From: Pseudomonadales bacterium
GTDB taxonomy: Bacteria; Pseudomonadota; Gammaproteobacteria; Pseudomonadales; Pseudohongiellaceae
Direction of reading: 5' to 3'
Length of the DNA: 64,000 nucleotides
NCBI GenBank assembly: GCA_022819645.1
Contig: JAJEGU010000017.1
Coordinates: 1-64,000 of the forward strand
Shown piece by piece: positions 1-64,000 of the stretch; within the stretch, counting starts at the first letter, position 1; the number at the start of each line of letters is the position of its first letter. The position numbers and the translations under genes are program-made. The notes beneath the pieces were generated by a model. The model saw only the letters and a program-made list of their open reading frames with translations, was not told the origin of the DNA and searched no databases.

Positions 1-141
1 CGAAAGCGAAAATTCGCTATCGCCGCGCCCCTGGCCGGTCGATTGAGGCGAATATTGGTGGATATGCAACGAAATCGAGCGGCCAGGGGCGCGGATGAGA
101 GCGGATTTGCAGCCGTGAATTCCTACGGCGCAGGCTCCTAG
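1..141 (+). repeat. 167-bp foldback element, copy A (cut by window start)
   Basis: This is the right-hand 141 bases of a MITE-like element whose full copies are at 22064-22230, 31201-31367 and 46537-46703. It ends in GCGCAGGCTCCTAG and shares the inner core with the inverted CGCCCCTGGC and CAGGGGCG arms around an AT-rich loop (GGCGAATATTGGTG). It has no ORF of its own. It has the same orientation as copy B. The left end lies outside the window. Confidence 0.9.
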
Positions 142-250
142 CTTGATCATCGCCTTTCCGTTTTCCACGCCGCAGAAATTCGGTCGCGACCCGCGAAATC
201 TGGTGAGCGGTTGAATGGGTCTTGCCGCGATGCTTCAGAGAGTCTGACAT
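17..250 (-). CDS. Small basic ORF whose 3' half is repeat-element sequence
   Basis: The ATG at 250 has a strong ribosome binding site (AAGGAGACTC) directly before it, which sets this ORF apart from shadow ORFs. The first 38 or so residues (MSDSLKHRGKTHSTAHQ onward) are unique sequence. From about base 141 the frame runs into the 167-bp foldback element, so the remaining 40 or so residues are element-encoded and arginine-rich. I read it as a small gene truncated by, or fused to, the element. The product is not recognised. It could also be an untranslated relic. Confidence 0.3.
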   Translation of the reverse strand: MSDSLKHRGKTHSTAHQISRVATEFLRRGKRKGDDQARSLRRRNSRLQIRSHPRPWPLDFVAYPPIFASIDRPGARR

Positions 251-322
251 GAGTCTCCTTGCGAGAAATCAAGGGAAATTCACGGGGAGGGAGCCGGAGG
301 CGAAAAACTGCAACGCCACGCA

Positions 323-431
323 GGCCGGGCGACCCGCTGCCCGTTCTCAAGGTTCAACCATCCAGGCCGACGACAAGGGCGAAGCGTGCAACAGGGCCGG
401 GCGACCCGCCGCCCGTTCTCAAGGTTCAACC
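323..431. repeat. Two 37-bp direct repeats, 72 bp apart
   Basis: GGCCGGGCGACCCGCYGCCC followed by GTTCTCAAGGTTCAACC occurs at 323-359 and 395-431 with one mismatch, separated by 35 bases. The spacer shares short pieces (GGCGAA, TGCAAC) with the sequence before the first repeat, which suggests a degenerate tandem duplication. The last codons and the TGA of the SDR gene lie inside the second copy. Confidence 0.75.
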
Positions 432-1147
432 TCCTTTCCATCCCACGCGAAGCATTTGCCGCTTTGTTCCAGAGTGAGATTTTCCAGCACATCCAGCATT
501 TTTCGGGTTGAGTATTCAGGTGTGAACAGTTCTCCATCGGGCACGTTTCGCTGAAAAGGCCTCGAAAGTTCGCTATCGACCGTTCCCGGATGAAGGCCAA
601 CGATCACGGCCTGCTTGTTCCGCCTGCCGATTTCAATCGCGGCATTTTTTATCAACATGTTCAGCGCCGCTTTGGAGCAGCGATAGGCGTACCAGCCGCC
701 GAGTCGATTGTCGGATATACTGCCCAACCGCGCTGACAATGCCGCGAATATGGATCGCCTTGCGCTGTTCAATTTGGGAAGGAAGTGCTTGGCGAGCAAC
801 GCGGGAGTGATTGTGTTGGCCTCGAAAACGCGCCTGAATTTTTCGGCGGACAAATCCCCCAGTGATTTCTCGGGCATAAAATCTCCCTCGTGCAGGATAC
901 CTGTGGATACGATGATCAAGTCGAGAGAATCTTCTTTCGATGCGATTGATGCGGATTCCGCGATGGAAGCTTCGTCCGCATAATTTATCTTGTGGTAACT
1001 CACATCGGATACGGGATTTTCCGGCATCCGACGCGAGAACGCATGGAGGCTTGCGCCCGGATACAGCGTGGATAAACGGTTGGCAAAAGCATTCCCGATC
1101 GCTCCCGAACAACCGATTATCGCAATATTGTTAACCATGGCATTCAT
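419..1147 (-). CDS. SDR-family oxidoreductase (C-factor/CsgA-like)
   Basis: This is a short-chain dehydrogenase/reductase of about 242 residues. The N-terminal nucleotide-binding motif is GCSGAIGNA, and the [10 protein letters not shown] stretch carries the catalytic Tyr-x-x-x-Lys. The layout (cofactor strand, central 'STGILHEG' segment, YxxxK, 'LHPGTVDS' after it) matches the CsgA/C-factor branch of NAD(P)-dependent SDRs. The substrate cannot be told. The ORF-track start at 1264 adds a non-homologous N-terminus; MNAMVNN at 1147 (or MVNN at 1138) puts the Rossmann motif at the usual distance from the start. The stop codon is inside a direct repeat. Confidence 0.8.
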
Positions 1148-1328
1148 GATGCGCTCGGCTTGCGCCATTTTTCGCGGTGTCGATCTTACACCCGGTTTCC
1201 CGCATCGATTTTCACTCCAATATTGGTACGCCGAAACTTGATTGCGCGGTTCTGTCCCCAGCAACCGCGGGTGGCGATACTCCCGGAAGTTTGTCGGGCG
1301 AGCGTTTCGCCTTTGCTGCGGGAGTTTT

Positions 1329-2582
1329 TCATGGGCCCAGCGCGTTGACCGGGACGATGCCCACGTCGCCGGGTTTGCAGTGACCGTAGCCGCTGGGAAC
1401 GATTACCGCGAGGGCGGCAGGTTCGCCGTGTTCGGTTCCAGACAGGCGGTTGGCGAGCCGGAGCAGGTTTTTCTTTCCTTCGTCGATCCAGCGTCCTCCC
1501 AGTTTGATTTCGAATGCGGCCCAGTGCCCGTCCGCGGTTTCCACGATGGCGTCGACCTCGAGCCCGTCTTTTTCCCGGTAATGGAAGACCCTGGCGTCGG
1601 CAGCCTGGGCGTACACCCGCAGGTCCCGGATTACCAGCGATTCGAACAGGAAACCGAAGAAGGCGAGGTCTTCCAGGAGGCGATTCGGCGTGATTCCCAA
1701 TGCGGCCGCGGCAAGGGAAGGGTCCGCGAAATGACGCACCGCCGCCGCGCGCAGCCGGGTGCGCGAGCGCAAATTCGGCGACCATGCCGGCTGGTCTTCC
1801 ACGACCATCAGCCGGGTGAGCGCCTCCAGATATTCCGCGGCCGTTTCCGGATTCAACTTCCTGCCGTTCGCGCCGTCCACATCGGCCGCCAGTTTGCTTG
1901 TGGCCACGGGAGTTGCCACATTTCTTGCCAGTGACCGCAGCATTCGCTCCACTCTGGCCGGATCGTGTGACTTTCCGCTCGCCTGCGAGACATCGACATG
2001 ACAGATTTCCCTGATATAGCCGCGATTAGCGCGAATCGCCGCGGCCAGGGGTTTGTCAAAGTTCGCGGGCCAGCCGCCGGCGCAGACGATTTCGGCGAGT
2101 GAGGCTATCGTCATTTCTTTTGGGGTGGCGCTTTGCTTCTCGCCGCGCAGCAGTTTGGCAAGAGAAATCCGGCTCGAGGAGTGCCCCGTCTCGCTCAGGG
2201 AACAGGGCCGCATCCTCAGCCGGGAAAAACGGCCCGCTCCGGAGTGCCGGGTATGGTCGTCTGCGGGTTTCGCGGAGCCGGTGAGGATGAACTGGCCCGG
2301 AGCGCGTCTCCGGTCAACTTCGTGCCGCACATGATTCCAGATCCTCGGAGCGACCTGCCATTCGTCTATCAGGCGCGGCGTTTCACCGGCGAGCACTGTT
2401 GCGGCATCCAGGTCGGCCATCTGCCTTGCGTTTTCGTCACGGTCGAGACATACCTCGCTTGCCGCGGCGCGTAATGCCGTTTCGGTCTTTCCGCAGGCTT
2501 TCGGGCCTTCAATGAGAACCGCTCCGGTTGCTTCAAGCAACAGGGAAAGTTCCGCTTCGACGATTCGGGGAAGATATTCCAT
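1329..2582 (-). CDS. AAA ATPase with DUF4143 C-terminal domain
   Basis: This 417-residue protein has an N-terminal P-loop ([10 protein letters not shown]), a Walker-B-like LIDEW segment and a sensor-like ILTGSAK, followed by the DUF4143 region. Near the C-terminus DGLEVD followed by FEIK resembles the acidic-x-Lys core of PD-(D/E)xK nuclease folds, as is usual in this family. The family is very common in bacteria and archaea but has no settled function; roles in toxin-antitoxin or defence contexts have been suggested. It stands alone, divergent from the molybdenum hydroxylase operon. Directly upstream is a five-unit 23-bp repeat array. A second family member (48546-49796) has the same kind of array. 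Confidence 0.85.
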
Positions 2583-2607
2583 GGTCGCGATCCGACCTCG
2601 AATCCGG

Positions 2608-2709
2608 TGATTTGTCGAGATATTAACACGTGATTTGTCGAGAAATCAACCCGATATTTGTCGATTTTATATCCGGTGATATGGAGAATTTCTATCCGAT
2701 GATTTGTCG
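2608..2709. promoter_or_regulatory. Five iterons of 23-bp period upstream of DUF4143 gene
   Basis: The 10-mer TGATTTGTCG or a near match begins at 2608, 2631, 2654, 2677 and 2700, an exact 23-bp step. The middle units read ATATTTGTCG and TGATATGGAG. The array begins 26 bases before the ATG of the DUF4143 gene and ends 100 bases before the molybdenum hydroxylase operon, so it may act as a multi-site operator for either. Two-turn helical spacing suggests cooperative protein binding. No regulator is identified. Confidence 0.7.
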
Positions 2710-2809
2710 TTCCTGAAACGGCAAGATTCCGCAAATCTTGCGCCGCGCCTGAACTTCCGCATATAGTCAGAAACCCCGCATGATGTTCCCGGCTTAGAGG
2801 AGCAGCCTT

Positions 2810-3451
2810 ATGAATTCCGATTCGTTCGACCCGGAGGCGGAAAAGCAGGCGGTCGCGCCTGATGCGCCCGAGTCGCCGTCGCGCCGCGAGTTTCTCGAAA
2901 CCACCGGCGCCACCGTGGCGGCTTCCACCGTCGTCTCATTCGCTACGCCGGCCATGGCGCAATCCACCGATGCGGCCGCGCCGAGCACCGCGATTTCGGT
3001 CAGCGTCAACGGCGTCCGGCATGAAATCGATGTGGAAGACCGCTGGACCCTGGCGGAACTGCTGCGCGACGGTATCGGCCTGACCGGCACCAAGATCGGC
3101 TGCGACCGCAGTGAATGCGGCGCCTGTACGGTGCTGATGAACGGCGCGCCGGTGTATTCCTGCAGTCAGCTCGCGGTCTGGGCCGACGGCGCCGAGATTC
3201 GCACGGTGGAAGGACTGGCTCGGAACGGCGAATTGACGCCACTGCAGCAAGCCTTCGTCGACAATAACGCGCCGCAATGCGGTTTCTGCACTTCCGGCCA
3301 GTTGATGTCCGCCACCGCATTGCTTGCGGCCAATCCGAGCCCGTCCGCGGACGAGGCCCGGGCAGCCCTGGTCGGCAACCTGTGCCGTTGCTCCAATTAC
3401 AACGCCATCGTCGAAGCGGTGGTCGCGGCAGGCGAGGGAGGTGCGGCATGA
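2810..3451 (+). CDS. Molybdenum hydroxylase, [2Fe-2S] subunit (PaoA/YagT-like)
   Basis: This 213-residue protein has a Tat signal (SRREFLETTGA) predicting export of the folded complex to the periplasm. The plant-type [2Fe-2S] ligands are in CDRSECGACTVLMNG and a later Cys, and the second cluster in QCGFCTSGQ and LCRCSN. It passes electrons from the molybdenum cofactor subunit to FAD. Its length is close to the usual size of about 230 for periplasmic aldehyde oxidoreductase PaoA. A ribosome binding site (GAGGAG) precedes the ATG. Its stop overlaps the next start (ATGA). An aldehyde or N-heterocycle substrate is likely but cannot be fixed from sequence. Confidence 0.9.
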   Translation: MNSDSFDPEAEKQAVAPDAPESPSRREFLETTGATVAASTVVSFATPAMAQSTDAAAPSTAISVSVNGVRHEIDVEDRWTLAELLRDGIGLTGTKIGCDRSECGACTVLMNGAPVYSCSQLAVWADGAEIRTVEGLARNGELTPLQQAFVDNNAPQCGFCTSGQLMSATALLAANPSPSADEARAALVGNLCRCSNYNAIVEAVVAAGEGGAA

Positions 3452-5619
3452 CACAGCCAACCCGAATCGGCCTTGAGCCACTGGAAACCATCGGCAACGA
3501 TACCCCTCGCATCGACGCGGTCGAACGCGTTACCGGCGCGGCGCAATTCACCCGGGACGTCAAATTGCCCGGTATGGTTTATGCGCGGGTGCTGCGCAGC
3601 CCGCATCCTCATGCTCGCATCGTCTCCATCGATGTTTCCGCCGCCATGTCCTTGCCCGGCGTGCTCGACGTGATCACCCACGAGACCAGCCCCATAGTCT
3701 GGGGTTCGGGTTGCGTCTCCGGCGGGCGGCAGTACAACGACCCGATCAAGGACGCGACCATTCACCGGCGCTATATCTTCAACAATCCGGTGCGTTGCGT
3801 GGGCGATTCGGTCGCGGCGGTGGCCGCCACCGACCGCAATATCGCCGAGGCGGCGCTGGACTTGATCGAAGTCGAATACGAGGAACTGCCGTTCGTGCTC
3901 GAACCCGAGGAAGCGCTGGCGGATGACGCGCCACGCATCTGGCCTGAAGGCAACATGTGCCCGGACACACGCAACCGGTTCGAGCCGATGACTTCGCGCA
4001 TCGGCGACGTGGAAGCGGGATTCGCCGAAGCGGATCGGATTTTCGAACAACGCTATGAGACCGGTTTCGTACACAACGCCCAGATGGAGCCGCGTTGCGC
4101 GCTGGCGACCTGGGAAGGCGACAAGCTGACCTTGTACACGCCGTCCCAGGGGATTTCCAATTGCCGCCACGATACCGCCCGCGATCTCGGCCTGCAGGAT
4201 CACCAGGTGCGCATCATCGCCCAATACATGGGCGGCGGCTTCGGCAACAAGAACCAGAACCAGGACGCCGACCTGATCGCGGCCGAACTGTCGCGCCGCG
4301 TGGATCGTCCGGTGATGCTCGAATACACTCGCCGCGATGACTGGCTCGGCGTGCACGGCCGCTGGCCCACGGTGCAGGAATACCGCGTGGGCGTGAAGGA
4401 TGACGGCACGGTAACCGCCATGCAGATGCGCGGCTATAGCGGCATGGGGCCTTATCGCAAGAATTCCGGCGGCATCTCGGGCATGGACTACTACGCCTGT
4501 CCCAACCGATTGCGGGAGATCTATCCGGTCTATACCAATCGCACGACCTCAGGCAATTTCCGCGCTCCGTCCGACCCGCATGGCGTCTATGGCGTCGAGT
4601 CGATCATGGACGACATCGCCTACGAAATGGGCATCGACCCGGTGGATTTCGCGCTCAGGAACATGCGCCGGCCCACCGAGGAAATGCAGTTCACCAACTA
4701 TTCGCTGGAAGAGGTCATCACCACCGGCGCCGAGCAATTCGACTGGCAGGCCCGGCGGCGGGTCCAGCCCGGCTCGGACGAAGGCCCGCTCAAGCGGGGC
4801 GCCGGCTTCTCCTTCATGATGTTCCGCGCCGGCCTCGGCACGAGCAGCGCCGTGGTGCGGGTCGATTCGCAAGGACAATACACCTTGTATGTCGGCGTGA
4901 CCGACATCGGCCCCGGCGCCAAGACCACCATGGGCATGATCGCCGCGGAGGCCCTCGGCGTGCCGCTGTCCCGTGTCGAAGTGGTCTGGGGCGATACCGA
5001 CCGGACGCCGTATTCGGTGGGCGAATCCGGCAGCCGCACGACGATCATGACCGGCTACGCCGTGGTCCAGGCCGCCGAGAATCTGAAGCAGCAGATCGCC
5101 GATCACGGCATGCCGGACGGGGCGGACGTACTGATCGGCACGGCGACTCCCGTGCCGAACACCGACGGGCTGATCCGCCAATGCTTCGCCGCCCACTTCG
5201 TCGAAGTGGAAGTCGATACCGGCATGGGCACGACGCGAGTGCTGAAATACACCGCGGTGCACGAATCCGGCCGCATCATCAATCCGACCACGGCCAGGGA
5301 CCAGATTCGCGGCGCGGCGATCCAGGGCATCGGCCAGGCGCTGCACGAGGATCTGCTCTACGATCCGCGCAACGGCCAGCCGCTCAGTCCGGGCTACTAC
5401 CGCGGGCGGCATCTGACGCACCTGGATATCCCCGACATCGACGTGACCTTCATCGAGACCGACGACGGTTATGGGCCTTTCGGCGCCAAGACCGCCGGCG
5501 AGTCCGGCATCATCCTCGCGCCGGCGGCGGTCGCCAACGCGGTGGCAAACGCCACTGGCCGGCGCATGCGATCCTTGCCTATCACGCGGGACAAGATTCT
5601 GCAGGAGGTGTCGGCATGA
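3448..5619 (+). CDS. Molybdenum hydroxylase, Moco-binding catalytic subunit
   Basis: This 723-residue protein is of the xanthine dehydrogenase large-subunit type. Recognisable parts are the N-terminal 'RIDAVERVTGAAQFTRD' a/b-hammerhead start, the cofactor-contacting YMGGGFGNKN loop and the C-terminal GAKTAGESGI, whose Glu is the expected catalytic base. The ORF-track start at 3277 lies inside the preceding gene. ATG at 3448 overlaps the previous stop by ATGA and gives the family-typical N-terminus. The size fits PaoC (about 730 residues). Order here is FeS-Moco-FAD, whereas E. coli pao is FeS-FAD-Moco. It should act in the periplasm with its Tat-exported partner. Confidence 0.9.
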   Translation: MTQPTRIGLEPLETIGNDTPRIDAVERVTGAAQFTRDVKLPGMVYARVLRSPHPHARIVSIDVSAAMSLPGVLDVITHETSPIVWGSGCVSGGRQYNDPIKDATIHRRYIFNNPVRCVGDSVAAVAATDRNIAEAALDLIEVEYEELPFVLEPEEALADDAPRIWPEGNMCPDTRNRFEPMTSRIGDVEAGFAEADRIFEQRYETGFVHNAQMEPRCALATWEGDKLTLYTPSQGISNCRHDTARDLGLQDHQVRIIAQYMGGGFGNKNQNQDADLIAAELSRRVDRPVMLEYTRRDDWLGVHGRWPTVQEYRVGVKDDGTVTAMQMRGYSGMGPYRKNSGGISGMDYYACPNRLREIYPVYTNRTTSGNFRAPSDPHGVYGVESIMDDIAYEMGIDPVDFALRNMRRPTEEMQFTNYSLEEVITTGAEQFDWQARRRVQPGSDEGPLKRGAGFSFMMFRAGLGTSSAVVRVDSQGQYTLYVGVTDIGPGAKTTMGMIAAEALGVPLSRVEVVWGDTDRTPYSVGESGSRTTIMTGYAVVQAAENLKQQIADHGMPDGADVLIGTATPVPNTDGLIRQCFAAHFVEVEVDTGMGTTRVLKYTAVHESGRIINPTTARDQIRGAAIQGIGQALHEDLLYDPRNGQPLSPGYYRGRHLTHLDIPDIDVTFIETDDGYGPFGAKTAGESGIILAPAAVANAVANATGRRMRSLPITRDKILQEVSA

Positions 5620-6602
5620 GAGCGCTGAGCAATCACGACGCAAGCAGTATCTCGGATGCGGTTCAGGCAGCGGCCCGGGCACGGGCCGAAGGTCTAATCC
5701 CTGCTTTCTCCGGCGGCGGCACGGATCTGCTGCAGCAAGTCAAGGACGGTACGGATCCGGCAAATGTCATCATCAATCTGCGCACCGTGGACGAGGCGCG
5801 CGAGATAGAGGAAGACGCCGGCGGAATTTCCATCGGCGGGCTGGCCACGTTGGCCCAGGTGATGGGCAATGCTGCCGTGCGCGCCCGTTTGCGGGCGCTG
5901 GCCCAGGCCGCCGAAAGCGTGGGTACGCCGCAGATCCGCAACGTGGCCACCGTCGCCGGCAACATGACCCAGCGCCCCTGGTGCTGGTATTACCGCAACG
6001 GCTTCCATTGTTTCAAATCCGGCGGCGACGAGTGCTTTTCGGTAAACGGCGAAAACGGCCAGCACGCCATTTTCGGCGGCGGTCCCAGCTTCATCGTGCA
6101 TCCGTCCGACATTGCGCCGGTGCTGGTTGCTTTCGAAGCGGTGTTCCAGCTCGCCGGCCCGGACGGTGAACGCGAAGTCCCGGCGGCGGAGTTCTTCGTG
6201 CTGCCCAGGGTCGATCCGGTCAACGAGAATGTCCTCGGCGAGTCGGAAATGCTGGCGCGAATCCTCGTGCCTTCACCGGCTGACAATACCGTGAGCAGCT
6301 ATCAAAAGGTTATGGACCGGGCGGCCTGGACCCATGCCGAAATCGGCGTGGCCACGGTAATCCAGCGCGACGGCAATGCCGTGACGGACGCCCGCGTGGT
6401 GCTTTCGGGCGTGGCGCCGATTCCCTGGCGGCTGCGCGCTGTCGAGGAATTCCTCACCGGCAGACAGATCACCGCCGAAGTGGCGCAGGAGGCCGGAGAG
6501 ATGTCGGTCGAGGATGCCCAGCCATTGGCGAAGAACCGCCACAAGTTGCCCATGACCAGCGCCGCCGTGGAACGCTCGATCATAGCGCTGGCCGCGGGCT
6601 GA
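5616..6602 (+). CDS. Molybdenum hydroxylase, FAD-binding subunit
   Basis: This 328-residue subunit of the CO-dehydrogenase flavoprotein/PaoB type has FSGGGTDLLQQVKDG (FAD pyrophosphate loop), then TPQIRNVATVAGNM (second FAD motif) and a C-terminal CO_deh_flav_C region. An insert with three cysteines (RPWCWYYRNGFHCFKSGGDEC) resembles the extra 4Fe-4S loop of PaoB. The start at 5616 overlaps the previous stop by ATGA; the longer ORF-track start is spurious. It has no signal of its own and probably rides with the Tat-tagged subunit. Confidence 0.9.
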   Translation: MRALSNHDASSISDAVQAAARARAEGLIPAFSGGGTDLLQQVKDGTDPANVIINLRTVDEAREIEEDAGGISIGGLATLAQVMGNAAVRARLRALAQAAESVGTPQIRNVATVAGNMTQRPWCWYYRNGFHCFKSGGDECFSVNGENGQHAIFGGGPSFIVHPSDIAPVLVAFEAVFQLAGPDGEREVPAAEFFVLPRVDPVNENVLGESEMLARILVPSPADNTVSSYQKVMDRAAWTHAEIGVATVIQRDGNAVTDARVVLSGVAPIPWRLRAVEEFLTGRQITAEVAQEAGEMSVEDAQPLAKNRHKLPMTSAAVERSIIALAAG

Positions 6603-6630
6603 ACGCGGCGGGGCAGAAGCGAGAACCGCA

Positions 6631-7002
6631 ATGAAACGCAGGGATTTCCTATTCCTCACCCACGCTGGAGACGATTGCGTGCGTCTGTCCTGCGAGCAAC
6701 TGTACATGCATTACCGCGATCTGACACGGGTGGAATCTCATGGCGCCGATGCGTCGAGTGAACACGCCGAGTGGTGGGCGGGCGAGCCCGAATCCGAGCT
6801 TGCGCTGGAGTCGCCGGAGTCGTTTTTTCGCCGCCTCGGCGAAGCGTTGCATGGCAAGCGCAGGCTCGAACTGGCCGACAAGGAATGGCTCGGCGACGCC
6901 GGATTGCGGCGGCAAATCGAACAGTTATTGAACGCGTTTCGCGCGGCCGGCGGCGAAGTAGTATTTGAGCCACGATTGGAAACCACAGAGGAAGCCCTGT
7001 AG
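6631..7002 (+). CDS. Hypothetical protein downstream of molybdenum hydroxylase operon
   Basis: This 123-residue soluble, acidic protein is not recognised. It starts MKRRDFLFLT, which looks like a Tat core (RRDFL) but lacks the hydrophobic stretch needed for a signal peptide. The middle is Glu/Ala/Arg-rich and probably helical. It begins 28 bases after the FAD subunit and is likely cotranscribed, so a role in maturation of the hydroxylase is possible but unproven. Its TAG stop abuts a 20-bp perfect palindrome. Confidence 0.65.
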   Translation: MKRRDFLFLTHAGDDCVRLSCEQLYMHYRDLTRVESHGADASSEHAEWWAGEPESELALESPESFFRRLGEALHGKRRLELADKEWLGDAGLRRQIEQLLNAFRAAGGEVVFEPRLETTEEAL

Positions 7003-7022
7003 GGGCGAGGCATGCCTCGCCC
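7003..7022. repeat. 20-bp perfect palindrome
   Basis: GGGCGAGGCATGCCTCGCCC is a perfect inverted repeat directly after the stop codon of the preceding gene. It can form a hairpin but has no T-run, so it is not a convincing intrinsic terminator. Short palindromes of this kind are often dispersed repeats; no second copy is in the window. Confidence 0.7.
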
Positions 7023-7059
7023 GGCCGGCGCCACAGACGGTAATTGCGGAGACCTTGAC

Positions 7060-7401
7060 ATGAGAAGATCCAGAAGACTGCCGGCGCTTTTCGCATGCGG
7101 CCTGCTCCTGTTCGCGGGCTGCGGGCCGCAACAATCCGGCGTCGGCCCCGCACCTGACACGGATCGGGAATTGGCGGGCCGCGTGCAGGCGGCGCTGGAG
7201 TCCGCAAGCGATTTGCCGCGGGAATTGTCGGTCGAGGTAAGCGATGGCGTGGTCCTGATCTCCGGCGCGCTCGCCTGCGAGGATTGCGGCGGCAACCGCA
7301 CGCCCGGCAACATCGGAACGATCCAGCAATCTCTCGGAACCGTCGTGCGCGCCGTCCCCGGCGTCACGGAAGTGCGGTTCCAGCTCGATTACTCTCAGTA
7401 G
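7060..7401 (+). CDS. BON-domain lipoprotein
   Basis: This is a precursor of 113 residues. The signal sequence (MRRSRRLPALFACGLLLFAGC) ends in a lipobox, so the protein should be lipidated at Cys and anchored in an envelope membrane. The mature part has one BON module: 'RVQAALESA...LSVEVSDGVVLISGAL' and '...VVRAVPGVTEVRFQL'. BON domains (as in OsmY) are linked to membrane or phospholipid binding. Two extra cysteines (CEDCGG) interrupt the module and might form a disulfide. Start at 7060 chosen because it gives the lipoprotein signal. Confidence 0.75.
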   Translation: MRRSRRLPALFACGLLLFAGCGPQQSGVGPAPDTDRELAGRVQAALESASDLPRELSVEVSDGVVLISGALACEDCGGNRTPGNIGTIQQSLGTVVRAVPGVTEVRFQLDYSQ

Positions 7402-7519
7402 ATAAGGTTCGAAAAAACGAGCAATAACACGGAAAATGCGTGATATGTTCTTGTATTCGAACATTATGAATGTTGGAGAGATTGGTCGCATGAATGCTTT
7501 CTTGCTTGCATGTCATAAA

Positions 7520-7573
7520 GTGTTATTATTCGTATCTAATTCGTAAAAGAGTCAAATAAGTACGAAATAACAC
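7520..7573. promoter_or_regulatory. Inverted repeat, probable operator of the XRE gene
   Basis: GTGTTATTATTCGTA (7520-7534) is mirrored by TACGAAATAACAC (7561-7573), which ends six bases before the start of the XRE gene. AT-rich paired arms in front of a HipB-like repressor suggest autoregulation. The 170 bases from 7402 on are otherwise AT-rich and hold no gene. Confidence 0.5.
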
Positions 7574-7578
7574 ACACT

Positions 7579-8007
7579 ATGGACTCCCGAAAAAACGCAT
7601 CCACTGCAATCGCCGAGCAGTTCGGGGAGCGATTGAAACGGACCCGGCTCAATCGGGACATGACACAGTCCGAGGTGGCGGAACGAGCGGGCGTTTCCAG
7701 GCTGGCGGTGCTCAACGCCGAAAAAGGCGACGTGCGGCTGAAAGTACTGGTGGCGATCCTGTCCGCGCTTGATCTGGCTGGACAGTTGGACCTGTTCCTG
7801 CCGAGCCAGGACGTTTCTCCCATGCAACTCGCGCGGCTCAAGGGAAGAATGCGGCAAAGAGCCTCGGGCCAGCGCAAGACCGGAACCGCGGAGCCGGCGC
7901 AGGCTCCTAGGTCCCCGGCATCGCGGGAGAGCGAAACAGGGAAGAAGACCTGGGCTGAATGGGAGAGCCGCCGGAATGCTGCATCAGATCACCGAAGTCA
8001 GATATGA
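7579..8007 (+). CDS. XRE-family HTH protein (HipB-like antitoxin/repressor)
   Basis: This 142-residue protein has a Cro/CI helix-turn-helix in its first 75 residues (FGERLKRTRLNRDMTQSEVAERAG followed by VSRLAVLNAEKG). Such proteins with a following hipA gene are antitoxins that repress their own promoter. The C-terminal 60 residues look disordered and include codons from a half copy of the foldback-element terminus (GGCGCAGGCTCCTAG, 7896-7910), so the native C-terminus may be altered. The downstream toxin gene is a fragment. Confidence 0.75.
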   Translation: MDSRKNASTAIAEQFGERLKRTRLNRDMTQSEVAERAGVSRLAVLNAEKGDVRLKVLVAILSALDLAGQLDLFLPSQDVSPMQLARLKGRMRQRASGQRKTGTAEPAQAPRSPASRESETGKKTWAEWESRRNAASDHRSQI

Positions 8008-8149
8008 CGGACGCCAGGTCGGTGCGGTCGGCCTTGATGCCGGCACCGGCATAGGCGCATTCGAGTACGCGCAACCCTTCATCGAAAGTAGCATCGAACT
8101 TGCGCCGCTTCGCTACGCGCGGAATGACAGCCGGAATGGGCTTCGCTGA
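7976..8149 (+). pseudogene. HipA-like kinase, N-terminal fragment
   Basis: About 57 codons overlapping the end of the XRE gene read MLHQITEVRYDGRQVGAVGL... FEYAQPFIESSIELAPL, which matches the N-subdomain of HipA-type Ser/Thr kinases (short strand, 'G.vG.l', then 'FEY'). The similarity stops where a dispersed repeat begins (8106), and no kinase core follows. The toxin has been lost, leaving an orphan antitoxin. Confidence 0.6.
8106..8128 (-). repeat. Dispersed CATTCTGCGCG-type repeat, partial
   Basis: CGCTTCGCTACGCGCGGAAT plus GAC is the reverse complement of the repeat starting GTCATTC at 20704 and 55120. It sits at the breakpoint of the hipA fragment. Confidence 0.7.
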
Positions 8150-8223
8150 GTTTGACTTTTCCAGCCGCGGCATTCCGCCGCTGTATTCAAGCTCTGGATA
8201 ATCCACTGAACCGGGGAATAGCC

Positions 8224-9549
8224 GTGAGCCAGGACATTGTTGCAAGCATGAAGGAAGGCGCCATGCAGCCCGTGCAGGTGCTGGCGGTGACGATCTGCGT
8301 GGTCATCAACATGTTCGACGGTTTCGACGTGCTCGTCATGGCCTTAACCGCACCCTCGGTTGCCGCGGAATGGTCGCTGGAGCCTGGAACCGTGGGCATG
8401 CTGCTCAGTTCCGGACTGGTGGGCATGTCCCTGGGCTCGCTGTTCATCGCGCCGCTGGCCGACCGCATCGGCCGTCGCAACAACATTCTGATCTGTCTGG
8501 CGATCATCAGCGCCGGCATGTTTCTCTCCGCGTTAACCCAGTCGGCCCTGCAACTCGCTTGGGCCCGGGTGGTGACCGGGCTCGGCATCGGCGGCATGCT
8601 GGCCAGCATCAATACCATCACCGCCGAGTTTTCCTCGCGCAAGCGGCAGGGTTTCGCCATCGCCATGGTGCAGTCGGGCTATCCCGTGGGCGCCACTGTG
8701 GGTGGAGCCATCGCGGCCTTCCTCATCGTCGCTTATGACTGGCGCGCGGTGTTCCTGTTCGGCGGCGCCTGCACCGCGGTGATGATTCCCGTGGTATTGC
8801 GCTACCTGCCGGAATCGCTCGACTATCTCATCGAACGCAAGCCCCCCGGGGCGCTGGAGCGGGTCAATCGCCTGCTCGCCCGGATGGGCAGGGAAACGCT
8901 GGCCGAACTACTCCCGTCGCGCCGCCGGGGCGAGTCCGGCAGCGTCCTCGAGTTGGTATCGGCGCCTTTGCGTACTTCCACCCTGCTGCTGTGGTGCGCA
9001 TTCTTCATGATCATGCTCAGCTTCTACTTCGTCCTGAGCTGGACGCCAAGCCTGCTCACCGATGCCGGTTTGAGCCCGGAACAGGGCATTTCCGGCGGCG
9101 TACTCGTGAATATCGGCGGCATCATCGGCGGGGCAACCCTCGGCTATCTCACCGCGCGCTTCTCCGCCCACCGGCTTACCGCCCTGTACATGGTGCTATG
9201 CGCCGTGTCCATGAGCATTTTCGGGCTGCTCGACGGCAATCTCGGCCCGATGCTCGTGGCCGGCTTCGTGGTGGGCTATTTCATCTTCGGCTCGATCATC
9301 GGCGTGTACAGCATCGCGCCGAACCTCTACAACACCACCGTGCGCAACACCGGCATGGGCTGGGCAATCGGCATCGGCCGGTTTGGCGCCATCATCGGCC
9401 CTGCGGCGGCGGGCTTCCTGCTCGACCGGGGCTGGACCGGCGCCGAGTGCTTCTTTGTATTCTCCATGCCCCTTCTTGTCGCCATGGCGGCGGTATCGCT
9501 GTTGCGGCAAAGGAAAGCGCAGTCCCCTGGAAGCCCTGTTCCGGAGTAA
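8224..9549 (+). CDS. MFS transporter, aromatic acid:H+ symporter type
   Basis: This inner-membrane carrier has 441 residues and 12 predicted helices. NMFDGFDVLVMALTAPSV in TM1 (D-G-F-D) and the TM2-3 loop PLADRIGRRNN are typical of the AAHS branch (PcaK/BenK/MhpT). A GTG start at 8224 with GGGGAATAGCC before it is preferred over the ATG at 8152; ATG 8251 is another option. It is followed by an intradiol dioxygenase, so uptake of an aromatic acid or related compound is a reasonable inference. Confidence 0.8.
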   Translation: MSQDIVASMKEGAMQPVQVLAVTICVVINMFDGFDVLVMALTAPSVAAEWSLEPGTVGMLLSSGLVGMSLGSLFIAPLADRIGRRNNILICLAIISAGMFLSALTQSALQLAWARVVTGLGIGGMLASINTITAEFSSRKRQGFAIAMVQSGYPVGATVGGAIAAFLIVAYDWRAVFLFGGACTAVMIPVVLRYLPESLDYLIERKPPGALERVNRLLARMGRETLAELLPSRRRGESGSVLELVSAPLRTSTLLLWCAFFMIMLSFYFVLSWTPSLLTDAGLSPEQGISGGVLVNIGGIIGGATLGYLTARFSAHRLTALYMVLCAVSMSIFGLLDGNLGPMLVAGFVVGYFIFGSIIGVYSIAPNLYNTTVRNTGMGWAIGIGRFGAIIGPAAAGFLLDRGWTGAECFFVFSMPLLVAMAAVSLLRQRKAQSPGSPVPE

Positions 9550-9645
9550 TGGACCCGGCGCGGTAGTGCGCATGGCTTGTTCCACCGAAAGGATAACGGC
9601 ACAATCGGGAGCGCGGATTCAAGTGACGAATGGGGGGTACAGACC

Positions 9646-10353
9646 ATGAACAGAAGACAGATGATTACCGGCTCGCTGGGCGCGCTGCTGGCGGGGAAGT
9701 TCGGCAGACTGCGTGCCGCGGAAGAGGGGGGAATTTTCGTTCCGCCACAATCGTGCCGGCAGACCTTGCGTCTTACCCAGGGGCCCTATCGGACCCAGAG
9801 TCCGCAACGTTCCGATGTCAGGGGCGGCAGGGAAGGCGTCCCGTTGCGGCTCAAACTCAAAGTCCTCAATCATTACTACTGCACACCCGCCGAAGGAGTC
9901 ATGGTGGAAATCTGGAGTTGCGATTCCCAAGGGATCTACTCCAATGTCCGGAACATCGTTTTCGATTTTGAAACCACCCGGCGAAGCGGATTTGCGGAAG
10001 ATACCCGGGGATCCGATTTTCTCAGGGGGCATCAATTCACGGACAGCAATGGGGAAGTCGAGTTCCTGACCCTCATTCCCGGCTGGTACGAGGGCCGTCT
10101 GCCCCATATTCATGTGCGGACCACGGCATTCCTGGAATGGACCGCTCACGATACGCAGCTCTTTATCCCGCAGGATATCGAGCGCCGCGTGTTCGCATCC
10201 GGCCCCTACGCCAGCCACGGCCAGAATCCCTGGACCATCGACCGGGATCTGGTAGTCAAGGGAGACCAGGACATGGTGGATCAGTTGACCATCTCCATGG
10301 AACCGGAAGGCGAAGGCTACATCGGTGAATTCACCATCGCCGCATCAGGCTGA
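9646..10353 (+). CDS. Exported intradiol ring-cleavage dioxygenase
   Basis: This 235-residue protein has a Tat-like N-terminus (MNRRQMITGSLGALLAG). The core resembles protocatechuate 3,4-dioxygenase: 'VEIWSCDSQGIYSNV' carries the first Tyr ligand and PGWYEGRLPHIHVRT the second Tyr and both His ligands of Fe(III). It would open catechol-type rings between the hydroxyls. Export is unusual for catabolic enzymes but known for a secreted intradiol-dioxygenase-like group. It lies about 95 bases after the MFS gene. The substrate is unknown. Confidence 0.8.
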   Translation: MNRRQMITGSLGALLAGKFGRLRAAEEGGIFVPPQSCRQTLRLTQGPYRTQSPQRSDVRGGREGVPLRLKLKVLNHYYCTPAEGVMVEIWSCDSQGIYSNVRNIVFDFETTRRSGFAEDTRGSDFLRGHQFTDSNGEVEFLTLIPGWYEGRLPHIHVRTTAFLEWTAHDTQLFIPQDIERRVFASGPYASHGQNPWTIDRDLVVKGDQDMVDQLTISMEPEGEGYIGEFTIAASG

Positions 10354-10427
10354 TTACGGTGCCGGATTTTCCTGGGCGCCATCCGGCGAACTGATGAGCC
10401 GGGAATCGGCGCTCCGCCGGCAATCTG

Positions 10428-10463
10428 AAAAAAACCGCCTTGCCGGGGAACCGGCAAGGCGGT
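10428..10463 (-). terminator. Intrinsic terminator of ssrA
   Basis: On the minus strand a 13-bp perfect GC-rich stem (ACCGCCTTGCCGG with its complement, loop TTCC) is followed by seven T residues. It starts six bases after the CCA end of tmRNA and terminates it. Confidence 0.9.
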
Positions 10464-10468
10464 CGGGT

Positions 10469-10826
10469 TGGTGGAGGCGGGGAGAGTTGAACTCCCGTCC
10501 GTCAGTTCGCGGCCCCGGGGTCTACATGCTTAGCGTCGTCTATTGCGTTAACCCCGATCTACCCGACGGGCAGGGCGAGCGGGGCGAGCCTGGAAAGCTT
10601 TAGCAGCGCAACGCCAGGCGCGTATTGCTGCGATCCCGTTCTGGATGACGATTGCGGACGGCGGTTTACGGGAATCCCCCCGGCAATCGCTGACCGCGAT
10701 CAGGCGGCCAGTGCGTACTGAGTGTCTTCGGCAACTATGCAGTTGCAGCGATTGATTTACGAGAGTCACTACCCTCTCGGCATGCACCCTGGGAGTTGAT
10801 ACCGGCGTCGAATCCGAATCGCCCCC
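10469..10826 (-). ncRNA. ssrA: tmRNA (SsrA)
   Basis: On the minus strand the 5' end GGGGGCGATTCGGATTCGAC and the 3' end GAGTTCAACTCTCCCCGCCT followed by CCACCA form the tRNA-like acceptor and T-arm; GGGGGC pairs with GCCTCC. The internal tag reads GCC GAA GAC ACT CAG TAC GCA CTG GCC GCC TGA (10732-10700), giving AEDTQYALAA, preceded by ATAGTT as in E. coli ATAGTC. With SmpB (18018-18491) it rescues stalled ribosomes and marks the peptide for proteolysis. TATGAT lies about 15 bases upstream of the 5' end as a possible -10. No ORF-track entry represents it. Confidence 0.96.
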
Positions 10827-10942
10827 GGAGAAGACCGCAAATCATAACACATTCGGATGGAAACTCGCCGATTTTTTTGCGTGTCTGCCGGGAAACTCCC
10901 GCCGCCGGTGCCGAGAGTCTCCGAGGAAAACCGTCAAATCGC

Positions 10943-11587
10943 TCATCTTTGGCGAGATTTTTGAGCAATTTCCAAGGCTTGCCTGGCGAGATTTTCAATG
11001 GCGCTGAAGTCGCCCCGCCAAATTGGTTCCGCCGGCGTCATCCAGCTTCCTCCGCAGGCGAAGACTGCGGGCGGGGCAAGGAAATCCGCCAGGTTGGAGG
11101 CGGAAACGCCGCCCGTGGGTATGAAGCGCATGGTGCGGAACACGCTGGACAGCGCCTTGATTGCAGGAATGCCGCCAGCGATCGAAGCGGGGAAGAACTT
11201 TACCGTTTCCAATCCCAGATTGTGGGCGCGCTGCAATTCGCCGGCGGTGGCGACTCCGGGATAGACCGGAGTTTCCGCTTTCCGGGCCACATCCACAACC
11301 GCTTCATCAAGGCCAGGGGAGACTACGAATCGCGCTCCCGCGGCCAAAGCCGCCTCGGCCTGTGCCGCCGACAGCACCGTGCCCGCGCCCGCCATGGCAT
11401 CGGGAACTTTCTCCACGACCGCGGCCAGACAATCCAGGGCGGCGTCGGTGCGCAGCAGCACTTCAATCACGGAAACGCCGCCCGCCACCAGGGCTTGCGA
11501 AATGCGAACCGCTGTCCGCGCATCATCCGCCTGCACGAGTGCGATCAGGGGCGTGACTCGGAGCTGGCTTTCGATTTCAGTGTTCAA
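10943..11587 (-). CDS. eda: 2-keto-3-deoxy-6-phosphogluconate aldolase
   Basis: This 214-residue class I aldolase splits KDPG into pyruvate and glyceraldehyde 3-phosphate in the cytosol. Diagnostic parts are 'GGVSVIEVLLRT' (strand 2 Glu), 'GAGTVLSAAQAEAALAAGARFVVSPG' and ETVKFFPA with the Schiff-base Lys, then FIPTGGVS for phosphate binding. It forms the last step for KDG-6-P made by KdgK (22227-23255). It lies next to two TonB receptors rather than in the alginate operon. KHG aldolase activity may also be present, as in other Eda proteins. Confidence 0.93.
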   Translation of the reverse strand: MNTEIESQLRVTPLIALVQADDARTAVRISQALVAGGVSVIEVLLRTDAALDCLAAVVEKVPDAMAGAGTVLSAAQAEAALAAGARFVVSPGLDEAVVDVARKAETPVYPGVATAGELQRAHNLGLETVKFFPASIAGGIPAIKALSSVFRTMRFIPTGGVSASNLADFLAPPAVFACGGSWMTPAEPIWRGDFSAIENLARQALEIAQKSRQR

Positions 11588-11651
11588 AATCTCTGCGGGC
11601 CTGTGGTTCCCGGTTCAGTTGCGAGCCCGCCTGCGGTGAAACTCGTCTGCT

Positions 11652-14600
11652 TCAGAACCTCGCCCTGACACCGGCGAATATCCGCGGGCCGTATTCCAGG
11701 GTTTGCAGGTATTGTCCTTCGAGGCCGCGGAAATCAATGCGTGGCTCGCTGAGCAGGTTGATGCCTTCCAGGGTGAGTTCAATCTCGTCGGTAATATCGT
11801 AGCGCAGGCGAAGGTCCAGGGTATTGTAATCGTCCACGTAGCGGATGCGCGCGCCGGTGTCGCGGCCGTAGCCCTGAAAGTACCCGGAACGCGCCTTGTA
11901 GATCGCCTGTGCATTGAAGCGGTTGTTCTGCCAGTAGATCTGGGTTGCGCTGGTATGACGCGAAAGTCCCCAAAGCCCGGCCGGAGGCAAGAGACCCAGC
12001 AGTGGGCGGGCGTTGCCACTGGCGTCGAAAGAAGTGCCGTCGCCGCCGTGACCGTCTTCGAAGGCAAAGTCGGAATCGGCGAAGTTATAGCTGATCTTCG
12101 CGCCAAAGCCGCCCCAGAACCCCGGCAGATAGTCGAAGGCATGGGTGGCGGTGACTTCGATTCCCGTGAGGTCGCTCGTGTCATCGGAAACCTGGGTGGT
12201 TCGCACGGTGCCGCCAACGGTATTGCCGTCTATCAGGAAATCTTCCTGTTGATAGACATTTTCGAATCCTCCCTGAAAACGCTTCCAGTACACGCCAGCC
12301 GCGAGCAGGGTGTCTTCATTGGCGTACCATTCCACGCCCAGATCCAGGTTCCAGGAAGGCAGGGGCTCCAGTTTCGGATTGCCCGGCGCCCCGATGCCCT
12401 GCACGGCTTCCGCAAGGGTAGCGTATCCGGAATCCGGGTCGTCGGAATCATTGGTGTTGATTGCGCGGCTGTTTCCATAGGAGTGCGGGTCCGGTCGGGA
12501 AATGCCGCGGAATGCGCCGGCCCTGAGCACCCAGTCTTCATCGAGGTCCATGATGAAGGTAAGACTCGGCAGCACTTCGGTATAGCTGTTGGTTTGCACG
12601 ACCCTTTCGTATTCCGCTCCCGACGCCGCCTCGACAAAAAACAGGCCGTCCTGCTGGATGACGGTGAGCGGGCTTCGGTAACCGGTCGAGGAAACTTCGG
12701 TATCGACAACCCGTACCCCGAAATTGCCCCGGACCGGCCTGCCTGACATTTCCGATTGATAGTTGGCCTGGACGTATAGCGCCGTCGTCTCTTCGGTCAA
12801 ATCGATACTGTTGGTCTGGACGCCGTTCTGGAAGCCGATCGCGGAACTGCCGCCGTAGTTCGCGGTCAGTTCATCGAGCAGGCAGCCATGATCGAAAGTC
12901 GCCCATCCGGTGCCGCCGCCGATGCCGTTGGCTACCGTCACCAGGGGATTGCCGCCCCTGGACTCCGACAGGAAGCCGGGTTCCGGAAAACTCGACTGGC
13001 CGCAGTTGTTGGCGGCATTGAAGACCGCAGCCCGGGCCTCGGCGGTATTGGAAGACCCTCCGGGGACGCCGTCGAAATCCTCGTCCTCGAACAGGCTGAA
13101 TCCGTCGTCATTGCGATTGCCGCCGAAGGTGCGGTACGCAAGCGTTGCCGAGCGCAGGCCGGCCTGCAGGTTGTGGACGAAACCCAGGGAGTCGGTGTCC
13201 CAGGACAGGTCCAGCCGGTAAGCGTCTATCGTGTGCTCGCGAATCTGCTGTCTGGCGCGGATCCGGGCCCGGTCCCGGGCGGTGAAGTAGCGGGGGTCGG
13301 TAATGTCGAAATCCAGCAGTGAATCAGGATCGCAGGAACTGCTGCCGTCGGTGCAGAGAATCGTCGGCAGGGCCAATCCGTCGGTGCCCGGCGCATTGAC
13401 GTCGAAACTCACCAGAAACTCCTCCCGGCTGCCAGTGTTGTCGGGATCCGTGATCAGTACCTCGTTGGCGGCCATGCGCACCTCAACGTCGGTTTCGGTG
13501 CGCATGGTGTCGGCAAATGAGGCGTCGAACGCGACCTCCAGGGCGTCGGTGGCCTGCCAGGCGAGATTGAGGCCGGCGCCTTCGTATTCCTCGAAGCGGC
13601 TGAAGTCGGTGGTATTGGAGCGAATATCGGTGTCCGCGGTGAAACTTCGCAAAATCCCGGTTCGCGGGTTGGAAACGACGTTTCTCAGGTTGTTCTGGGT
13701 GCTTCCGAATTGCAGGTCCTGGCGCAGTTCCTTCTGGTCCCGCTCGGACTGCTGGAAATCGAGCATGACATCCACGGTTTCATTGGGTTGCCACTGGAAC
13801 GCGCCGAATATGGCCTGACGGTCATCGTCCGTGGTATTGCGCCGGAATGTGCGGTCGCGGGGGATATAGGCGAAGGGAATATCCCCCACGCTGTTGTAGG
13901 CGGGGTTGGAATCGATCAAATCCTGCAACTGGTCATTGCTCAGGTCCGGATTGCTCCCGTTCTCGTCACATCGACCTGAGGTGTCGAATGGTTGCGCCAT
14001 GGAATCGAATGACTCCAGCACACAGGCTTCAAAGCGCCCGCCGCCGGTGGTGTGCGTGGCTTCCGCTTCGGGATTGGAGTCGTCGCGTTTTTGCCCGCCA
14101 ATGGAGATGCCGATGGTGCCGAGGCCCTCGACTTCCCAGGAATTGATGTAGCTGGCGGTGCCCCGGTAGCCGTTACCCTGGCCGTCGATATTCCGGTCAT
14201 CGGGATGCTGCGAGCCCTTGAGACTGAATTGCGCGCGCTGTTCGCCATAGTCAATGGGCCGCCTGGTGCTCAACTGCACCTGGCCGCTCACGGCGCCTTC
14301 GATGTAGCTGGCGGACTGGGTCTTGTGAATCGCGACCGAATTGAACAACTCGGAAGGGAAGATGCTGAAATTCACCGCCCGGTTGCCGCTGCCGTTGGTG
14401 GACTCCCGACCATTGACCACCGTGCTGCCTAGATATGGCCCAAGTCCCCGCACGGCAACTTCGGTGGCACCACCGTTTTCGCGATGGGTCGCGGCGCCGG
14501 TAATGGTCTCGAGCGCCTCGCCGATGGACAGGGCCGGCAGTGCGCCGATCTCGTCGGCGTTCAGCCCGTCCACGATCTCCACCGAATTCCGCTTGAGCTG

Positions 14601-14798
14601 GATGGAATTCTGGATATCGCGCCGCACGCCGGTAACGACGATTTCCTCAAGCAGCGCTTCAGCGCCCGGGTCTTGCTGGGCGAGGGCCGCGGTGGCGGGA
14701 AACAGCATGGGCGCGCACAGCGCGAGCAGCAATGGCGGGCGCCGTCTGGTTGGAGCGGTTGGAGCAGGCATCTTGAACCCTCTTGCAGGTCTGGTCAT
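11652..14798 (-). CDS. TonB-dependent receptor, large, alginate-linked
   Basis: This outer-membrane protein of about 1048 residues has a signal peptide (RRRPPLLLALCAPMLFPATAALAQ) and a TonB-box-like EEIVVTGVRRDIQNS. A plug domain (ADEIGALPALSIGEALETITGA) follows, then a long beta-barrel ending in 'RIFAGVRARF' with the terminal Phe. The Caulobacter-type large receptor class is typical for glycan oligomer uptake. Start at 14798 (ATG with GGAAAAC) is preferred to 14840. It lies between eda and a second receptor, and has an operator-like inverted repeat just upstream. Alginate oligosaccharides are the likely cargo by context. Confidence 0.85.
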   Translation of the reverse strand: MTRPARGFKMPAPTAPTRRRPPLLLALCAPMLFPATAALAQQDPGAEALLEEIVVTGVRRDIQNSIQLKRNSVEIVDGLNADEIGALPALSIGEALETITGAATHRENGGATEVAVRGLGPYLGSTVVNGRESTNGSGNRAVNFSIFPSELFNSVAIHKTQSASYIEGAVSGQVQLSTRRPIDYGEQRAQFSLKGSQHPDDRNIDGQGNGYRGTASYINSWEVEGLGTIGISIGGQKRDDSNPEAEATHTTGGGRFEACVLESFDSMAQPFDTSGRCDENGSNPDLSNDQLQDLIDSNPAYNSVGDIPFAYIPRDRTFRRNTTDDDRQAIFGAFQWQPNETVDVMLDFQQSERDQKELRQDLQFGSTQNNLRNVVSNPRTGILRSFTADTDIRSNTTDFSRFEEYEGAGLNLAWQATDALEVAFDASFADTMRTETDVEVRMAANEVLITDPDNTGSREEFLVSFDVNAPGTDGLALPTILCTDGSSSCDPDSLLDFDITDPRYFTARDRARIRARQQIREHTIDAYRLDLSWDTDSLGFVHNLQAGLRSATLAYRTFGGNRNDDGFSLFEDEDFDGVPGGSSNTAEARAAVFNAANNCGQSSFPEPGFLSESRGGNPLVTVANGIGGGTGWATFDHGCLLDELTANYGGSSAIGFQNGVQTNSIDLTEETTALYVQANYQSEMSGRPVRGNFGVRVVDTEVSSTGYRSPLTVIQQDGLFFVEAASGAEYERVVQTNSYTEVLPSLTFIMDLDEDWVLRAGAFRGISRPDPHSYGNSRAINTNDSDDPDSGYATLAEAVQGIGAPGNPKLEPLPSWNLDLGVEWYANEDTLLAAGVYWKRFQGGFENVYQQEDFLIDGNTVGGTVRTTQVSDDTSDLTGIEVTATHAFDYLPGFWGGFGAKISYNFADSDFAFEDGHGGDGTSFDASGNARPLLGLLPPAGLWGLSRHTSATQIYWQNNRFNAQAIYKARSGYFQGYGRDTGARIRYVDDYNTLDLRLRYDITDEIELTLEGINLLSEPRIDFRGLEGQYLQTLEYGPRIFAGVRARF

Positions 14799-14813
14799 AT
14801 GTTTTCCATCAAT

Positions 14814-14828
14814 ATTGGACTGCCCAAT
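14814..14828. promoter_or_regulatory. Operator-like inverted repeat before TonB receptor
   Basis: ATTGGACTGCCCAAT has ATTGG/CCAAT arms and lies 16 bases before the start codon. The CTGCCCAA part also occurs (as TTGGGCAG) before the gntR gene at 30718, suggesting a shared regulator. Confidence 0.4.
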
Positions 14829-14853
14829 TATAGAGGCCAAAGTTCGGCGAAAG

Positions 14854-17800
14854 TTACAGGCGATAGCTGGCGCCGATGGTGATTCGCCGGTCGGTCAGGC
14901 CCTGAAAACACACGAGGGCACCGCTGTTGACGCAGGATTGCCTGACATCCGACTCGGTTAGGTTGACCGCCTCGACACCAATGCTCAGATTGTCGTTCAC
15001 TTCGTAACTGACGCTGGCATTGAGCTGCCCCCGGTCTTCCTGCACCACGGGGAAGCCCCACGGGAAGCTGGAAGTACTACCGAAATCGGTGGAGCGATAG
15101 GCTTCCCGCCAGGTGTATCGCATCCTCGCCGAGACGCCGTACTTTTCGTAGTACGTCGTGAGGTTGTAGGAGGTACCCGACAGGTCGATCAGTTGTCCGC
15201 GGAGGGTGACATCGGTAGCGCCGCCCGACATCAGGGCGAACGCGGCCCGGGCGCGGCTTGTGGGGTTGAGGAAGGTATCCCCGCCGGAGAACTCCTGCTC
15301 GGTGAAGTTGGCGATAAAGCCGAATCCGGACGCCCAACCCAGTTCGTCCTCAAACTGTGCGAGATCATACTGCGCGGCGATTTCAAATCCTTCCTGGGTG
15401 GTTTCCCCCGCGCCATTGACTGTCGTTGCCGCCGGAACGCAGACTCCCACGCCACCGGCATCGCCGAATACATTGACATCCGCAATGGGGTTGAAAATAC
15501 CGCCTTGTTCACAGGGAGCGGTGGTGTCGCGGAAGCCGGTGACCGGATCTTCGAACGGGTCGTCCTGGGTGCGGACGAACAGCCCGGTGCGCTCCTTGTG
15601 GAACCAGCCGATGCTCAACACGCTCGAAGGCGCGAAGTACCATTCGGCGGAGAGATCGAAGGAGACCACCTCTTCCGGCTCAAGGCCGGGATTGCCGATC
15701 GAAACCGGAGGGTTGGGGCTGGTGCTGAAGGTGGTTGAGGTGGACAGGCTGTTGAAACTCGGACGGCGAATATCCTTGCTCCAGCTTGCCCGAAGCGCCA
15801 CATCCGCGGCGACGTTCGCCACGAGGTTGAGCCGCGGCAACAGGAAGTCATAGCTGCCGGTGGACGTGGTCGGCGTTGCCTGGCCATTGGTGACCGAGTT
15901 ACCCGTTGAACTCACTTCGGTTTCCAGATAGCGCACGCCCAGGTTTCCGCGGAACACGCCGCTGGCGAAATTCGCCTGGGCGTACAGGGCGTCGGTTTCT
16001 TCCTCGATATCGAAGAATGCGGCGACACTCGAGGTCGGCTCATTGATGGAGCGGGAGCCGCCGTGGGTGGTAATGGCACCATTCAGCGTGGCCAGCACAC
16101 CGGCGGGGTTCGAGGCCACGAGTTCCGGGTTGATCAGGAGAAAATTGCCGATGTACAGCGCCCTGCCGTCGGCCTCATTGAAGTTGTCCGGGCCGGGAAC
16201 GAGCAATTCGGCGAACAGATTTCCCCTGGGAGAGTCCGACATACTCCGCAAACCGCGATTGGTGCGGATGTCGTTGTTGAAATTGGAAGCCGTACTGCCG
16301 CGGTAGCCGAAATCCAGCGTGGTGAAGCCGGACCAGTCCAGATCGTAGCTGAAGTCCAGCACCACGGCGTCTTCGCCGCTTTCGGCGACATCCTGGCTGA
16401 TGTTGGTGTCTCGCAGCACCACGTTTGCGGGATCCAGCAATTGTGCGACAGTGGGCGCGCCGGGTTCGCCGAATGCGATGCCCCAGGAAAGCGTACCGCC
16501 GGACAGGTCATAGCGGAACGGGGTGCTGTTGTCGTTGGCGCCGCCCGGGTCCAGCGGCACGTTCGGATTGATGAAGTTGAGCGTGGTGTTGAAGCTGGGG
16601 GTGGTGGAATCGGAACTTGAGGTGGAGATTTCCGCACGCCCCGACCATCTGCCCCTTTCCCAGTCGGCGCCCCATCTGAATATCTGGCTTTCGGTCAGGC
16701 GCGAGTTGGTGTCCGACGAGAAGCGAAGATTCGGGTCGTCATCGTCAACCGCCAGATCAACGCCGATAACGCCCCGCAGCGCCGCCTCGATCGTGCCGAG
16801 ATTCTGTGTGCCGTTCCTGCCGTCGACGGAACCGAAGTTGATGGTTTCAAAGGCATCGGGAATTGAAGCGTTTCTCAGACTGCTGACGCCCGATCCCTGA
16901 ACCCTGGAACTTTCCTGCCTGCGTTCCTGGTCATTGAGGACCGCATCAAAATACAAGGTCAGTTCTTCATTGGGGGCCCATTCGAAGGAGCCGGCGAAGT
17001 TTTGGGTTTCGTACTCGAAATTGTCGTAATCCTGATTGAGGAATTGAATCGGCAGGAAATTGAAGGACTGGGCGGCCGCCACGCCGCTGCTGGCGGCAAC
17101 ATTGTTGTCGCGGTCGGTACGGGGGCGGAACGCGGTGACATCCTGCTCGGTGTAGCTGGCGCTGATCACGATGCCGACATCTCCGGCGTCGGTGGTCCAG
17201 TTGTCGCCCCAGGTGCCCGATACCCTGGGCATGAAGTCGCCATCGGTGGTGAGACTGCTGTTTTCGCCCTGGAGCCGGATTGCAGCGATGCGGTCGCCTA
17301 TCTCCAGCGGGCGGATGGTTCGCAGGTTGATGGTGCCGCCCACGGAGCCTTCGATGGTTTTCGCTTCCGGCGCCTTGGTCACTTCCACCGCGGAGATGAT
17401 GGCCGCGGAAACATCTTCGAAGTCGATGCCGGTGCGGCCCGCGCCGGAACCCACGGTGGACACGCCATTGATCTCGGTGCGATTCGCATTGGTGCCGCGA
17501 ATCTGAACGCCGGTGCCGACGCCCGCCGTCCGGGTAATCTGGATACCGGTCACGTTCTCCAGCACTTCCGCAAGATTCTGATCGGGCAGCTTGCCGATAT
17601 CCTCGGCCTGAATGACTTCAATCAGGTTTGCCGCGGCCCGCTTTTCCTCCAGCGCGCTGGCTAGGGACGAGCGGATGCCGGTAACAACGATCTGTTCCAG
17701 ATTCGCCCCGGCTTCCTGTCCCAGCCCCGGCATACTGATTGCCAGGGCGGAAACGCCGGCCGCCAAGGCGATACTGAGCGGATTGCGCTTGAAGGAGTCA

Positions 17801-17892
17801 GGAACATTGCGGTCTGGCGTCAAGCCGGTCGGGGCATGGGCCCCGGTGTCTGTGCCCATGGTGGAAGTGAGCCTGGTACGGGTGAAATTCAT
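14854..17892 (-). CDS. TonB-dependent receptor, large, alginate-linked
   Basis: This receptor is about 1012 residues long. The N-terminus has a hydrophobic signal-like stretch (NPLSIALAAGVSALAISMPGLGQ) after a long hydrophilic head, then LEQIVVTGIRSSLASALEEK (TonB box, typical for the Caulobacter-type family), the plug (IGKLPDQNLAEVLENVTGIQ) and a barrel ending 'RRITIGASYRL'. ATG at 17892 with AGGAATTCC before it is chosen over 17973. It follows smpB tail-to-head, with four TTGGTA/TACCAA half-sites upstream. It probably works with the other receptor to import alginate oligomers. Confidence 0.87.
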   Translation of the reverse strand: MNFTRTRLTSTMGTDTGAHAPTGLTPDRNVPDSFKRNPLSIALAAGVSALAISMPGLGQEAGANLEQIVVTGIRSSLASALEEKRAAANLIEVIQAEDIGKLPDQNLAEVLENVTGIQITRTAGVGTGVQIRGTNANRTEINGVSTVGSGAGRTGIDFEDVSAAIISAVEVTKAPEAKTIEGSVGGTINLRTIRPLEIGDRIAAIRLQGENSSLTTDGDFMPRVSGTWGDNWTTDAGDVGIVISASYTEQDVTAFRPRTDRDNNVAASSGVAAAQSFNFLPIQFLNQDYDNFEYETQNFAGSFEWAPNEELTLYFDAVLNDQERRQESSRVQGSGVSSLRNASIPDAFETINFGSVDGRNGTQNLGTIEAALRGVIGVDLAVDDDDPNLRFSSDTNSRLTESQIFRWGADWERGRWSGRAEISTSSSDSTTPSFNTTLNFINPNVPLDPGGANDNSTPFRYDLSGGTLSWGIAFGEPGAPTVAQLLDPANVVLRDTNISQDVAESGEDAVVLDFSYDLDWSGFTTLDFGYRGSTASNFNNDIRTNRGLRSMSDSPRGNLFAELLVPGPDNFNEADGRALYIGNFLLINPELVASNPAGVLATLNGAITTHGGSRSINEPTSSVAAFFDIEEETDALYAQANFASGVFRGNLGVRYLETEVSSTGNSVTNGQATPTTSTGSYDFLLPRLNLVANVAADVALRASWSKDIRRPSFNSLSTSTTFSTSPNPPVSIGNPGLEPEEVVSFDLSAEWYFAPSSVLSIGWFHKERTGLFVRTQDDPFEDPVTGFRDTTAPCEQGGIFNPIADVNVFGDAGGVGVCVPAATTVNGAGETTQEGFEIAAQYDLAQFEDELGWASGFGFIANFTEQEFSGGDTFLNPTSRARAAFALMSGGATDVTLRGQLIDLSGTSYNLTTYYEKYGVSARMRYTWREAYRSTDFGSTSSFPWGFPVVQEDRGQLNASVSYEVNDNLSIGVEAVNLTESDVRQSCVNSGALVCFQGLTDRRITIGASYRL

Positions 17893-17967
17893 CTGGAATT
17901 CCTCTTGAGAATTGGAATTGACAATGGCTTCGGCCAGTGCGACAAACCGCAGTGTAGCACATAGGCG

Positions 17968-18009
17968 TACCAAAAAAACCTACCAAGTGGATAAAATTGG
18001 TAATACCAA
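17968..18009. promoter_or_regulatory. Cluster of TTGGTA/TACCAA half-sites
   Basis: TACCAA at 17968, 17981 and 18004 and TTGGTA at 17997 surround a TTGGTAATACCAA palindrome (17997-18009). This resembles the UxuR/ExuR-type site (AATTGGTATACCAATT) bound by GntR/FCD repressors. It lies 76-117 bases before the TonB receptor start. The GntR at 29840-30586 is the obvious candidate. Confidence 0.5.
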
Positions 18010-18017
18010 AAATTATA

Positions 18018-18491
18018 TCAGGCGCGATTCGCCTGGCGCAGGATGCGTTGCTTGTCGATGTTCCATTCCCGTTCCTTGATGCTGTCGCGCCTGTCGTGGT
18101 CCTTTTTGCCCCTGGCGAGTGCGATGCGGCATTTGACGAGATGCTCGCGCCAGTAGAGTTTGGTGCAGACGCAGGTGTAGCCCTTCTGCCGGGTGGCGCC
18201 GAAGAGTTTTGACAATTCCTTTCTGTTGAGCAGCAGCTTGCGGGTGCGGTCCGGGTCCGCCACCACATGGCTGCTCGCGCTTTGCAGCGGCGTGATATGG
18301 CAGCCGAGGAGAAAGGCTTCGCCATCCTTCATCAGCACATAGCTGTCGGTCAACTGGACCTTTTTCGCCCGCAGGCTCTTCACTTCCCAGCCCTGCAGGC
18401 ACAGGCCCGCCTCGAAGCCTTCTTCGATGTAATAGTCGTGGCTCGCTTTCCTGTTGACCACGATTGTGGTATCAGGTGTTTTCTTTTTCAT
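18018..18491 (-). CDS. smpB: SsrA-binding protein SmpB
   Basis: This 157-residue OB-fold protein binds tmRNA and delivers it to stalled ribosomes. Family marks: N-terminal [20 protein letters not shown], '[19 protein letters not shown]', [11 protein letters not shown] and a basic tail ([20 protein letters not shown]) that acts in the mRNA channel. MKKKTPD at 18491 is the right start; the ORF-track extension is noise. It is divergent from an NSS transporter; in many gammaproteobacteria ratA stands there instead. Confidence 0.96.
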
Positions 18492-18534
18492 GGCCGCCTT
18501 CCGGGAAAGCGCAAATATAACAGGGGAGAGACGA

Positions 18535-19938
18535 ATGGCACACGAAAGGGGGAAATTCTCTTCCCGTCTGGGTTTCATCCTCGCCGCGGCGGGTTCGGCG
18601 GTGGGGCTCGGCAATCTCGTGGCCTTTCCCGTCATGGCCTCCAAGAACGGCGGCGCCGCATTCCTGCTCGTCTATCTGTTTTTCATCGCGGTGATCTGCT
18701 ATCCGGTGATGATGGCCGAAGTCGCCATGGGCCGGAATACCCAGCGTAATCCCGTGGGCGCCTTCCACAAGCTCTCCGGGGGTAGCAGGCTCTGGCACGG
18801 GGTGGGCATGCTGGCCATTCTGACGCCATTCATGATCGCCGTGTTCTATTCGGTGATTACCGTCTGGCTGCTCGTGTACCTGAAAGAACTCGCCACCGGT
18901 GGCCTGACCCTGCTCGCCGATGACGCAAGCTTTGGCGAGATTGCGGCGCGGCCCGCCACGTTCGGCTATCTGGTGTTTCTGCTCGTGCTGGTTTTCCTGA
19001 TCCTGCTTGGCGGCGTCAAGGGTGGAATCGAGCGGCTGGCGCGGGTGCTGATGCCGACCCTGGCGGTGATGCTGCTCGCCCTGACCGTGTTCGTACTGAC
19101 GCTGGATGGCGCCAGTGTGGGCATCTCCTATTATCTGGTGCCGGATTTCAGCCGCATGAATCTGGCGGTGGTCAATGGCGCCCTGGCCCAGGCGTTTTTC
19201 TCGCTTTCCCTGGGTATGGGAATCCTGATCACCTACGGCTCCTATTTCAGCCGGGAAGACAGTATCGCCGGCTCGACCCGCATGGTGGCCATCGCCGATA
19301 CCGGCATCGCCTTTTTCGCCGGACTGCTGATCCTGCCGGCGATTTTCGCCTTTGATCCCAACACCAACACCGATGAGCTTTCCACGAGCAGCGTGGGGCT
19401 GATCTTCAGTTTCCTGCCCAAGATATTCCTGTCCATGGAAGCCGCGGTAGGCTATTTCGGCGCCAGTCTCGCCGCCATCGTGTTCTTCACCCTGGTGTTT
19501 TTCGCCGCGCTGACCTCGCTGGTGTCGATTATCGAGATTCCCATCAGTTGCTGGATCGACGAGTTCAAGGTCAGCCGCCGCAAGGCGATTCTGGCCCAGG
19601 CCGCGTTGATGACGATCTTCACGATACCCGCCACCATGTCCCTGGGCATTTCCGATTTCTTCACCAATTTCACGAGTTATGGTGGAGTGTCCAAATCCTT
19701 TTTCGATCTGGTGTCGGACGTTTTTTACGAAACGATACTGCCGCTGGTGGGTTTTACCGTGTGCATCTTCTGCGCCTGGCGCTGGAAGCTGAGCGGGCTC
19801 GCCGCGGAACTTGAGGTCGGCGACTCGGAATTTCGCGGTTCGCGGCTGCACCGCTATATCGATTTCTCCCTGGGGGCGATCATTCCCGCGGTGCTGCTCG
19901 TGGTATTCTTGAGCACGGTTTACCAGATTTACCTGTAG
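18535..19938 (+). CDS. NSS-family sodium-dependent transporter
   Basis: This 467-residue protein has 11-12 membrane helices. The N-terminal [22 protein letters not shown] is the sodium-site and substrate-site TM1 motif of the neurotransmitter:sodium symporter family (LeuT/SLC6 type, SNF branch). Amino acids or similar small amines are usual substrates. ATG at 18535 has AGGGGAGAGACGA before it. It is only one base from ratA, so they are probably cotranscribed. It appears inserted between smpB and ratA. Confidence 0.88.
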
Positions 19939-19939
19939 C

Positions 19940-20374
19940 ATGGTTTCGGTGGAACGCAGCGCCCTGCTGCCGTATTCCCCGCGGCAGATGTTTGATCTGG
20001 TCAACGATATCGAGCGGTATCCCGTGTTTCTGCCCAATTGCCTGTCCGCCAGGGTGCTGGAAAAGAGCGACGGTGAGCTTGTTGGCGAGCTGTGCCTCGG
20101 CAAGGCGGGCATTCGCCAGCGCTTTGTTACCCGGAATCGGCTGCGGCCTCCGGAAGCCATCGAAATGGAACTGGTAGAGGGCGATTTTTCGCATTTCAAC
20201 GCCCAATGGCGATTCGAGGCAATGGGCGGGGATGCCTGCAAGGTGACCCTGGAAATGGACTTTGCCTTCCGCTCGAAACTGGTCCATCTCGCCGCGGCCA
20301 GCCTGTTCCGCGACACCGCCGGTGAAATGGTGGACGCCATGGCGGCCCGGGCCCGGGCGGTGTATGGTCCATGA
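19940..20374 (+). CDS. ratA: RatA-like START/COQ10 protein
   Basis: This 144-residue polyketide-cyclase/START-fold protein contains the family signature 'LVNDIERYPVFLPNC' and 'GELCLGKAGIRQRFVTRN'. RatA of E. coli was described as a ribosome-association toxin, and homologues (COQ10) bind ubiquinone, so the cellular role is open. It overlaps rnfH by ATGA, the usual pair arrangement near smpB. Confidence 0.88.
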   Translation: MVSVERSALLPYSPRQMFDLVNDIERYPVFLPNCLSARVLEKSDGELVGELCLGKAGIRQRFVTRNRLRPPEAIEMELVEGDFSHFNAQWRFEAMGGDACKVTLEMDFAFRSKLVHLAAASLFRDTAGEMVDAMAARARAVYGP

Positions 20375-20682
20375 GCATTGCAACGGCAGATCTTGAGATT
20401 GAAGTCGCATACGGGACACCCACTGCCCAGCGTATCGTCGCCGTGAAAGTTCCCCGGGGAACCACGGCCCGGGAGGCCGTTGCGCAATCCGGCATTGCCG
20501 CCGGGTTTCCCGAGATTGACCTGGAGAACGCCGAGCTCGGAATTTTCTCCCGCAAGCTCGACGGCAAGCGGACCCCCGCCCCGGAAGACTACGAACTCAA
20601 GCCCAGGGACCGGATCGAGATTTATCGTCCCTTGCGGATTACGGCAATGGAAGCCCGCAAACTACGCGCAAATCGGGGCTGA
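20371..20682 (+). CDS. rnfH: RnfH-family protein (RatB)
   Basis: This 103-residue ubiquitin-like beta-grasp protein has the family pattern 'IEVAYGTPTAQRIVAVKVP', 'GIFSRKLDGKRTPAPEDYELKPRDRIEIYRPL' and ends with a short basic tail. It is translationally coupled to ratA (ATGA). Its function is not settled; the name comes from occurrence near rnf genes in some species. Confidence 0.9.
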   Translation: MSIATADLEIEVAYGTPTAQRIVAVKVPRGTTAREAVAQSGIAAGFPEIDLENAELGIFSRKLDGKRTPAPEDYELKPRDRIEIYRPLRITAMEARKLRANRG

Positions 20683-20703
20683 GCTACAATGGACCAGGCC
20701 CAT

Positions 20704-20787
20704 GTCATTCTGCGCGTAGCGAAGCGAAGTCGCGGAATCTCTTTCAGTGACCAACAAACAAGATTCTGCGACTATGCGCGGAATGAC
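20704..20787. repeat. Dispersed GTCATTCTGCGCG repeat, hairpin pair
   Basis: GTCATTCTGCGCGTAGCGAA, continuing GCGAAGTCGCGGAATCTC (20704-20741), is followed by the inverted related arm AGATTCTGCGACTATGCGCG GAATGAC (20761-20787). Together they form a long imperfect hairpin between rnfH and the next gene. Single arms occur at 55120-55158 and 8106-8128. Confidence 0.85.
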
Positions 20788-20805
20788 TGAAAAGGGGAGA
20801 GCGCC

Positions 20806-21081
20806 GTGAATTCCCATCGCGACCAACCGGGATTGCTCCAACGAATCGAGCGCGGCCTGTACGAGTACTACGTCACGCCGCACCGCCGGGCCCTGGCCCG
20901 GGCCGGGCGCGAGGAGGAAGACCTGTTCATGCTGCTTGTCTTCGCCGAATCCATGGGTATTCCCAATCCCGCCGCCTACTACACCATGGAATTGTTGCCC
21001 GTGGTCTATGAACGTTTCCATGAATGGCATCAGCGCATGGGCATGGAGCGCTCGCCACTGGATCATGTAGGTTGCTGTTAA
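20806..21081 (+). CDS. cory-CC-star family small protein
   Basis: This 91-residue protein ends with Cys-Cys directly before the stop (HVGCC), the mark of the small family that accompanies ArsA-like ATPases. The N-terminal part has GLYEYYVTPHRRALARAG and the middle 'MLLVFAESMGIPNPAAYYTMELLP'. GTG start at 20806 with AGGGGAGAGCGCC upstream. It overlaps the ArsA-like gene, so the two are probably made together. The C-terminal cysteines could ligate a metal or be modified; nothing is established here. Confidence 0.75.
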   Translation: MNSHRDQPGLLQRIERGLYEYYVTPHRRALARAGREEEDLFMLLVFAESMGIPNPAAYYTMELLPVVYERFHEWHQRMGMERSPLDHVGCC

Positions 21082-22067
21082 ATCACGCTCGTTCCAGGCA
21101 GGTTCTCTTTTTCGGCGGCAAGGGTGGCGTCGGCAAGACGACCGTGTCGGCGGCGGTCGCCTATGCGCTGGCGAACGAAGGCCGGCGGGTGCTGCTCGTT
21201 TCCACCGATCCGGCCCACAATCTCGGGCATCTTTTTCATCGCGAAATCGGCCCGCGGCCGGTGCGGCTTGCGCCGGGGCTCGACGGGCTCGAGCTCGACC
21301 CGGACGCCACCGTGAATGAGCATGTGGACGAAGTCTCCGGTGCCTTGCAAAGCCTGATGCCGGTGCATCTGCATGGCGAGGTGGACAAGCATGTTTCGCT
21401 GTCCCGGGATGCGCCGGGCATGCAGGAAGCGGCGATTCTGGAAAAGATCGCCGAAGTCGTCGAGCGGGGCGGAAAGGATTACCAGCATGTGATTTTCGAC
21501 ACCGCGCCTTCGGGCCACACTGCCCGGCTGATGGTCCTGCCCGAGGTAATGACGGCCTGGACCGAAGGGCTCATCAAGCGCCGGGAACGCGCCGACCGCT
21601 TCGCCGAGTTCGTGCGGGAACTCGGTTCGGACAAGGCGCTCGGTGAAAACATCGTCGGCGATAAAGACCCGGAAGCCGAAAAGGAAAGCAGAATCCGCGG
21701 CATCCTCAACCGGCGGCGGCTCAAGTTCGCCCGGTTGCGAGATGTGCTGGCGGATGCCGGTACAACCTCTTTTGTCATCGTGCTCGTGGCCGAGCGCCTG
21801 CCGGTCCTGGAAACCATCGAATTGCACGAACAACTCGTCAAGGCGGGGCTGGCGATCAACTGCCTGGTGGTGAACAAGCGCCTGCCGGAGGGCGCCGGGG
21901 AGTTTCTGGAAGAGCGCCGCGGCCAGGAGAGAGTTCACCTGGCGGCGCTGGAAAAGGCGCTGCCGAAAGTTCCCCGGCAGCATCTGGGGCTGGCGGCGAA
22001 AGACGTGACGGGTTTGGACGCTCTGAAGGAGTTTTCCGAGCGCCTGCTTGCCGGCGCAGGCTCCTAG
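21072..22067 (+). CDS. ArsA/GET3-family ATPase
   Basis: This is a single-module P-loop ATPase of about 331 residues. Motifs: FFGGKGGVGKTTVSAAVAYA (deviant Walker A with signature Lys), STDPAHNLGHLF (switch I) and FDTAPSGHTARLM (switch II). Classical ArsA is a duplicated arsenite pump ATPase; this single-module form beside a cory-CC-star protein, without arsB/arsR, is more likely a different member of the family. I prefer a TTG start at 21072, overlapping the previous gene by 10 bases; ATG 21024 is in frame but inside it. The stop TAG lies in the foldback element. Confidence 0.82.
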   Translation: MLLNHARSRQVLFFGGKGGVGKTTVSAAVAYALANEGRRVLLVSTDPAHNLGHLFHREIGPRPVRLAPGLDGLELDPDATVNEHVDEVSGALQSLMPVHLHGEVDKHVSLSRDAPGMQEAAILEKIAEVVERGGKDYQHVIFDTAPSGHTARLMVLPEVMTAWTEGLIKRRERADRFAEFVRELGSDKALGENIVGDKDPEAEKESRIRGILNRRRLKFARLRDVLADAGTTSFVIVLVAERLPVLETIELHEQLVKAGLAINCLVVNKRLPEGAGEFLEERRGQERVHLAALEKALPKVPRQHLGLAAKDVTGLDALKEFSERLLAGAGS

Positions 22068-22230
22068 GAGGCTGCGCCACAGGAATTCGCGAAAGCGAAA
22101 ATTCGCTATCGCCGCGCCCCTGGCCGGTCGATTGAGGCGAATATTGGTGAATATGCAACGAAATCGAGCGGTCAGGGGCGTCGATGAGAGCGGATTTGCA
22201 GCCGTGAATTCCTACGGTGCAGCCTCCTAG
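22064..22230 (+). repeat. 167-bp foldback element, copy B
   Basis: This complete copy begins and ends with CTAG. The outer inverted repeats are CTAGGAGGCTGCGCCACAGG AATTC and its near complement ending CAGCCTCCTAG. The inner arms CGCCCCTGGCCGGTCGAT and ATCGAGCGGTCAGGGGCG flank a loop of about 30 bases. Both convergent neighbours, the ArsA-like gene and kdgK, take their TAG stop from its terminal CTAG. It has no ORF of its own. A half terminus (GGCGCAGGCTCCTAG, 22053-22067) sits before it inside the ArsA-like gene. Confidence 0.92.
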
Positions 22231-23255
22231 CGCTGCACCCTTCCCGAGCCCGAACCTTCCATCAGATGCAGCACTTCGGCGGCGTCCACGCGATTGAAAT
22301 CGCCCGCAATGGAATGTTTCAGGCAACTGGCGGCAACGGCGAAGTCGAGAGATTGCCTGCGGTCGTCGAAAGCGTTCAGTCCGTAAATCAGCCCCGCGGC
22401 AAAACTGTCGCCGCCGCCGACCCGGTCAATGATGTCGCCGATTTCATAGCGGCGCGAGACATGGAATCCGTCCCTGTCGCGCAGGCAGGCGGACCAGCGG
22501 TTCCGATCCGCGCTGAGCGATTCTCGCATGGTGATTGCGATTACCGACATGCGGGGGAACTTTTCCAGCATCCTGGCGGAGAGCAATTCGTATTTGGAGA
22601 GGTCGAGTTCGCCACTGTCCACATCGACATCCACCGAGACTCCGAGGGATTTCTGGCAGTCTTCCTCGTTGGCAATGCCGATGTCCACGAATTGCACGAG
22701 TTCGTTCATGACCTCGGGCGCGGATTTGCCATACTTCCACAGTTTGCCGCGGAAATTGAAATCGCAGGAAACGGCAAGGCCCGCATCCGACGCCGCGGCC
22801 ACCGCTTCCAGGCTGAGTTCGGCGGCCGAAGCGCTCAACGCCGGGGTGATGCCGGTAATGTGCAGCCATTTCGCTCCGGCAAAAATCCGGCGCCAGTCAA
22901 AGTCGCCGGAATTCGCAAGGCAGATTGCGGATCCGGAACGGTCATAAACCACTTTCGAGGCCCGCTGATTGGCGCCGGTTTCAAGAAAGTACACGCCGAC
23001 CCGCTCGCCCGCCCGGCGGATATGGGAAGTATCGACGCCGAACTTGCGCAATTCGCGAATCGCGGCGTCGCCGATGGCATGGTCCGGCAGGGCGCTGACG
23101 AATGCCGCGTCGCAACCGTAGTTCGCCAGGGATACGGCCACATTCGCCTCGCCGCCGCCGAAAGTGGCTTCGAAATGAGGCGATTGCAGTAGGCGCTCAT
23201 GGGAGGGCGATTTCAGCCGCAGCATGATTTCGCCGAAGCAGATGTACTCAGCCAA
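22227..23255 (-). CDS. kdgK: 2-keto-3-deoxygluconate kinase
   Basis: This 342-residue PfkB/ribokinase-fold kinase phosphorylates KDG to [14 protein letters not shown] at the N-terminus, [16 protein letters not shown] (sugar site) and [18 protein letters not shown] (anion hole and catalytic Asp; GGGD rather than GAGD is usual in KdgK) fit well. It is the last gene of the alginate operon, 12 bases after the SDR. KDPG then goes to Eda (10943-11587). Its TAG stop is in the foldback element. Confidence 0.92.
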
Positions 23256-23267
23256 ACGCAGGAATCC

Positions 23268-24020
23268 TCAGGAAAAATAGAGCCCGCCATTGATGTCGAG
23301 GCTGGCGCCGGTAATGAAGCTTGACTCGGGCGAGGCAAGGTACGCCACCAGATCGGCGACTTCCCGGGCCAGCCCTTCCCGCCGCAAAGGAGTGGCGCCG
23401 GCGACATTGGCGCGGACTTCATCCCGGGTGAACCGGTCGTGAAACGCGGTGCTGATCATGCCGGGGCAAACACAGTTCACCCGGATACCAGCGGGGCCCA
23501 GTTCCTTGGCGAGTCCGCGGGTGAAAGTCATCAAGGCGCCCTTGGATGTTCCATAGGCGATGGCGCCCGGCCCGCCGCCGTCCCGCCCGGCCTGGGAGGA
23601 AAAATTGATGATGGAAGCGCCCTGACCCATGCGGGGCACAACGGCTTTAGCGGTGAGAAAGGCGCTGGTGACATTGAGTTTCATGACACCTTCGAAAAAC
23701 TTCTCGCTCATTTCCAGAAGCGGCTTGCGCGCCACCAGCCCCCCGGTCACATTGACCAGAATGTCGATGGAATCGCCAAACTCGCTTTGGGTTTGTTTGA
23801 GCAGATTGTCCACGTCCCGCTGTCTTGTCGTGTCTGCGCGAACGCTGATGGCGGCGCCGCCAGCCGTCTTGATTGCCTTTAGCGTGTCGGCCCCGTCGGC
23901 TTCGCTGTTGCACCAGGTAAACGCGACCCTGGCGCCTTTTCGCGCCAGGGTCTCCGCAACCGCCCTGCCGATATCGCGCGAGCCGCCGGCGACAATCGCC
24001 ACCTTGTTTTCAATACTCAT
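23268..24020 (-). CDS. SDR oxidoreductase, probable DEH reductase
   Basis: This 250-residue classical SDR has AGGSRDIGRAVAETLA (cofactor loop), 'NVTGGL', NFSSQAG with catalytic Ser, YGTSKGA with Tyr-x-x-x-Lys, and a C-terminal 'ITGASLDINGG'. Between lyase/transporter genes and kdgK, the best inference is reduction of 4-deoxy-L-erythro-5-hexoseulose uronate (DEH) to KDG, as by DehR in alginate users. The cofactor loop has 'TWCNSEADG' after strand 2, so NADPH or NADH preference is unclear. KduD-like activity is the alternative. Confidence 0.82.
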   Translation of the reverse strand: MSIENKVAIVAGGSRDIGRAVAETLARKGARVAFTWCNSEADGADTLKAIKTAGGAAISVRADTTRQRDVDNLLKQTQSEFGDSIDILVNVTGGLVARKPLLEMSEKFFEGVMKLNVTSAFLTAKAVVPRMGQGASIINFSSQAGRDGGGPGAIAYGTSKGALMTFTRGLAKELGPAGIRVNCVCPGMISTAFHDRFTRDEVRANVAGATPLRREGLAREVADLVAYLASPESSFITGASLDINGGLYFS

Positions 24021-24055
24021 TGCAAGTTCCCGATCAAGTCAAAATCAGTCCGAAT

Positions 24056-25366
24056 TCAATTCGGGGTTTCCGCGGCAGCCGTGTCCCTATCCCAGTCGGT
24101 CGTCACCGGTTCGATCCGGCCGCCGAAAATCCATACCGACGCCACCGCCAGCGGAACGAGCAGCGCTCCCAGCAGGAAAAACGGCACGTAGGATTCCTGG
24201 GTCGCTATGGGAACAATCCAGGTCGTGATCAGCACGCCGGCGACCGCGGCGGTGCCGCCGACGCCGGCAAGCGAGCCAACCGACTTGCCGGCGAAAAAAT
24301 CGCTGGGCAGCGTCTGGATATTGCCGATGGCCAACTGGAATCCGAACAGGATCACCGCGATCAGCAATACCGCGGTGAGCGGTGTGGAGGCGAACGCCGT
24401 GGCAATCAGCATGGGCATCATGATGGCGCCGCCCAGGGTGATGGTCAGCTTGCGGGCGCCATTGACCGACCAGCCGGTCCTGAGCAGTTTGCCGGCAAGC
24501 CAGCCACCGAATATCGCGCCCAGCGCCGCGCCGACATAAGGCACCCAGGCGAACAGTCCAATCTGGGCGATGTCGAATCCGAACTGGTCCGCCAGATAGA
24601 TCGGCAACCAGCTCACAAAGAGCCACCATACCGGGTCCAGGAAAAAGCGCGAGGAAATGACCGCCCAGCTTTGCCGGTACTTGAGCATTTCAGCCCATCC
24701 CGGCGCCGCCTGTTCCAGCTCCCCGGCTTCGCCCTCCGTTTCCGGTTTCTGCCCGGAGAGTATGTATTCCTTTTCTTCTTCGGACAGCCAGGGATGACGT
24801 TCCGGTGGCGCCTTGTACACGAGCAGCCAGGGAAGCAGCCAGATGAAACCGAGTGCGCCCACCGCAATAAAGGTTCCCTGCCAGCCGAATTGCAGATAGA
24901 GCAGGGCGATTACCGGCGCGGAAACCACCGCGCCAAGAGAGGCGCCGGAATTGAATATACCCTGGGCCAGGGCGCGCTCCTTGATGGGAAACCATTCGGC
25001 ATTGCTCTTGGTTGCCCCCGGCCAGTTGCCCGCTTCGCTGACGCCGAGCGCCGCCCGCACCAGCCCCAGGGAAAGCACGCCACGGGTTGCGGCGTGCAGC
25101 ATGATGGAAATCGACCAGGCCACGATCGCCAGCACGAATCCCAGCCGGGTTCCGATCATGTCGAAGATCTTGCCGAACAGGGAATGGCCGACGGCGTAAC
25201 CCACCATGAAGAAGGAAACCACCAGGGCGTAGTCGTTGGTGTCCATGCCCAGGTCTTCGGAAATTGCGGGCCACATGATGGCCAGGGCATTCCGGTCGAT
25301 ATAGTTGATCACCGTCGCGATGGCGACCAGGCTGACAACGATCCATCTCAGGTATCCGCGGAACAT
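24056..25366 (-). CDS. MFS transporter, hexuronate (ACS) type
   Basis: This 436-residue inner-membrane carrier has the ACS/ExuT-like N-terminus 'INYIDRNALAIMWPAISEDLG', the TM2-3 loop KIFDMIGTR and the 'GVSEAGNWPGATKSNAEWFP' segment characteristic of hexuronate/phthalate permeases. A hydrophilic central loop follows (about residues 195-220). Placed between a PL17 lyase and the SDR, it most likely imports unsaturated uronate monomer or DEH from the periplasm with protons. Confidence 0.87.
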   Translation of the reverse strand: MFRGYLRWIVVSLVAIATVINYIDRNALAIMWPAISEDLGMDTNDYALVVSFFMVGYAVGHSLFGKIFDMIGTRLGFVLAIVAWSISIMLHAATRGVLSLGLVRAALGVSEAGNWPGATKSNAEWFPIKERALAQGIFNSGASLGAVVSAPVIALLYLQFGWQGTFIAVGALGFIWLLPWLLVYKAPPERHPWLSEEEKEYILSGQKPETEGEAGELEQAAPGWAEMLKYRQSWAVISSRFFLDPVWWLFVSWLPIYLADQFGFDIAQIGLFAWVPYVGAALGAIFGGWLAGKLLRTGWSVNGARKLTITLGGAIMMPMLIATAFASTPLTAVLLIAVILFGFQLAIGNIQTLPSDFFAGKSVGSLAGVGGTAAVAGVLITTWIVPIATQESYVPFFLLGALLVPLAVASVWIFGGRIEPVTTDWDRDTAAAETPN

Positions 25367-25417
25367 TCTTCTCTCACTCCAGACATTGGCGCAGCCTGTT
25401 TATTTCGGGTAAGCCCT

Positions 25418-27604
25418 CTACTCCTGGAACAAGGCGTAGTTGCCGTTCCAACGATAGGGGCGACCCGCAAGCTCGGCTGTGTGTGTCATCGCCTCGCCGG
25501 CATCATGGGACAGGGCGAGAATCGCCTGTGGGCCGTCGGCGGTTCGCAGACTCAGGAAATCGGCGCCGGTTTCCCGGACAAACCGCAGTTCGTCCAGGGC
25601 GCCGCGGCTGTTCAGGGTGTATTCTTCCGCCCCGTTGTATTCGCCGTGTGGTTCGAGCGCGGACACAAACCAGCCTGAACTTTCCCCGCTGGACCGCAGT
25701 ACCAGCGCTTGTTCACGGCGCAGATTGAATTGCGGGTCATTGGCGCCGAGTTCGGTAAAGAATACTTGCATATCGTTCCGGGCAATCACGGAATAGGTAT
25801 AGAAACGGTTTCCGGTGAGCCAGGTGACGGCAAACTTCTCGCCCGCGGGGACTTCCGCGCTCGCGCGCAACCAAAGATGCTGGTAGCCGTTGGCCGCTCC
25901 CAGCGGATGCAGGCTGGACGCGGGCTCCAGTGGATGACTGGTATCGACGATCTGGCCGTTGAAATGCACGGGCAGGTCGAACTGATGCGGGTTCTCTCCA
26001 CTGGCTTCCAGCACATCGATCATCAGCGGATATTCGGTGGGAAAGTCGCTCAGCAAGGCCGCGGTGCGCCGGAATGACACTCCGTCATAGGCGCCTTCCA
26101 TGCTGGCGGAGGCGATTTCGATTCCGCCCGTATCGTCAAAGAACAGCATGTCGGGATGATGCTGTTCCGCGACGCGCAGTTGGCCGTCGAAATGGCTGGT
26201 TTCATCCACCACCAGAGCGTTGTGGGCGATGGTTTGCTTGGCCCAGGTTTCGTTTTCCGGCAGGTAGCGCCCGCCGTTTTTCTGTTCCACGTTCAGGAAG
26301 CGCGCGGCGCCATAATCGGTGAGGATTTCCCGGCCGTTGTCGTAGAACAGCAGCCCGAGCTTGTCGAAATGGCCGTGGCCCATGCCCTGGGACGTGGCCT
26401 TGAGAAGCAGGGCCTGCTGATTGCCGGCGCTGTGCGCGCGAAGTACGGCCAATGCGCCCCGCCTTCCTTCCGGCCCGTCGCGGAACAATCGGGATTCGTG
26501 GATGAATGGCGGGGTTTCGCCCCGGTCCCGGGCCCGGGCGAGCCGAAAGCCGTCGCCGTTGAGAACCTGGGCGCTGTGCTGCCCCGCGATGGACGCGAGG
26601 GCGGAATCGCCGGTCAGGGCGTAGGCCATGGCGATGCCGTGGCGCAGCTCCACGGTGTCGAGCCCCTTGTCCTTGATGGCGTCGTTCAGGGGGAAAAACA
26701 ACCCGGCATAGGACAAGTCGATGCAGGCATGGATGGCCTTGAGCAGGATGCCGTCACGATAGGCGAAGATATCCAGTTCCGGGTCGTTCGTTTCGATGCT
26801 GCGGGCGAAAAGGAGGAAGGGCATCATGGCGTAGCGCTGGTAATACGGCCCTTCGCTGTAGTAGCCATCTGGGGAAAACAGCAGGTCAATCTGCCGCATG
26901 AAACCGGCGTCGCCATCGCCATCGAGTCCGTGAAGCGCCTTGCGGACGTAGTCGTCGTCATCGAGCACATAGCCGGTCATGCCCACCGCGGCGACGGCCC
27001 AGGTGCCGTGGTTGTGGATCCGGTCAAAGGTGTCTGCCGAGCCTTCGGAGAGGAAATCAGCCATGGGCCGCAGCAGCCTGTTCACAATCTCGTTGCGCTC
27101 GGCGGGCGGCAGGCTGTCGTGTATCGCATCGAAACCCTGGATGGCATAGGTGAGCCAGACGGATTCATTGAGGTTTTGCCAGAAAAGCCGGCCGGGATTC
27201 GAGCCCCTGCCGTGGGGATGGTTGCCGAGGTCGGGGTACATGTCCGCATAGGCAAGCAGCAGCCGCCTGGCATGGCGCGCATAGGTTTCGTCGCCGGTGA
27301 GTTGGTAAACCATCCCGGCGTCATGGATGGCAATGCCGTTTTTCTTGTGGGTTTCGTGGGAGTATCCGCCGCCTGGATCCACCGGCGCCGGCACATCCGG
27401 CGCCGTCCCGAAATAGTCATCGAGTTCGCTTCTGGTTTCTTCGAGTGCGCGGCTGAAGCCAGGTGACTCCTGCCGGTACTGCCTGATGAATTCGACATCT
27501 TCCGGCGTCAGCAAGAGTCCCGGATGTTCGGCGGGAAATCCCGGGGAACACAGGACAAGCGCGACAAGGCCGCAAAGCGAAACCTGGGCGGGGCCGAATC
27601 TCAT
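25418..27604 (-). CDS. PL17 oligoalginate lyase (exo-type)
   Basis: This 728-residue protein has a signal peptide (VSLCGLVALVLCSPGFPA), an N-terminal alpha/alpha toroid 'alginate lyase' domain with IHNHGTWAVAAVGM (Asn-His) and YYSEGPYYQRYAM (catalytic Tyr region), then a heparinase II/III-like beta-sandwich with SQGMGHGHFDKLGLLFYDNG. This domain pair and these motifs match PL17 enzymes such as Alg17C, which release monomers from alginate oligomers. ATG overlaps the PL6 stop (ATGA). It probably works in the periplasm. Confidence 0.9.
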   Translation of the reverse strand: MRFGPAQVSLCGLVALVLCSPGFPAEHPGLLLTPEDVEFIRQYRQESPGFSRALEETRSELDDYFGTAPDVPAPVDPGGGYSHETHKKNGIAIHDAGMVYQLTGDETYARHARRLLLAYADMYPDLGNHPHGRGSNPGRLFWQNLNESVWLTYAIQGFDAIHDSLPPAERNEIVNRLLRPMADFLSEGSADTFDRIHNHGTWAVAAVGMTGYVLDDDDYVRKALHGLDGDGDAGFMRQIDLLFSPDGYYSEGPYYQRYAMMPFLLFARSIETNDPELDIFAYRDGILLKAIHACIDLSYAGLFFPLNDAIKDKGLDTVELRHGIAMAYALTGDSALASIAGQHSAQVLNGDGFRLARARDRGETPPFIHESRLFRDGPEGRRGALAVLRAHSAGNQQALLLKATSQGMGHGHFDKLGLLFYDNGREILTDYGAARFLNVEQKNGGRYLPENETWAKQTIAHNALVVDETSHFDGQLRVAEQHHPDMLFFDDTGGIEIASASMEGAYDGVSFRRTAALLSDFPTEYPLMIDVLEASGENPHQFDLPVHFNGQIVDTSHPLEPASSLHPLGAANGYQHLWLRASAEVPAGEKFAVTWLTGNRFYTYSVIARNDMQVFFTELGANDPQFNLRREQALVLRSSGESSGWFVSALEPHGEYNGAEEYTLNSRGALDELRFVRETGADFLSLRTADGPQAILALSHDAGEAMTHTAELAGRPYRWNGNYALFQE

Positions 27605-29835
27605 GGCCCCGTTTCGCCTGCGTCGCCGATGATCGGCAAGGGGGTGTTTTCGAACTGATTGCGGTCCAGCGTATTGACCGGATCGCCGACGATGGTGGTG
27701 ATCCGGATGGGTTTGCTGCCCGACAGGGTGTTGTCGATGATTTCGACGTCCTGGGCGCCGTGTAATCGCACCGAGGCGTTCGTAGCGTTGCGGCTGCCAT
27801 TGCCTACGGAAAGCAGGGTGGATGCGCTCAATTCGAAATGCGGGCCGAAGGTGCTTTCGTCGGTTCCGCCCCGGTAGACATTGGCGAGAGCGCCTTCAAT
27901 GTTTTCGAAAGTGCTGTTGCGGATCGTGACGGTTTCGGCGTTGTAGATGCCAAGATCTTCCGTTTCCAGCTCCAGCGCAAGCACATCTCCGGTAATGTTG
28001 CGGAATCTGGAGTTCGCAATCTGGATGAGATTGGCGAAAGTGTGTTTCGCGGGAGAGAAAAAATCGAAGGAGTGGTTGCTGTTCAGGTCGCTTACGGTCA
28101 CGTTCTCAAGCTCAAGGACATAAGGTCTCACCATGGAGTAACGGCTTGTGCGGATTGCCGAATTGCCCGCCACATCGGGCGCCGATTTTCCCGAAAGCGT
28201 CAATCCCTCAAGCCTGAGGCTGCCGCCGTCAACGATTTCGAACAGCGCCGTGCGCTCGAATTCGATTGTCGCCTCGCCGGTTGGCGCAAGGATGGCGAGC
28301 GGTCGGTCCACGACCACGATTTTCGATTCCAGATACTCTCCGGGCGAAAGGGAAATCGTGTCTCCCGCCCCGGCTTCGGCGACCGCGTCGAAAATCGAAT
28401 CAAGTCCGGGGTCAATCTCCCGGGTTTGACCGAATCCGAAGCGAACTTCCGGGCCGGGTTTGGGATACCAGGAAACGCCGGTTGCCTCCCTGTCGAGCAC
28501 GGCAAGGTCGCGTGGGACGCCGATGCCATTGAATTCTTCGTTTGCCGGATGGAGCAGCCCGTTTGCCGATCGCCGGAGCGCAATGCTGGAGTAGACGAAT
28601 TCATCGCCCGGTGCCGGCGGATTCGCTTCCGGCGCAACGGATTCGTGAATGACATTGGCCTGGAAATCAATGCCGCTCAAGTCATCGTAGGCGGAGAAAA
28701 TACTGTGATCGTCGCTGTTATGCACCAGATTCGACCGGAACAAGCTATTAATGGGCGGGGCCGAGCGCTCCTCATCGCTACCCGCGGCAAGTTCGATGTG
28801 GTCGCTGTCAATGATGGAATTGTTTTCGATGATCGCGCCATCGACCTGGTCATAGCGATTGATGGGGGAATTGGGGACGCCGTTCATCACCACGAGGGCG
28901 CCGCCGAATCGATGCCCGGTCAATCCCCGCAGATAGTTGTTGCGCACCACCTGGTCCCGGTTGATCACGCGGATGCCGCCGGTGTGGCTGACCCGGTTGC
29001 CGAGGAAAACATTGTTCTCCACAGTGTTTCCGTGGCCATGGCGCAGGGTCAGCGTGCCCTGGGATTCATGGAATACATTGCCGCGAAACACATTTCCGCC
29101 GGACTTGCTGGATATGATTTCCACCTCGCCATTGCAGCGGTCGAAGTAATTGTTCTCTACAACCGTGAAGGAATTTGTCCGGGACCAGGTACTCGTGCCG
29201 ATGCGCAGGGTTTCGCCACCGTTGGAGCCGAGCACGGGGCGCGGCCCGAAGTAGTTGTGGTCGATGCGGTGGTGGTTTTGCCGGCTGTCTTCGCTGTCGA
29301 GGCGCACCGCCATGGTAACCCCGGCATTGCTCTTTCCTTCGAGATGATTGTGGTCGAAGCGGTTGTGTCTGCCGTACATCATCACCCAGAAGTCGGTTTC
29401 GAAGCGCTCCGGGTTGTTGAAATGGTCGATTACCGTCTCGGTTACCCGGGAGTGGTGGGCGAGGTCGCCACGGGTTCCGCGGAACGCGATGACGGTGTTT
29501 GTGGGTGTATGGCCGTCCCGGAATACAAGGCCGGACACCACGAGGTGTTCTCCGGCCAGGCGCAAATTCGAGCGGCCGGAAATGATGACCTCTCCCCTGG
29601 TTTCCGCGGTCAGGGTAATGGGTTCGCCGGCGCGGCCATGCCCGGTAAAAAGAATCTCGAAATCGCGCCAGACTCCATTGGCAAGGATGATGGTATCGCC
29701 GGGACCGGCCGACTCCACCGCGGCGCGGTACTCCCGCTGGTTGCCGACGAGGATTTCGGCGCCCCGGGCCTGATTTGCAGCGAGCAGGGTCGCGACCAGC
29801 GCCGTGGCGAGGAATGTGCCGAATGGGGTTCTCAT
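27601..29835 (-). CDS. PL6 alginate lyase
   Basis: This 744-residue protein has a signal peptide (FLATALVATLLAANQARG). It has two parallel beta-helix regions with many Asn-rich turns ('NNYFDRCNGE', 'GNTVENNVFLGN'). EIISSKSGGN holds the expected catalytic Lys and GTLTLRHGHGN the Arg of PL6. The length matches two-domain PL6 enzymes such as AlyGC (about 750), while PL6 chondroitinase B is shorter. It cleaves alginate, likely at the surface or in the periplasm. It begins four bases after gntR ends and overlaps the PL17 gene. Confidence 0.9.
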   Translation of the reverse strand: MRTPFGTFLATALVATLLAANQARGAEILVGNQREYRAAVESAGPGDTIILANGVWRDFEILFTGHGRAGEPITLTAETRGEVIISGRSNLRLAGEHLVVSGLVFRDGHTPTNTVIAFRGTRGDLAHHSRVTETVIDHFNNPERFETDFWVMMYGRHNRFDHNHLEGKSNAGVTMAVRLDSEDSRQNHHRIDHNYFGPRPVLGSNGGETLRIGTSTWSRTNSFTVVENNYFDRCNGEVEIISSKSGGNVFRGNVFHESQGTLTLRHGHGNTVENNVFLGNRVSHTGGIRVINRDQVVRNNYLRGLTGHRFGGALVVMNGVPNSPINRYDQVDGAIIENNSIIDSDHIELAAGSDEERSAPPINSLFRSNLVHNSDDHSIFSAYDDLSGIDFQANVIHESVAPEANPPAPGDEFVYSSIALRRSANGLLHPANEEFNGIGVPRDLAVLDREATGVSWYPKPGPEVRFGFGQTREIDPGLDSIFDAVAEAGAGDTISLSPGEYLESKIVVVDRPLAILAPTGEATIEFERTALFEIVDGGSLRLEGLTLSGKSAPDVAGNSAIRTSRYSMVRPYVLELENVTVSDLNSNHSFDFFSPAKHTFANLIQIANSRFRNITGDVLALELETEDLGIYNAETVTIRNSTFENIEGALANVYRGGTDESTFGPHFELSASTLLSVGNGSRNATNASVRLHGAQDVEIIDNTLSGSKPIRITTIVGDPVNTLDRNQFENTPLPIIGDAGETGP

Positions 29836-29839
29836 CGGA

Positions 29840-30586
29840 TCAGATATTGACGGCCTTCAAGAAGCGATGGCGGCTTTCCGAGGCCTGCTTGCGGATTCGC
29901 TCAAGCGCCTGCTCTTCCGTGATGTCGAGCATGGATTCGAGAAGACGGGCAAAATGCCTGCGCATCGCCATACGGGCCGCGGCCGGGTCGCGATTGCGCA
30001 ACGCGATATAGATTTCCATATGTTCATCGCCACGCTGGGACGTATCTTCCAGGCAAACCGAGTCGTAGACTTCCTTGACCTTGGGCAGTTCCGTGCGCAG
30101 CTTCCAAAGCAGTTCGACGATATGGCGCGCCGCCGAATTTCTCGAAGCCGCGGCGATGGTGAGATGGAAATCCCGATCCGCGAGTTCGGCGGCCGCCTCG
30201 TCGTCGGGATTGTTGGTGGCCATTTTCTCGATGTAGCCGGAAAGCTCGTCGAGTTCTTCGTCGGTGATATTGAGCGCGGCAAGCGCGGCCACCTCGGACT
30301 CGAACAGCGACCTCGCCTCGGTTACTTCAAAGGCATTGATTCTGGATAGATTTTCATTTCCCGGGTCGGACGCTTCCAGCACGTATACCCCGGACCCGGT
30401 CTTGATGTCGATTTTGCCCCGGGCCTGGAGGGCGACCAGGGCCTGCCGAACCGTCACGCGGCTTACATTGAACTGTTCCGCCAGACTTCTTTCCGCCGGC
30501 AGTCGGCTTCCCGCCGGATAGATGCCTTTTTCGATCAGATCCAGAATTGACCGGGCTACCGTGTTGTACAGCCTTTTGTCACTCAT
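29840..30586 (-). CDS. GntR/FadR-family regulator of alginate operon
   Basis: This 248-residue protein has an N-terminal winged helix (GIYPAGSRLPAERSLAEQFN followed by VSRVTVRQALVAL) and a C-terminal FCD all-helical effector domain ('FEVTEARSLFESEVAALAA', 'DRDFHLTIAAASRN', a typical metal-binding Asp/His set). It resembles UxuR/ExuR-type repressors of uronate catabolism. It is the first gene of the alginate operon and has paired TTGGGCA/TGCCCAA sites upstream, so autoregulation is likely. KDG, KDPG or DEH would be the likely inducer. Confidence 0.87.
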   Translation of the reverse strand: MSDKRLYNTVARSILDLIEKGIYPAGSRLPAERSLAEQFNVSRVTVRQALVALQARGKIDIKTGSGVYVLEASDPGNENLSRINAFEVTEARSLFESEVAALAALNITDEELDELSGYIEKMATNNPDDEAAAELADRDFHLTIAAASRNSAARHIVELLWKLRTELPKVKEVYDSVCLEDTSQRGDEHMEIYIALRNRDPAAARMAMRRHFARLLESMLDITEEQALERIRKQASESRHRFLKAVNI

Positions 30587-30717
30587 GGTTGTGATTCTCG
30601 CAATGGGCTATTGGTTCCGGCGAACACCCGCCGCCTGCAACAGCAGGCTGGCGCGGTAACGCCGGAGATTGGCGGATATTGTATGCGAGGATTGTCGGAC
30701 ACCTGAAACCGATCATC

Positions 30718-30743
30718 TTGGGCAGTTCAAATGGATTGCCCAA
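30718..30743. promoter_or_regulatory. Inverted repeat in gntR promoter region
   Basis: TTGGGCA (30718-30724) is mirrored by TGCCCAA (30737-30743), followed by GTGTATACCA, which includes a TACCA half-site. The 230-base gap between gntR and bamE holds nothing else recognisable. Placement suggests an autoregulatory operator for the alginate operon. Confidence 0.5.
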
Positions 30744-30816
30744 AGTGTATACCAGTGCAATAGAATTGTGCAAACAAATTTCTGCCGCGCCAAATGGAAA
30801 TCGCTGGAACGGGAAC

Positions 30817-31185
30817 TCAGTTCGCGCTTTCGTCTTCAGGCGGATTCGGGGTGAAGTCGCCGGTTACCCGTTCGAGTTCGTCGTCGATGAACCAGACGGT
30901 GATGCGCTCCTGGGTGCGGGCGCCGCCGCCGGGCTGGAAGTTGTAGACGTAGTCCCAGCGATCCTGGTGGAAAGGGTCGCGCACCAGTGGCGTGCCCATG
31001 ACGAAGATGACCTGGTTGCGGGTCATGCCGGGCCGCAACTGATCCACCATGTTTTGCAGGATGACATTGCCCTGGGAGATGGAGATCTTGTACACCCCCG
31101 GAAAATCCAGAGAGCCGAGGTTGTTGGCGCAGCCGGGCAGGGTCGCGAGCAGCAGAATCAACAGGCTGGTCTTCAATCTTTTCAT
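30817..31185 (-). CDS. bamE: Outer membrane assembly lipoprotein BamE
   Basis: This precursor of 122 residues has a signal peptide and lipobox LPGC. The mature part has the BamE (SmpA/OmlA) pattern: '[51 protein letters not shown]'. It is a subunit of the Bam complex that folds beta-barrel proteins in the outer membrane. In many gammaproteobacteria it is divergent from fur; here 5.8 kb of accessory DNA separates them. A foldback element copy starts 15 bases upstream of its start. Confidence 0.94.
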
Positions 31186-31200
31186 GGCGGTTACCGTGCC

Positions 31201-31367
31201 CTAGGAGCCTGCGCCGTAGGAATTCACGGCTGCAAATCCGCTCTCATCCACGCCCCTGGCCGTTCGATTTCGTTGCATATTCACCAATATTCGCCTCAAT
31301 CGATCAGCCAGGGGCGCGGCGATAGCGAATTTTCGCTTTCGCGAATTCCTACGGCGCAGCCTCCTAG
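31201..31367 (-). repeat. 167-bp foldback element, copy C
   Basis: A complete copy, inverted relative to A and B, bounded by CTAG at 31201-31204 and 31364-31367. The left end reads CTAGGAGCCTGCGCCGTAGG and the right end CGCAGCCTCCTAG. It lies between bamE and a lipoprotein fragment. The ORF-track protein at 31201-31614 is mostly a translation of this element and is not a gene. Confidence 0.92.
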
Positions 31368-31432
31368 CGGAGGCGTTACAGCGGCCCACGCGGCGGCTAT
31401 CATGTCTGGACAAACTCAGCAGGTGCGTCATC

Positions 31433-31552
31433 GTGGCAACTATAAACCGGTCCTTGGCAATTTTCACCCGTTCCGGCGCGGTCGCGGCGATTTCGGTTTT
31501 GTTGCTGGCGGCCTGTGCTTCCGGTTCGGAAAGCCCACGGCAGGCAGCGTAA
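31433..31552 (+). pseudogene. Truncated lipoprotein-like ORF
   Basis: A GTG-started 39-codon ORF (VATINRSLAIFTRSGAVAAI, then SVLLLAAC) has a good lipoprotein signal and lipobox LAAC, then stops after 17 residues. Another frame continues with plausible coding sequence (GDALSETMREAVLVSGQLPA) for about 40 codons up to the end of ada. I read it as a frameshifted or truncated lipoprotein relic. It could instead be a genuine tiny lipoprotein. Confidence 0.35.
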
Positions 31553-31657
31553 CTCCCGCCGCCGGCGACGCCCTCAGCGAAACCATGCGCGAAGCGGTGC
31601 TCGTCTCCGGGCAACTGCCGGCCCAGTTGAGTGCGGCGACTCTCTCGAATGGAACCA

Positions 31658-32749
31658 TCAGCCTGACCTGCTTACCCGTTCTTTGTCAAGTAAAATTCGT
31701 TTTCTTTCAATGCCCCATCGATATCCGCCAATACCACCGTTATCTTGCAGTACTCTATGGCAGGGAATCAAAATACCAATCTTGTTCGCACCGCATGCGG
31801 ATGCGACAGCGCGAAATGCATTAGGTTTATCTATTTCTTTTGCCAGCTTTCCATAACTCAAAACGTCGCCTTCTTTTACGCTAAGTAAAAATCGCCACAC
31901 TTTTAGCTGAAAAGAAGTCCCCCGCAGATCTAATGGAAGATCAGGGCAGGGCGAATTGAGCCCGATATGATCATCGAATGCCTTTATCCAAAGATCTAAC
32001 TCTGGCCCCTTGCTACCGGGTGATTCTAGAAATTTCGCCTTTGGAAACTCGGCCTTCAATTGTTCTTTAAGTTGTTCCAGGTTGTCTCCAAATTGTGCGA
32101 AACATACACCGCGCTCCGTTGCCGCCATTAAAAGCGGGCCCAGTAATGAGTCACGATATGCAAAATAGATTTGTTCGCCCTCGGCTCCGGCTCGATACAC
32201 CGCGGGAGTCATGCCCATGTTTCGGGCTGCTTCACCGTACACACGGCTGGGAGAACCATATCCCGCGGAATAGATTGCTTCCGTCACCGTTTTCCCTTTT
32301 TTTAAAGCAGATTTGTACTTATCAAGGCGGCAGGCGTTCTGGTATTCCTTGGGAGAGACACCTAACGCGGATTTAAATACTTTTTGAAATCTGGAAGAGG
32401 AGAGATTTGCCATTTTGGCGAGGTCTATCAGAGTTATGTGATCGTCCGCATTAGACTCGATGTATCTTGCAATTTCGACTATTTTTTCCAGATCTTTCCC
32501 ATGATTTTCTGGTCTGCACCTTTTGCAAGGTCGGAAACCAGCCTGCCTTGCTGACTCCAGATCCAGAAATAGGCGAATATTCTCGGGACGAGCAGGTCGT
32601 GATGCACAAGATGGTTTGCAAACGACGCCAGTAGTTAAAACTCCGTAGAAAAAGGCTCCATCGTAAGCTTCGTCGCGATTTTCAATCGCAGCATGCATCT
32701 CTTTGTTCGATGGAATCCTGATACGGTGCTGCCTCTCCGATTTTGCCAT
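31658..32749 (-). CDS. ada: Bifunctional Ada: methyl-DNA repair protein and activator
   Basis: This 363-residue protein has three regions: an N-terminal zinc domain with four Cys (CKPSCASRP and PCKRCRPENHG), an AraC-type HTH pair ('LIDLAKMANLSSSRFQKVFKSALG', 'TEAIYSAGYGSPSRVYGEA'), and a C-terminal O6-methylguanine methyltransferase with the active-site PCHRVL. It repairs alkylated DNA and activates the adaptive response. MAKSERQ at 32749 is preferred; the ORF track adds a 12-residue leader shared with the DUF5916 gene. Codon use is visibly more AT-rich than in the flanking genes, a sign of acquisition. Confidence 0.92.
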   Translation of the reverse strand: MAKSERQHRIRIPSNKEMHAAIENRDEAYDGAFFYGVLTTGVVCKPSCASRPARPENIRLFLDLESARQAGFRPCKRCRPENHGKDLEKIVEIARYIESNADDHITLIDLAKMANLSSSRFQKVFKSALGVSPKEYQNACRLDKYKSALKKGKTVTEAIYSAGYGSPSRVYGEAARNMGMTPAVYRAGAEGEQIYFAYRDSLLGPLLMAATERGVCFAQFGDNLEQLKEQLKAEFPKAKFLESPGSKGPELDLWIKAFDDHIGLNSPCPDLPLDLRGTSFQLKVWRFLLSVKEGDVLSYGKLAKEIDKPNAFRAVASACGANKIGILIPCHRVLQDNGGIGGYRWGIERKRILLDKERVSRSG

Positions 32750-32761
32750 TTTGGCTTCTCT

Positions 32762-32838
32762 CCAATTCCGATGGTGACATGGCAATTACGTCACTCATCG
32801 ACTAGCATTTCTATCCGAATTTTGTCAACCAATTGAAT
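32762..32838 (-). repeat. Duplicated leader, copy 1 (upstream of ada)
   Basis: About 77 bases before ada closely match 35225-35301 before the DUF5916 gene, including GTGACATGRCAATTACGTCA and TTTCTATCCGAATTT. On the minus strand this copy has TTGACA as a possible -35. Both copies keep an in-frame leader peptide of the form M(P/S)CH(H/Y)RNW ahead of the likely true start. Confidence 0.75.
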
Positions 32839-32911
32839 TCTTGATCTCGACGGTTTAGCCTTCCGAGCCATGTTTGGGGTTTTCACTTGCGGCGCAGGCT
32901 CCCGGTGCGCT

Positions 32912-35212
32912 TCAGCGCTGGAACAAGTAGGAAAATTTGACGAAGAACTGATCGCCGTCTCGGCGCAGTTCAGTGGCGTTGACCAGTTCCCACTCGCCTT
33001 CGTATTCGACGATCTCGAAGTTGCTGCTGTTGGAGTTGTAGCCTGCGTAGAAGGCCGACCAGGGATTGATCACATAGCGCAACAGCAAGTCGAAATTGAG
33101 GTTGCGCTCGTCCTCCAACCGGGTCAGCGGACCGCCCCGGGTTTCCTCGTACTGGGCGATGAAGCGCAGTGACCATTCGCGCGTGAACTGATAATTCCAG
33201 TTGCTGCGGATAATCTCGTTGTTGAAGATCCGCGCCCCACCCGAGTTTCGCACGTCGGTGTAGAGATAGGTGTTGCTGACCCGCAGCCGGTCGGTCGGGC
33301 GCCAGAGCGCGTCGGCGGTGACCCGGCCGTGGTCGGCGACATGGGGCAACACGCCAATGGCCGGCACGAGATTCAAGGTCTTGCCCCAGCGGTAGCCGAG
33401 GCCGAATTCGAGGGTGTTCAGCGAGTTGTTCTCGAACTCCACCCGCCAGTCGTCGTAGTCGTGGTTCTGGGTCGCCGTCAACCCGGAATATTCGCCGGGC
33501 CGGAGGATTTCATTGTAGCCGGTCCACCCCAGTCTCAGCTTCGTGGTATCGGTTGCGAATTCGAAACTCGGGCCGCTCTGGTGGTAGATTTTGGTTCCCG
33601 CCCAGTCCTCCAGGTAGACGCCGAACCAAGCGGTGGCGATGCTGTTGAGCGGCACGTCTTCGGGAAACCAGTTGTGGGCGATGCGCTGGCGCATGCCAGA
33701 AGTGTTCGGGCGGAAGAAACGGCTCATGAAGCCGAGGTCGGTGCGGAATCCGGGACTCGTTTCGACGAGATGGGTCTGGGTGTTCCAGTTGCGGCCGGCA
33801 TGGTTGATCTGGAAATTGCGCTGGACGCCGGTATCAGTGTCGCCATCGCCCGAATATGGTTCGGTTTCGCTGCCGATGACCTGCAACTGGCCGATCCAGT
33901 TCTCACTGAGCTTGATGCGGCCGTCGATGCTCGCGACGCGGTTGTAGCCGTCGCCGAATTTCCGGTCGCTGACGAGGAATCCATAGCGATCCTGTTCGCC
34001 GAAATCGCGGAAGCCGCGCAGGATGGCGATATTGGCTTTTTCGCCCGCCAGCGGGTCGGTGTCCGCTCGGCCCTGACCCGGCGCGATGTCGTTGACGACG
34101 ATGCCGCCGAAACCATAATCCCCGGATCGGCCGGTGAAGCGCAGTCCGCCTTCGGGGTCGATGATGCGGCGGGTGAAGACCAAATTCGAATCGGTGGCGA
34201 AAAAGTCGGCGTTTTCGACGAAGAAGGGCCGCCGCTCGGGGAACTGCACCTCGAAGCGTTCGTTCACCGTAACTTGCGGCTCGTCGGATTCGACTTGACT
34301 GAAATCCGGGTTGAGGGTGACATCGAGCGCCATGCTGTCGTTGAAGACGAACTTGGCGTCGACGCCGAGCTCCTGTTCGCTGGTGGCTTCAAAGCCGGGG
34401 CCTCCCGTCATGTCCCGATTGAGGACGTTGGCTTCCCGGACGAACAGGAAAGGGACGATCTGGTAGTTGTTCCCCGGCGAAACTTCGCGGATGCCATTGA
34501 GCAGGGCGGCCTGGTTGAGGCGGCCCTCGATGTCAATGGTGTACCGCGGCCAGTAGGACCACTCGCTCAGCCTGGAGACGTTGCGCGCCAACTGCACGCG
34601 CCAGGTTTGTTCGAGGGTGTCGGGAAAGCGCAGGCTGCGCAGTGGAATCGCCATTCTGACCATGTAGCCTTCATCGGTGAGTCGGCCTTCGCTGTCCCAG
34701 ACGGCTTCGAACGTGGTGTCGAAATCCGAGGCATTTTCGGTCCAGCGCGCGTCCCACTGGACGCCGAGCGGGGTCGAGCGGAAAGTGAACGCGGCGCGCT
34801 GGTCGTTGAAGGTGTCCAATGTGACCGCCACCGAATCGTCGCCGTCTATGTTTTCCCGCGAGGACAGGTTGGCGCGGATGCCTTCGGGTTCGCTGTCGAA
34901 GGCGAGGAATACAACATGCAATTCGGTGCGGTTGTAGCCGAGATAGACTTCGGTGCGCTGGCTGGCGGACTGGCCGTCGTCGGGTTCGCGCTGGATGAAG
35001 TTCTCCACCAGGGCCATGGACCGCGCCAGCGGAGTAACCGGTTCCATGTCGGCGAAATCTTCCAGAGCCGGAACGCCGCCGATTTCGGGAATGACCAGAT
35101 TTTCCTGGCCAAAAGCGAACGGATTCAAACAAAACAGGAGGCCCGCGCAAACCAGGCGCAGCCAGCACGAACTGGGGAATTTCCAATCGGCGCTTTTGGG
35201 AAGTACTGACAT
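32912..35212 (-). CDS. DUF5916 outer-membrane protein with CBM9-like N-terminus
   Basis: This 766-residue protein has a signal peptide (WLRLVCAGLLFCLNPFAFGQ). A carbohydrate-binding-family-9-like domain follows (YNRTELHVVFLAFDSEPEGI; 'SVAVTLDTFNDQRAAFTF'; 'GYMVRMAIPLRSLRFP'), then the DUF5916 region, a beta-barrel-like C-terminal half with 'LDVTLNPDFSQVESDEPQVTVNERFE' and 'FFVENADFF'. The C-terminus SYLFQR ends in an aromatic-rich strand. Such proteins often sit near peptidase or TonB genes; the function is unknown. MSVLPKS at 35212 is the start I prefer. Confidence 0.85.
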   Translation of the reverse strand: MSVLPKSADWKFPSSCWLRLVCAGLLFCLNPFAFGQENLVIPEIGGVPALEDFADMEPVTPLARSMALVENFIQREPDDGQSASQRTEVYLGYNRTELHVVFLAFDSEPEGIRANLSSRENIDGDDSVAVTLDTFNDQRAAFTFRSTPLGVQWDARWTENASDFDTTFEAVWDSEGRLTDEGYMVRMAIPLRSLRFPDTLEQTWRVQLARNVSRLSEWSYWPRYTIDIEGRLNQAALLNGIREVSPGNNYQIVPFLFVREANVLNRDMTGGPGFEATSEQELGVDAKFVFNDSMALDVTLNPDFSQVESDEPQVTVNERFEVQFPERRPFFVENADFFATDSNLVFTRRIIDPEGGLRFTGRSGDYGFGGIVVNDIAPGQGRADTDPLAGEKANIAILRGFRDFGEQDRYGFLVSDRKFGDGYNRVASIDGRIKLSENWIGQLQVIGSETEPYSGDGDTDTGVQRNFQINHAGRNWNTQTHLVETSPGFRTDLGFMSRFFRPNTSGMRQRIAHNWFPEDVPLNSIATAWFGVYLEDWAGTKIYHQSGPSFEFATDTTKLRLGWTGYNEILRPGEYSGLTATQNHDYDDWRVEFENNSLNTLEFGLGYRWGKTLNLVPAIGVLPHVADHGRVTADALWRPTDRLRVSNTYLYTDVRNSGGARIFNNEIIRSNWNYQFTREWSLRFIAQYEETRGGPLTRLEDERNLNFDLLLRYVINPWSAFYAGYNSNSSNFEIVEYEGEWELVNATELRRDGDQFFVKFSYLFQR

Positions 35213-35224
35213 CTTTGCATTTTT

Positions 35225-35301
35225 CCAATTCCGATAGTGACATGACAATTACGTCATTCATCAACAAGTATTTCTATCCGAATTTGGTCATCAAATTGAT
35301 A
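35225..35301 (-). repeat. Duplicated leader, copy 2 (upstream of DUF5916 gene)
   Basis: This is the partner of 32762-32838, with about 10-15 mismatches in 77 bases. It lies 13 bases before the DUF5916 start and gives an in-frame leader MSCHYRNWKNAK. The following 190 bases to 35490 hold no recognisable gene. Confidence 0.75.
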
Positions 35302-35493
35302 TCCATCGATACATGGTTTTCAGGCAAGGCGCCCGTTGCGCAAATTTCCATTGAGTCGTTGCGCGATATGCCAGCCAAGTCTGAATCTGGCCAGAGTAAG
35401 GTTTTTTATTGAATACAAAATTGGAGGTTGGCAATCGCCCGAGATGCTCCCGAAACGCCTCGGCCGCCACATCGTGGTGAGTTATAGTCAAGC

Positions 35494-35859
35494 GTGGACT
35501 CTGGCTCCGACGCGGTTCAGGACGAACCCGAACTTGACGACCGCTACCGCCAGCGCGCAGCCAGATCGCCTGATTTCATCCATCTGAACGACCAGATCGC
35601 CATCGCCCGGGAACAGCAGGAACGCGACACCTGGCCCTTGAACGAGGAGGCCCTCGACGCCCAGATGGAGTCCGAACGCCGCCGCAACATAGAATCCGAG
35701 AACATGCGCCGCTTCCTCAAGGGCCTCCCCTTGCTCGACATCCTCAAAGGCGATGAAGACGAGGAAATCGAAACGGCGGAAACCGCAGAACCTTTTCCAA
35801 CACCTCAGGGCGAAATCCGGTCTTTTCCGCCTCCCGCTGTAACATCTCATTGGAGAGCT
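35494..35859 (+). pseudogene. prc: C-terminal remnant of tail-specific protease Prc
   Basis: The first 110 codons of this frame (ELDDRYRQRAARSPDFIHLN, ... PLNEEALDAQMESERRRNIE, 'ENMRRFLKGLPLL') resemble the C-terminal DUF3340 tail of carboxy-terminal processing protease Prc, including the short-helix, Ser/Pro-Leu-Asn-Glu, Arg-rich and 'GLPL' order. No PDZ or protease domain precedes it. The frame then runs on over the AbiEi-type gene, which is opposite. I call it a relic left by insertion or deletion; a short independent gene is less likely. Confidence 0.5.
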
Positions 35860-36663
35860 TCAAATTTCCCGCTCCCAGGAGCGCTCCATTACTTCGTCGG
35901 GCACCACCAGATTCCATTCAGGAACGAGTTGTCCCCCACGCTCACCCCGCGTCAGGTAGTGCGGATTGCGCGGTCGCCGGGCGCGCAGGCGCTCGATATA
36001 CGAATCCTCTATCAACAAGGATTCCTGGTGTTGATCCAAAAAGAAACCCACCTTTGCCGCCGTAGTCGCATTTTCCAGAAGCAATGCGTACTCAACGACT
36101 ACTTCCGCATCGAAAAACTCCACCATTTCCAATGAGCGCCATATCTCCTCCCAGCCGCCACCAAGGTCGGGCCGGGCCAGGACATCCACAAGGGTGCGCT
36201 CCAAACTGGTGACCGCCACGGCCATGCCGGCGCGGTCCATCTCCTTGACCGAAAAAAACCGCTTCCGATCAGAATCCAGCTTTCCGGGGAACTGCACTGG
36301 TTTGAAGCGGTAGTCACGAAAAGTCACAGGGCGAGCGGCGTGGCCAGTCAGGTACTGAATCTCTTCGAAAATCGAATATGCCTTACCATGGAATTCCAAT
36401 GCGGTGTGGTATGCCAGTATCGCATCATCCGTCATTTTCGCCGCGAGCAAATAGGCATCCACCGGAAAATTTTCGGGATTGGCGCCGGGGGGCACCACAT
36501 AATAAAGACCGCGGCGCGCCCGGCGAAGACGCCCTTGCTTTTCGTGATATGCAAGCAGGGCCTTGCGCGTCCAGGGATTATGCGAATCCCGGCGCACCAG
36601 CCAATTCTTCAGTTCCTCCGTAGTAAACACGGGGTGCGAAGCAAAATAGTCGGTGAGGCGCAC
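35860..36663 (-). CDS. AbiEi-family antitoxin-like protein (orphan)
   Basis: This 267-residue protein has an N-terminal winged helix (RLTDYFASHPVFTTEELKNW, 'NPWTRKALLAYHEKQGRLRRARRGLYYVVPPG') and the AbiEi antitoxin domain (DDAILAYHTALEFHGKAYSI and 'TSLERTLVDVLARPDLGGGWEEIWRS'). AbiEi represses its own promoter and counters the nucleotidyltransferase toxin AbiEii; no AbiEii gene is adjacent. GTG at 36663 with GGAG seven bases upstream is chosen; the longer ORF would read through the operator. Confidence 0.75.
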   Translation of the reverse strand: MRLTDYFASHPVFTTEELKNWLVRRDSHNPWTRKALLAYHEKQGRLRRARRGLYYVVPPGANPENFPVDAYLLAAKMTDDAILAYHTALEFHGKAYSIFEEIQYLTGHAARPVTFRDYRFKPVQFPGKLDSDRKRFFSVKEMDRAGMAVAVTSLERTLVDVLARPDLGGGWEEIWRSLEMVEFFDAEVVVEYALLLENATTAAKVGFFLDQHQESLLIEDSYIERLRARRPRNPHYLTRGERGGQLVPEWNLVVPDEVMERSWEREI

Positions 36664-36693
36664 TGAGTCACTCCAATACTGATTATTTGCAAT

Positions 36694-36714
36694 AAGGCTA
36701 ATAAAATTAGCCTT
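36694..36714. promoter_or_regulatory. Perfect inverted repeat, probable AbiEi operator
   Basis: AAGGCTAAT-AAA-ATTAGCCTT is perfect over both 9-base arms and lies 31 bases before the GTG start. AbiEi proteins are known to bind inverted repeats in their promoter, so autoregulation is the natural reading. Confidence 0.65.
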
Positions 36715-36803
36715 TAATGCAAGAATAGTCAATTAAGTGAGAAGTACAGCCGGGTTCGTGGGGTGCGGAAAGCCGTTCCGTAAGCAAACACTGAAGGGGA
36801 AAT

Positions 36804-36830
36804 TGGCGGAGCCAGTGGATTCGCACCGTT
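36804..36830 (-). other. tRNA 3'-end-like fragment
   Basis: On the minus strand AACGG-TGCGAAT-CCACT-GGCTCCG-CCA resembles a T-arm, seven-base acceptor strand and CCA of a serine-type tRNA, with wobble pairs in the stem and one changed T-loop base. No matching 5' acceptor strand (CGGAGCC) or anticodon arm is found upstream. It may be a decayed tRNA end or old attachment site, or chance. Confidence 0.25.
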
Positions 36831-36892
36831 ACCCGATCAGCCCCGGAGAATGATCATCAGCATCGAAACTATTCGCTGTGCCATGATCCAAT

Positions 36893-36922
36893 AGTTGACA
36901 TGAGTTGACATGAGTTGACATG
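36893..36922. repeat. Three tandem 10-bp repeats upstream of fur
   Basis: AGTTGACATG is repeated three times without a break, which places TTGACA hexamers at 36895, 36905 and 36915 on the same helix face. This is about 120 bases before fur. No good -10 lies at the standard distance, so promoter activity is uncertain. Confidence 0.6.
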
Positions 36923-37038
36923 GGGGCGCTCAGCGCGAAGAACGAGAATTGCCGCGTTTGGCTGGAAAGCGAGCTTTCCCATTCGCCAGCCAATGGGCAT
37001 AATAACGCAAAACCCTCCCCCGCATCCCCGAGGAGACC

Positions 37039-37461
37039 ATGGGCAGCGAAAACCAGGAACTGCGCAAGGCCGGACTCAAGGTAACCTTGCCCCGGGTCAA
37101 GATCCTGCAGATTCTCGAAAATTCCGAACGCAAGCACATGAGCGCCGATGACGTCTATCTGGCGCTGGTGGAATCCGACCAGGAAGTGGGCCTTGCCACG
37201 GTGTATCGCGTACTGACCCAGTTCGAAGGGGCGGGGATGGTGACCCGGCACAATTTCGAGGGCGGCCGCTCGGTGTTCGAACTGACCTCCGAAGATCATC
37301 ACGACCACATCGTCTGTACTTCCTGCGGCAAGATCAGGGAATTTTTCGACGAGATCATTGAAGACCGCCAGGTGAAGATCGCCGAAAATCTCGGCTTTCG
37401 CATTACCGACCACAGCATGAATCTGTATGGAATCTGCGAGGACTGTCAGGCCGATTCCTGA
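37039..37461 (+). CDS. fur: Ferric uptake regulator Fur
   Basis: This 140-residue iron-responsive repressor has a winged helix (LKVTLPRVKILQILENSERK) and 'HMSADDVYLALVESDQEVGLATVYRVL'. A dimerisation/metal region follows with HHDHIVC, CTSCGK and C-terminal CEDC. The start has GAGGAGACC before it. The gene ends 16 bases into the convergent recN. Fur-box-like sites at 47174-47222 are potential targets. Confidence 0.96.
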   Translation: MGSENQELRKAGLKVTLPRVKILQILENSERKHMSADDVYLALVESDQEVGLATVYRVLTQFEGAGMVTRHNFEGGRSVFELTSEDHHDHIVCTSCGKIREFFDEIIEDRQVKIAENLGFRITDHSMNLYGICEDCQADS

Positions 37462-39137
37462 GCCGCCGATTCAGCTTCGTCCAGTATTTGCCTGGCATGG
37501 GCCAGCGATGCCTCGCTGAAATCCGCTCCCGCCAGCATCCTCGCCACTTCCTTCACTCTTGCCTCGGGGCCGAGTTTGCGGATTTCGCTTTGCGTGCCGG
37601 ATGCATCGCTGTGTTTGCTCACCGAATAGTGCTGATGGGCGCGGCTGGCCACCTGCGGCTGATGGGTGATGCAGAGAATCTGCGCCGCCTCGCCGAGATT
37701 CCGCAGCAAGGCCCCCACCTGGGCCGCCACGCCGCCGCCAATGCCCACATCGACTTCATCGAACACCAGGGTTGGGGTGCTGGAAGTGCGGGCGGTCACC
37801 ACCCGGATGGCGAGGCTGATGCGCGACAACTCGCCGCCGGATGCAATCTTCGCCAGCGGCCCAGCCGGCTGGCCCGGATTGGCGGCTACCAGAAACTCGA
37901 CCCGTTCCAGGCCACTGGCGCGTATCGCGCCCGGGTCCAGTTCTTCAAAGCGAATATCGAATCGGGCCTTGCCCATGCCGAGGCGGGAGATATGTTCCTC
38001 AATGGCCTGGGTCAATTCCGTTGCCCCCGCCCGGCGTTGCTCACCGACCCGGGCAGCCACCCGGGCGTATTGTTCGCGCAGCTTCCCGCCCTGCTGTTCA
38101 AGGCGCTGCAACTCCGATTCCCGACCGCGCATCTGTTCAAGATTTTCCGCAAGCGATTGCGTCAATTCGGCTAGCTCGGCGGGTCGCACCTTGTGCTTGC
38201 GCGCCATATCGTGCAATTTGCCGAGCCGCTCGTCCACCTGGGCTAGCCGTTCCGGGTCCATGGGGAAATCTTCCGCGGCGCTGCGCAGGTCGGCGGCTGC
38301 CTCTTCCAAATGGATTCCCGCCGCCGTCAGCAGCTTGATGGCATTGGCCACCGGGCCGCTGCTGCCGGGCACCTGCTCCAGCGATTGCCGCGCCCGGTGC
38401 AGACTTGCCAGGGCGTTGAACTGTTCATTGTCGGCAATATCCGCCACGGCCCCCGACAGCGCCCCAAGCGCCTCGCCGGCGCCGCTCAACCGGCGGTGTT
38501 CCTGCTCCAAGGCTTCGGCTTCGCCTTCCCCGGCCGCGAGTTCCTGCAGTTCCGCAGCCTGGTAGGCCAGCAGTTCGGCATGGCTGTCGCCGTCATCGCC
38601 CCGGAGTCGGGCCATGGTGGCTTCATTGGTTTGCCAGTCGCCATGAATGGAGCGCAACTCGGCAAGCAATTCCTCCTCGACGCAGTAATCATCAAGCAAT
38701 TCGAGTTGAGTCCGGCGCCGCATCAGGGACTGGTGTTCCTGCTGGCTGACGATATCCACCAGCAGCGAGCCAAGTTGCTGCAAGCTTGCAACGGTTATTG
38801 GCGAGTCATTGATGAAAGCCCGGGAGCGGCCATCGCCGGCAATGGTGCGGCGCAGCAGGCAGGCGCCAGTCAGGTCTTCCTGCAAGTCGTTGACCTCCAG
38901 CCATTCCCGGGCAGTGGCATTTCCAGAGAGATCGAACTCCGCAGCAATGGACATTTTCCCGGCGCCGCTGCGCACGGCAGTCTTGTCGCCCCGGCCACCG
39001 AGGGCAAGCCCGAGCGCATCAACGATAATCGACTTCCCCGCGCCGGTCTCCCCGGTCAGCGCCGAAAGCCCGGCGGGAAAGTCCACTTCGAGGCCCCGCA
39101 CCGTGGCGTAATTCTGAATGGAAAGGCGCTTCAACAT
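37446..39137 (-). CDS. recN: DNA repair protein RecN
   Basis: This 563-residue SMC-like ATPase acts in double-strand-break repair. It shows Walker A GETGAGKSIIVDALGLALGG near the N-terminus, a long central coiled coil rich in Glu/Gln/Leu, a signature motif (SGGELSRISLAI) and Walker B LVFDEVDVGIGGG near the C-terminus, ending with 'CITHQPQVA' D-loop/H-motif sequence. MLKRLSIQNYA at 39137 is the correct start; the ORF-track extension is spurious. The 3' end overlaps fur. Confidence 0.96.
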   Translation of the reverse strand: MLKRLSIQNYATVRGLEVDFPAGLSALTGETGAGKSIIVDALGLALGGRGDKTAVRSGAGKMSIAAEFDLSGNATAREWLEVNDLQEDLTGACLLRRTIAGDGRSRAFINDSPITVASLQQLGSLLVDIVSQQEHQSLMRRRTQLELLDDYCVEEELLAELRSIHGDWQTNEATMARLRGDDGDSHAELLAYQAAELQELAAGEGEAEALEQEHRRLSGAGEALGALSGAVADIADNEQFNALASLHRARQSLEQVPGSSGPVANAIKLLTAAGIHLEEAAADLRSAAEDFPMDPERLAQVDERLGKLHDMARKHKVRPAELAELTQSLAENLEQMRGRESELQRLEQQGGKLREQYARVAARVGEQRRAGATELTQAIEEHISRLGMGKARFDIRFEELDPGAIRASGLERVEFLVAANPGQPAGPLAKIASGGELSRISLAIRVVTARTSSTPTLVFDEVDVGIGGGVAAQVGALLRNLGEAAQILCITHQPQVASRAHQHYSVSKHSDASGTQSEIRKLGPEARVKEVARMLAGADFSEASLAHARQILDEAESAAQESA

Positions 39138-39310
39138 GGCGTTGAAAGTATAAAGGAAACAGGGGACACCCACTCTACGCGAGTGGCGGTTTTCCAGAAA
39201 TCGGGACTCACAATACCGATCAATTGGCGGGACAACAGCATTCTTCGTGGATACCTGATACTCTTCCGTGCTCGAACACCCAAAATGAGACGATTCCCCA
39301 GGAGGATTCC

Positions 39311-40156
39311 ATGAGATTTGCAGTAATAGTGAGTGCAACGGCGCTGATGTTGGCGGCCTGGTCCAACGATGCGGCATTTGCGGCAGAAAACCTGTCGGCC
39401 GACGCCAGTCTGGAAGCGGTCATCAACCACGAACGCCGGGACGGGAACCGGGGCCGCGACGAATGGCGTAATCCGCTGGACACGCTGTCCTTTTTCGGAA
39501 TCGAGCCGGACATGACGATCGTTGAGGTCTTTCCCGGCAATGGCGGCTGGTATTCCCAGATCCTGACCCCGCTCACGGCCGAGCAGGGTCGTCTGATCGG
39601 CGCGACCTATCCGGAAAGCCTGTTCCGTCAATTGTTCTCCACCTGGGATGAAGCCGCTGCCGAGCGCACCGGCGCCGATATCGCCCAGATGGGCCGGTAT
39701 CTGAGTGTTGAAGGAGTCGAAAGCGCGCAACCAATAGTCGGCTACGCGATCGACGATATTCCCGACCGGGAGAACGGTCAGGCCGATGCGGTTCTCTACT
39801 TCAGGGCGATGCACCACCTGTTCCGGTTCGATGAACCGATTATCGATACGGCTCTGTCTGAAACTTACGATGTGCTCGCTCCGGGCGGTGTGGTCGGCGT
39901 GGTTCAGCACCGCGCTCCGGAAGACGCCGATCCCGAATTTGCCAGCGGCAATAACGGATACCTGAAACAGAGCGATGTCGTCGCCGCGTTCGAACGGGCA
40001 GGATTCGTTTTCGAAGAAGCCAGCGAGATAAACGCCAATCCCAACGATTCCGCCGACAGCTTCGTATGGCGTTTGCCGCCAACGACAACCGACAACCCGG
40101 ATACGCAGGCGATCGGCGAGTCGGATCGCATGACCTTGCGGTTCCGCAAGCCGTAA
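39311..40156 (+). CDS. Exported class I SAM methyltransferase-like protein
   Basis: This 281-residue protein has a signal peptide (MRFAVIVSATALMLAAWSND, cleaved near AFA). The core is a Rossmann-type methyltransferase: 'TIVEVFPGNGGWYSQILTPL' (motif I variant), 'ADAVLYFRAMHHLFR' and LAPGGVVGVVQHRAPE. It belongs to a group of predicted secreted methyltransferases of unknown substrate. Because SAM is not known in the periplasm, it may not be an active methyltransferase. It stands alone between recN and grpE; AGGAGGATTCC precedes the ATG. Confidence 0.75.
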   Translation: MRFAVIVSATALMLAAWSNDAAFAAENLSADASLEAVINHERRDGNRGRDEWRNPLDTLSFFGIEPDMTIVEVFPGNGGWYSQILTPLTAEQGRLIGATYPESLFRQLFSTWDEAAAERTGADIAQMGRYLSVEGVESAQPIVGYAIDDIPDRENGQADAVLYFRAMHHLFRFDEPIIDTALSETYDVLAPGGVVGVVQHRAPEDADPEFASGNNGYLKQSDVVAAFERAGFVFEEASEINANPNDSADSFVWRLPPTTTDNPDTQAIGESDRMTLRFRKP

Positions 40157-40321
40157 CAACCGCTTCAGCCTGTCCCGAAGAAGTCCCGGTTTTCCGCCGG
40201 GACTTTTTCCTTCACCGGCACGATCTCAAGCTCGTCGCCCGACTTCAGCCCGAAAAATCCACTCTTCATCCTCGCAGAATCCCCAATGATGTTTCGCGAG
40301 CACCCCTTTCCAGGCATTTCG

Positions 40322-40349
40322 CTTGAAACATCGGGGCCTGTCCCCATAT
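40322..40349 (+). promoter_or_regulatory. Sigma-32-type heat-shock promoter of grpE
   Basis: CTTGAAA (40322-40328), 13 bases, then CCCCATAT (40342-40349) matches the sigma-32 consensus (CTTGAAA, CCCCATNT) closely. It lies 35 bases before grpE. Confidence 0.8.
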
Positions 40350-40383
40350 AGGGTTTCGCGGATCGTGGTTGGGACGGCGTGGC

Positions 40384-41007
40384 ATGGGCGAGACAGAAGA
40401 TTCCAGGACCGGGGAAGAGTCGTCGGCGGCGGAACCGGAGGTCAGGACAGAGCAGGCGGATACAGCCGAACAGGCCGCGGAAACCGGTTCCGAAATGTCG
40501 CTGCAAGAAGCGCTGGAGCGCCTGGCGACGGCGGAAACCGAAAGCCGCGAGGCCCGGGACAAGCTGCTGCGGGTACAGGCGGAAATGCAGAATCTGCGGC
40601 GCCGCACCGAGCAGGACATCGAGAAAGCCCACCGATTCGGCCAGGAGAAGTTCAGCAGCGAACTGCTCATGGTCATGGACAATCTCGAACGCGCCGCCGA
40701 AGCGGCGGGCAAGCACGACGATAGCGAAGCGGGCAATCAGGTGGTCAAGGCGATTCACGAAGGCGTGAACCTGACCCTGAAAAGCCTTGTCGACTGCTTC
40801 GCCAGATTCCAGATCGAAGCCGTGGACCCGGAAGGCGAGCCCTTCGACCCCGCCCTGCATCAGGCGATGTCGATTCAGGAAAACGACAAGGTGGAGCCCA
40901 ATACCGTGATTTCGGTCATGCAGAAGGGTTATACCCTGCATGGCCGGGTGCTGCGGCCAGCCATGGTGGTGGTAGCCACCGAAGCGGCCGCAAAGTCAGG
41001 TGACTGA
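40384..41007 (+). CDS. grpE: Nucleotide exchange factor GrpE
   Basis: This 207-residue protein has an acidic N-terminal tail, a long coiled coil ('[44 protein letters not shown]') and the C-terminal beta wing ([20 protein letters not shown], '[20 protein letters not shown]'). It releases ADP from DnaK. MGETEDS at 40384 is chosen over the track start 40369. It heads the grpE-dnaK-dnaJ cluster. Confidence 0.96.
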
Positions 41008-41043
41008 ACCGGCCAGAATCGCGCGGAAACAGGAACCCGCGCC

Positions 41044-41071
41044 CTTGAAACTGGAAATCTCGCGGCAATAT
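41044..41071 (+). promoter_or_regulatory. Possible second sigma-32-type promoter, before dnaK
   Basis: CTTGAAA (41044-41050), 13 bases, then GGCAATAT (41064-41071). The -35 is perfect and the -10 is a weaker fit to CCCCATNT. It lies 58 bases before dnaK. Confidence 0.5.
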
Positions 41072-41129
41072 ACCTATTTGTGGCGGCCCGCAAGCTGAGC
41101 GGACCGCGGACTCAGTGGAGACATCGAAC

Positions 41130-43055
<1,926 letters not shown>

Positions 43056-43071
43056 GCTTGACTATTATGTA

Positions 43072-44187
43072 ATGGCAAGCAAACGCGACTATTATGATGT
43101 CCTCGGCGTAAGCAGGGACGTTGACACGGCCGAGCTGAAAAAGGCCTATCGGCGCACCGCCATGAAGCACCACCCGGATCGCAATCCGGGCGACAAGGAA
43201 TCCGAGGCCAAATTCAAGGAAGCCAGCGAGGCTTTTGAAGTCCTTTCCGACCAGCAGAAACGCTCGCGCTACGACCAGTTCGGCCATGCCGGCGTGGAAG
43301 GCCAGGCCAGCGCCGCCGGGGCGGCGGATTTCGCCGACATCTTCGGCGATATCTTTGGCGACATTTTCGGCGGGCGTCGCGGCGGCGGTCGCCACCAGGG
43401 CGCCGATTTGCAATACCATCTCGAGCTCGGCCTCGAAGAAGCCGTCCAGGGCGTATCGCGCAATATCCGCGTACCCACCCGGGTGCGCTGTACCGCCTGT
43501 GACGGCAGCGGCGCGCGCCGGGGCACCGAGCCTGTAACCTGCACCGCCTGCGGCGGCGTGGGTCAGGTCCGCATGCAGCAGGCCTTCTTTTCAGTGCAAC
43601 AGACCTGCCCCCGCTGCCGCGGCGAAGGCAAGCAGATCAAGGACCCCTGTTCCACCTGCCGTGGCGCCGGCGCCGTGGAAGAATCCCGCACCCTGTCGGT
43701 AAAAGTGCCTGCCGGCGTTGATAGCGGAGACCGCATCCGGCTTTCCGGCGAAGGCCAGGCCGGGCCCCGGGGCGGACCTTCCGGCGATCTGTACGTGAGA
43801 ATCGAAGTCAGCCGGCATCCGGTTTTCGAACGCGACGGCGCCGACCTGCACTGCGATATTCCCATCAGCTTTGTCGACGCCGCCCTCGGCAACCATCTCG
43901 AAGTGCCCACGCTCAGCGGCCGGGTAAAACTCAAGATTCCCGCGGAAACCCAGACCGGCAAACTGTTCCGCCTGCGCGGCAAGGGCATCACCCCGGTTCG
44001 CGGCGGCCCGCCCGGCGACTTGCTGTATCGCCTCGTGGTCGAAACGCCGGTCAAGCTCACTTCGCGCCAGCGCGACTTGCTCGAAGAGTTCCGCGAGATT
44101 CAGGAAGAGCAGGGCAGCAGCCAGTCGCCCAAGCGGCAAAGCTGGTTCGACGGCGTCAAGCGCTTCGTCGAAAGTCTGCGGGGCTGA
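43072..44187 (+). CDS. dnaJ: Hsp40 co-chaperone DnaJ
   Basis: This 371-residue type I J-protein has a J-domain with HHPDRNPGD, a Gly/Phe-rich segment ([13 protein letters not shown]), four CxxCxGxG zinc repeats ([32 protein letters not shown]) and a C-terminal substrate domain. It stimulates DnaK ATPase and loads clients. It lies 16 bases after dnaK. The 3' end overlaps the convergent PepSY gene by 32 bases. Confidence 0.97.
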
Positions 44188-45346
44188 AGGTCGCCGCCAA
44201 CAGCCAGGAACGCTTCAGCCGGGCCGCGTTGATCCAGACTCCGGTCACCGACATGGCGGTCATCATCAGGCCAAGAATGAACCACAGCAGCTTGCTCCAT
44301 ACGCCGCCAAAATAGCCGAAATGCAGGGGATCCGAGGCTTCCGAAATGCGCGTGTGGGAGTCGAGTTCCTCACCCCGGTAGCTGCCGAGCACATCCCCGC
44401 TTGCCGGATCGATATGGACGCCATTGGCCCGGGGCCGCACCAGCATGGCGGACAATTCTCCGTGAATCGTCAGCGGCGCGCCGGCATTGCCAGGGAACAG
44501 AATTCGGCCGGGCTCCAGGCCCGGCAGTTCACGCCTGGCGTTCTGCAGCGCAAGATCGATAGCGGCGCCGTCAAGTTGTTGTGGCAGGGCGGCATCCCTG
44601 TCGGCCATTTCCCCTGCCGCGGCGGGTAAAGGCGGCGCCCGGCCGCCAAGTTCTTCCACAAGGTACCAGAGGCTGGTGATGGCAATCAGGGCGATGAACC
44701 AGCTTCCCCACAACCCCAGCAGGCGATGCAGGTCGCCATTCCAGATTCGCGGCTTGCGCCCGAAGCGCGGCCACTTGAACAGGCCCCGCCAGAACTTCTT
44801 GTAGACCACGAAACCCGCGATCAGGGAGATCAGCAAGGGAAAGGCCAGAGCCGTCACCAGGGGTATGCCGATATGCAGGGGCAGCATGAGGTGCCGGTGG
44901 AGTTCACGGAAAAGCCGCTGCATATTGAAGAATGAAGTCATGCCCAGGGTTGCGCCGTCCGCCGGATTGAACCAGACCCGCACGAGTTCCCCGCCGGGGC
45001 TTCGGGCCAGCATTTGCAGAGCGAACCAGTTGTCCTGGAAGCGGGCAAGGTTGAGCGGCCGATACTCCGGATACTCCCGGCGCATGTTGTCGAAGGCCGC
45101 GCCCCAGGCCACCCCGTTCCCGGCGACGCGCTCCGTGGCGCGCATTTCCGGGTTCAGCAGCCAGTCGATCTCATAGCTGAAAACGGCGATGGTTCCTGTC
45201 GCCAGAATGAAGCTCATCAGCAGTGAAAGCTTGAGCCCGAGCCAGGAATGGACCGTGAACCAGAGCCGGTCCCTGGCCTGCTTTTCCGTCAGGCGTTCGT
45301 CAGCGGCCCTTTCCGCGGAGGCTCCCGGCTGGGTCGAGGCATTCAT
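44156..45346 (-). CDS. PepSY-associated TM protein (PiuB-type)
   Basis: This 396-residue inner-membrane protein has four main helices: '[36 protein letters not shown]', '[34 protein letters not shown]', '[22 protein letters not shown]' and '[22 protein letters not shown]'. Conserved His residues at helix ends ([21 protein letters not shown]) suggest haem ligation as in PepSY-TM reductases. The family often serves siderophore or iron reduction. It overlaps the cupin gene by ATGA, so they form an operon. Confidence 0.85.
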
Positions 45347-46530
45347 TGCGCGGCTTCAATCAGGCCGAATGCCGACAGCTTGCGGACCGCCTCGACCCGC
45401 TGGGCCATGTCAAGGGCAGCAAAGGCCGCCGGGGTAAACACTTCCCCGGACAGAAAAACTTCCAGTCCCGGCGCCGCCTCGATGGCGAAATGCAGGTTGC
45501 CGCCGGGGCCGACGATGACCGCTTCGGTTTCGCCCTGTCGCAGAATCGCTTGCAGATGTGGGCGCCGCACAAAGCGGTCGTTTTCGTTCACCGGCACTGA
45601 GGCGGCGTTCAATGCTCCCCGCAGGTCGCCGCGGCGCTGGCGCAGGAAGCTCTCGCGGAAAAACGCGAGCACTTCGTCGAAATCCGCCTGCTCGGCGAAA
45701 TCGCGACACAGCTTGCGAAACTGCTCCGCGAGCAATTCCGGATCGAAATCACGGCGGGCGAAGCCGGGCGGCAGCGAGCGGCGGAATTCTGGATTGCGCA
45801 GCGCCACTTCGGAGACGGCTTCAAGCATCAGATCTGCCCATTTCTTCACCATCAGCCCGGTGGTGACATGCAGCGAAGGAGCATCGCCGCAGCCGGAAGC
45901 ATCGTGCATCAGGCCACGGGGGATGTAGAGGCAATCGCCGGGCTCGAGCAGGAACTCCCGGTCCATCTCACCCGGGCTGTGGGCGCCGGCCTTGAAAGCT
46001 TCGCCGCGGTAGGGATTCTCCACGGGCTTCTCATACAGGCGCCACTGCTTCTGGCCCGCGAGCTGGATGATGAATACGTCGTGATCGTCGTAGTGGGTAT
46101 TGAAACCCTGGTTTCCCGGCGGTGTGAGGTAGGCATTGGTCTGCACATGGCAACTGAATACCATTTCCAGCGCGCGGCAGAAGCGGGCGAGGCTGGCGTC
46201 GCCCTGCTGCAACTGGTTGAGGATAATCGTGGCCCCGCGCTGGTAATGCCGGACCACCGCGCCCCGGTCGATGGCGCCATTGCGAAAAGTGTAGTCCGAG
46301 CGCTTGATGGCTGGTTGGCTGCGGGCCATCGACAGCGAGGAAGACGGCAATTCGGAGCTTGCGATGATCTCGTCGATGCGGTCGAGGCTGAGCAGTTCGG
46401 CAAAACGAGCGGGATCGGCGCGCCTGCAATGCAAGGCGCGCTGTTCGTAATGGCTCTCCAGAAATTCCTGTTCCGGAACCGGACCGATCAGCCAGGACAG
46501 CGGGTCCGCCATCCCGATTTTTTCCGTCAT
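45343..46530 (-). CDS. JmjC/cupin_4-domain oxygenase
   Basis: This 395-residue protein is of the ribosomal-oxygenase-like (RoxA/YcfD) group. The iron site is NTHYDDHDVFIIQLAGQKQW (His-x-Asp) with the distal His in APSLHVTTGL; a C-terminal winged-helix-like region follows. Such 2-oxoglutarate/Fe(II) enzymes hydroxylate protein side chains. Here the gene is coupled to a PepSY protein, and the target could be something other than a ribosomal protein. A foldback element begins seven bases upstream of the start. Confidence 0.8.
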   Translation of the reverse strand: MTEKIGMADPLSWLIGPVPEQEFLESHYEQRALHCRRADPARFAELLSLDRIDEIIASSELPSSSLSMARSQPAIKRSDYTFRNGAIDRGAVVRHYQRGATIILNQLQQGDASLARFCRALEMVFSCHVQTNAYLTPPGNQGFNTHYDDHDVFIIQLAGQKQWRLYEKPVENPYRGEAFKAGAHSPGEMDREFLLEPGDCLYIPRGLMHDASGCGDAPSLHVTTGLMVKKWADLMLEAVSEVALRNPEFRRSLPPGFARRDFDPELLAEQFRKLCRDFAEQADFDEVLAFFRESFLRQRRGDLRGALNAASVPVNENDRFVRRPHLQAILRQGETEAVIVGPGGNLHFAIEAAPGLEVFLSGEVFTPAAFAALDMAQRVEAVRKLSAFGLIEAAQ

Positions 46531-46536
46531 GCCGGG

Positions 46537-46703
46537 CTATGAGCCTGCGCCGTAGGAATTCACGGCTGCAAATCCGCTCTCATCCACGCCCCTGGCTGCT
46601 CGATTTCGTTGCATATTCATCAATATTCGCCTCAATCGACCGGCCAGGGGCGCGGCGATAGCGAATTTTCGCTTTCGCGAATTCCTACGGCACAGGCTCC
46701 TGG
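46537..46703 (-). repeat. 167-bp foldback element, copy D
   Basis: This copy is 167 bp, inverted relative to A and B, with decayed ends (CTAT left, CTGG right). Inner arms and loop match the others. Confidence 0.9.
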
Positions 46704-46726
46704 GAACCTGCGCCGCAGGCTCCTAG
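46700..46726. repeat. Mini-derivative of foldback element (ends only)
   Basis: CTGGGAACCTGCGCCGCAGG CTCCTAG is two element termini joined back to back with the whole interior missing. It directly follows copy D and carries the TAG stop of the Tat-repeat protein. A similar end-only form is at 7890-7910. Confidence 0.65.
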
Positions 46727-47139
46727 TCTTCCAGGCCCCTGCCGTTGCGACCGCTGTTGTCGACGCCTTCGCCGCCGGATTGGTCGCTGGCGTCCGTACT
46801 CTCACCGCCGGACTGGTCGCTGGTGTTGGGTTCCTCCTGATCAGGCGGGTCACCGGCTTCGTTATCTTCCCCGCCGGACTGATCGCTGGCATCGGGTTCT
46901 TCGCCGCCGTACTGATCATTTGCGTCAGTATCGCCGCCACCGGACTGGTCACTGGCGTCTGTGCTTTCCCCACCCGCCTGATCGCTGCTGTCGGCGCCTT
47001 CCTGCCGCCCCAGTGCGTGGGAAGACGAGACCACTCCAAGAAAGGAAGTCGCCGACGCCACCGCCGCGGCGCCCGTCACTGCCTCCAGGAAAGACCTCCG
47101 CGTGAATTCATCCTGCTTGCCGATTTTTTCGCTGGCCAT
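46723..47139 (-). CDS. Tat-exported acidic protein of 11-residue repeats
   Basis: This 138-residue protein has a Tat signal (TRRSFLEAVTGAAAVASATS), then eight consecutive 11-residue units of the type ASDQSGGESTD, rich in Asp, Gly, Ser and Gln, with almost no hydrophobic residue. It is probably a disordered, acidic exported protein; metal or Ca binding is possible. The last unit (NSGRNGRGLED) is degenerate, and the TAG comes from the foldback derivative. I do not recognise the family. It lies upstream of the cupin/PepSY pair behind Fur-box-like sites. Confidence 0.7.
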   Translation of the reverse strand: MASEKIGKQDEFTRRSFLEAVTGAAAVASATSFLGVVSSSHALGRQEGADSSDQAGGESTDASDQSGGGDTDANDQYGGEEPDASDQSGGEDNEAGDPPDQEEPNTSDQSGGESTDASDQSGGEGVDNSGRNGRGLED

Positions 47140-47173
47140 ATCGTTACCCCATTTGTTCCAAAAATGAATCGGC

Positions 47174-47228
47174 GAATGATAATGGGGTTGAGTCTCGCAT
47201 GCAACTGCGAAGTATTCTCATTTGCAAT
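47174..47228. promoter_or_regulatory. Fur-box-like half-sites
   Basis: AATGATAAT (47175-47183) and ATTCTCATT (47214-47222, reverse AATGAGAAT) resemble halves of the Fur box GATAATGATAATCATTATC. They lie 35-90 bases before the Tat-repeat gene. The 226-base gap 47140-47365 holds no gene otherwise. Confidence 0.35.
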
Positions 47229-47365
47229 AATATAGCGCCTCTCCGGGCGACCGTGCCCTGAGTCCGTGGCGAACAGACTTTCACGGAGATAAAATCGCGC
47301 CAGGAGCTTGCGGTGCAGGCTACTGATATTGGTGGTGTTGAGCAATGGCTGTGAGGAGACCGTCC

Positions 47366-48496
47366 ATGAATCCGTCAGGAAAGCGAGGTTTCGCAATCGC
47401 GTTGTCGCTGCTGTTCGCCACGAGCGGAAACGCCACTGCCCAGAGCGACGATTTTGTTTTTTACTCCGAACTGGCCAGGGACTGGTATGAGGCCGGTTCT
47501 TACTTCGAATGGCAATCCACCACGGCAAACAACAACGGCGCCGTGGTCGACGTGCATTACCAGACCTTCGGCGACCCTTCGGATCCGCAATTGCTGCTCG
47601 TGCATGGCTATCCCCGGTCCAGCTTCGACTATGAAGAAATGATCGTCCACCTGCAGAACGACTATTACATCGCCACGCTCGACTTCCCCGGCTTCGGTTT
47701 CTCCGAAAAGCCCCTGAACGACTATTCCTACCTGCTCGAAGACGACGCGCGGCTGCTTGATTACTTCCTGCGCGAGATCGTCGAGTTCGACGATTTCGCG
47801 ATGTTCACCCACGACCGCGGCGTCAGCGTCGGTCTCGTCTTCCTCGGCCACTATCTCGACGAAGACAGGCCTTATACGATCAACTATCACTTCCTCTCGA
47901 ACAGCGGCATGTTTCTGCCGCTGGCGAATCTTACTCCGGGCCAGACCGTGCTGCTCGATCCCGTGCGCGGCCCGGCCGCCACGGCGGAAGCGAAAGCCAG
48001 GCCGCGCCTGACCGAAGGCGATCCGGTGAGCGTCGCCTACGCCGACATACAGGCGTTCAACGACGGCATCGGCGCCAGGTTGCATGTCGGCAAGTACCTG
48101 CTCGAACGCGTCGCGAACGAGTATCGCTGGCTCGACAATCTGCCGCGAAGCCCTATTCCGGTCGCTTATGTGTGGGGCGCGCTGGATCCGGTCAATCCCC
48201 TTCGCACAGCCAACTACGTCTGGGCCGAGTATCTCAACGAGCGCGATGTGGAAAGTTCCTTCTGGGTTCTGCCCACCGCAAGCCACTACCCGCAACGCGA
48301 CCGCCCGGCCGAGTTGGCCAAGATCATCAAGCTCGCGCTTTCCGGCGGAGTACCGAGCCAGGAAGAGGGCGACGAATTCATGTGGACCTGGAACCGCCAG
48401 CGAACCGAACACGACGCGATTTTCGTCGGCCATTCCATCATCGAGGAAATGGAATTCGAAGGCGCCGTGGAATACACACCGCAGGGATATCGGTAA
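47366..48496 (+). CDS. Exported alpha/beta hydrolase (haloalkane dehalogenase/epoxide hydrolase type)
   Basis: This 376-residue protein has a signal peptide (GFAIALSLLFATSGNATA). The core has LLLVHGYPRSSFDYEEMI (oxyanion HGYP), DFPGFGFSEKP, FTHDRGVSVGL with an Asp nucleophile, as in haloalkane dehalogenases and epoxide hydrolases rather than Ser esterases, and ASHYPQRDRP with the catalytic His. The exact reaction is open. It has a C-terminal extension after the His (EFMWTWNRQ...EYTPQGYR). Confidence 0.82.
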   Translation: MNPSGKRGFAIALSLLFATSGNATAQSDDFVFYSELARDWYEAGSYFEWQSTTANNNGAVVDVHYQTFGDPSDPQLLLVHGYPRSSFDYEEMIVHLQNDYYIATLDFPGFGFSEKPLNDYSYLLEDDARLLDYFLREIVEFDDFAMFTHDRGVSVGLVFLGHYLDEDRPYTINYHFLSNSGMFLPLANLTPGQTVLLDPVRGPAATAEAKARPRLTEGDPVSVAYADIQAFNDGIGARLHVGKYLLERVANEYRWLDNLPRSPIPVAYVWGALDPVNPLRTANYVWAEYLNERDVESSFWVLPTASHYPQRDRPAELAKIIKLALSGGVPSQEEGDEFMWTWNRQRTEHDAIFVGHSIIEEMEFEGAVEYTPQGYR

Positions 48497-48509
48497 GAGT
48501 AGTACTCTT
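48495..48509. repeat. 15-bp palindrome after hydrolase stop
   Basis: AAGAGTAGTACTCTT is a perfect palindrome directly after the TAA stop. No T-run follows, so I do not call a terminator with certainty. Confidence 0.5.
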
Positions 48510-48545
48510 GAATATACTTGGATGTTGCCCTTATCGGCATCCCGC

Positions 48546-49796
48546 TCAGGACCAAAGCTGGCTTACCGGCATGGCGTAGAGTCGGTCGCCGGTTCTTTGG
48601 ATGCGCTCGCCGTCGTGCAGCACGATGCCGCAGGCGAACGTGTCGCCGGTAGCGTCCTGTAGGCGTTTGAGTCCTCGAAAATCTTCGGGCTTTGCTGTCA
48701 TCCCGGTTTTCACTTCTATTCCGAGAATCTTGCCGCCCCGTTCGATGACGCAGTCGACTTCGACTCCGTCCTTGTCGCGATAGTGTCTGATGGATTCGCC
48801 AACTTGCGCTCTGCCCGCCAGTTTCGTCAATTCGGCGAATACGAATCCTTCGAGCAATGCGCCGAATTTGTTTCGATCCCGCTTCAGGATTTCCACATTC
48901 ACTCCGCTCAGGGCGGAGAGCAACCCGGAATCGAGAAAGTGAAGTTTGGGAGCCTTGATGAGGCGCCTGCGGTCGTTTCGATGCCACGCGCCCAGTTTTC
49001 GAATGACGAACATTTGTTCGAGAAGCGTCAACCAGCGGTTTACGGTTTTGGCGTCAACTCCCAACGGTGAGGCCATTGCCGCAAGGTTCAACAATTGTCC
49101 GGTGCGCGCCGCGGCATGTTCCAGCAACACCGACAGTCCGTCTTGCCTCGACACTCGCGCCAGTTCGGCCACGTCGCGTTCGGCAAGCGAGCGGGCGTAG
49201 TTTTTCAGCCAAATCTCGCGTCTCGCCCCTTGCCTGCGCCGCAACGCTTCGGCATAACTTCCCGCAACCACGCGCTCCATCAGATTCCCGGTGCGCCCGG
49301 TTTCCCGCAATGCCGGGAAATCGCAATCCATGGCGCGGCTCAGAAACTGCGGCGAATCGCGCTGTTCGATTTCGGCTTGGGAAAAAGGCAAAAGCTCTAT
49401 CGTTTCCACCCTCCCCGCCAGCGAGTCTGGAGATAATGCGCCGCGAAACAGGTCCACGGAGCCGGTGATCAGGAATCGGCCCGGTCGCGAATCTTCATCG
49501 ACCGCCAGTTTGAGCGCAAGGACCAGATCGGGCGCACGTTGCACTTCATCGATAACCGCCCGGTCCAGGCTTTGGATGAAACCCGCGGGATCACTTATCG
49601 CGAATTGACGATACTGAATATCGTCGAGAGTAACGAAGGTCATGCCTTCTTCAGTGGCTATCTTGCGAGCCAGAGTTGTTTTTCCCGATTGGCGGGGGCC
49701 GACCAGGGCGACAATCCTGGCATCGCCCAACGCCATGCGAATCGGAGCCTCCGCATGGCGTCGCAGTATCTCGTCCTGTTTTGTCGGTGCCGGCAT
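48546..49796 (-). CDS. AAA ATPase with DUF4143 C-terminal domain (second copy)
   Basis: This 416-residue protein has Walker A LVGPRQSGKTTLARKIA, Walker B AVIDEVQRAPDL, sensor 'FLITGSVDLF', then DUF4143 with DGVEVD and LGIEVKTG as a PD-(D/E)xK-like core. MPAPTKQ at 49796 is the likely start. It is only distantly similar to the protein at 1329-2582 but shares domain order. Immediately upstream (seven bases) is an array of four 22-bp units, parallel to the array before the first copy. Confidence 0.87.
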   Translation of the reverse strand: MPAPTKQDEILRRHAEAPIRMALGDARIVALVGPRQSGKTTLARKIATEEGMTFVTLDDIQYRQFAISDPAGFIQSLDRAVIDEVQRAPDLVLALKLAVDEDSRPGRFLITGSVDLFRGALSPDSLAGRVETIELLPFSQAEIEQRDSPQFLSRAMDCDFPALRETGRTGNLMERVVAGSYAEALRRRQGARREIWLKNYARSLAERDVAELARVSRQDGLSVLLEHAAARTGQLLNLAAMASPLGVDAKTVNRWLTLLEQMFVIRKLGAWHRNDRRRLIKAPKLHFLDSGLLSALSGVNVEILKRDRNKFGALLEGFVFAELTKLAGRAQVGESIRHYRDKDGVEVDCVIERGGKILGIEVKTGMTAKPEDFRGLKRLQDATGDTFACGIVLHDGERIQRTGDRLYAMPVSQLWS

Positions 49797-49802
49797 TGTG
49801 TT

Positions 49803-49890
49803 CGTCCAAACGGGAATCCGCTTCCGTCCAATCAGGAATTTACCACCGTCCAATCAGGAATGAAAGCCCGTCCAATCTGGAGTTGCAGGG
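49803..49890. promoter_or_regulatory. Four iterons of 22-bp period upstream of DUF4143 gene
   Basis: CGTCCAATCAGGAAT or a near match begins at 49803, 49825, 49847 and 49869, an exact 22-bp step. On the coding strand the unit core is ATTCCTGATTGGACG. The array ends seven bases from the start codon, so it covers the 5' leader and probably the promoter. Its core (TGATTGGACG) resembles that of the 2608-2709 array (TGATTTGTCG), in opposite orientation relative to the gene. Confidence 0.7.
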
Positions 49891-49914
49891 AAATTGGATG
49901 ATAACTATCGGCGG

Positions 49915-49975
49915 GTTACGGAAGACCATCGAACTCGAAGGCGCCATGGGCTATACTCCAATGGAGCCAACAGCC
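49915..49975 (+). pseudogene. Possible hydrolase 3'-end remnant
   Basis: GAACTCGAAGGCGCCATGGG CTATACTCC is about three-quarters identical to the end of the hydrolase gene at 48450-48483 and encodes ELEGAMGYTP against EFEGAVEYTP. The DUF4143 gene and its array lie between the two, so a tandem hydrolase copy may have been split. The match is short. Confidence 0.25.
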
Positions 49976-50016
49976 CGGGGCCTGATGAAGCCGAAAATCA
50001 GCAGGGCCAGGATAGT

Positions 50017-50523
50017 ATGCGCAATCTTGAGAAGTTCGTAATTCGGGACCAGCCGAAACCCGGTGAATTGGATGGGCTGCGCAACAGCATCGAATTCATG
50101 CGCGAGGAACTGGGCATGCCTCCCGGCGACCTGCCCGGTTCGCTTGACGAGGCAAGAAAAGTTCACGAAGAGCTGAAAGCCAGGGTTGCGCCTCCGACTC
50201 CGGCGCAGCTCAGAAGATTCGATTCGCTCCTGGTTGAAGTCGGCGGCACATTTTCAGGCGAACTGAATTCCCGGGCCCAGGTGGACCTGCTTATCCGGGA
50301 ACTGGAAAAAGCCAAGAGGGAAATGGGCGGAGGATACCACGGTATCCATGCGGGACTTTCAACGGACAAAAACCCTTTCAAACTGGACATTGCCGGCATC
50401 CTTGTCGCCCTGGCGATACTCGCTATCTTCTGGATTGCCTACTCGATCTCCGAAGGGTTCTTCTTGATAGCCCTGTTCATATCGGCGTTTATCAGCCTAA
50501 ATCTCTGGTTTTTCGGGCGATAA
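50017..50523 (+). CDS. Hypothetical membrane protein
   Basis: This 168-residue protein is not recognised. The first 120 residues are soluble, with a probable coiled or helical stretch (RAQVDLLIRELEKAKREMGG). Two close C-terminal membrane helices follow (DIAGILVALAILAIFWIAYS and GFFLIALFISAFISLNLWFF). ATG 50017 is preferred to the track start 49894, whose extra part overlaps repeat and remnant sequence. No operon partner is evident. Confidence 0.55.
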   Translation: MRNLEKFVIRDQPKPGELDGLRNSIEFMREELGMPPGDLPGSLDEARKVHEELKARVAPPTPAQLRRFDSLLVEVGGTFSGELNSRAQVDLLIRELEKAKREMGGGYHGIHAGLSTDKNPFKLDIAGILVALAILAIFWIAYSISEGFFLIALFISAFISLNLWFFGR

Positions 50524-50609
50524 CCAAGATGGTTGCCCGAACTGGGAATCTATCGATTCGTCAAGATAATTCTCCGCAAACAAGCTTCCCTGTATTGGCA
50601 AAACCATAC

Positions 50610-51023
50610 TCAACCACCATTCGCTGATGACGAAGGCAGAGCAGCCGGAATATCTGTATGGCTGAAGTCGTTTCCTTTATACAGCAAAGCTTCGCCCGTG
50701 ACCCGGGACAGGGCATATGCAAAGCAGTCGCCAAAGTTCAATGCAGCCCGATGCCTGCCTTTACCGAATTGGCGCCATGCCTGTCCGGCGACTCTGGATT
50801 GCTCTCCAGTCACCGGAGCAGTTTCTATTCCGGCAGTTTCGAGGAAGGCATCGAGTTCGTTGCCAGCCTCAATGCCTCCACGACTTTCCACCACGATAGC
50901 CGCCTCCAACAGGTTTGCCGCCGAAATCTGGCAATTCATTGAGGTCGCGATTGCGGTTTCGTATTCCTGGGCATCAGGTTCCCGATCGAGGACGGCAATC
51001 AGTGCGGAACTGTCTACGATCAC
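50610..51023 (-). CDS. vapC: VapC-type PIN-domain toxin
   Basis: This 137-residue PIN ribonuclease has IVDSSALIAVLDREP (first acidic residue), NLLEAAIVVES (second) and NFGDCFAYALSRVTG (third), the metal-binding acidic triad. It cleaves RNA, often initiator or other tRNAs. GTG start overlaps vapB by GTGA, which supports translational coupling; the track start is too long. Confidence 0.88.
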   Translation of the reverse strand: MIVDSSALIAVLDREPDAQEYETAIATSMNCQISAANLLEAAIVVESRGGIEAGNELDAFLETAGIETAPVTGEQSRVAGQAWRQFGKGRHRAALNFGDCFAYALSRVTGEALLYKGNDFSHTDIPAALPSSSANGG

Positions 51024-51277
51024 TTCGGGAGACCCCTTTCGTCGTATAGCAAATCGCCATGATCCACCGCACCGGGGCCTGGCGCCATGAGGCGAGAGCA
51101 TCTATCTGCAATGGCGCGCATTTGATGCAGACGTACATCAATTCCAAGCCGTCTTTGTTCACGGGCAAGGCGTTCTCGGAGTGCGACAGTGATGGCACCA
51201 GTCTTTGTTTCGCCCGTCAGTATCGCCAATTTGCTGGCAAGCTGGCAGGTTTCATCGTTTTTGATGTTCAGGCTCAT
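51020..51277 (-). CDS. vapB: VapB-family antitoxin
   Basis: This 85-residue protein begins MSLNIKNDETCQLASKLAIL followed by TGETKTGAITVALRERL, the PSK-type ribbon-helix-helix/VapB pattern. It binds and neutralises VapC and represses the operon with it. It precedes vapC and overlaps it by four bases. An inverted repeat lies ten bases upstream. Confidence 0.87.
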   Translation of the reverse strand: MSLNIKNDETCQLASKLAILTGETKTGAITVALRERLAREQRRLGIDVRLHQMRAIADRCSRLMAPGPGAVDHGDLLYDERGLPK

Positions 51278-51286
51278 GGCTGCAAC

Positions 51287-51312
51287 GGTAGAAAAATTGG
51301 GAGCCTTCTACC
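51287..51312. promoter_or_regulatory. Inverted repeat, probable vapBC operator
   Basis: GGTAGAA (51287-51293) and TTCTACC (51306-51312) are exact inverted 7-mers with a 12-base spacer just before the vapB start, where VapBC autorepression usually acts. Confidence 0.6.
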
Positions 51313-51366
51313 ATACTGCTTTCCAGTGCTTTCCGCAACATGGCATACAAGAAGTTGCTCCATTGT

Positions 51367-52374
51367 CTATTTGCCTGTCCTCGAGGAAACCTGGTCCTGC
51401 AACAGTCTGCGATAATCTTCGGCCTCAAGCCTTGGGCCGAAGCGGCTGACTACGGCAGCGGCGATTCTGGTGGCGAGTTGGCCAGCCTGGGGTAAGCTCT
51501 GGCCCTTGCTGAGGGCGTACAGGAATCCGCCGGCGTATGCGTCGCCGGCGCCGGTAGTGTCGACCGCCTTGACTTTGTGGGCGTCGAGTTCGATGAAATG
51601 GTTGCCGTCGAACAAAACCGATCCTTTGGCGCCTCTGGTGACGACGAATTGCTTCGCGAACGAGCGCAATGCGACGCAGGCCTCGCCGAGATCCGCGGCG
51701 CCGGTCCAGAGGCGGGCCTCCTCTTCGTTGCAGAACATCAGGTCGACTCCATCGCCGAGCATTTCTTTCATCTGATCCGGGAAGATTTCGAGCAGCGAGG
51801 GATCGGAAAACGTAAGCGCGGTCCTGAGTCTGTTTTCCGCGGCAAACTTGCGCAATTCGATCGCCGCGGCGCGGCCGCTGTCGGAGCTGACCAGATAACC
51901 TTCGATGTATACGTACTGCGCGCGACGCACGGCGTCGAAGTCGAGATCGGCCGGCGACAGGAATTCAGAGGCTCCGAGAAAGGTGTACATCGTGCGTTCG
52001 GCGTCGGGGCTGATCATGATGAGGCAGCGGCCGGTTTCGACCTCATGGAAATCGCCGCAAGTGCGGATGCCGTGCTGGCCGAGTTCGCGCAGGTAGAAGT
52101 TCCCTGCCTCGTCATCGGCGACCTTGCACGAGAAGAATGACCGGCCGCCGAAATTGCTGATCGCGTAGAGCGAATTGGCGACCGAGCCGCCGTCCATCAT
52201 CTTGCGCATGTCGCCCCTGGCGCGCAGCGCCGCGATGATTTCCTCCTGCCGCTCGTGGGTGACGAGAGTCATGACGCCGCGGCGTACGCCGTGGGCGGGG
52301 AAGAAGTCGTCTTCGACCTGGTATTCGATGTCGACCAGCGCGTTGCCGATGCCGTAAACGTCGATTGGCTGCAC
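51367..52374 (-). CDS. Adenosine kinase (PfkB family)
   Basis: This 335-residue ribokinase-fold enzyme starts 'VYGIGNALVDIEYQV', with MDGGSVANSLYAISNFGG (nucleoside site) and VDTTGAGDAYAGGFLYALS (anion hole, catalytic Asp). The sequence pattern is that of bacterial adenosine/ribokinase-type kinases of alphaproteobacterial and gammaproteobacterial origin. It would phosphorylate adenosine to AMP in salvage; another nucleoside is possible. It is six bases from hemL and on the same strand. Confidence 0.82.
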   Translation of the reverse strand: MQPIDVYGIGNALVDIEYQVEDDFFPAHGVRRGVMTLVTHERQEEIIAALRARGDMRKMMDGGSVANSLYAISNFGGRSFFSCKVADDEAGNFYLRELGQHGIRTCGDFHEVETGRCLIMISPDAERTMYTFLGASEFLSPADLDFDAVRRAQYVYIEGYLVSSDSGRAAAIELRKFAAENRLRTALTFSDPSLLEIFPDQMKEMLGDGVDLMFCNEEEARLWTGAADLGEACVALRSFAKQFVVTRGAKGSVLFDGNHFIELDAHKVKAVDTTGAGDAYAGGFLYALSKGQSLPQAGQLATRIAAAVVSRFGPRLEAEDYRRLLQDQVSSRTGK

Positions 52375-52380
52375 GGAGCT

Positions 52381-53673
52381 TCAGTCGCCAATCGCGGCGA
52401 AGGCTTTTTCGGCGGCCCGCAGCGTCAGTTCGATTTCAGCATCGCCATGGGCCGCCGAAAAAAAGCCGGCCTCGAAGGCGGAGGGCGCCAGGTAGACGCC
52501 GTTTTCGAGCATGGCGTGGAAGAACTTGCGGAAATGTCCGATATTCCCGGCCATGACTTGCTCGAAGCTGCGGATGTTATCCTCTCCACTGAAGAAAAGC
52601 CCGAACATGGCGCCTGCCTGATTGGTGCTGAACGGCACGGAGGCGGCTTCTCCCAGGCGGCGCAATTCTGCCATCAGGCCGCCGGTGCGCGCCGCCAGGG
52701 TATCGAAGAATCCTTCGCTCCGAATGACTTCAAGTGTCGCCAGACCAGCGGCGACAGCCAGCGGATTGCCGGCGAGGGTGCCCGCCTGGTACACCGCGCC
52801 TTGCGGGGCGATATGCGACATGATGTCCCGCTGGCCGCCGAAGGCGCCCACGGGCAGGCCGCCGCCGATCACTTTGCCCAGGGTGGTGAGGTCGGGTTCG
52901 ATTCCGTACATCGACTGGGCCCCGCCCAGCGCGACCCGGAAGCCCGACATCACCTCGTCGAAAATCAGCAGGCTTCCGTATTGATCGCAAAGCGTCCGCA
53001 GTTTGCCGAGAGTCTCCGCCTGGGACGGAACGCAGTTCATGTTCCCGGCAACGGGTTCGATGATGACACAGGCGGTTTGTTCGCCATGGGCGGCGAAGTG
53101 GGCTTCCAGCGCCGGAGTATCGTTGTACGGCAACACATGGGTTAATTCGGAATAGCCTCCGGGTACGCCGGGTGAATCCGGAGCGCCCAGGGTAAGCGCG
53201 CCGGAGCCGGCCTTGACCAGCAGGCCGTCCACATGGCCGTGATAGCAGCCTTCGAATTTCACCACAATATTCCGACCGGTGAAGCCCCGGGCCAGACGGA
53301 TCGCGCTCATGGTCGCTTCGGTGCCGGAGGTGACGAGACGAAGCTGTTCGATGGATGGCAGCAGTCGGCAAACGGTTTCGGCAAGTTCCACTTCGGCTTC
53401 CGTTGAAGCGCCGTAGCCCAGGCCTTTCTGCAGTTGCCGCTCCAATGCCTCGATCACAGCCGGGTGGCGATGCCCGAGAATCAGCGGCCCCCAGGCACCC
53501 ACATAGTCGATATAGCGGTTGCCGTCCACGTCGGTAAGCCAGGCGCCATCGCCGGATGCGAAGAAAAGCGGCTTGCCGCCCACCCCGCGGAACGCCCGCA
53601 CCGGCGAATTCACTCCACCCGGAATGGATTCGCACGCCCGGGCATACAGTGCTGCTGATTTTGTCCGACTCAT
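52381..53673 (-). CDS. hemL: Glutamate-1-semialdehyde 2,1-aminomutase
   Basis: This 430-residue PLP enzyme makes 5-aminolevulinate in the C5 pathway of tetrapyrrole synthesis. Marks are [16 protein letters not shown] near the N-terminus, [36 protein letters not shown] (Asp contacting PLP) and [16 protein letters not shown] with the Schiff-base Lys. MSRTKSA at 53673 is chosen with AAGGG nine bases before it. The N-terminal part of the longer ORF is not homologous. Confidence 0.96.
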
Positions 53674-53894
53674 TTTCCGCATCCCTTGTCGCCGGGGGCA
53701 GATGTTAGACAATCCTGCTCTCCGGCGAAACCGGCGCTTGCCGCGGGGATTGCTTCCGTTGCAAGTTTGCCGGATCTGCATGGCACATTCTGTAGTACGA
53801 GTTGGAAGCGATCGCAATTTCCCCGGGGGGTTCCACAATCCGGTTTGAATTGTTGTAAGCTGCTTTTTCGGACTTCAGCCACCCGGAGTGCCCG

Positions 53895-55097
53895 ATGAAG
53901 AGAATCCTGTTACTCGCTCCCGTGCTGCTCGCAATGCTGCAGCCTGCCTTTGGCCAGCGTCCCGCGCCGGCGCCGCTGCCCGAGGGCGCGGGCAAGGAAC
54001 TTGTGCAGAGTCATTGCTCCTCCTGTCATTCCCTTGCGACTGTTTCCCGCGCAGCGGGTTACAGCACCACGGACGGATGGCGCCGGGTCATGGCGACGAT
54101 GATCGACCTGCCCGACGCCCAGGCGCAGACCATGGCCGAGTATCTCGCCGAGCATTTCCCGGAAGACGTGTCGCGCCGGCCCAATCTGATCGCCGGCGAT
54201 ACCGAGATCGAAATCATCGAATGGACCGTTCCCACGCTCGGTCAGCGCTCCCGCGACCCGGCGGAAGCGCCTGACGGTTCGATCTGGTGGACGGGCATGT
54301 GGGCCTCGCTTGCGGGGAGACTCGACCCTGAAACCGGCGAGATGGAAGAGTTCCGCCTGCCGCCGACCGCGCGGCCGCATACCATCGTGCCCGACGCCGA
54401 CGGCAACATCTGGTACACCGGCAACAGTAACGCCACCATCGGCATGCTCGATCCGAAAACCGGTCTCGTCACGGAATATCAGACCGAAGCGCGCGATCCG
54501 CACTCGGCGGTCTGGCACCCCAACGGCAACCTGTATTTCACTGCCCAGGGCGCGGCAGTGCTCGGCCGCCTCGATCCCGAAACCGGCGAGATCACCGAAA
54601 TACCCACCGAACCGCGGCCATACGGCATTCAGGTGGACTCCCGGGGCACAGTCTGGGTGGCGTATAACGGCACGAACAAGATCGGCGCCCTCGACCCGGA
54701 CAGCATGGAAGTGCGTTTCTACGAAGTACCCGACGATCACACGCGCATCCGCCGCCTGGGACTCGACAGCAACGACATCGTCTGGTTCGTCAATTCCACC
54801 ATGGGCAAGATCGGCCGACTCGATCCAGCCACCGGCGAAATCACTCAATGGGATTCTCCCAGCGGGCCGGATTCCCACCCCTATGCCCTTGCCGTGATCG
54901 ACGACGTCGTCTGGTACAACGAATCCGGCAAGCGCCCGGACGCTCTCGTGCGCTTCAATCCACGCACCGAGACCTTCCAGAGCTGGGCGATTCCCTCGGG
55001 TGTGGGCATCGTGCGCCACGTCTGGGTAACCGAAGACAGGAACCTGCTGATCCACCAGAGCAGTTCCAACCAGGTCGGGCTGGTGAAGATCAACTGA
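53895..55097 (+). CDS. Cytochrome c / virginiamycin-lyase-like propeller protein
   Basis: This 400-residue protein has a signal peptide (ILLLAPVLLAMLQPAFGQ), a c-type haem site (CSSCH) in a small N-terminal domain, then a beta-propeller of NHL/Vgb-like blades (recurrent 'GRLDPETGE', 'DADGNIWYTG', 'IGALDPDSM'). Proteins of this plan are periplasmic; the Vgb-like propeller does not by itself imply streptogramin lyase activity, and the catalytic His cannot be confirmed. It is divergent from hemL. Confidence 0.8.
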   Translation: MKRILLLAPVLLAMLQPAFGQRPAPAPLPEGAGKELVQSHCSSCHSLATVSRAAGYSTTDGWRRVMATMIDLPDAQAQTMAEYLAEHFPEDVSRRPNLIAGDTEIEIIEWTVPTLGQRSRDPAEAPDGSIWWTGMWASLAGRLDPETGEMEEFRLPPTARPHTIVPDADGNIWYTGNSNATIGMLDPKTGLVTEYQTEARDPHSAVWHPNGNLYFTAQGAAVLGRLDPETGEITEIPTEPRPYGIQVDSRGTVWVAYNGTNKIGALDPDSMEVRFYEVPDDHTRIRRLGLDSNDIVWFVNSTMGKIGRLDPATGEITQWDSPSGPDSHPYALAVIDDVVWYNESGKRPDALVRFNPRTETFQSWAIPSGVGIVRHVWVTEDRNLLIHQSSSNQVGLVKIN

Positions 55098-55119
55098 CTA
55101 ACGGAGCCACCCGCAGCCT

Positions 55120-55158
55120 GTCATTCTGCGCGTAGCGAAGCGAAGTCGCGGAATCTCC
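55120..55158 (+). repeat. Dispersed GTCATTCTGCGCG repeat
   Basis: GTCATTCTGCGCGTAGCGAA, continuing GCGAAGTCGCGGAATCTCC, is identical over 38 bases to 20704-20741. It lies 22 bases after the propeller gene. Confidence 0.9.
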
Positions 55159-55226
55159 ATCTGGCGGCAGTAATATCCGTGTCTGCGACGAAGAATGGAA
55201 TTTGCCTCATGGGAAAGGAAACAGCC

Positions 55227-55652
55227 ATGAATCAGCAGGAAATGACCGGCCAATGCCACTGTGGTGCGGTCAGATACACCGGCCTGGGAGGGCTGCCGGA
55301 GCTGCATTGCTGCCATTGCCCTGATTGCATGCGCTGGGCCGGCGGCCCCTTGATGGCCCTGCACTTCAGCGGTGGCATCCAGCTCGCCGACTCCGATGCG
55401 GTAAACTGGTATCAGAGTTCGGATTGGGCCGAACGCGGCTCATGCAAGACTTGCGGCTCGGCCCTGTTCTGGCGGCTCCGGGCCGACCACGGCATGATCG
55501 TGGTAACCGCCGGCAGTCTCGACCGGCAAGAGGAACTCAGCCCCATAGCCGAGCATATCTACATCGACGCCAAACCCCCCTGGTACGATTTCTCCGGCGA
55601 CGCCCCCTGCCTGACCAGCACCGAGTTCCTGGCGCGGATTCAGGGGCGGTAG
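55227..55652 (+). CDS. GFA/Mss4-fold zinc protein
   Basis: This 141-residue protein has the GFA family Cys set: GQCHCGAVRY, CCHCPDCMRWAG and CKTCGSALFWR, which bind zinc. The family was named after glutathione-dependent formaldehyde-activating enzyme, but most members have unknown activity. ATG 55227 has GGAAAGGAAACAGCC; an in-frame ATG at 55209 is an alternative. It is the last GC-rich gene before the AT-richer operon. Confidence 0.87.
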   Translation: MNQQEMTGQCHCGAVRYTGLGGLPELHCCHCPDCMRWAGGPLMALHFSGGIQLADSDAVNWYQSSDWAERGSCKTCGSALFWRLRADHGMIVVTAGSLDRQEELSPIAEHIYIDAKPPWYDFSGDAPCLTSTEFLARIQGR

Positions 55653-55718
55653 CTCCCTTTATTTGTTCGATGGTCGAAAACTATTCTACGGATTATCCCA
55701 GATTCCCCAAAACTTATT

Positions 55719-56756
55719 CTAACCTGCAGAAAACGCAGCAAGGTTAGATGATGGTTGAGCATTTACACCGCTTAATCTACTATTTATTGCGACGGCCAGA
55801 TCTACTCCGTGACTTCTAGTATTGTCTGTTACAACTTCTTTTGCACCGGTCGCTCTTATGTATTCGATTGTTCCTTGAAAATCGGCATGATTTGTGAGGG
55901 CCACACCGTACGCTCGCTCAGAATATTCGATAACTGGATTGTCAGGTTTTGTCATAAAAGCGCTACAGGAAATGCTAGTGCCTTCAATAAGCTCATTTTT
56001 AAATCCATCTCCCTTCGCGTATAGTCGAATATACGACTGACTGCCGAGTGCACTGCTGCAACTGCGCCCCTCTTCGGAATCAATTCTTATAATCGACCCT
56101 GCGGCGAAGCCATTCGCTTGATACACTGAAATCTCACCGATCAATCTCTTGCTTGCCAAGATCGGGACTCCAACGTTAGTAGATAACACATGCAGTACCC
56201 GTTCTATTGTTCCCCTGTGAGCGTGGATATGCACGGAACCTTGACGAAGTCGTTGACTAACTATTTCCAGCAGACGACTCTCGGCCTCTCCCTGTGTGTA
56301 TTTTCGAACGCTTGCTGGGTTGCCATAGGTGCTATCTACAACAAGTTCGTCGACCTGAATTACCTCACTAATGGGCCAAGCGAAGTCTCCAGAATACCCA
56401 CAACGAAATCCATCCGAATGCTCCACTACGACTTGGGCAGAACCTAGCATGTGACCCGACCTTACGAAAGTGAGCTTTGTTCCGTCTTCCAAATCCTTTA
56501 CTGTGTTCCAATTAAGTGAGATAACGTTATCTCGATATTCAATATCTGCATTAAGTTCTGAAATCAGAAGAGCTTTAGTCTCTTGGCTCATGAAGATATC
56601 TTGCATGCCCTTACTTTTATTAAAATCTCCCATGTGATCGTCATGAATATGGGTTTGTACACGATAATCAAAACCTTCCGCGTACCCATCGCAGACTGTG
56701 TTAGATCCAAGGCGCACCGCGCCATTATGAAATACGTCAACTCTTGGAAGAGCCAT
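55719..56756 (-). CDS. MBL-fold nuclease-like protein
   Basis: This 345-residue metallo-beta-lactamase-fold protein has HIHDDHMGDF (metal site HxHxDH), 'GHMLGSAQVVVEHSDGFRCGYSGDFAW' and a late His in ALTNHADFQGTIEYIRATGA. The order resembles beta-CASP/SNM1-type nucleases and the DNA-ligase-associated exonuclease group; no ligase gene is adjacent. It is the last gene of the six-gene dndC operon and overlaps the upstream gene by 20 bases. Likely DNA or RNA end-processing; activity unproven. Confidence 0.75.
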   Translation of the reverse strand: MALPRVDVFHNGAVRLGSNTVCDGYAEGFDYRVQTHIHDDHMGDFNKSKGMQDIFMSQETKALLISELNADIEYRDNVISLNWNTVKDLEDGTKLTFVRSGHMLGSAQVVVEHSDGFRCGYSGDFAWPISEVIQVDELVVDSTYGNPASVRKYTQGEAESRLLEIVSQRLRQGSVHIHAHRGTIERVLHVLSTNVGVPILASKRLIGEISVYQANGFAAGSIIRIDSEEGRSCSSALGSQSYIRLYAKGDGFKNELIEGTSISCSAFMTKPDNPVIEYSERAYGVALTNHADFQGTIEYIRATGAKEVVTDNTRSHGVDLAVAINSRLSGVNAQPSSNLAAFSAG

Positions 56757-57459
56757 TCTCCAATGCCTTTGATACGAGCGCTCTGATCCTTGCCTCTATG
56801 TTCTCTTTACCAATTTCTTGCATTGAGGCATTAAAGTCCTCGTTACCCACTAGCGTGAACAGCTTGGGGCCGAGACGACCGGTCGCGCTTCTAATTCCCA
56901 AACTTCCTATAGCGGAAGCCAATATTGAATCTCTGGCAGTTTGAGTCTTTTTTTCCAGGATTGATTCAATTTCCAATGGCATTGAGCCAACAAATACAAA
57001 TCGCCTTGTAATTTGTTGACGCATGCCAAGTACTTCTTTAATGCATTGACTGATAGTCTTGTCGGATCGATTTCTGAGTTGCGCTACCTGTCGCACTTCC
57101 TTACTGGTTAATCCATCTGACAAAATGGAGTCAGCAACAACTCGCTGCTCTTCAGCATTGCTTAGTTTTGTTAACTCGAATGCGGCTGTGAACCCAATGA
57201 AACTTTTTTCTGCCCCCCATCCGACCAGATGCTGCAAATCCTTCGGAAGTCTGAGGATGGTCAAGAACCTCCCTATGTGTCCTGTACCATCAAGTTGGAC
57301 CGCTTCAGCACAGTCTTGAAGAGACGTACCCTCCGAGCGAGCCCTTCTCAGAAGTTCTCCTACCTCAATCGGAGACAGAGGTCGACCCTTCTTGTGTGTC
57401 CCATATCCCAGGGACATACGAAGACGGCCAAGCTCCAATGCGTTTAACCCAGCGAGCAT
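56737..57459 (-). CDS. ParB-HTH-like protein of the dndC operon
   Basis: This 240-residue protein has no confident family assignment. Its middle (GTGHIGRFLTILRLPKDLQH, 'GFTAAFELTKLSNAEEQRVVADSILSDGLTSKEVRQV') resembles the helix-turn-helix region that follows the ParB/Srx domain in ParB proteins, but the Srx domain is absent. It is three bases after parB and overlaps the MBL gene, so it is a stable part of the operon. It may pair with the ParB protein as a DNA-binding partner. Confidence 0.6.
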   Translation of the reverse strand: MLAGLNALELGRLRMSLGYGTHKKGRPLSPIEVGELLRRARSEGTSLQDCAEAVQLDGTGHIGRFLTILRLPKDLQHLVGWGAEKSFIGFTAAFELTKLSNAEEQRVVADSILSDGLTSKEVRQVAQLRNRSDKTISQCIKEVLGMRQQITRRFVFVGSMPLEIESILEKKTQTARDSILASAIGSLGIRSATGRLGPKLFTLVGNEDFNASMQEIGKENIEARIRALVSKALENGSSKS

Positions 57460-57462
57460 GTT

Positions 57463-58290
57463 CTAGCTTCCTTCCAAGGCTCCACGATCAATTAGAGCCT
57501 CTTCGATAAGAAGGGCCACTGTGTCGTCTTGGTTTTCTCCTTCTTCCTTAGCTACGTGCTGAATCGCTGCATGAACGTCATTAGATACGGTTGCGATGAC
57601 CTGTACTACTTTAGATCCTGTTTTTGCTCGTTCAATTAAATCGTCCATATTGCGTTCAGGGTGGTCTTTGATTTCCTTATGTACCTTTTTCCGCTGAGCC
57701 CCGGTCATCGGAGCCATCTCCTTGGCTAATTGGACGGCGACCTCCGGGTCAGCCACTCCTTCGTCATCGCTCGCGGCATCTTGTGCCTTTACCGCTACAT
57801 TAACATCAACGACGCCATCATCAACCAGACCTTTCAGTTCTTTGAGCAGCCTTGGGTACTTAATGTACTCCGAGATCTTTTTTCTAGGAAGACCTGTGGT
57901 TTCTGCTACCTCTTTGACAGTCCCATAGATGTTGTATAGAAACAGAACCCCATCCTTCAGCTCTTTCCCAGTAAGCTGCCGCCGAATCAAGTTTTCCGTA
58001 ATGGAGATTGCTTTCGCTTGCCCCTCATCAACCCGCTCATTCAGGACAGCTGCTGAAATTTTTTCCCTTCTCAAGTGCTTATGAGCTAAAAAGCGTCTTT
58101 GCCCAGTTAGAATCTCCCACTTACCCTCCTCCCGAGCTTGGCATACAACGATGGGTTGCAAAAGACCCTGAGTTTCAATGCTTCTCGCTAATTCATCTAT
58201 CTCTTGCCCAGTGTTTTGTGTCCGCACTTGCCCCTTGCTAATCGTTAAATCATCCAAGGGAATTTCTCGATATTCCACAATTCTTGCCAT
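57463..58290 (-). CDS. ParB/Srx-domain DNA-binding protein
   Basis: This 275-residue protein has an N-terminal ParB/sulfiredoxin fold (REIPLDDLTISKGQVRTQNT, 'IDELARSIETQGLLQPIVV', ILTGQRRFLAHKHL, which holds the nucleotide-binding GxRR-like stretch, then SITENLIRRQLT). An HTH segment follows (GTVKEVAETTGLPRKKISEY). No ParA is next to it. In a dndC operon it is more likely a nucleotide-dependent DNA clamp or regulator of the system than a chromosome partition protein. Confidence 0.83.
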   Translation of the reverse strand: MARIVEYREIPLDDLTISKGQVRTQNTGQEIDELARSIETQGLLQPIVVCQAREEGKWEILTGQRRFLAHKHLRREKISAAVLNERVDEGQAKAISITENLIRRQLTGKELKDGVLFLYNIYGTVKEVAETTGLPRKKISEYIKYPRLLKELKGLVDDGVVDVNVAVKAQDAASDDEGVADPEVAVQLAKEMAPMTGAQRKKVHKEIKDHPERNMDDLIERAKTGSKVVQVIATVSNDVHAAIQHVAKEEGENQDDTVALLIEEALIDRGALEGS

Positions 58291-58312
58291 TTCCTTAATT
58301 TTCCTCCTGCCT

Positions 58313-59686
58313 TTATCTAGTTGAATTCTTGTTGCTTTCGGAGAGTTCGAGGATATACATCAATTCCTGTACAGAGAAACCGCGAGAGGCAGTTTCGACG
58401 GATTCAACGATATCGCTGAACATTTCCTCTTTGCTGTCCAAGATGCTGGCAATACGCTCTTCTATCGTATCCACCACCAAAAATCGGACAACGTGCAGCG
58501 GCTCTTCCCGATCAAACCTATGTGCACGGTAGATCGCCTGCATCTCCACAGCCGGGTTCCACCACCTGTCAAACATTACAACGTGTGACGCCTCTCCCAG
58601 ATTCAATCCCACGCCGCCGGCCCTCAACGAGATGAATAGGATTCGGGGCGACCTGCCAGTTTTGAACCTCTCTATGGCCTTCTGCCGCTCTTCGATCGAC
58701 ATTGAGCCCGTGATGAAGTCACCAGGAATGCTAATCCGCGCAGACAGCCATTTCAAGGTCTCGACAAACTGCGAGAAAACCAGTACGCGAGCATTTGATC
58801 CCATACCTTCACAAACCTCCTTCAAAGCGTTCAGCTTGGAAGATGTATTGCTATCAGAGTCAAAATTGCACGCAATCTTAAGGCGAGTTATTAGCCCAAG
58901 CAGTACAGCCGCGGAACTCTCGGCGTCCGTCCTGACAGCATCCTCCCGCTCCACCCACAGTTGATCGTAGGCAATTCTCTGTGGAGATAGTAGTTCCAGC
59001 TTCATGTCCTGAATGATGACTGGAGGAAGTTCCCCCCTGACGTCCCGTTTCCTCCTACGCAGCATCATTGAACTTAGCGTCGACGAAAGTTTCGTACTTG
59101 AGAGGTCCGTTGGTAAGGATGGATTTAGAAATCCAAGAATTGAGGCCACATCATCCGGGTCGTTCTCAAGCGGAGTGGCGGATAGGGCCCAGGAGTGCTT
59201 TCGCGGGAGTAAACGGCAGGCCAATGATGTTCGGGAGTACTTGTTCTTTATGCGCTGGGCTTCGTCAAGAATTACTATATCGAACGTGTCGGCTGGAATC
59301 CGATCAAGACCATCTTGTCTGATCTGTTCATAGGAGCCAACCAACACTGGAACAGGAAGCATATACAGAGCTTCACGGTCACGAATATCTCCTTGCAGAC
59401 GTCGAACCGCAAGGGATGGTGCCCAAATATCCAGTTCCGCCATCCAGTTGGTAATCAACGATGCAGGGGCAACGATGAGTGAACGCCTGATATCATTCTT
59501 CGCGTTCAGCAAGAGGGCCAGGGCGACTGAGGCCTGGACCGTCTTGCCCAATCCCATTTCGTCAGCAAGTAGCGCTGCGTTTGAGCGAAAGAGGAAGGAC
59601 ACACCCTCCCATTGGTAATCATGCAATCTACTCGGGACACCGAGCATGTCCTCAGCCTGGTGTCGAAGTTCCAATGTTTCGTTCAT
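58313..59686 (-). CDS. SNF2-family helicase/translocase
   Basis: This 457-residue superfamily 2 ATPase has LLADEMGLGKTVQASVALAL (motif I), VILDEAQRIKNKYSRT (motif II DEAQ), LSATPLEN (III), 'VLVFSQFVETLKWL' (IV), ISLRAGGVGLNLGEASHVVM (V) and QAIYRAHRFDREEP (VI). It is compact, with no added domains. Such translocases remodel protein-DNA complexes or power DNA-targeting defence systems. It lies 21 bases after the DUF262 gene. Confidence 0.9.
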   Translation of the reverse strand: MNETLELRHQAEDMLGVPSRLHDYQWEGVSFLFRSNAALLADEMGLGKTVQASVALALLLNAKNDIRRSLIVAPASLITNWMAELDIWAPSLAVRRLQGDIRDREALYMLPVPVLVGSYEQIRQDGLDRIPADTFDIVILDEAQRIKNKYSRTSLACRLLPRKHSWALSATPLENDPDDVASILGFLNPSLPTDLSSTKLSSTLSSMMLRRRKRDVRGELPPVIIQDMKLELLSPQRIAYDQLWVEREDAVRTDAESSAAVLLGLITRLKIACNFDSDSNTSSKLNALKEVCEGMGSNARVLVFSQFVETLKWLSARISIPGDFITGSMSIEERQKAIERFKTGRSPRILFISLRAGGVGLNLGEASHVVMFDRWWNPAVEMQAIYRAHRFDREEPLHVVRFLVVDTIEERIASILDSKEEMFSDIVESVETASRGFSVQELMYILELSESNKNSTR

Positions 59687-59707
59687 CCGACCGGGCTCTA
59701 TAGGTAG

Positions 59708-61474
59708 CTACGCTTTACTTGGTGAAAATTGCCAAACTGATGCCGCCTCCTTTGCAAGTGCCCTAGATCTCTTTTCGATGACCTTTGGCGTCCATTCGTC
59801 GTGGCTCTCAGCGACCATTCTCGGCATGCGCAATGTACTGTTTTTGTACAACTGCGCCTTGGCCAAAAAACTTTTGTTAAATTCGTCGCTCGACCGATTT
59901 TCCCTTTTTGTCAGAATCACCATGTTGCCGGTGCGATAGATGCATTCCTTCGCACTTTCTTCCGAAAATGCCTTCCAATCAGACCAATGTTGATCGGATT
60001 GCGGTAGTACATGCTCGACGGTACAGTGATCTCGCCTCAAAATCTCAGAGCCAACTTGAAGTTTGGAGTTGATTCCGAATAGGAATCGTAGTGCTTTAGC
60101 GTTAGTACGTATTTCCATTTCAGTCATACGACGAATAAATCTCGTATTATCAATAACATCAAATTCGTCCGTTCCGGCAAGTTCCTCATAGATATCGAGC
60201 GATTGCAAATCAGTTCCCCTGAAGACGTCCATGGCAATATTGGAGAACGCTGCTTCAAACTTGGAAGGCTCGAACTTCGAGGCCACGAAAGTCGTCCTCA
60301 TCACGAATGAAGCCAGATTTTTCAGACTGCGAGCAACCACCAAGCCAACCTTACGTTTCGTCTCCTTATCCTTTTCTTCAAGAAATCGATGCAGCAGAGA
60401 AAACACCAAGGGCTGGGTCACCTTATAGTCCTTGAGTTCGCCGAGCAACACAGTCACGTCCCTATAGCCAGTGATCTTGGGAAGGTTTGTATTTAGTGCC
60501 GCATCCGGTCTCGAAGACGTGAGGGTCCGAAACAGTTGCATACTATCTTGCTTTCCCAAGCCAGCAATGAGTCGAAACACGTAACTTGGTGGATCATTTT
60601 GTCCAGCAGCCCTTTCTACCTTTTGCCTGACTTCCCTATAAAATCTGTTTTTTTGTAGATATCCATACTTGCATTGCAAATAGCATCGGAAATAGTCCTG
60701 CACATTGCTTGGCCCAAGAACTACAGCCGGAGACTCTAGTCTTTCGTGGATAGTTTCCCGTCGGTTAGGGTCTTCCTGATCAGAAAAATACGAATACAAT
60801 CGGTTACGGATCAAATCGACATCGTCGAGAGGTTTGCCACGGGCATTAAGCGATTCAAATACTGAATTCGCATCTACATCACCGGGCACTTCGAGTACCG
60901 ACACTTCAACCTTTTGCATGACAAAATCTGAAAAGCTTTCAATTGCTCCTCGATCCATTGCTCCCACAAAAATATCGATTACGTCCCACGCGGAGGTGAG
61001 CGCTCCATTAGTTCCAATGTCGTGACCTCGAATTAACTGCTGATAAGTGGATTTGTTTCGTCTTGGCGGTTCAATTCTTGGCTTGTACTTGGCGGCATCA
61101 GCTAACTTGAGAATGTGGTAGTCAGGCTCGTCAAACAAGGCACGTAATCCGCGAGTCTCTCGTGCATTATCTGGAGGCAGCATCTTTTCGAAACGGCGGC
61201 AAAGAGCTGCGATCAGTAACGAAAGAGTAATGAGCCGTTGCTGGCCGTCATTGATTCTCAGGGAAGTCATCAAGTTTGAGCTGACCAACATTATCGAACC
61301 AACGAAATAGCATGCTTTATCGGCTTCGACCGCGTCGTGCAGATCTGTCAGCAGTTCGCCAACCTGCTCTTCGGCCCAATCGTAGTAGCGCTGATGCCAA
61401 GGTACGGTAAAGCATCCCGAACATAGGACTTCTGATACGAGGCGAACCTCGGAAGCGATCTTTGTCTTGCTCAA
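59708..61474 (-). CDS. DUF262-DUF1524 protein (GmrSD/SspE-like effector)
   Basis: This 588-residue protein has an N-terminal DUF262 domain with INDGQQRLITLSLLIAALC (NTP-binding DGQQR motif) and FESLNARGKPLDDVDLIRNR, and a C-terminal DUF1524 HNH-type nuclease with HCTVEHVLPQSD. This is the architecture of GmrSD type IV restriction enzymes and of SspE, the effector that senses phosphorothioate DNA. Following dndC by 23 bases, an SspE-like role is a strong inference. Confidence 0.85.
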   Translation of the reverse strand: MSKTKIASEVRLVSEVLCSGCFTVPWHQRYYDWAEEQVGELLTDLHDAVEADKACYFVGSIMLVSSNLMTSLRINDGQQRLITLSLLIAALCRRFEKMLPPDNARETRGLRALFDEPDYHILKLADAAKYKPRIEPPRRNKSTYQQLIRGHDIGTNGALTSAWDVIDIFVGAMDRGAIESFSDFVMQKVEVSVLEVPGDVDANSVFESLNARGKPLDDVDLIRNRLYSYFSDQEDPNRRETIHERLESPAVVLGPSNVQDYFRCYLQCKYGYLQKNRFYREVRQKVERAAGQNDPPSYVFRLIAGLGKQDSMQLFRTLTSSRPDAALNTNLPKITGYRDVTVLLGELKDYKVTQPLVFSLLHRFLEEKDKETKRKVGLVVARSLKNLASFVMRTTFVASKFEPSKFEAAFSNIAMDVFRGTDLQSLDIYEELAGTDEFDVIDNTRFIRRMTEMEIRTNAKALRFLFGINSKLQVGSEILRRDHCTVEHVLPQSDQHWSDWKAFSEESAKECIYRTGNMVILTKRENRSSDEFNKSFLAKAQLYKNSTLRMPRMVAESHDEWTPKVIEKRSRALAKEAASVWQFSPSKA

Positions 61475-61497
61475 GGGATCGTCCTTGTCAATAGTAG

Positions 61498-62661
61498 TTA
61501 AACAACGGCTTCAAGGCTGCGATGCAATGCCTGACGGGCATCTTCTTTGATCTGGTCTCTCCACCACACGTCTTCGATACAATCGATTTCTGCCGGCAAA
61601 ATCAGTGGTTCACCAATCTCAGATTCCAGCTCCCGCAGCTTGTTGAGAATCAGTTTGCGAACCTCGAGTTTGAATGGCCCCAGGATCGGACTCCCATCCT
61701 CGCGATGTTCAACGTTCCCATTCCGCCGCACAGGCAATCGATTGCTCTTGTCTTCCCGAAGTTCCAGCAGCCATTCCCTGAAATCGAACAGCGCTTCCAG
61801 CTTTTCCGTCTCACCGTGGCCGGAGTCTATCAGCCCTTTAAGACTTCGGTCCTTTTGGACAACGGTGCATGTCCAGCAGCCAAATCGTGGAGATGTGCTG
61901 CCGCAGGAAGGCGCCTGTTCCTTCGTGACGACCAAAGGACACTCCCCACCTCCTGCATTGCGATACAAGGTAATCAAGCGCCGATGGGTGCCGCCCCATG
62001 GCGGACTCCGCTGCATGAGTGTCATCCAGACATCGTTATCCTCCAAGTCAGCCAGCGGGGCGAACATCTGACAGCCCTCCACCAGTCCTTGCGGATTCAA
62101 TTTCTGGGCAGAAACTCCTCGATTATTCATCGCACGTCGGCGATTGTCGGACTCCGCTCGCCTCGTGCCGATCAGCAAAATCGCACCGCCGAATTCCTGC
62201 GTAAGTCGAAGGATCAGCTTGTTTGTGGGCGAAATCTTCATCCTGTCGGTACACCAGCGAAAATTCCTGGTGGGCGGTATGTAGCCTCTCCCTATGACGC
62301 TGACCCAGAATGTCTGGTCAATGCATGGCGTCGTAACTTCCGTTGAAATGGGTAGGCCCGACTGGACCCCCGCCAGATCGATTTGCTGCAACGAGTTTCG
62401 GAGATGACTGATAACGAGGGGCGATTCCACCAGCGTATCGTTCCCAACGACCAGAATCTGGCGGCTTCGCTGCTTCAGCGGCAGGTCCGCGATGACCTCC
62501 CAGACCAGTTGGAGCAGCAATGTGGAATCCTTGCCGCCCGAGTACGCGACGATCCACGGGTAGCTGTGCGCCTCCAGATATTCGGAGCGAATGACATCCT
62601 TTATGTCCTCAAGGCGTGAGGGCAGGCCTGAGATCGAAATTGCGAGGGCAGGCTCTGTCAT
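61498..62661 (-). CDS. dndC: DNA phosphorothioation sulfurtransferase DndC
   Basis: This 387-residue PAPS-reductase-superfamily protein has the PP-loop VAYSGGKDSTLLLQLVW, 'RNFRWCTDRMKISPTNKLI', IGTRRAESDNRRRAMNNR and the Cys cluster CGSTSPRFGCWTCTVVQKDR, which match DndC rather than sulfate-assimilation CysH. DndC adenylates the DNA backbone and carries the sulfur via an iron-sulfur cluster. The track start at 62679 is TTG; ATG 62661 is preferred, with GGAG upstream. It heads the operon. No dndA, dndB, dndD or dndE is near. Confidence 0.88.
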   Translation of the reverse strand: MTEPALAISISGLPSRLEDIKDVIRSEYLEAHSYPWIVAYSGGKDSTLLLQLVWEVIADLPLKQRSRQILVVGNDTLVESPLVISHLRNSLQQIDLAGVQSGLPISTEVTTPCIDQTFWVSVIGRGYIPPTRNFRWCTDRMKISPTNKLILRLTQEFGGAILLIGTRRAESDNRRRAMNNRGVSAQKLNPQGLVEGCQMFAPLADLEDNDVWMTLMQRSPPWGGTHRRLITLYRNAGGGECPLVVTKEQAPSCGSTSPRFGCWTCTVVQKDRSLKGLIDSGHGETEKLEALFDFREWLLELREDKSNRLPVRRNGNVEHREDGSPILGPFKLEVRKLILNKLRELESEIGEPLILPAEIDCIEDVWWRDQIKEDARQALHRSLEAVV

Positions 62662-62687
62662 ATTTTGTTGCGGCTCCAATCCGCGAG

Positions 62688-62716
62688 ATTATCGGAGAAT
62701 CTGGGTGTGCTAACAA
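62688..62716 (-). promoter_or_regulatory. Sigma-70-type promoter of dndC operon
   Basis: On the minus strand TTGTTA (62716-62711), 17 bases, then GATAAT (62693-62688). Spacing is ideal and both hexamers are close to consensus. It lies 27 bases before the ATG of dndC. Confidence 0.65.
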
Positions 62717-62765
62717 ATGGTATACGCATGTTCACCGATTAGCCAAGAAAAGGCGGAAAATACTC

Positions 62766-62791
62766 GACCCGTCTCCGAGGAGTGACGGGTC
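62766..62791. other. Stem-loop between dndC operon and symporter gene
   Basis: GACCCGTC and GACGGGTC form an 8-bp perfect stem with a 10-base loop. No T-run follows on either strand. It could be a weak terminator of the symporter gene or a processing hairpin. The rest of 62717-62864 holds nothing recognisable. Confidence 0.35.
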
Positions 62792-62864
62792 GCGCCGGGC
62801 TCATCCGAATTGCTGTTGCATACAGATGTTGATCGGCCCATACCCCGATTACAACAGGAATCAG

Positions 62865-64000
62865 TCAAATCTCCATCATCCGGTCGATGTCCCGGGCCAG
62901 TTTTGGTGGCGGGGTGGCGTAGGAGACCGCGAAGAACAGCACCAGCGAGGTGACGAATGCGGCGAGGCCGCCGGAGATTCCCCAGGGGAGGGTGACGCCG
63001 GCGAGCTGGACGGTGAAATTGATTGCCAGGGCACTCACCACGGCGGCCACGGTGCCAGCGGTGGTGGCGCGCTTCCAGTTCAGGCCGATGGCGAGTACCG
63101 GAAAAAGCGAGGCGGCGAAAGTGCTCCAGCCGAACGCGCCGAGCAGGGCGACAAGGGTGGCATCGCGATAGTACGAGAACAGCGCGAAGCCGGCGGCGAC
63201 CACCGCGAGAACCACCGTAACCACCCTGGCCCAGAACAGTTCATTGCGCACCGGCCGGCCGCGCAGGGCCCGGGGAATGTCGTGGATGACGGCTGCGGTG
63301 CCGATATTGAGGAATGCGTCCGAGGTGGACATGATAGCCGCGAACAGCGCGGCGAAAACAATGCCGGCAAGCAGCGGGCTTGCGAACATGGCCAGGAATG
63401 TGGCGGCGGCATCGTCCGGCAGCGCCAATGGTTCGGCGGAGCCGCCCACAACCACCGCGCGCATGACCAGTCCGATGGAAATCCACAGAAAGGCGGACAC
63501 CATGTAACCCAGCAGCGAAAGCGGCAGGATGCTGCGATTGTCCGCCAGATTCCGGTTCATCATCATCTTGGTGACGATATGGGGCTGTCCCGCAAGGCCG
63601 ATGCCGAACACAAAGAACCAGCCCAGCGAGGTGATGATTCCCGCCGCGCCAAAAGGCATCATCGATTCGCTGTCGTCGGCGAGCACGATTTCGCCGGCTT
63701 CCCGCAGGCCGCCGTCAAAGGCCTGCATGGCGGCAATCAGGATGAGAATTCCGGCCACCATCATCACCAGCCCCTGCAGCACATCGGTATAGACCGATGC
63801 GATCACGCCGCCGGTAACGCAATAGAACACCAGCACCGCGGATGACAGCAGCACGCAGGAGAACAGGCTGGTGTCGGCGAATCTTTCGGTGCCGGCAAGA
63901 ATCGACTGCATCACCACCGACATGGCCAGAATCTGGGTGGCAAGATAGCCCAGCACCCCAAGCACAATGGTCAGCGCCACCAGGCCCCGGGCCAGTTCGC
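62865..64000 (-). CDS. Sodium:solute symporter (SSS family), 5' end outside window
   Basis: This C-terminal part (about 378 codons visible) of an SSSF carrier has many membrane helices. 'VFYCVTGGVIASVYTDVLQGLVMMVAG' and GIGLAGQPHIVTKMMMNRNL are typical TM5-TM7 sequences, and 'AAIMSTSDAFLNIGTAAVIHDI' is the conserved TM8 sodium-site region. Substrate cannot be assigned (proline, pantothenate and acetate carriers share this fold). The frame is open to the window end. Confidence 0.87.
   Translation of the reverse strand, partial: ELARGLVALTIVLGVLGYLATQILAMSVVMQSILAGTERFADTSLFSCVLLSSAVLVFYCVTGGVIASVYTDVLQGLVMMVAGILILIAAMQAFDGGLREAGEIVLADDSESMMPFGAAGIITSLGWFFVFGIGLAGQPHIVTKMMMNRNLADNRSILPLSLLGYMVSAFLWISIGLVMRAVVVGGSAEPLALPDDAAATFLAMFASPLLAGIVFAALFAAIMSTSDAFLNIGTAAVIHDIPRALRGRPVRNELFWARVVTVVLAVVAAGFALFSYYRDATLVALLGAFGWSTFAASLFPVLAIGLNWKRATTAGTVAAVVSALAINFTVQLAGVTLPWGISGGLAAFVTSLVLFFAVSYATPPPKLARDIDRMMEI

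What the first reader, a model, noticed from the sequence alone, without database searches (positions are those of the whole stretch)
56737..58290. ParB plus a second ParB-HTH-like protein in a defence-type operon
A ParB/Srx protein is followed after three bases by a protein resembling only the ParB HTH half, with no ParA or parS-like array. ParB domains are CTP-dependent clamps; two partners in a sulfur-marking operon suggest a sliding or spreading DNA sensor. The PAPS-reductase plus ParB pairing is also known from the IbrA/IbrB regulators.
Basis: inference. Interest (0 to 1): 0.5.

Follow-up and report, generated by a model that had tools for sequence, protein, structure and literature searches.

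The report
ParB pair in DNA-sulfur defence cassette
A bacterial gene cassette that probably marks DNA with sulfur carries a two-part version of the chromosome-clamp protein ParB next to nuclease genes, and relatives in several bacterial phyla suggest that this pair is a new kind of DNA-gripping adaptor for defence nucleases.

Summary
The 240-residue protein (P2, 56737-57459) has a ParB/Noc-type DNA-binding domain without the ParB CTPase domain, plus a conserved alpha/beta C-terminal domain, and follows a CTPase-type ParB. Both sit in a six-gene cassette: DndC, GmrSD (DUF262-DUF1524), SNF2, ParB, P2, beta-CASP metallo-beta-lactamase (MBL). Eleven other loci from several phyla keep this order; one more has DndC-GmrSD divergent. 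The window's genome has no DndD or DndE. The ParB-P2-MBL-SNF2 part also lies beside a complete DndABCDE set (L038/L060) and directly after DndE (L009). A third form (L062) is ParB, P2, PD-(D/E)XK nuclease, PAPS reductase. So a nuclease gene directly follows P2 in all three contexts, but its type changes. All 15 cassette-type ParBs examined read GQRR where 19 of 22 comparison ParBs read GERR: the natural equivalent of B. subtilis ParB E78Q, which closes its clamp but does not hydrolyse CTP. Best reading: ParB-P2 is a long-lived DNA clamp/adaptor that brings nucleases to DNA in phosphorothioate-type defence. Parts and linkage are shown; mechanism is inferred. No description was found in the papers searched.

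The parts
61498..62679 (-). DndC: PP-loop/PAPS-reductase-type DNA phosphorothioation sulfurtransferase, 393 aa
   Evidence: TIGR03183 334.7 bits, cut-off 290.4; SGGKDST motif and Cys143/247/259/268/271 shared with a canonical DndC that sits beside DndD and DndE
59708..61474 (-). GmrSD-type DUF262-DUF1524 nuclease, 588 aa, nearest solved relative DndI
   Evidence: PF03235 and PF07510 over cut-off; PADLOC HEC-06 E 1.9e-74; DndI 9JFL E 6e-23, SspE next; DGQQR motif conserved; PT-sensing Tyr25 of DndI is His27 here
58313..59686 (-). SNF2-family ATPase, 457 aa
   Evidence: PF00176 E 1e-42 and PF00271 E 1e-22; Walker A (DEMGLGKT) invariant and DEAQ conserved
57463..58290 (-). CTPase-type ParB (N-domain, HTH, C-terminal helices), 275 aa, with GQRR in place of GERR
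   Evidence: PF02195 E 5e-16; Noc/ParB CTPase structures E to 2e-16; GQRR and ENLIRR motifs
56737..57459 (-). P2: ParB HTH-only protein with a conserved C-terminal alpha/beta domain, 240 aa
55719..56756 (-). Metallo-beta-lactamase/beta-CASP (SNM1-like) nuclease, 345 aa; start overlaps the P2 gene by 20 nt
   Evidence: TIGR04122 E 7e-18, below its equivalog cut-off; aCPSF1-type and SNM1A structures E 5e-10 and 2e-6; HxHxDH, His102, Asp124, Asp141, His290 invariant
62714..62729 (-). Putative promoter/operator core ATGCGTATACCATTTG upstream of DndC
   Evidence: invariant in four related loci within a diverged leader; function not tested

Best explanation
The cassette is a phosphorothioate-type DNA modification/defence system. 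Its ParB and P2 form a two-part DNA-binding adaptor: ParB supplies a CTP-gated clamp, P2 a second ParB-type DNA-binding domain plus a C-terminal domain that may recruit the nuclease encoded directly downstream. ParB carries a natural E-to-Q change at a CTP-hydrolysis residue, so the closed clamp should be long-lived; the SNF2 motor could move or remove it. The adaptor and SNF2 would survey DNA and bring the beta-CASP nuclease, alongside GmrSD, to DNA lacking the host's sulfur mark, which DndC (with DndA or housekeeping IscS) would make. Shown: gene content, order, conservation, fold of P2's DNA-binding domain, motif states, linkage to DndC, DndCDE or a PAPS reductase. Inferred: complex formation, clamp behaviour, nuclease recruitment, sulfur sensing, anti-phage activity.
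For: The same six-gene order is in 11 other loci from several phyla. Dadabacteria and Rhodothermaceae copies are 63-81% identical in all six genes, and between-gene identity correlations are 0.78-0.97, so the cassette travels as a unit. SNF2-MBL-P2-ParB also lies beside complete DndABCDE plus GmrSD and, in L009, SNF2-ParB-P2-MBL directly follows DndE: it is an add-on module of sulfur systems. In L062 ParB-P2 is followed 2 nt later by a PD-(D/E)XK nuclease and then a PAPS reductase: the nuclease changes while ParB-P2 stays. P2 homology between forms: hhalign E 1.8e-8, 95%. GQRR in 15 of 15 cassette-type ParBs against GERR in 19 of 22 comparators and GQRR in none of these. B. subtilis ParB E78Q supports clamp closure but not CTP hydrolysis (PMC8494293). 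GmrSD is closest to the PT-sensing nucleases DndI and SspE.
Against: No experiment shows sulfur in this DNA or phage resistance. GmrSD has His where DndI uses Tyr25 to sense sulfur, so its PT sensing may differ. No DndD over cut-off in any of 14 genomes searched and no DndE in 11 of 12, so it is unclear how DndC would be directed; ParB-P2 could serve that step instead. P2 does not align significantly with the ParB of its own operon in profile comparison (E 0.088), and pairing between them is assumed from gene order. GERR is not universal among ParB-like proteins (3 of 22 comparators differ). The nuclease-recruiting role of P2's C-terminal domain rests on gene order only.
Confidence: 0.45

Rival explanations
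1. ParB-P2 (with SNF2) is the modification-side DNA-scanning platform that guides DndC to its sites, replacing DndD-DndE.
For: The window's genome has no DndD or DndE. DndE (ribbon-helix-helix) is likewise a DNA-binding partner of the sulfur enzyme, and Ssp systems replaced DndD with another ATPase (PMC10853773).
Against: The module co-occurs with complete DndABCDE in L038/L060 and with DndE in L009, so it is not simply a replacement. In L010 DndC-GmrSD is transcribed apart from SNF2-ParB-P2-MBL.
Confidence: 0.22
2. ParB and P2 are transcription regulators of the cassette, as proposed for DndB and known for KorB.
For: Both carry HTH domains; a 16-bp element upstream of DndC is invariant in four relatives; KorB is among the structural relatives.
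Against: P2 is encoded tightly against the nuclease gene and is about as conserved as the enzymes; two conserved ParB-type regulators exceed what autoregulation needs; the pair persists across three different enzyme sets.
Confidence: 0.15
3. The cassette acts in DNA repair or quality control of sulfur-modified DNA, the MBL protein being a repair nuclease, with GmrSD the only true defence effector.
For: MBL is closest to the ligase-associated DNA-damage exonuclease family (TIGR04122) and resembles SNM1A.
Against: Patchy distribution (3 of 38 near relatives including the window; 1 of 399 in the phylum sample), lateral transfer, and a restriction-type PD-(D/E)XK nuclease in the place of MBL in L062.
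Confidence: 0.1
4. An ordinary or decayed plasmid/chromosome partition locus.
For: ParB family membership only.
Against: No ParA in the cassette, no parS excess, fixed association with sulfur and nuclease genes, no close P2 relative in plasmids, phages or viral contigs.
Confidence: 0.02

Closest known systems
IscS-DndBCDE-DndI phosphorothioate-sensing system (PMC11662687)
   Same: DndC plus a DUF262-HNH nuclease; GmrSD here is closest to DndI (9JFL, E 6e-23)
   Different: No DndB, DndD or DndE with the window cassette; extra SNF2, ParB, P2 and beta-CASP; DndI Tyr25 replaced by His
SspABCD-SspE
   Same: Sulfur enzyme with a DUF262-type effector and no DndD/DndE
   Different: DndC-type rather than SspD-type sulfur enzyme; SNF2 and ParB pair rather than SspB/SspC (which were not searched for genome-wide)
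Chromosomal ParB and Noc CTPase clamps
   Same: N-domain CTP motifs, HTH domain fold
   Different: GQRR in place of GERR; no ParA or parS; a second, CTPase-less protein P2
IbrA/IbrB
   Different: DndC passes the DndC cut-off; a second ParB-HTH protein and further genes; not compared directly here
DndB
   Same: ParB-superfamily protein in Dnd operons
   Different: Separate Pfam family (PF14072); both DndB and this ParB occur together in L060/L038

Membership tests
ParB superfamily, CTPase type (57463-58290) | ParB_N domain with CTP-binding motifs | tested here: met
   PF02195 and TIGR00180 over cut-off; QxRT, GxRR and ENLxR motifs
ParB superfamily, CTPase type (57463-58290) | Catalytic Glu of GERR needed for CTP hydrolysis | tested here: not met
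   Gln in all 15 cassette-type members
ParB HTH domain (56737-57459) | ParB/Noc DNA-binding fold | tested here: met
   Foldseek probability 1.00; profile E 2.6e-5 to Spo0J; ParB-like proteins at E to about 1e-10
ParB HTH domain (56737-57459) | Pfam PF17762 gathering score | tested here: inconclusive
   19.9 against 22.6 for the window protein, 31.8 for its L062 homologue
ParABS partition system | ParA and parS | tested here: not met
   No ParA in the cassette; parS matches at chance level
Dnd phosphorothioation system | DndC | tested here: met
   TIGR03183 over cut-off
Dnd phosphorothioation system | DndD and DndE in the genome | tested here: not met
   None in the window's genome, 98% complete
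Dnd phosphorothioation system | Phosphorothioate in DNA | not testable with these tools
   Needs LC-MS/MS
DndI/SspE PT-sensing nucleases | DUF262 DGQQR motif and HNH domain | tested here: met
DndI/SspE PT-sensing nucleases | PT-sensing Tyr (Tyr25 of DndI) | tested here: not met
   His27 in the window; Tyr in L008 and L038
IbrA/IbrB | IbrA and IbrB orthology | not tested
   no direct comparison made

The most novel reading that the evidence does not exclude
ParB-P2 is a dedicated two-subunit, hydrolysis-deficient CTP clamp that serves as a general adaptor between DNA-sulfur marking enzymes and interchangeable nucleases, a use of the ParB fold not previously described.
Probability: 0.35. Interest if true: 0.8.

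Novelty: new variant of a known kind. Interest (0 to 1): 0.62.

Why it matters
It would extend DNA-sulfur defence to a DndC system without DndD-DndE, name a nuclease-bearing add-on module for canonical Dnd systems, and give a natural test of what a ParB clamp does when it cannot hydrolyse CTP. Each step is directly testable in laboratory strains.

Tried and rejected
Partition locus: rejected (no ParA, no parS excess). P2 as an unrelated HTH: rejected by profile and fold evidence. P2 as a recent duplicate of its neighbouring ParB: profile comparison not significant, so not claimed. Phage or plasmid origin: searches of phages, plasmids and viral contigs with P2 found no close relative, nor did a viral-contig scan with MBL. 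The L035/L039 hit is an ordinary chromosomal ParB beside parA. Foldseek hits to the P2 C-terminal domain were weak and are not used. Heterodimer modelling was not available; the ParB model is of low confidence (pLDDT 71) and mainly its sequence motifs are used. Literature searches and in-text searches of PMC10853773 and PMC12839542 found no description of this gene set; subscription papers and supplements were not searchable, so prior description cannot be excluded.

Full report
What is there. On the - strand of the window, from 62679 down to 55719, six genes follow one another: DndC, GmrSD (DUF262-DUF1524), SNF2, ParB, P2 and a beta-CASP metallo-beta-lactamase, MBL. ParB and P2 are 3 bases apart, and the MBL start overlaps P2 by 20 bases. 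DndC passes the NCBI cut-off. The GmrSD protein is closest among solved structures to DndI. MBL resembles the ligase-associated exonuclease family, below its curated cut-off, with its metal and beta-CASP residues conserved.

P2. Alone, P2 scores below Pfam's ParB HTH cut-off. The family evidence is firm: the AlphaFold2 model (11 sequences, pLDDT 89) matches ParB and Noc DNA-binding domains with probability 1.00 (E about 2e-3), a profile of five diverse P2 proteins finds Spo0J at E 2.6e-5, and in genome searches the extended profile finds ParB-like proteins of 300-400 residues at E 1e-8 to 1e-10. P2 begins just before the ParB HTH, lacks the CTPase domain, and ends in a strand-helix-helix-strand-strand-helix-helix domain of unknown relation.

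Distribution. A P2 search of public genomes gave 11 loci named as Pseudomonadales, other Gammaproteobacteria, Binatia, Dehalococcoidia, Dadabacteria, Acetobacteraceae, Acidobacteria and Rhodothermaceae; genome searches added L036, L037 and L061. The six-gene order is in L001, L002, L003, L005, L006, L007, L008, L011, L036, L037 and L061; in L010 DndC-GmrSD is divergent; L004 and L009 end at contig ends. L013 and L014 appear to be the same genomes as L001 and L004. A cysteine desulfurase lies directly upstream in L006, L008, L011, L037 and L061, with family membership tested by profile for L011 and L037 only. Sampled prevalence is low: 1 of 399 genomes in the window's phylum, the window's own.

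Lateral transfer. Within the genus the usual arrangement is a symporter gene next to a lyase-like gene; in G022 the two are about 60 bases apart, whereas in the window about 7.8 kb containing a small GFA-type gene and the cassette lies between them. Dadabacteria and Rhodothermaceae copies are 63-81% identical in all six genes.

Three contexts. (i) The six-gene cassette; no DndD over cut-off in the 14 genome handles searched and no DndE in 11 of 12. (ii) With canonical Dnd: L060/L038 holds DndA, DndB, DndC (625 bits), DndD (555 bits), DndE (65.5 bits, just under cut-off), GmrSD, then SNF2, MBL, P2 and ParB; in L009 DndE (84 bits, over cut-off) ends next to SNF2-ParB-P2-MBL. (iii) L062: ParB, P2, PD-(D/E)XK nuclease, SspD/BrxP-like PAPS reductase. 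P2 of L062 is homologous to the others by profile comparison, E 1.8e-8, 95%. Context (iii) is one genome, with no second case among 98 relatives; the P2 of L038 had none among 99.

The ParB motif. In the M. xanthus ParB E93A structure (7o0n) the motif reads GARR, so E93 is the Glu of GERR. In all 15 cassette-type ParBs examined this residue is Gln. Of 22 comparison ParBs (excluding one counted twice), 19 have Glu and none Gln. In B. subtilis the same change, E78Q, removes CTP hydrolysis while clamp closing is kept (PMC8494293; that E78 is the Glu of GERR follows from G77 and R80 named there). The second catalytic Glu (B. subtilis E111) corresponds to Glu99 here and is kept (by motif alignment).

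Mechanism. The constant feature is ParB-P2 with a nuclease gene directly after P2: a beta-CASP protein in the cassette, in L009 and in L038, and a PD-(D/E)XK protein in L062. That suggests an adaptor whose DNA grip is supplied by ParB and P2 and whose payload can change. The constant enzymatic partner is a sulfur enzyme of the PAPS-reductase/DndC kind (in L009 DndE is present but the contig ends before any DndC). Whether the pair reads sulfur, guides its addition, or only loads the nuclease is not decided by sequence. Co-occurrence with complete Dnd argues against a simple replacement of DndD-DndE.

Limits. No assay was done; pairing of ParB with P2 is assumed from gene order; taxon names come from record titles; unlabelled genomes are placed only by the phylum of the search centre; collections are partial; absence of a prior description was checked only in open-access full text.

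Noticed in passing
window 55098-62864; L072: The cassette plus a GFA-type gene occupies a site that is empty in G022, where the symporter and lyase-like genes are about 60 bases apart; three other genus members (L073-L075) also have the lyase-like gene beside the symporter.
   Followed up: partly
L004 1-135: In this relative the locus starts at a contig end and ParB is homologous only from residue 104; the sequence before it is unrelated. Deletion or assembly error cannot be told apart; DndC was not found in that genome.
   Followed up: partly
L061 3180-5081: A second GmrSD gene lies divergently beside the six-gene cassette.
   Followed up: no
window 55118-55156: A 39-bp element recurs beyond the symporter (L070 3781-3819, L071 3786-3824; 92% identical).
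   Followed up: no
L063 (NZ_AP026896.1): A 4.9-Mb record listed as Aeromonas caviae plasmid pKAM479_3 carries parA-parB and what look like gidA and atp genes, so it appears to be the chromosome.
   Followed up: no
window 59708-61474: The position of DndI's PT-sensing Tyr25 is His27 in the window's GmrSD protein but Tyr in L008 and L038.
   Followed up: partly
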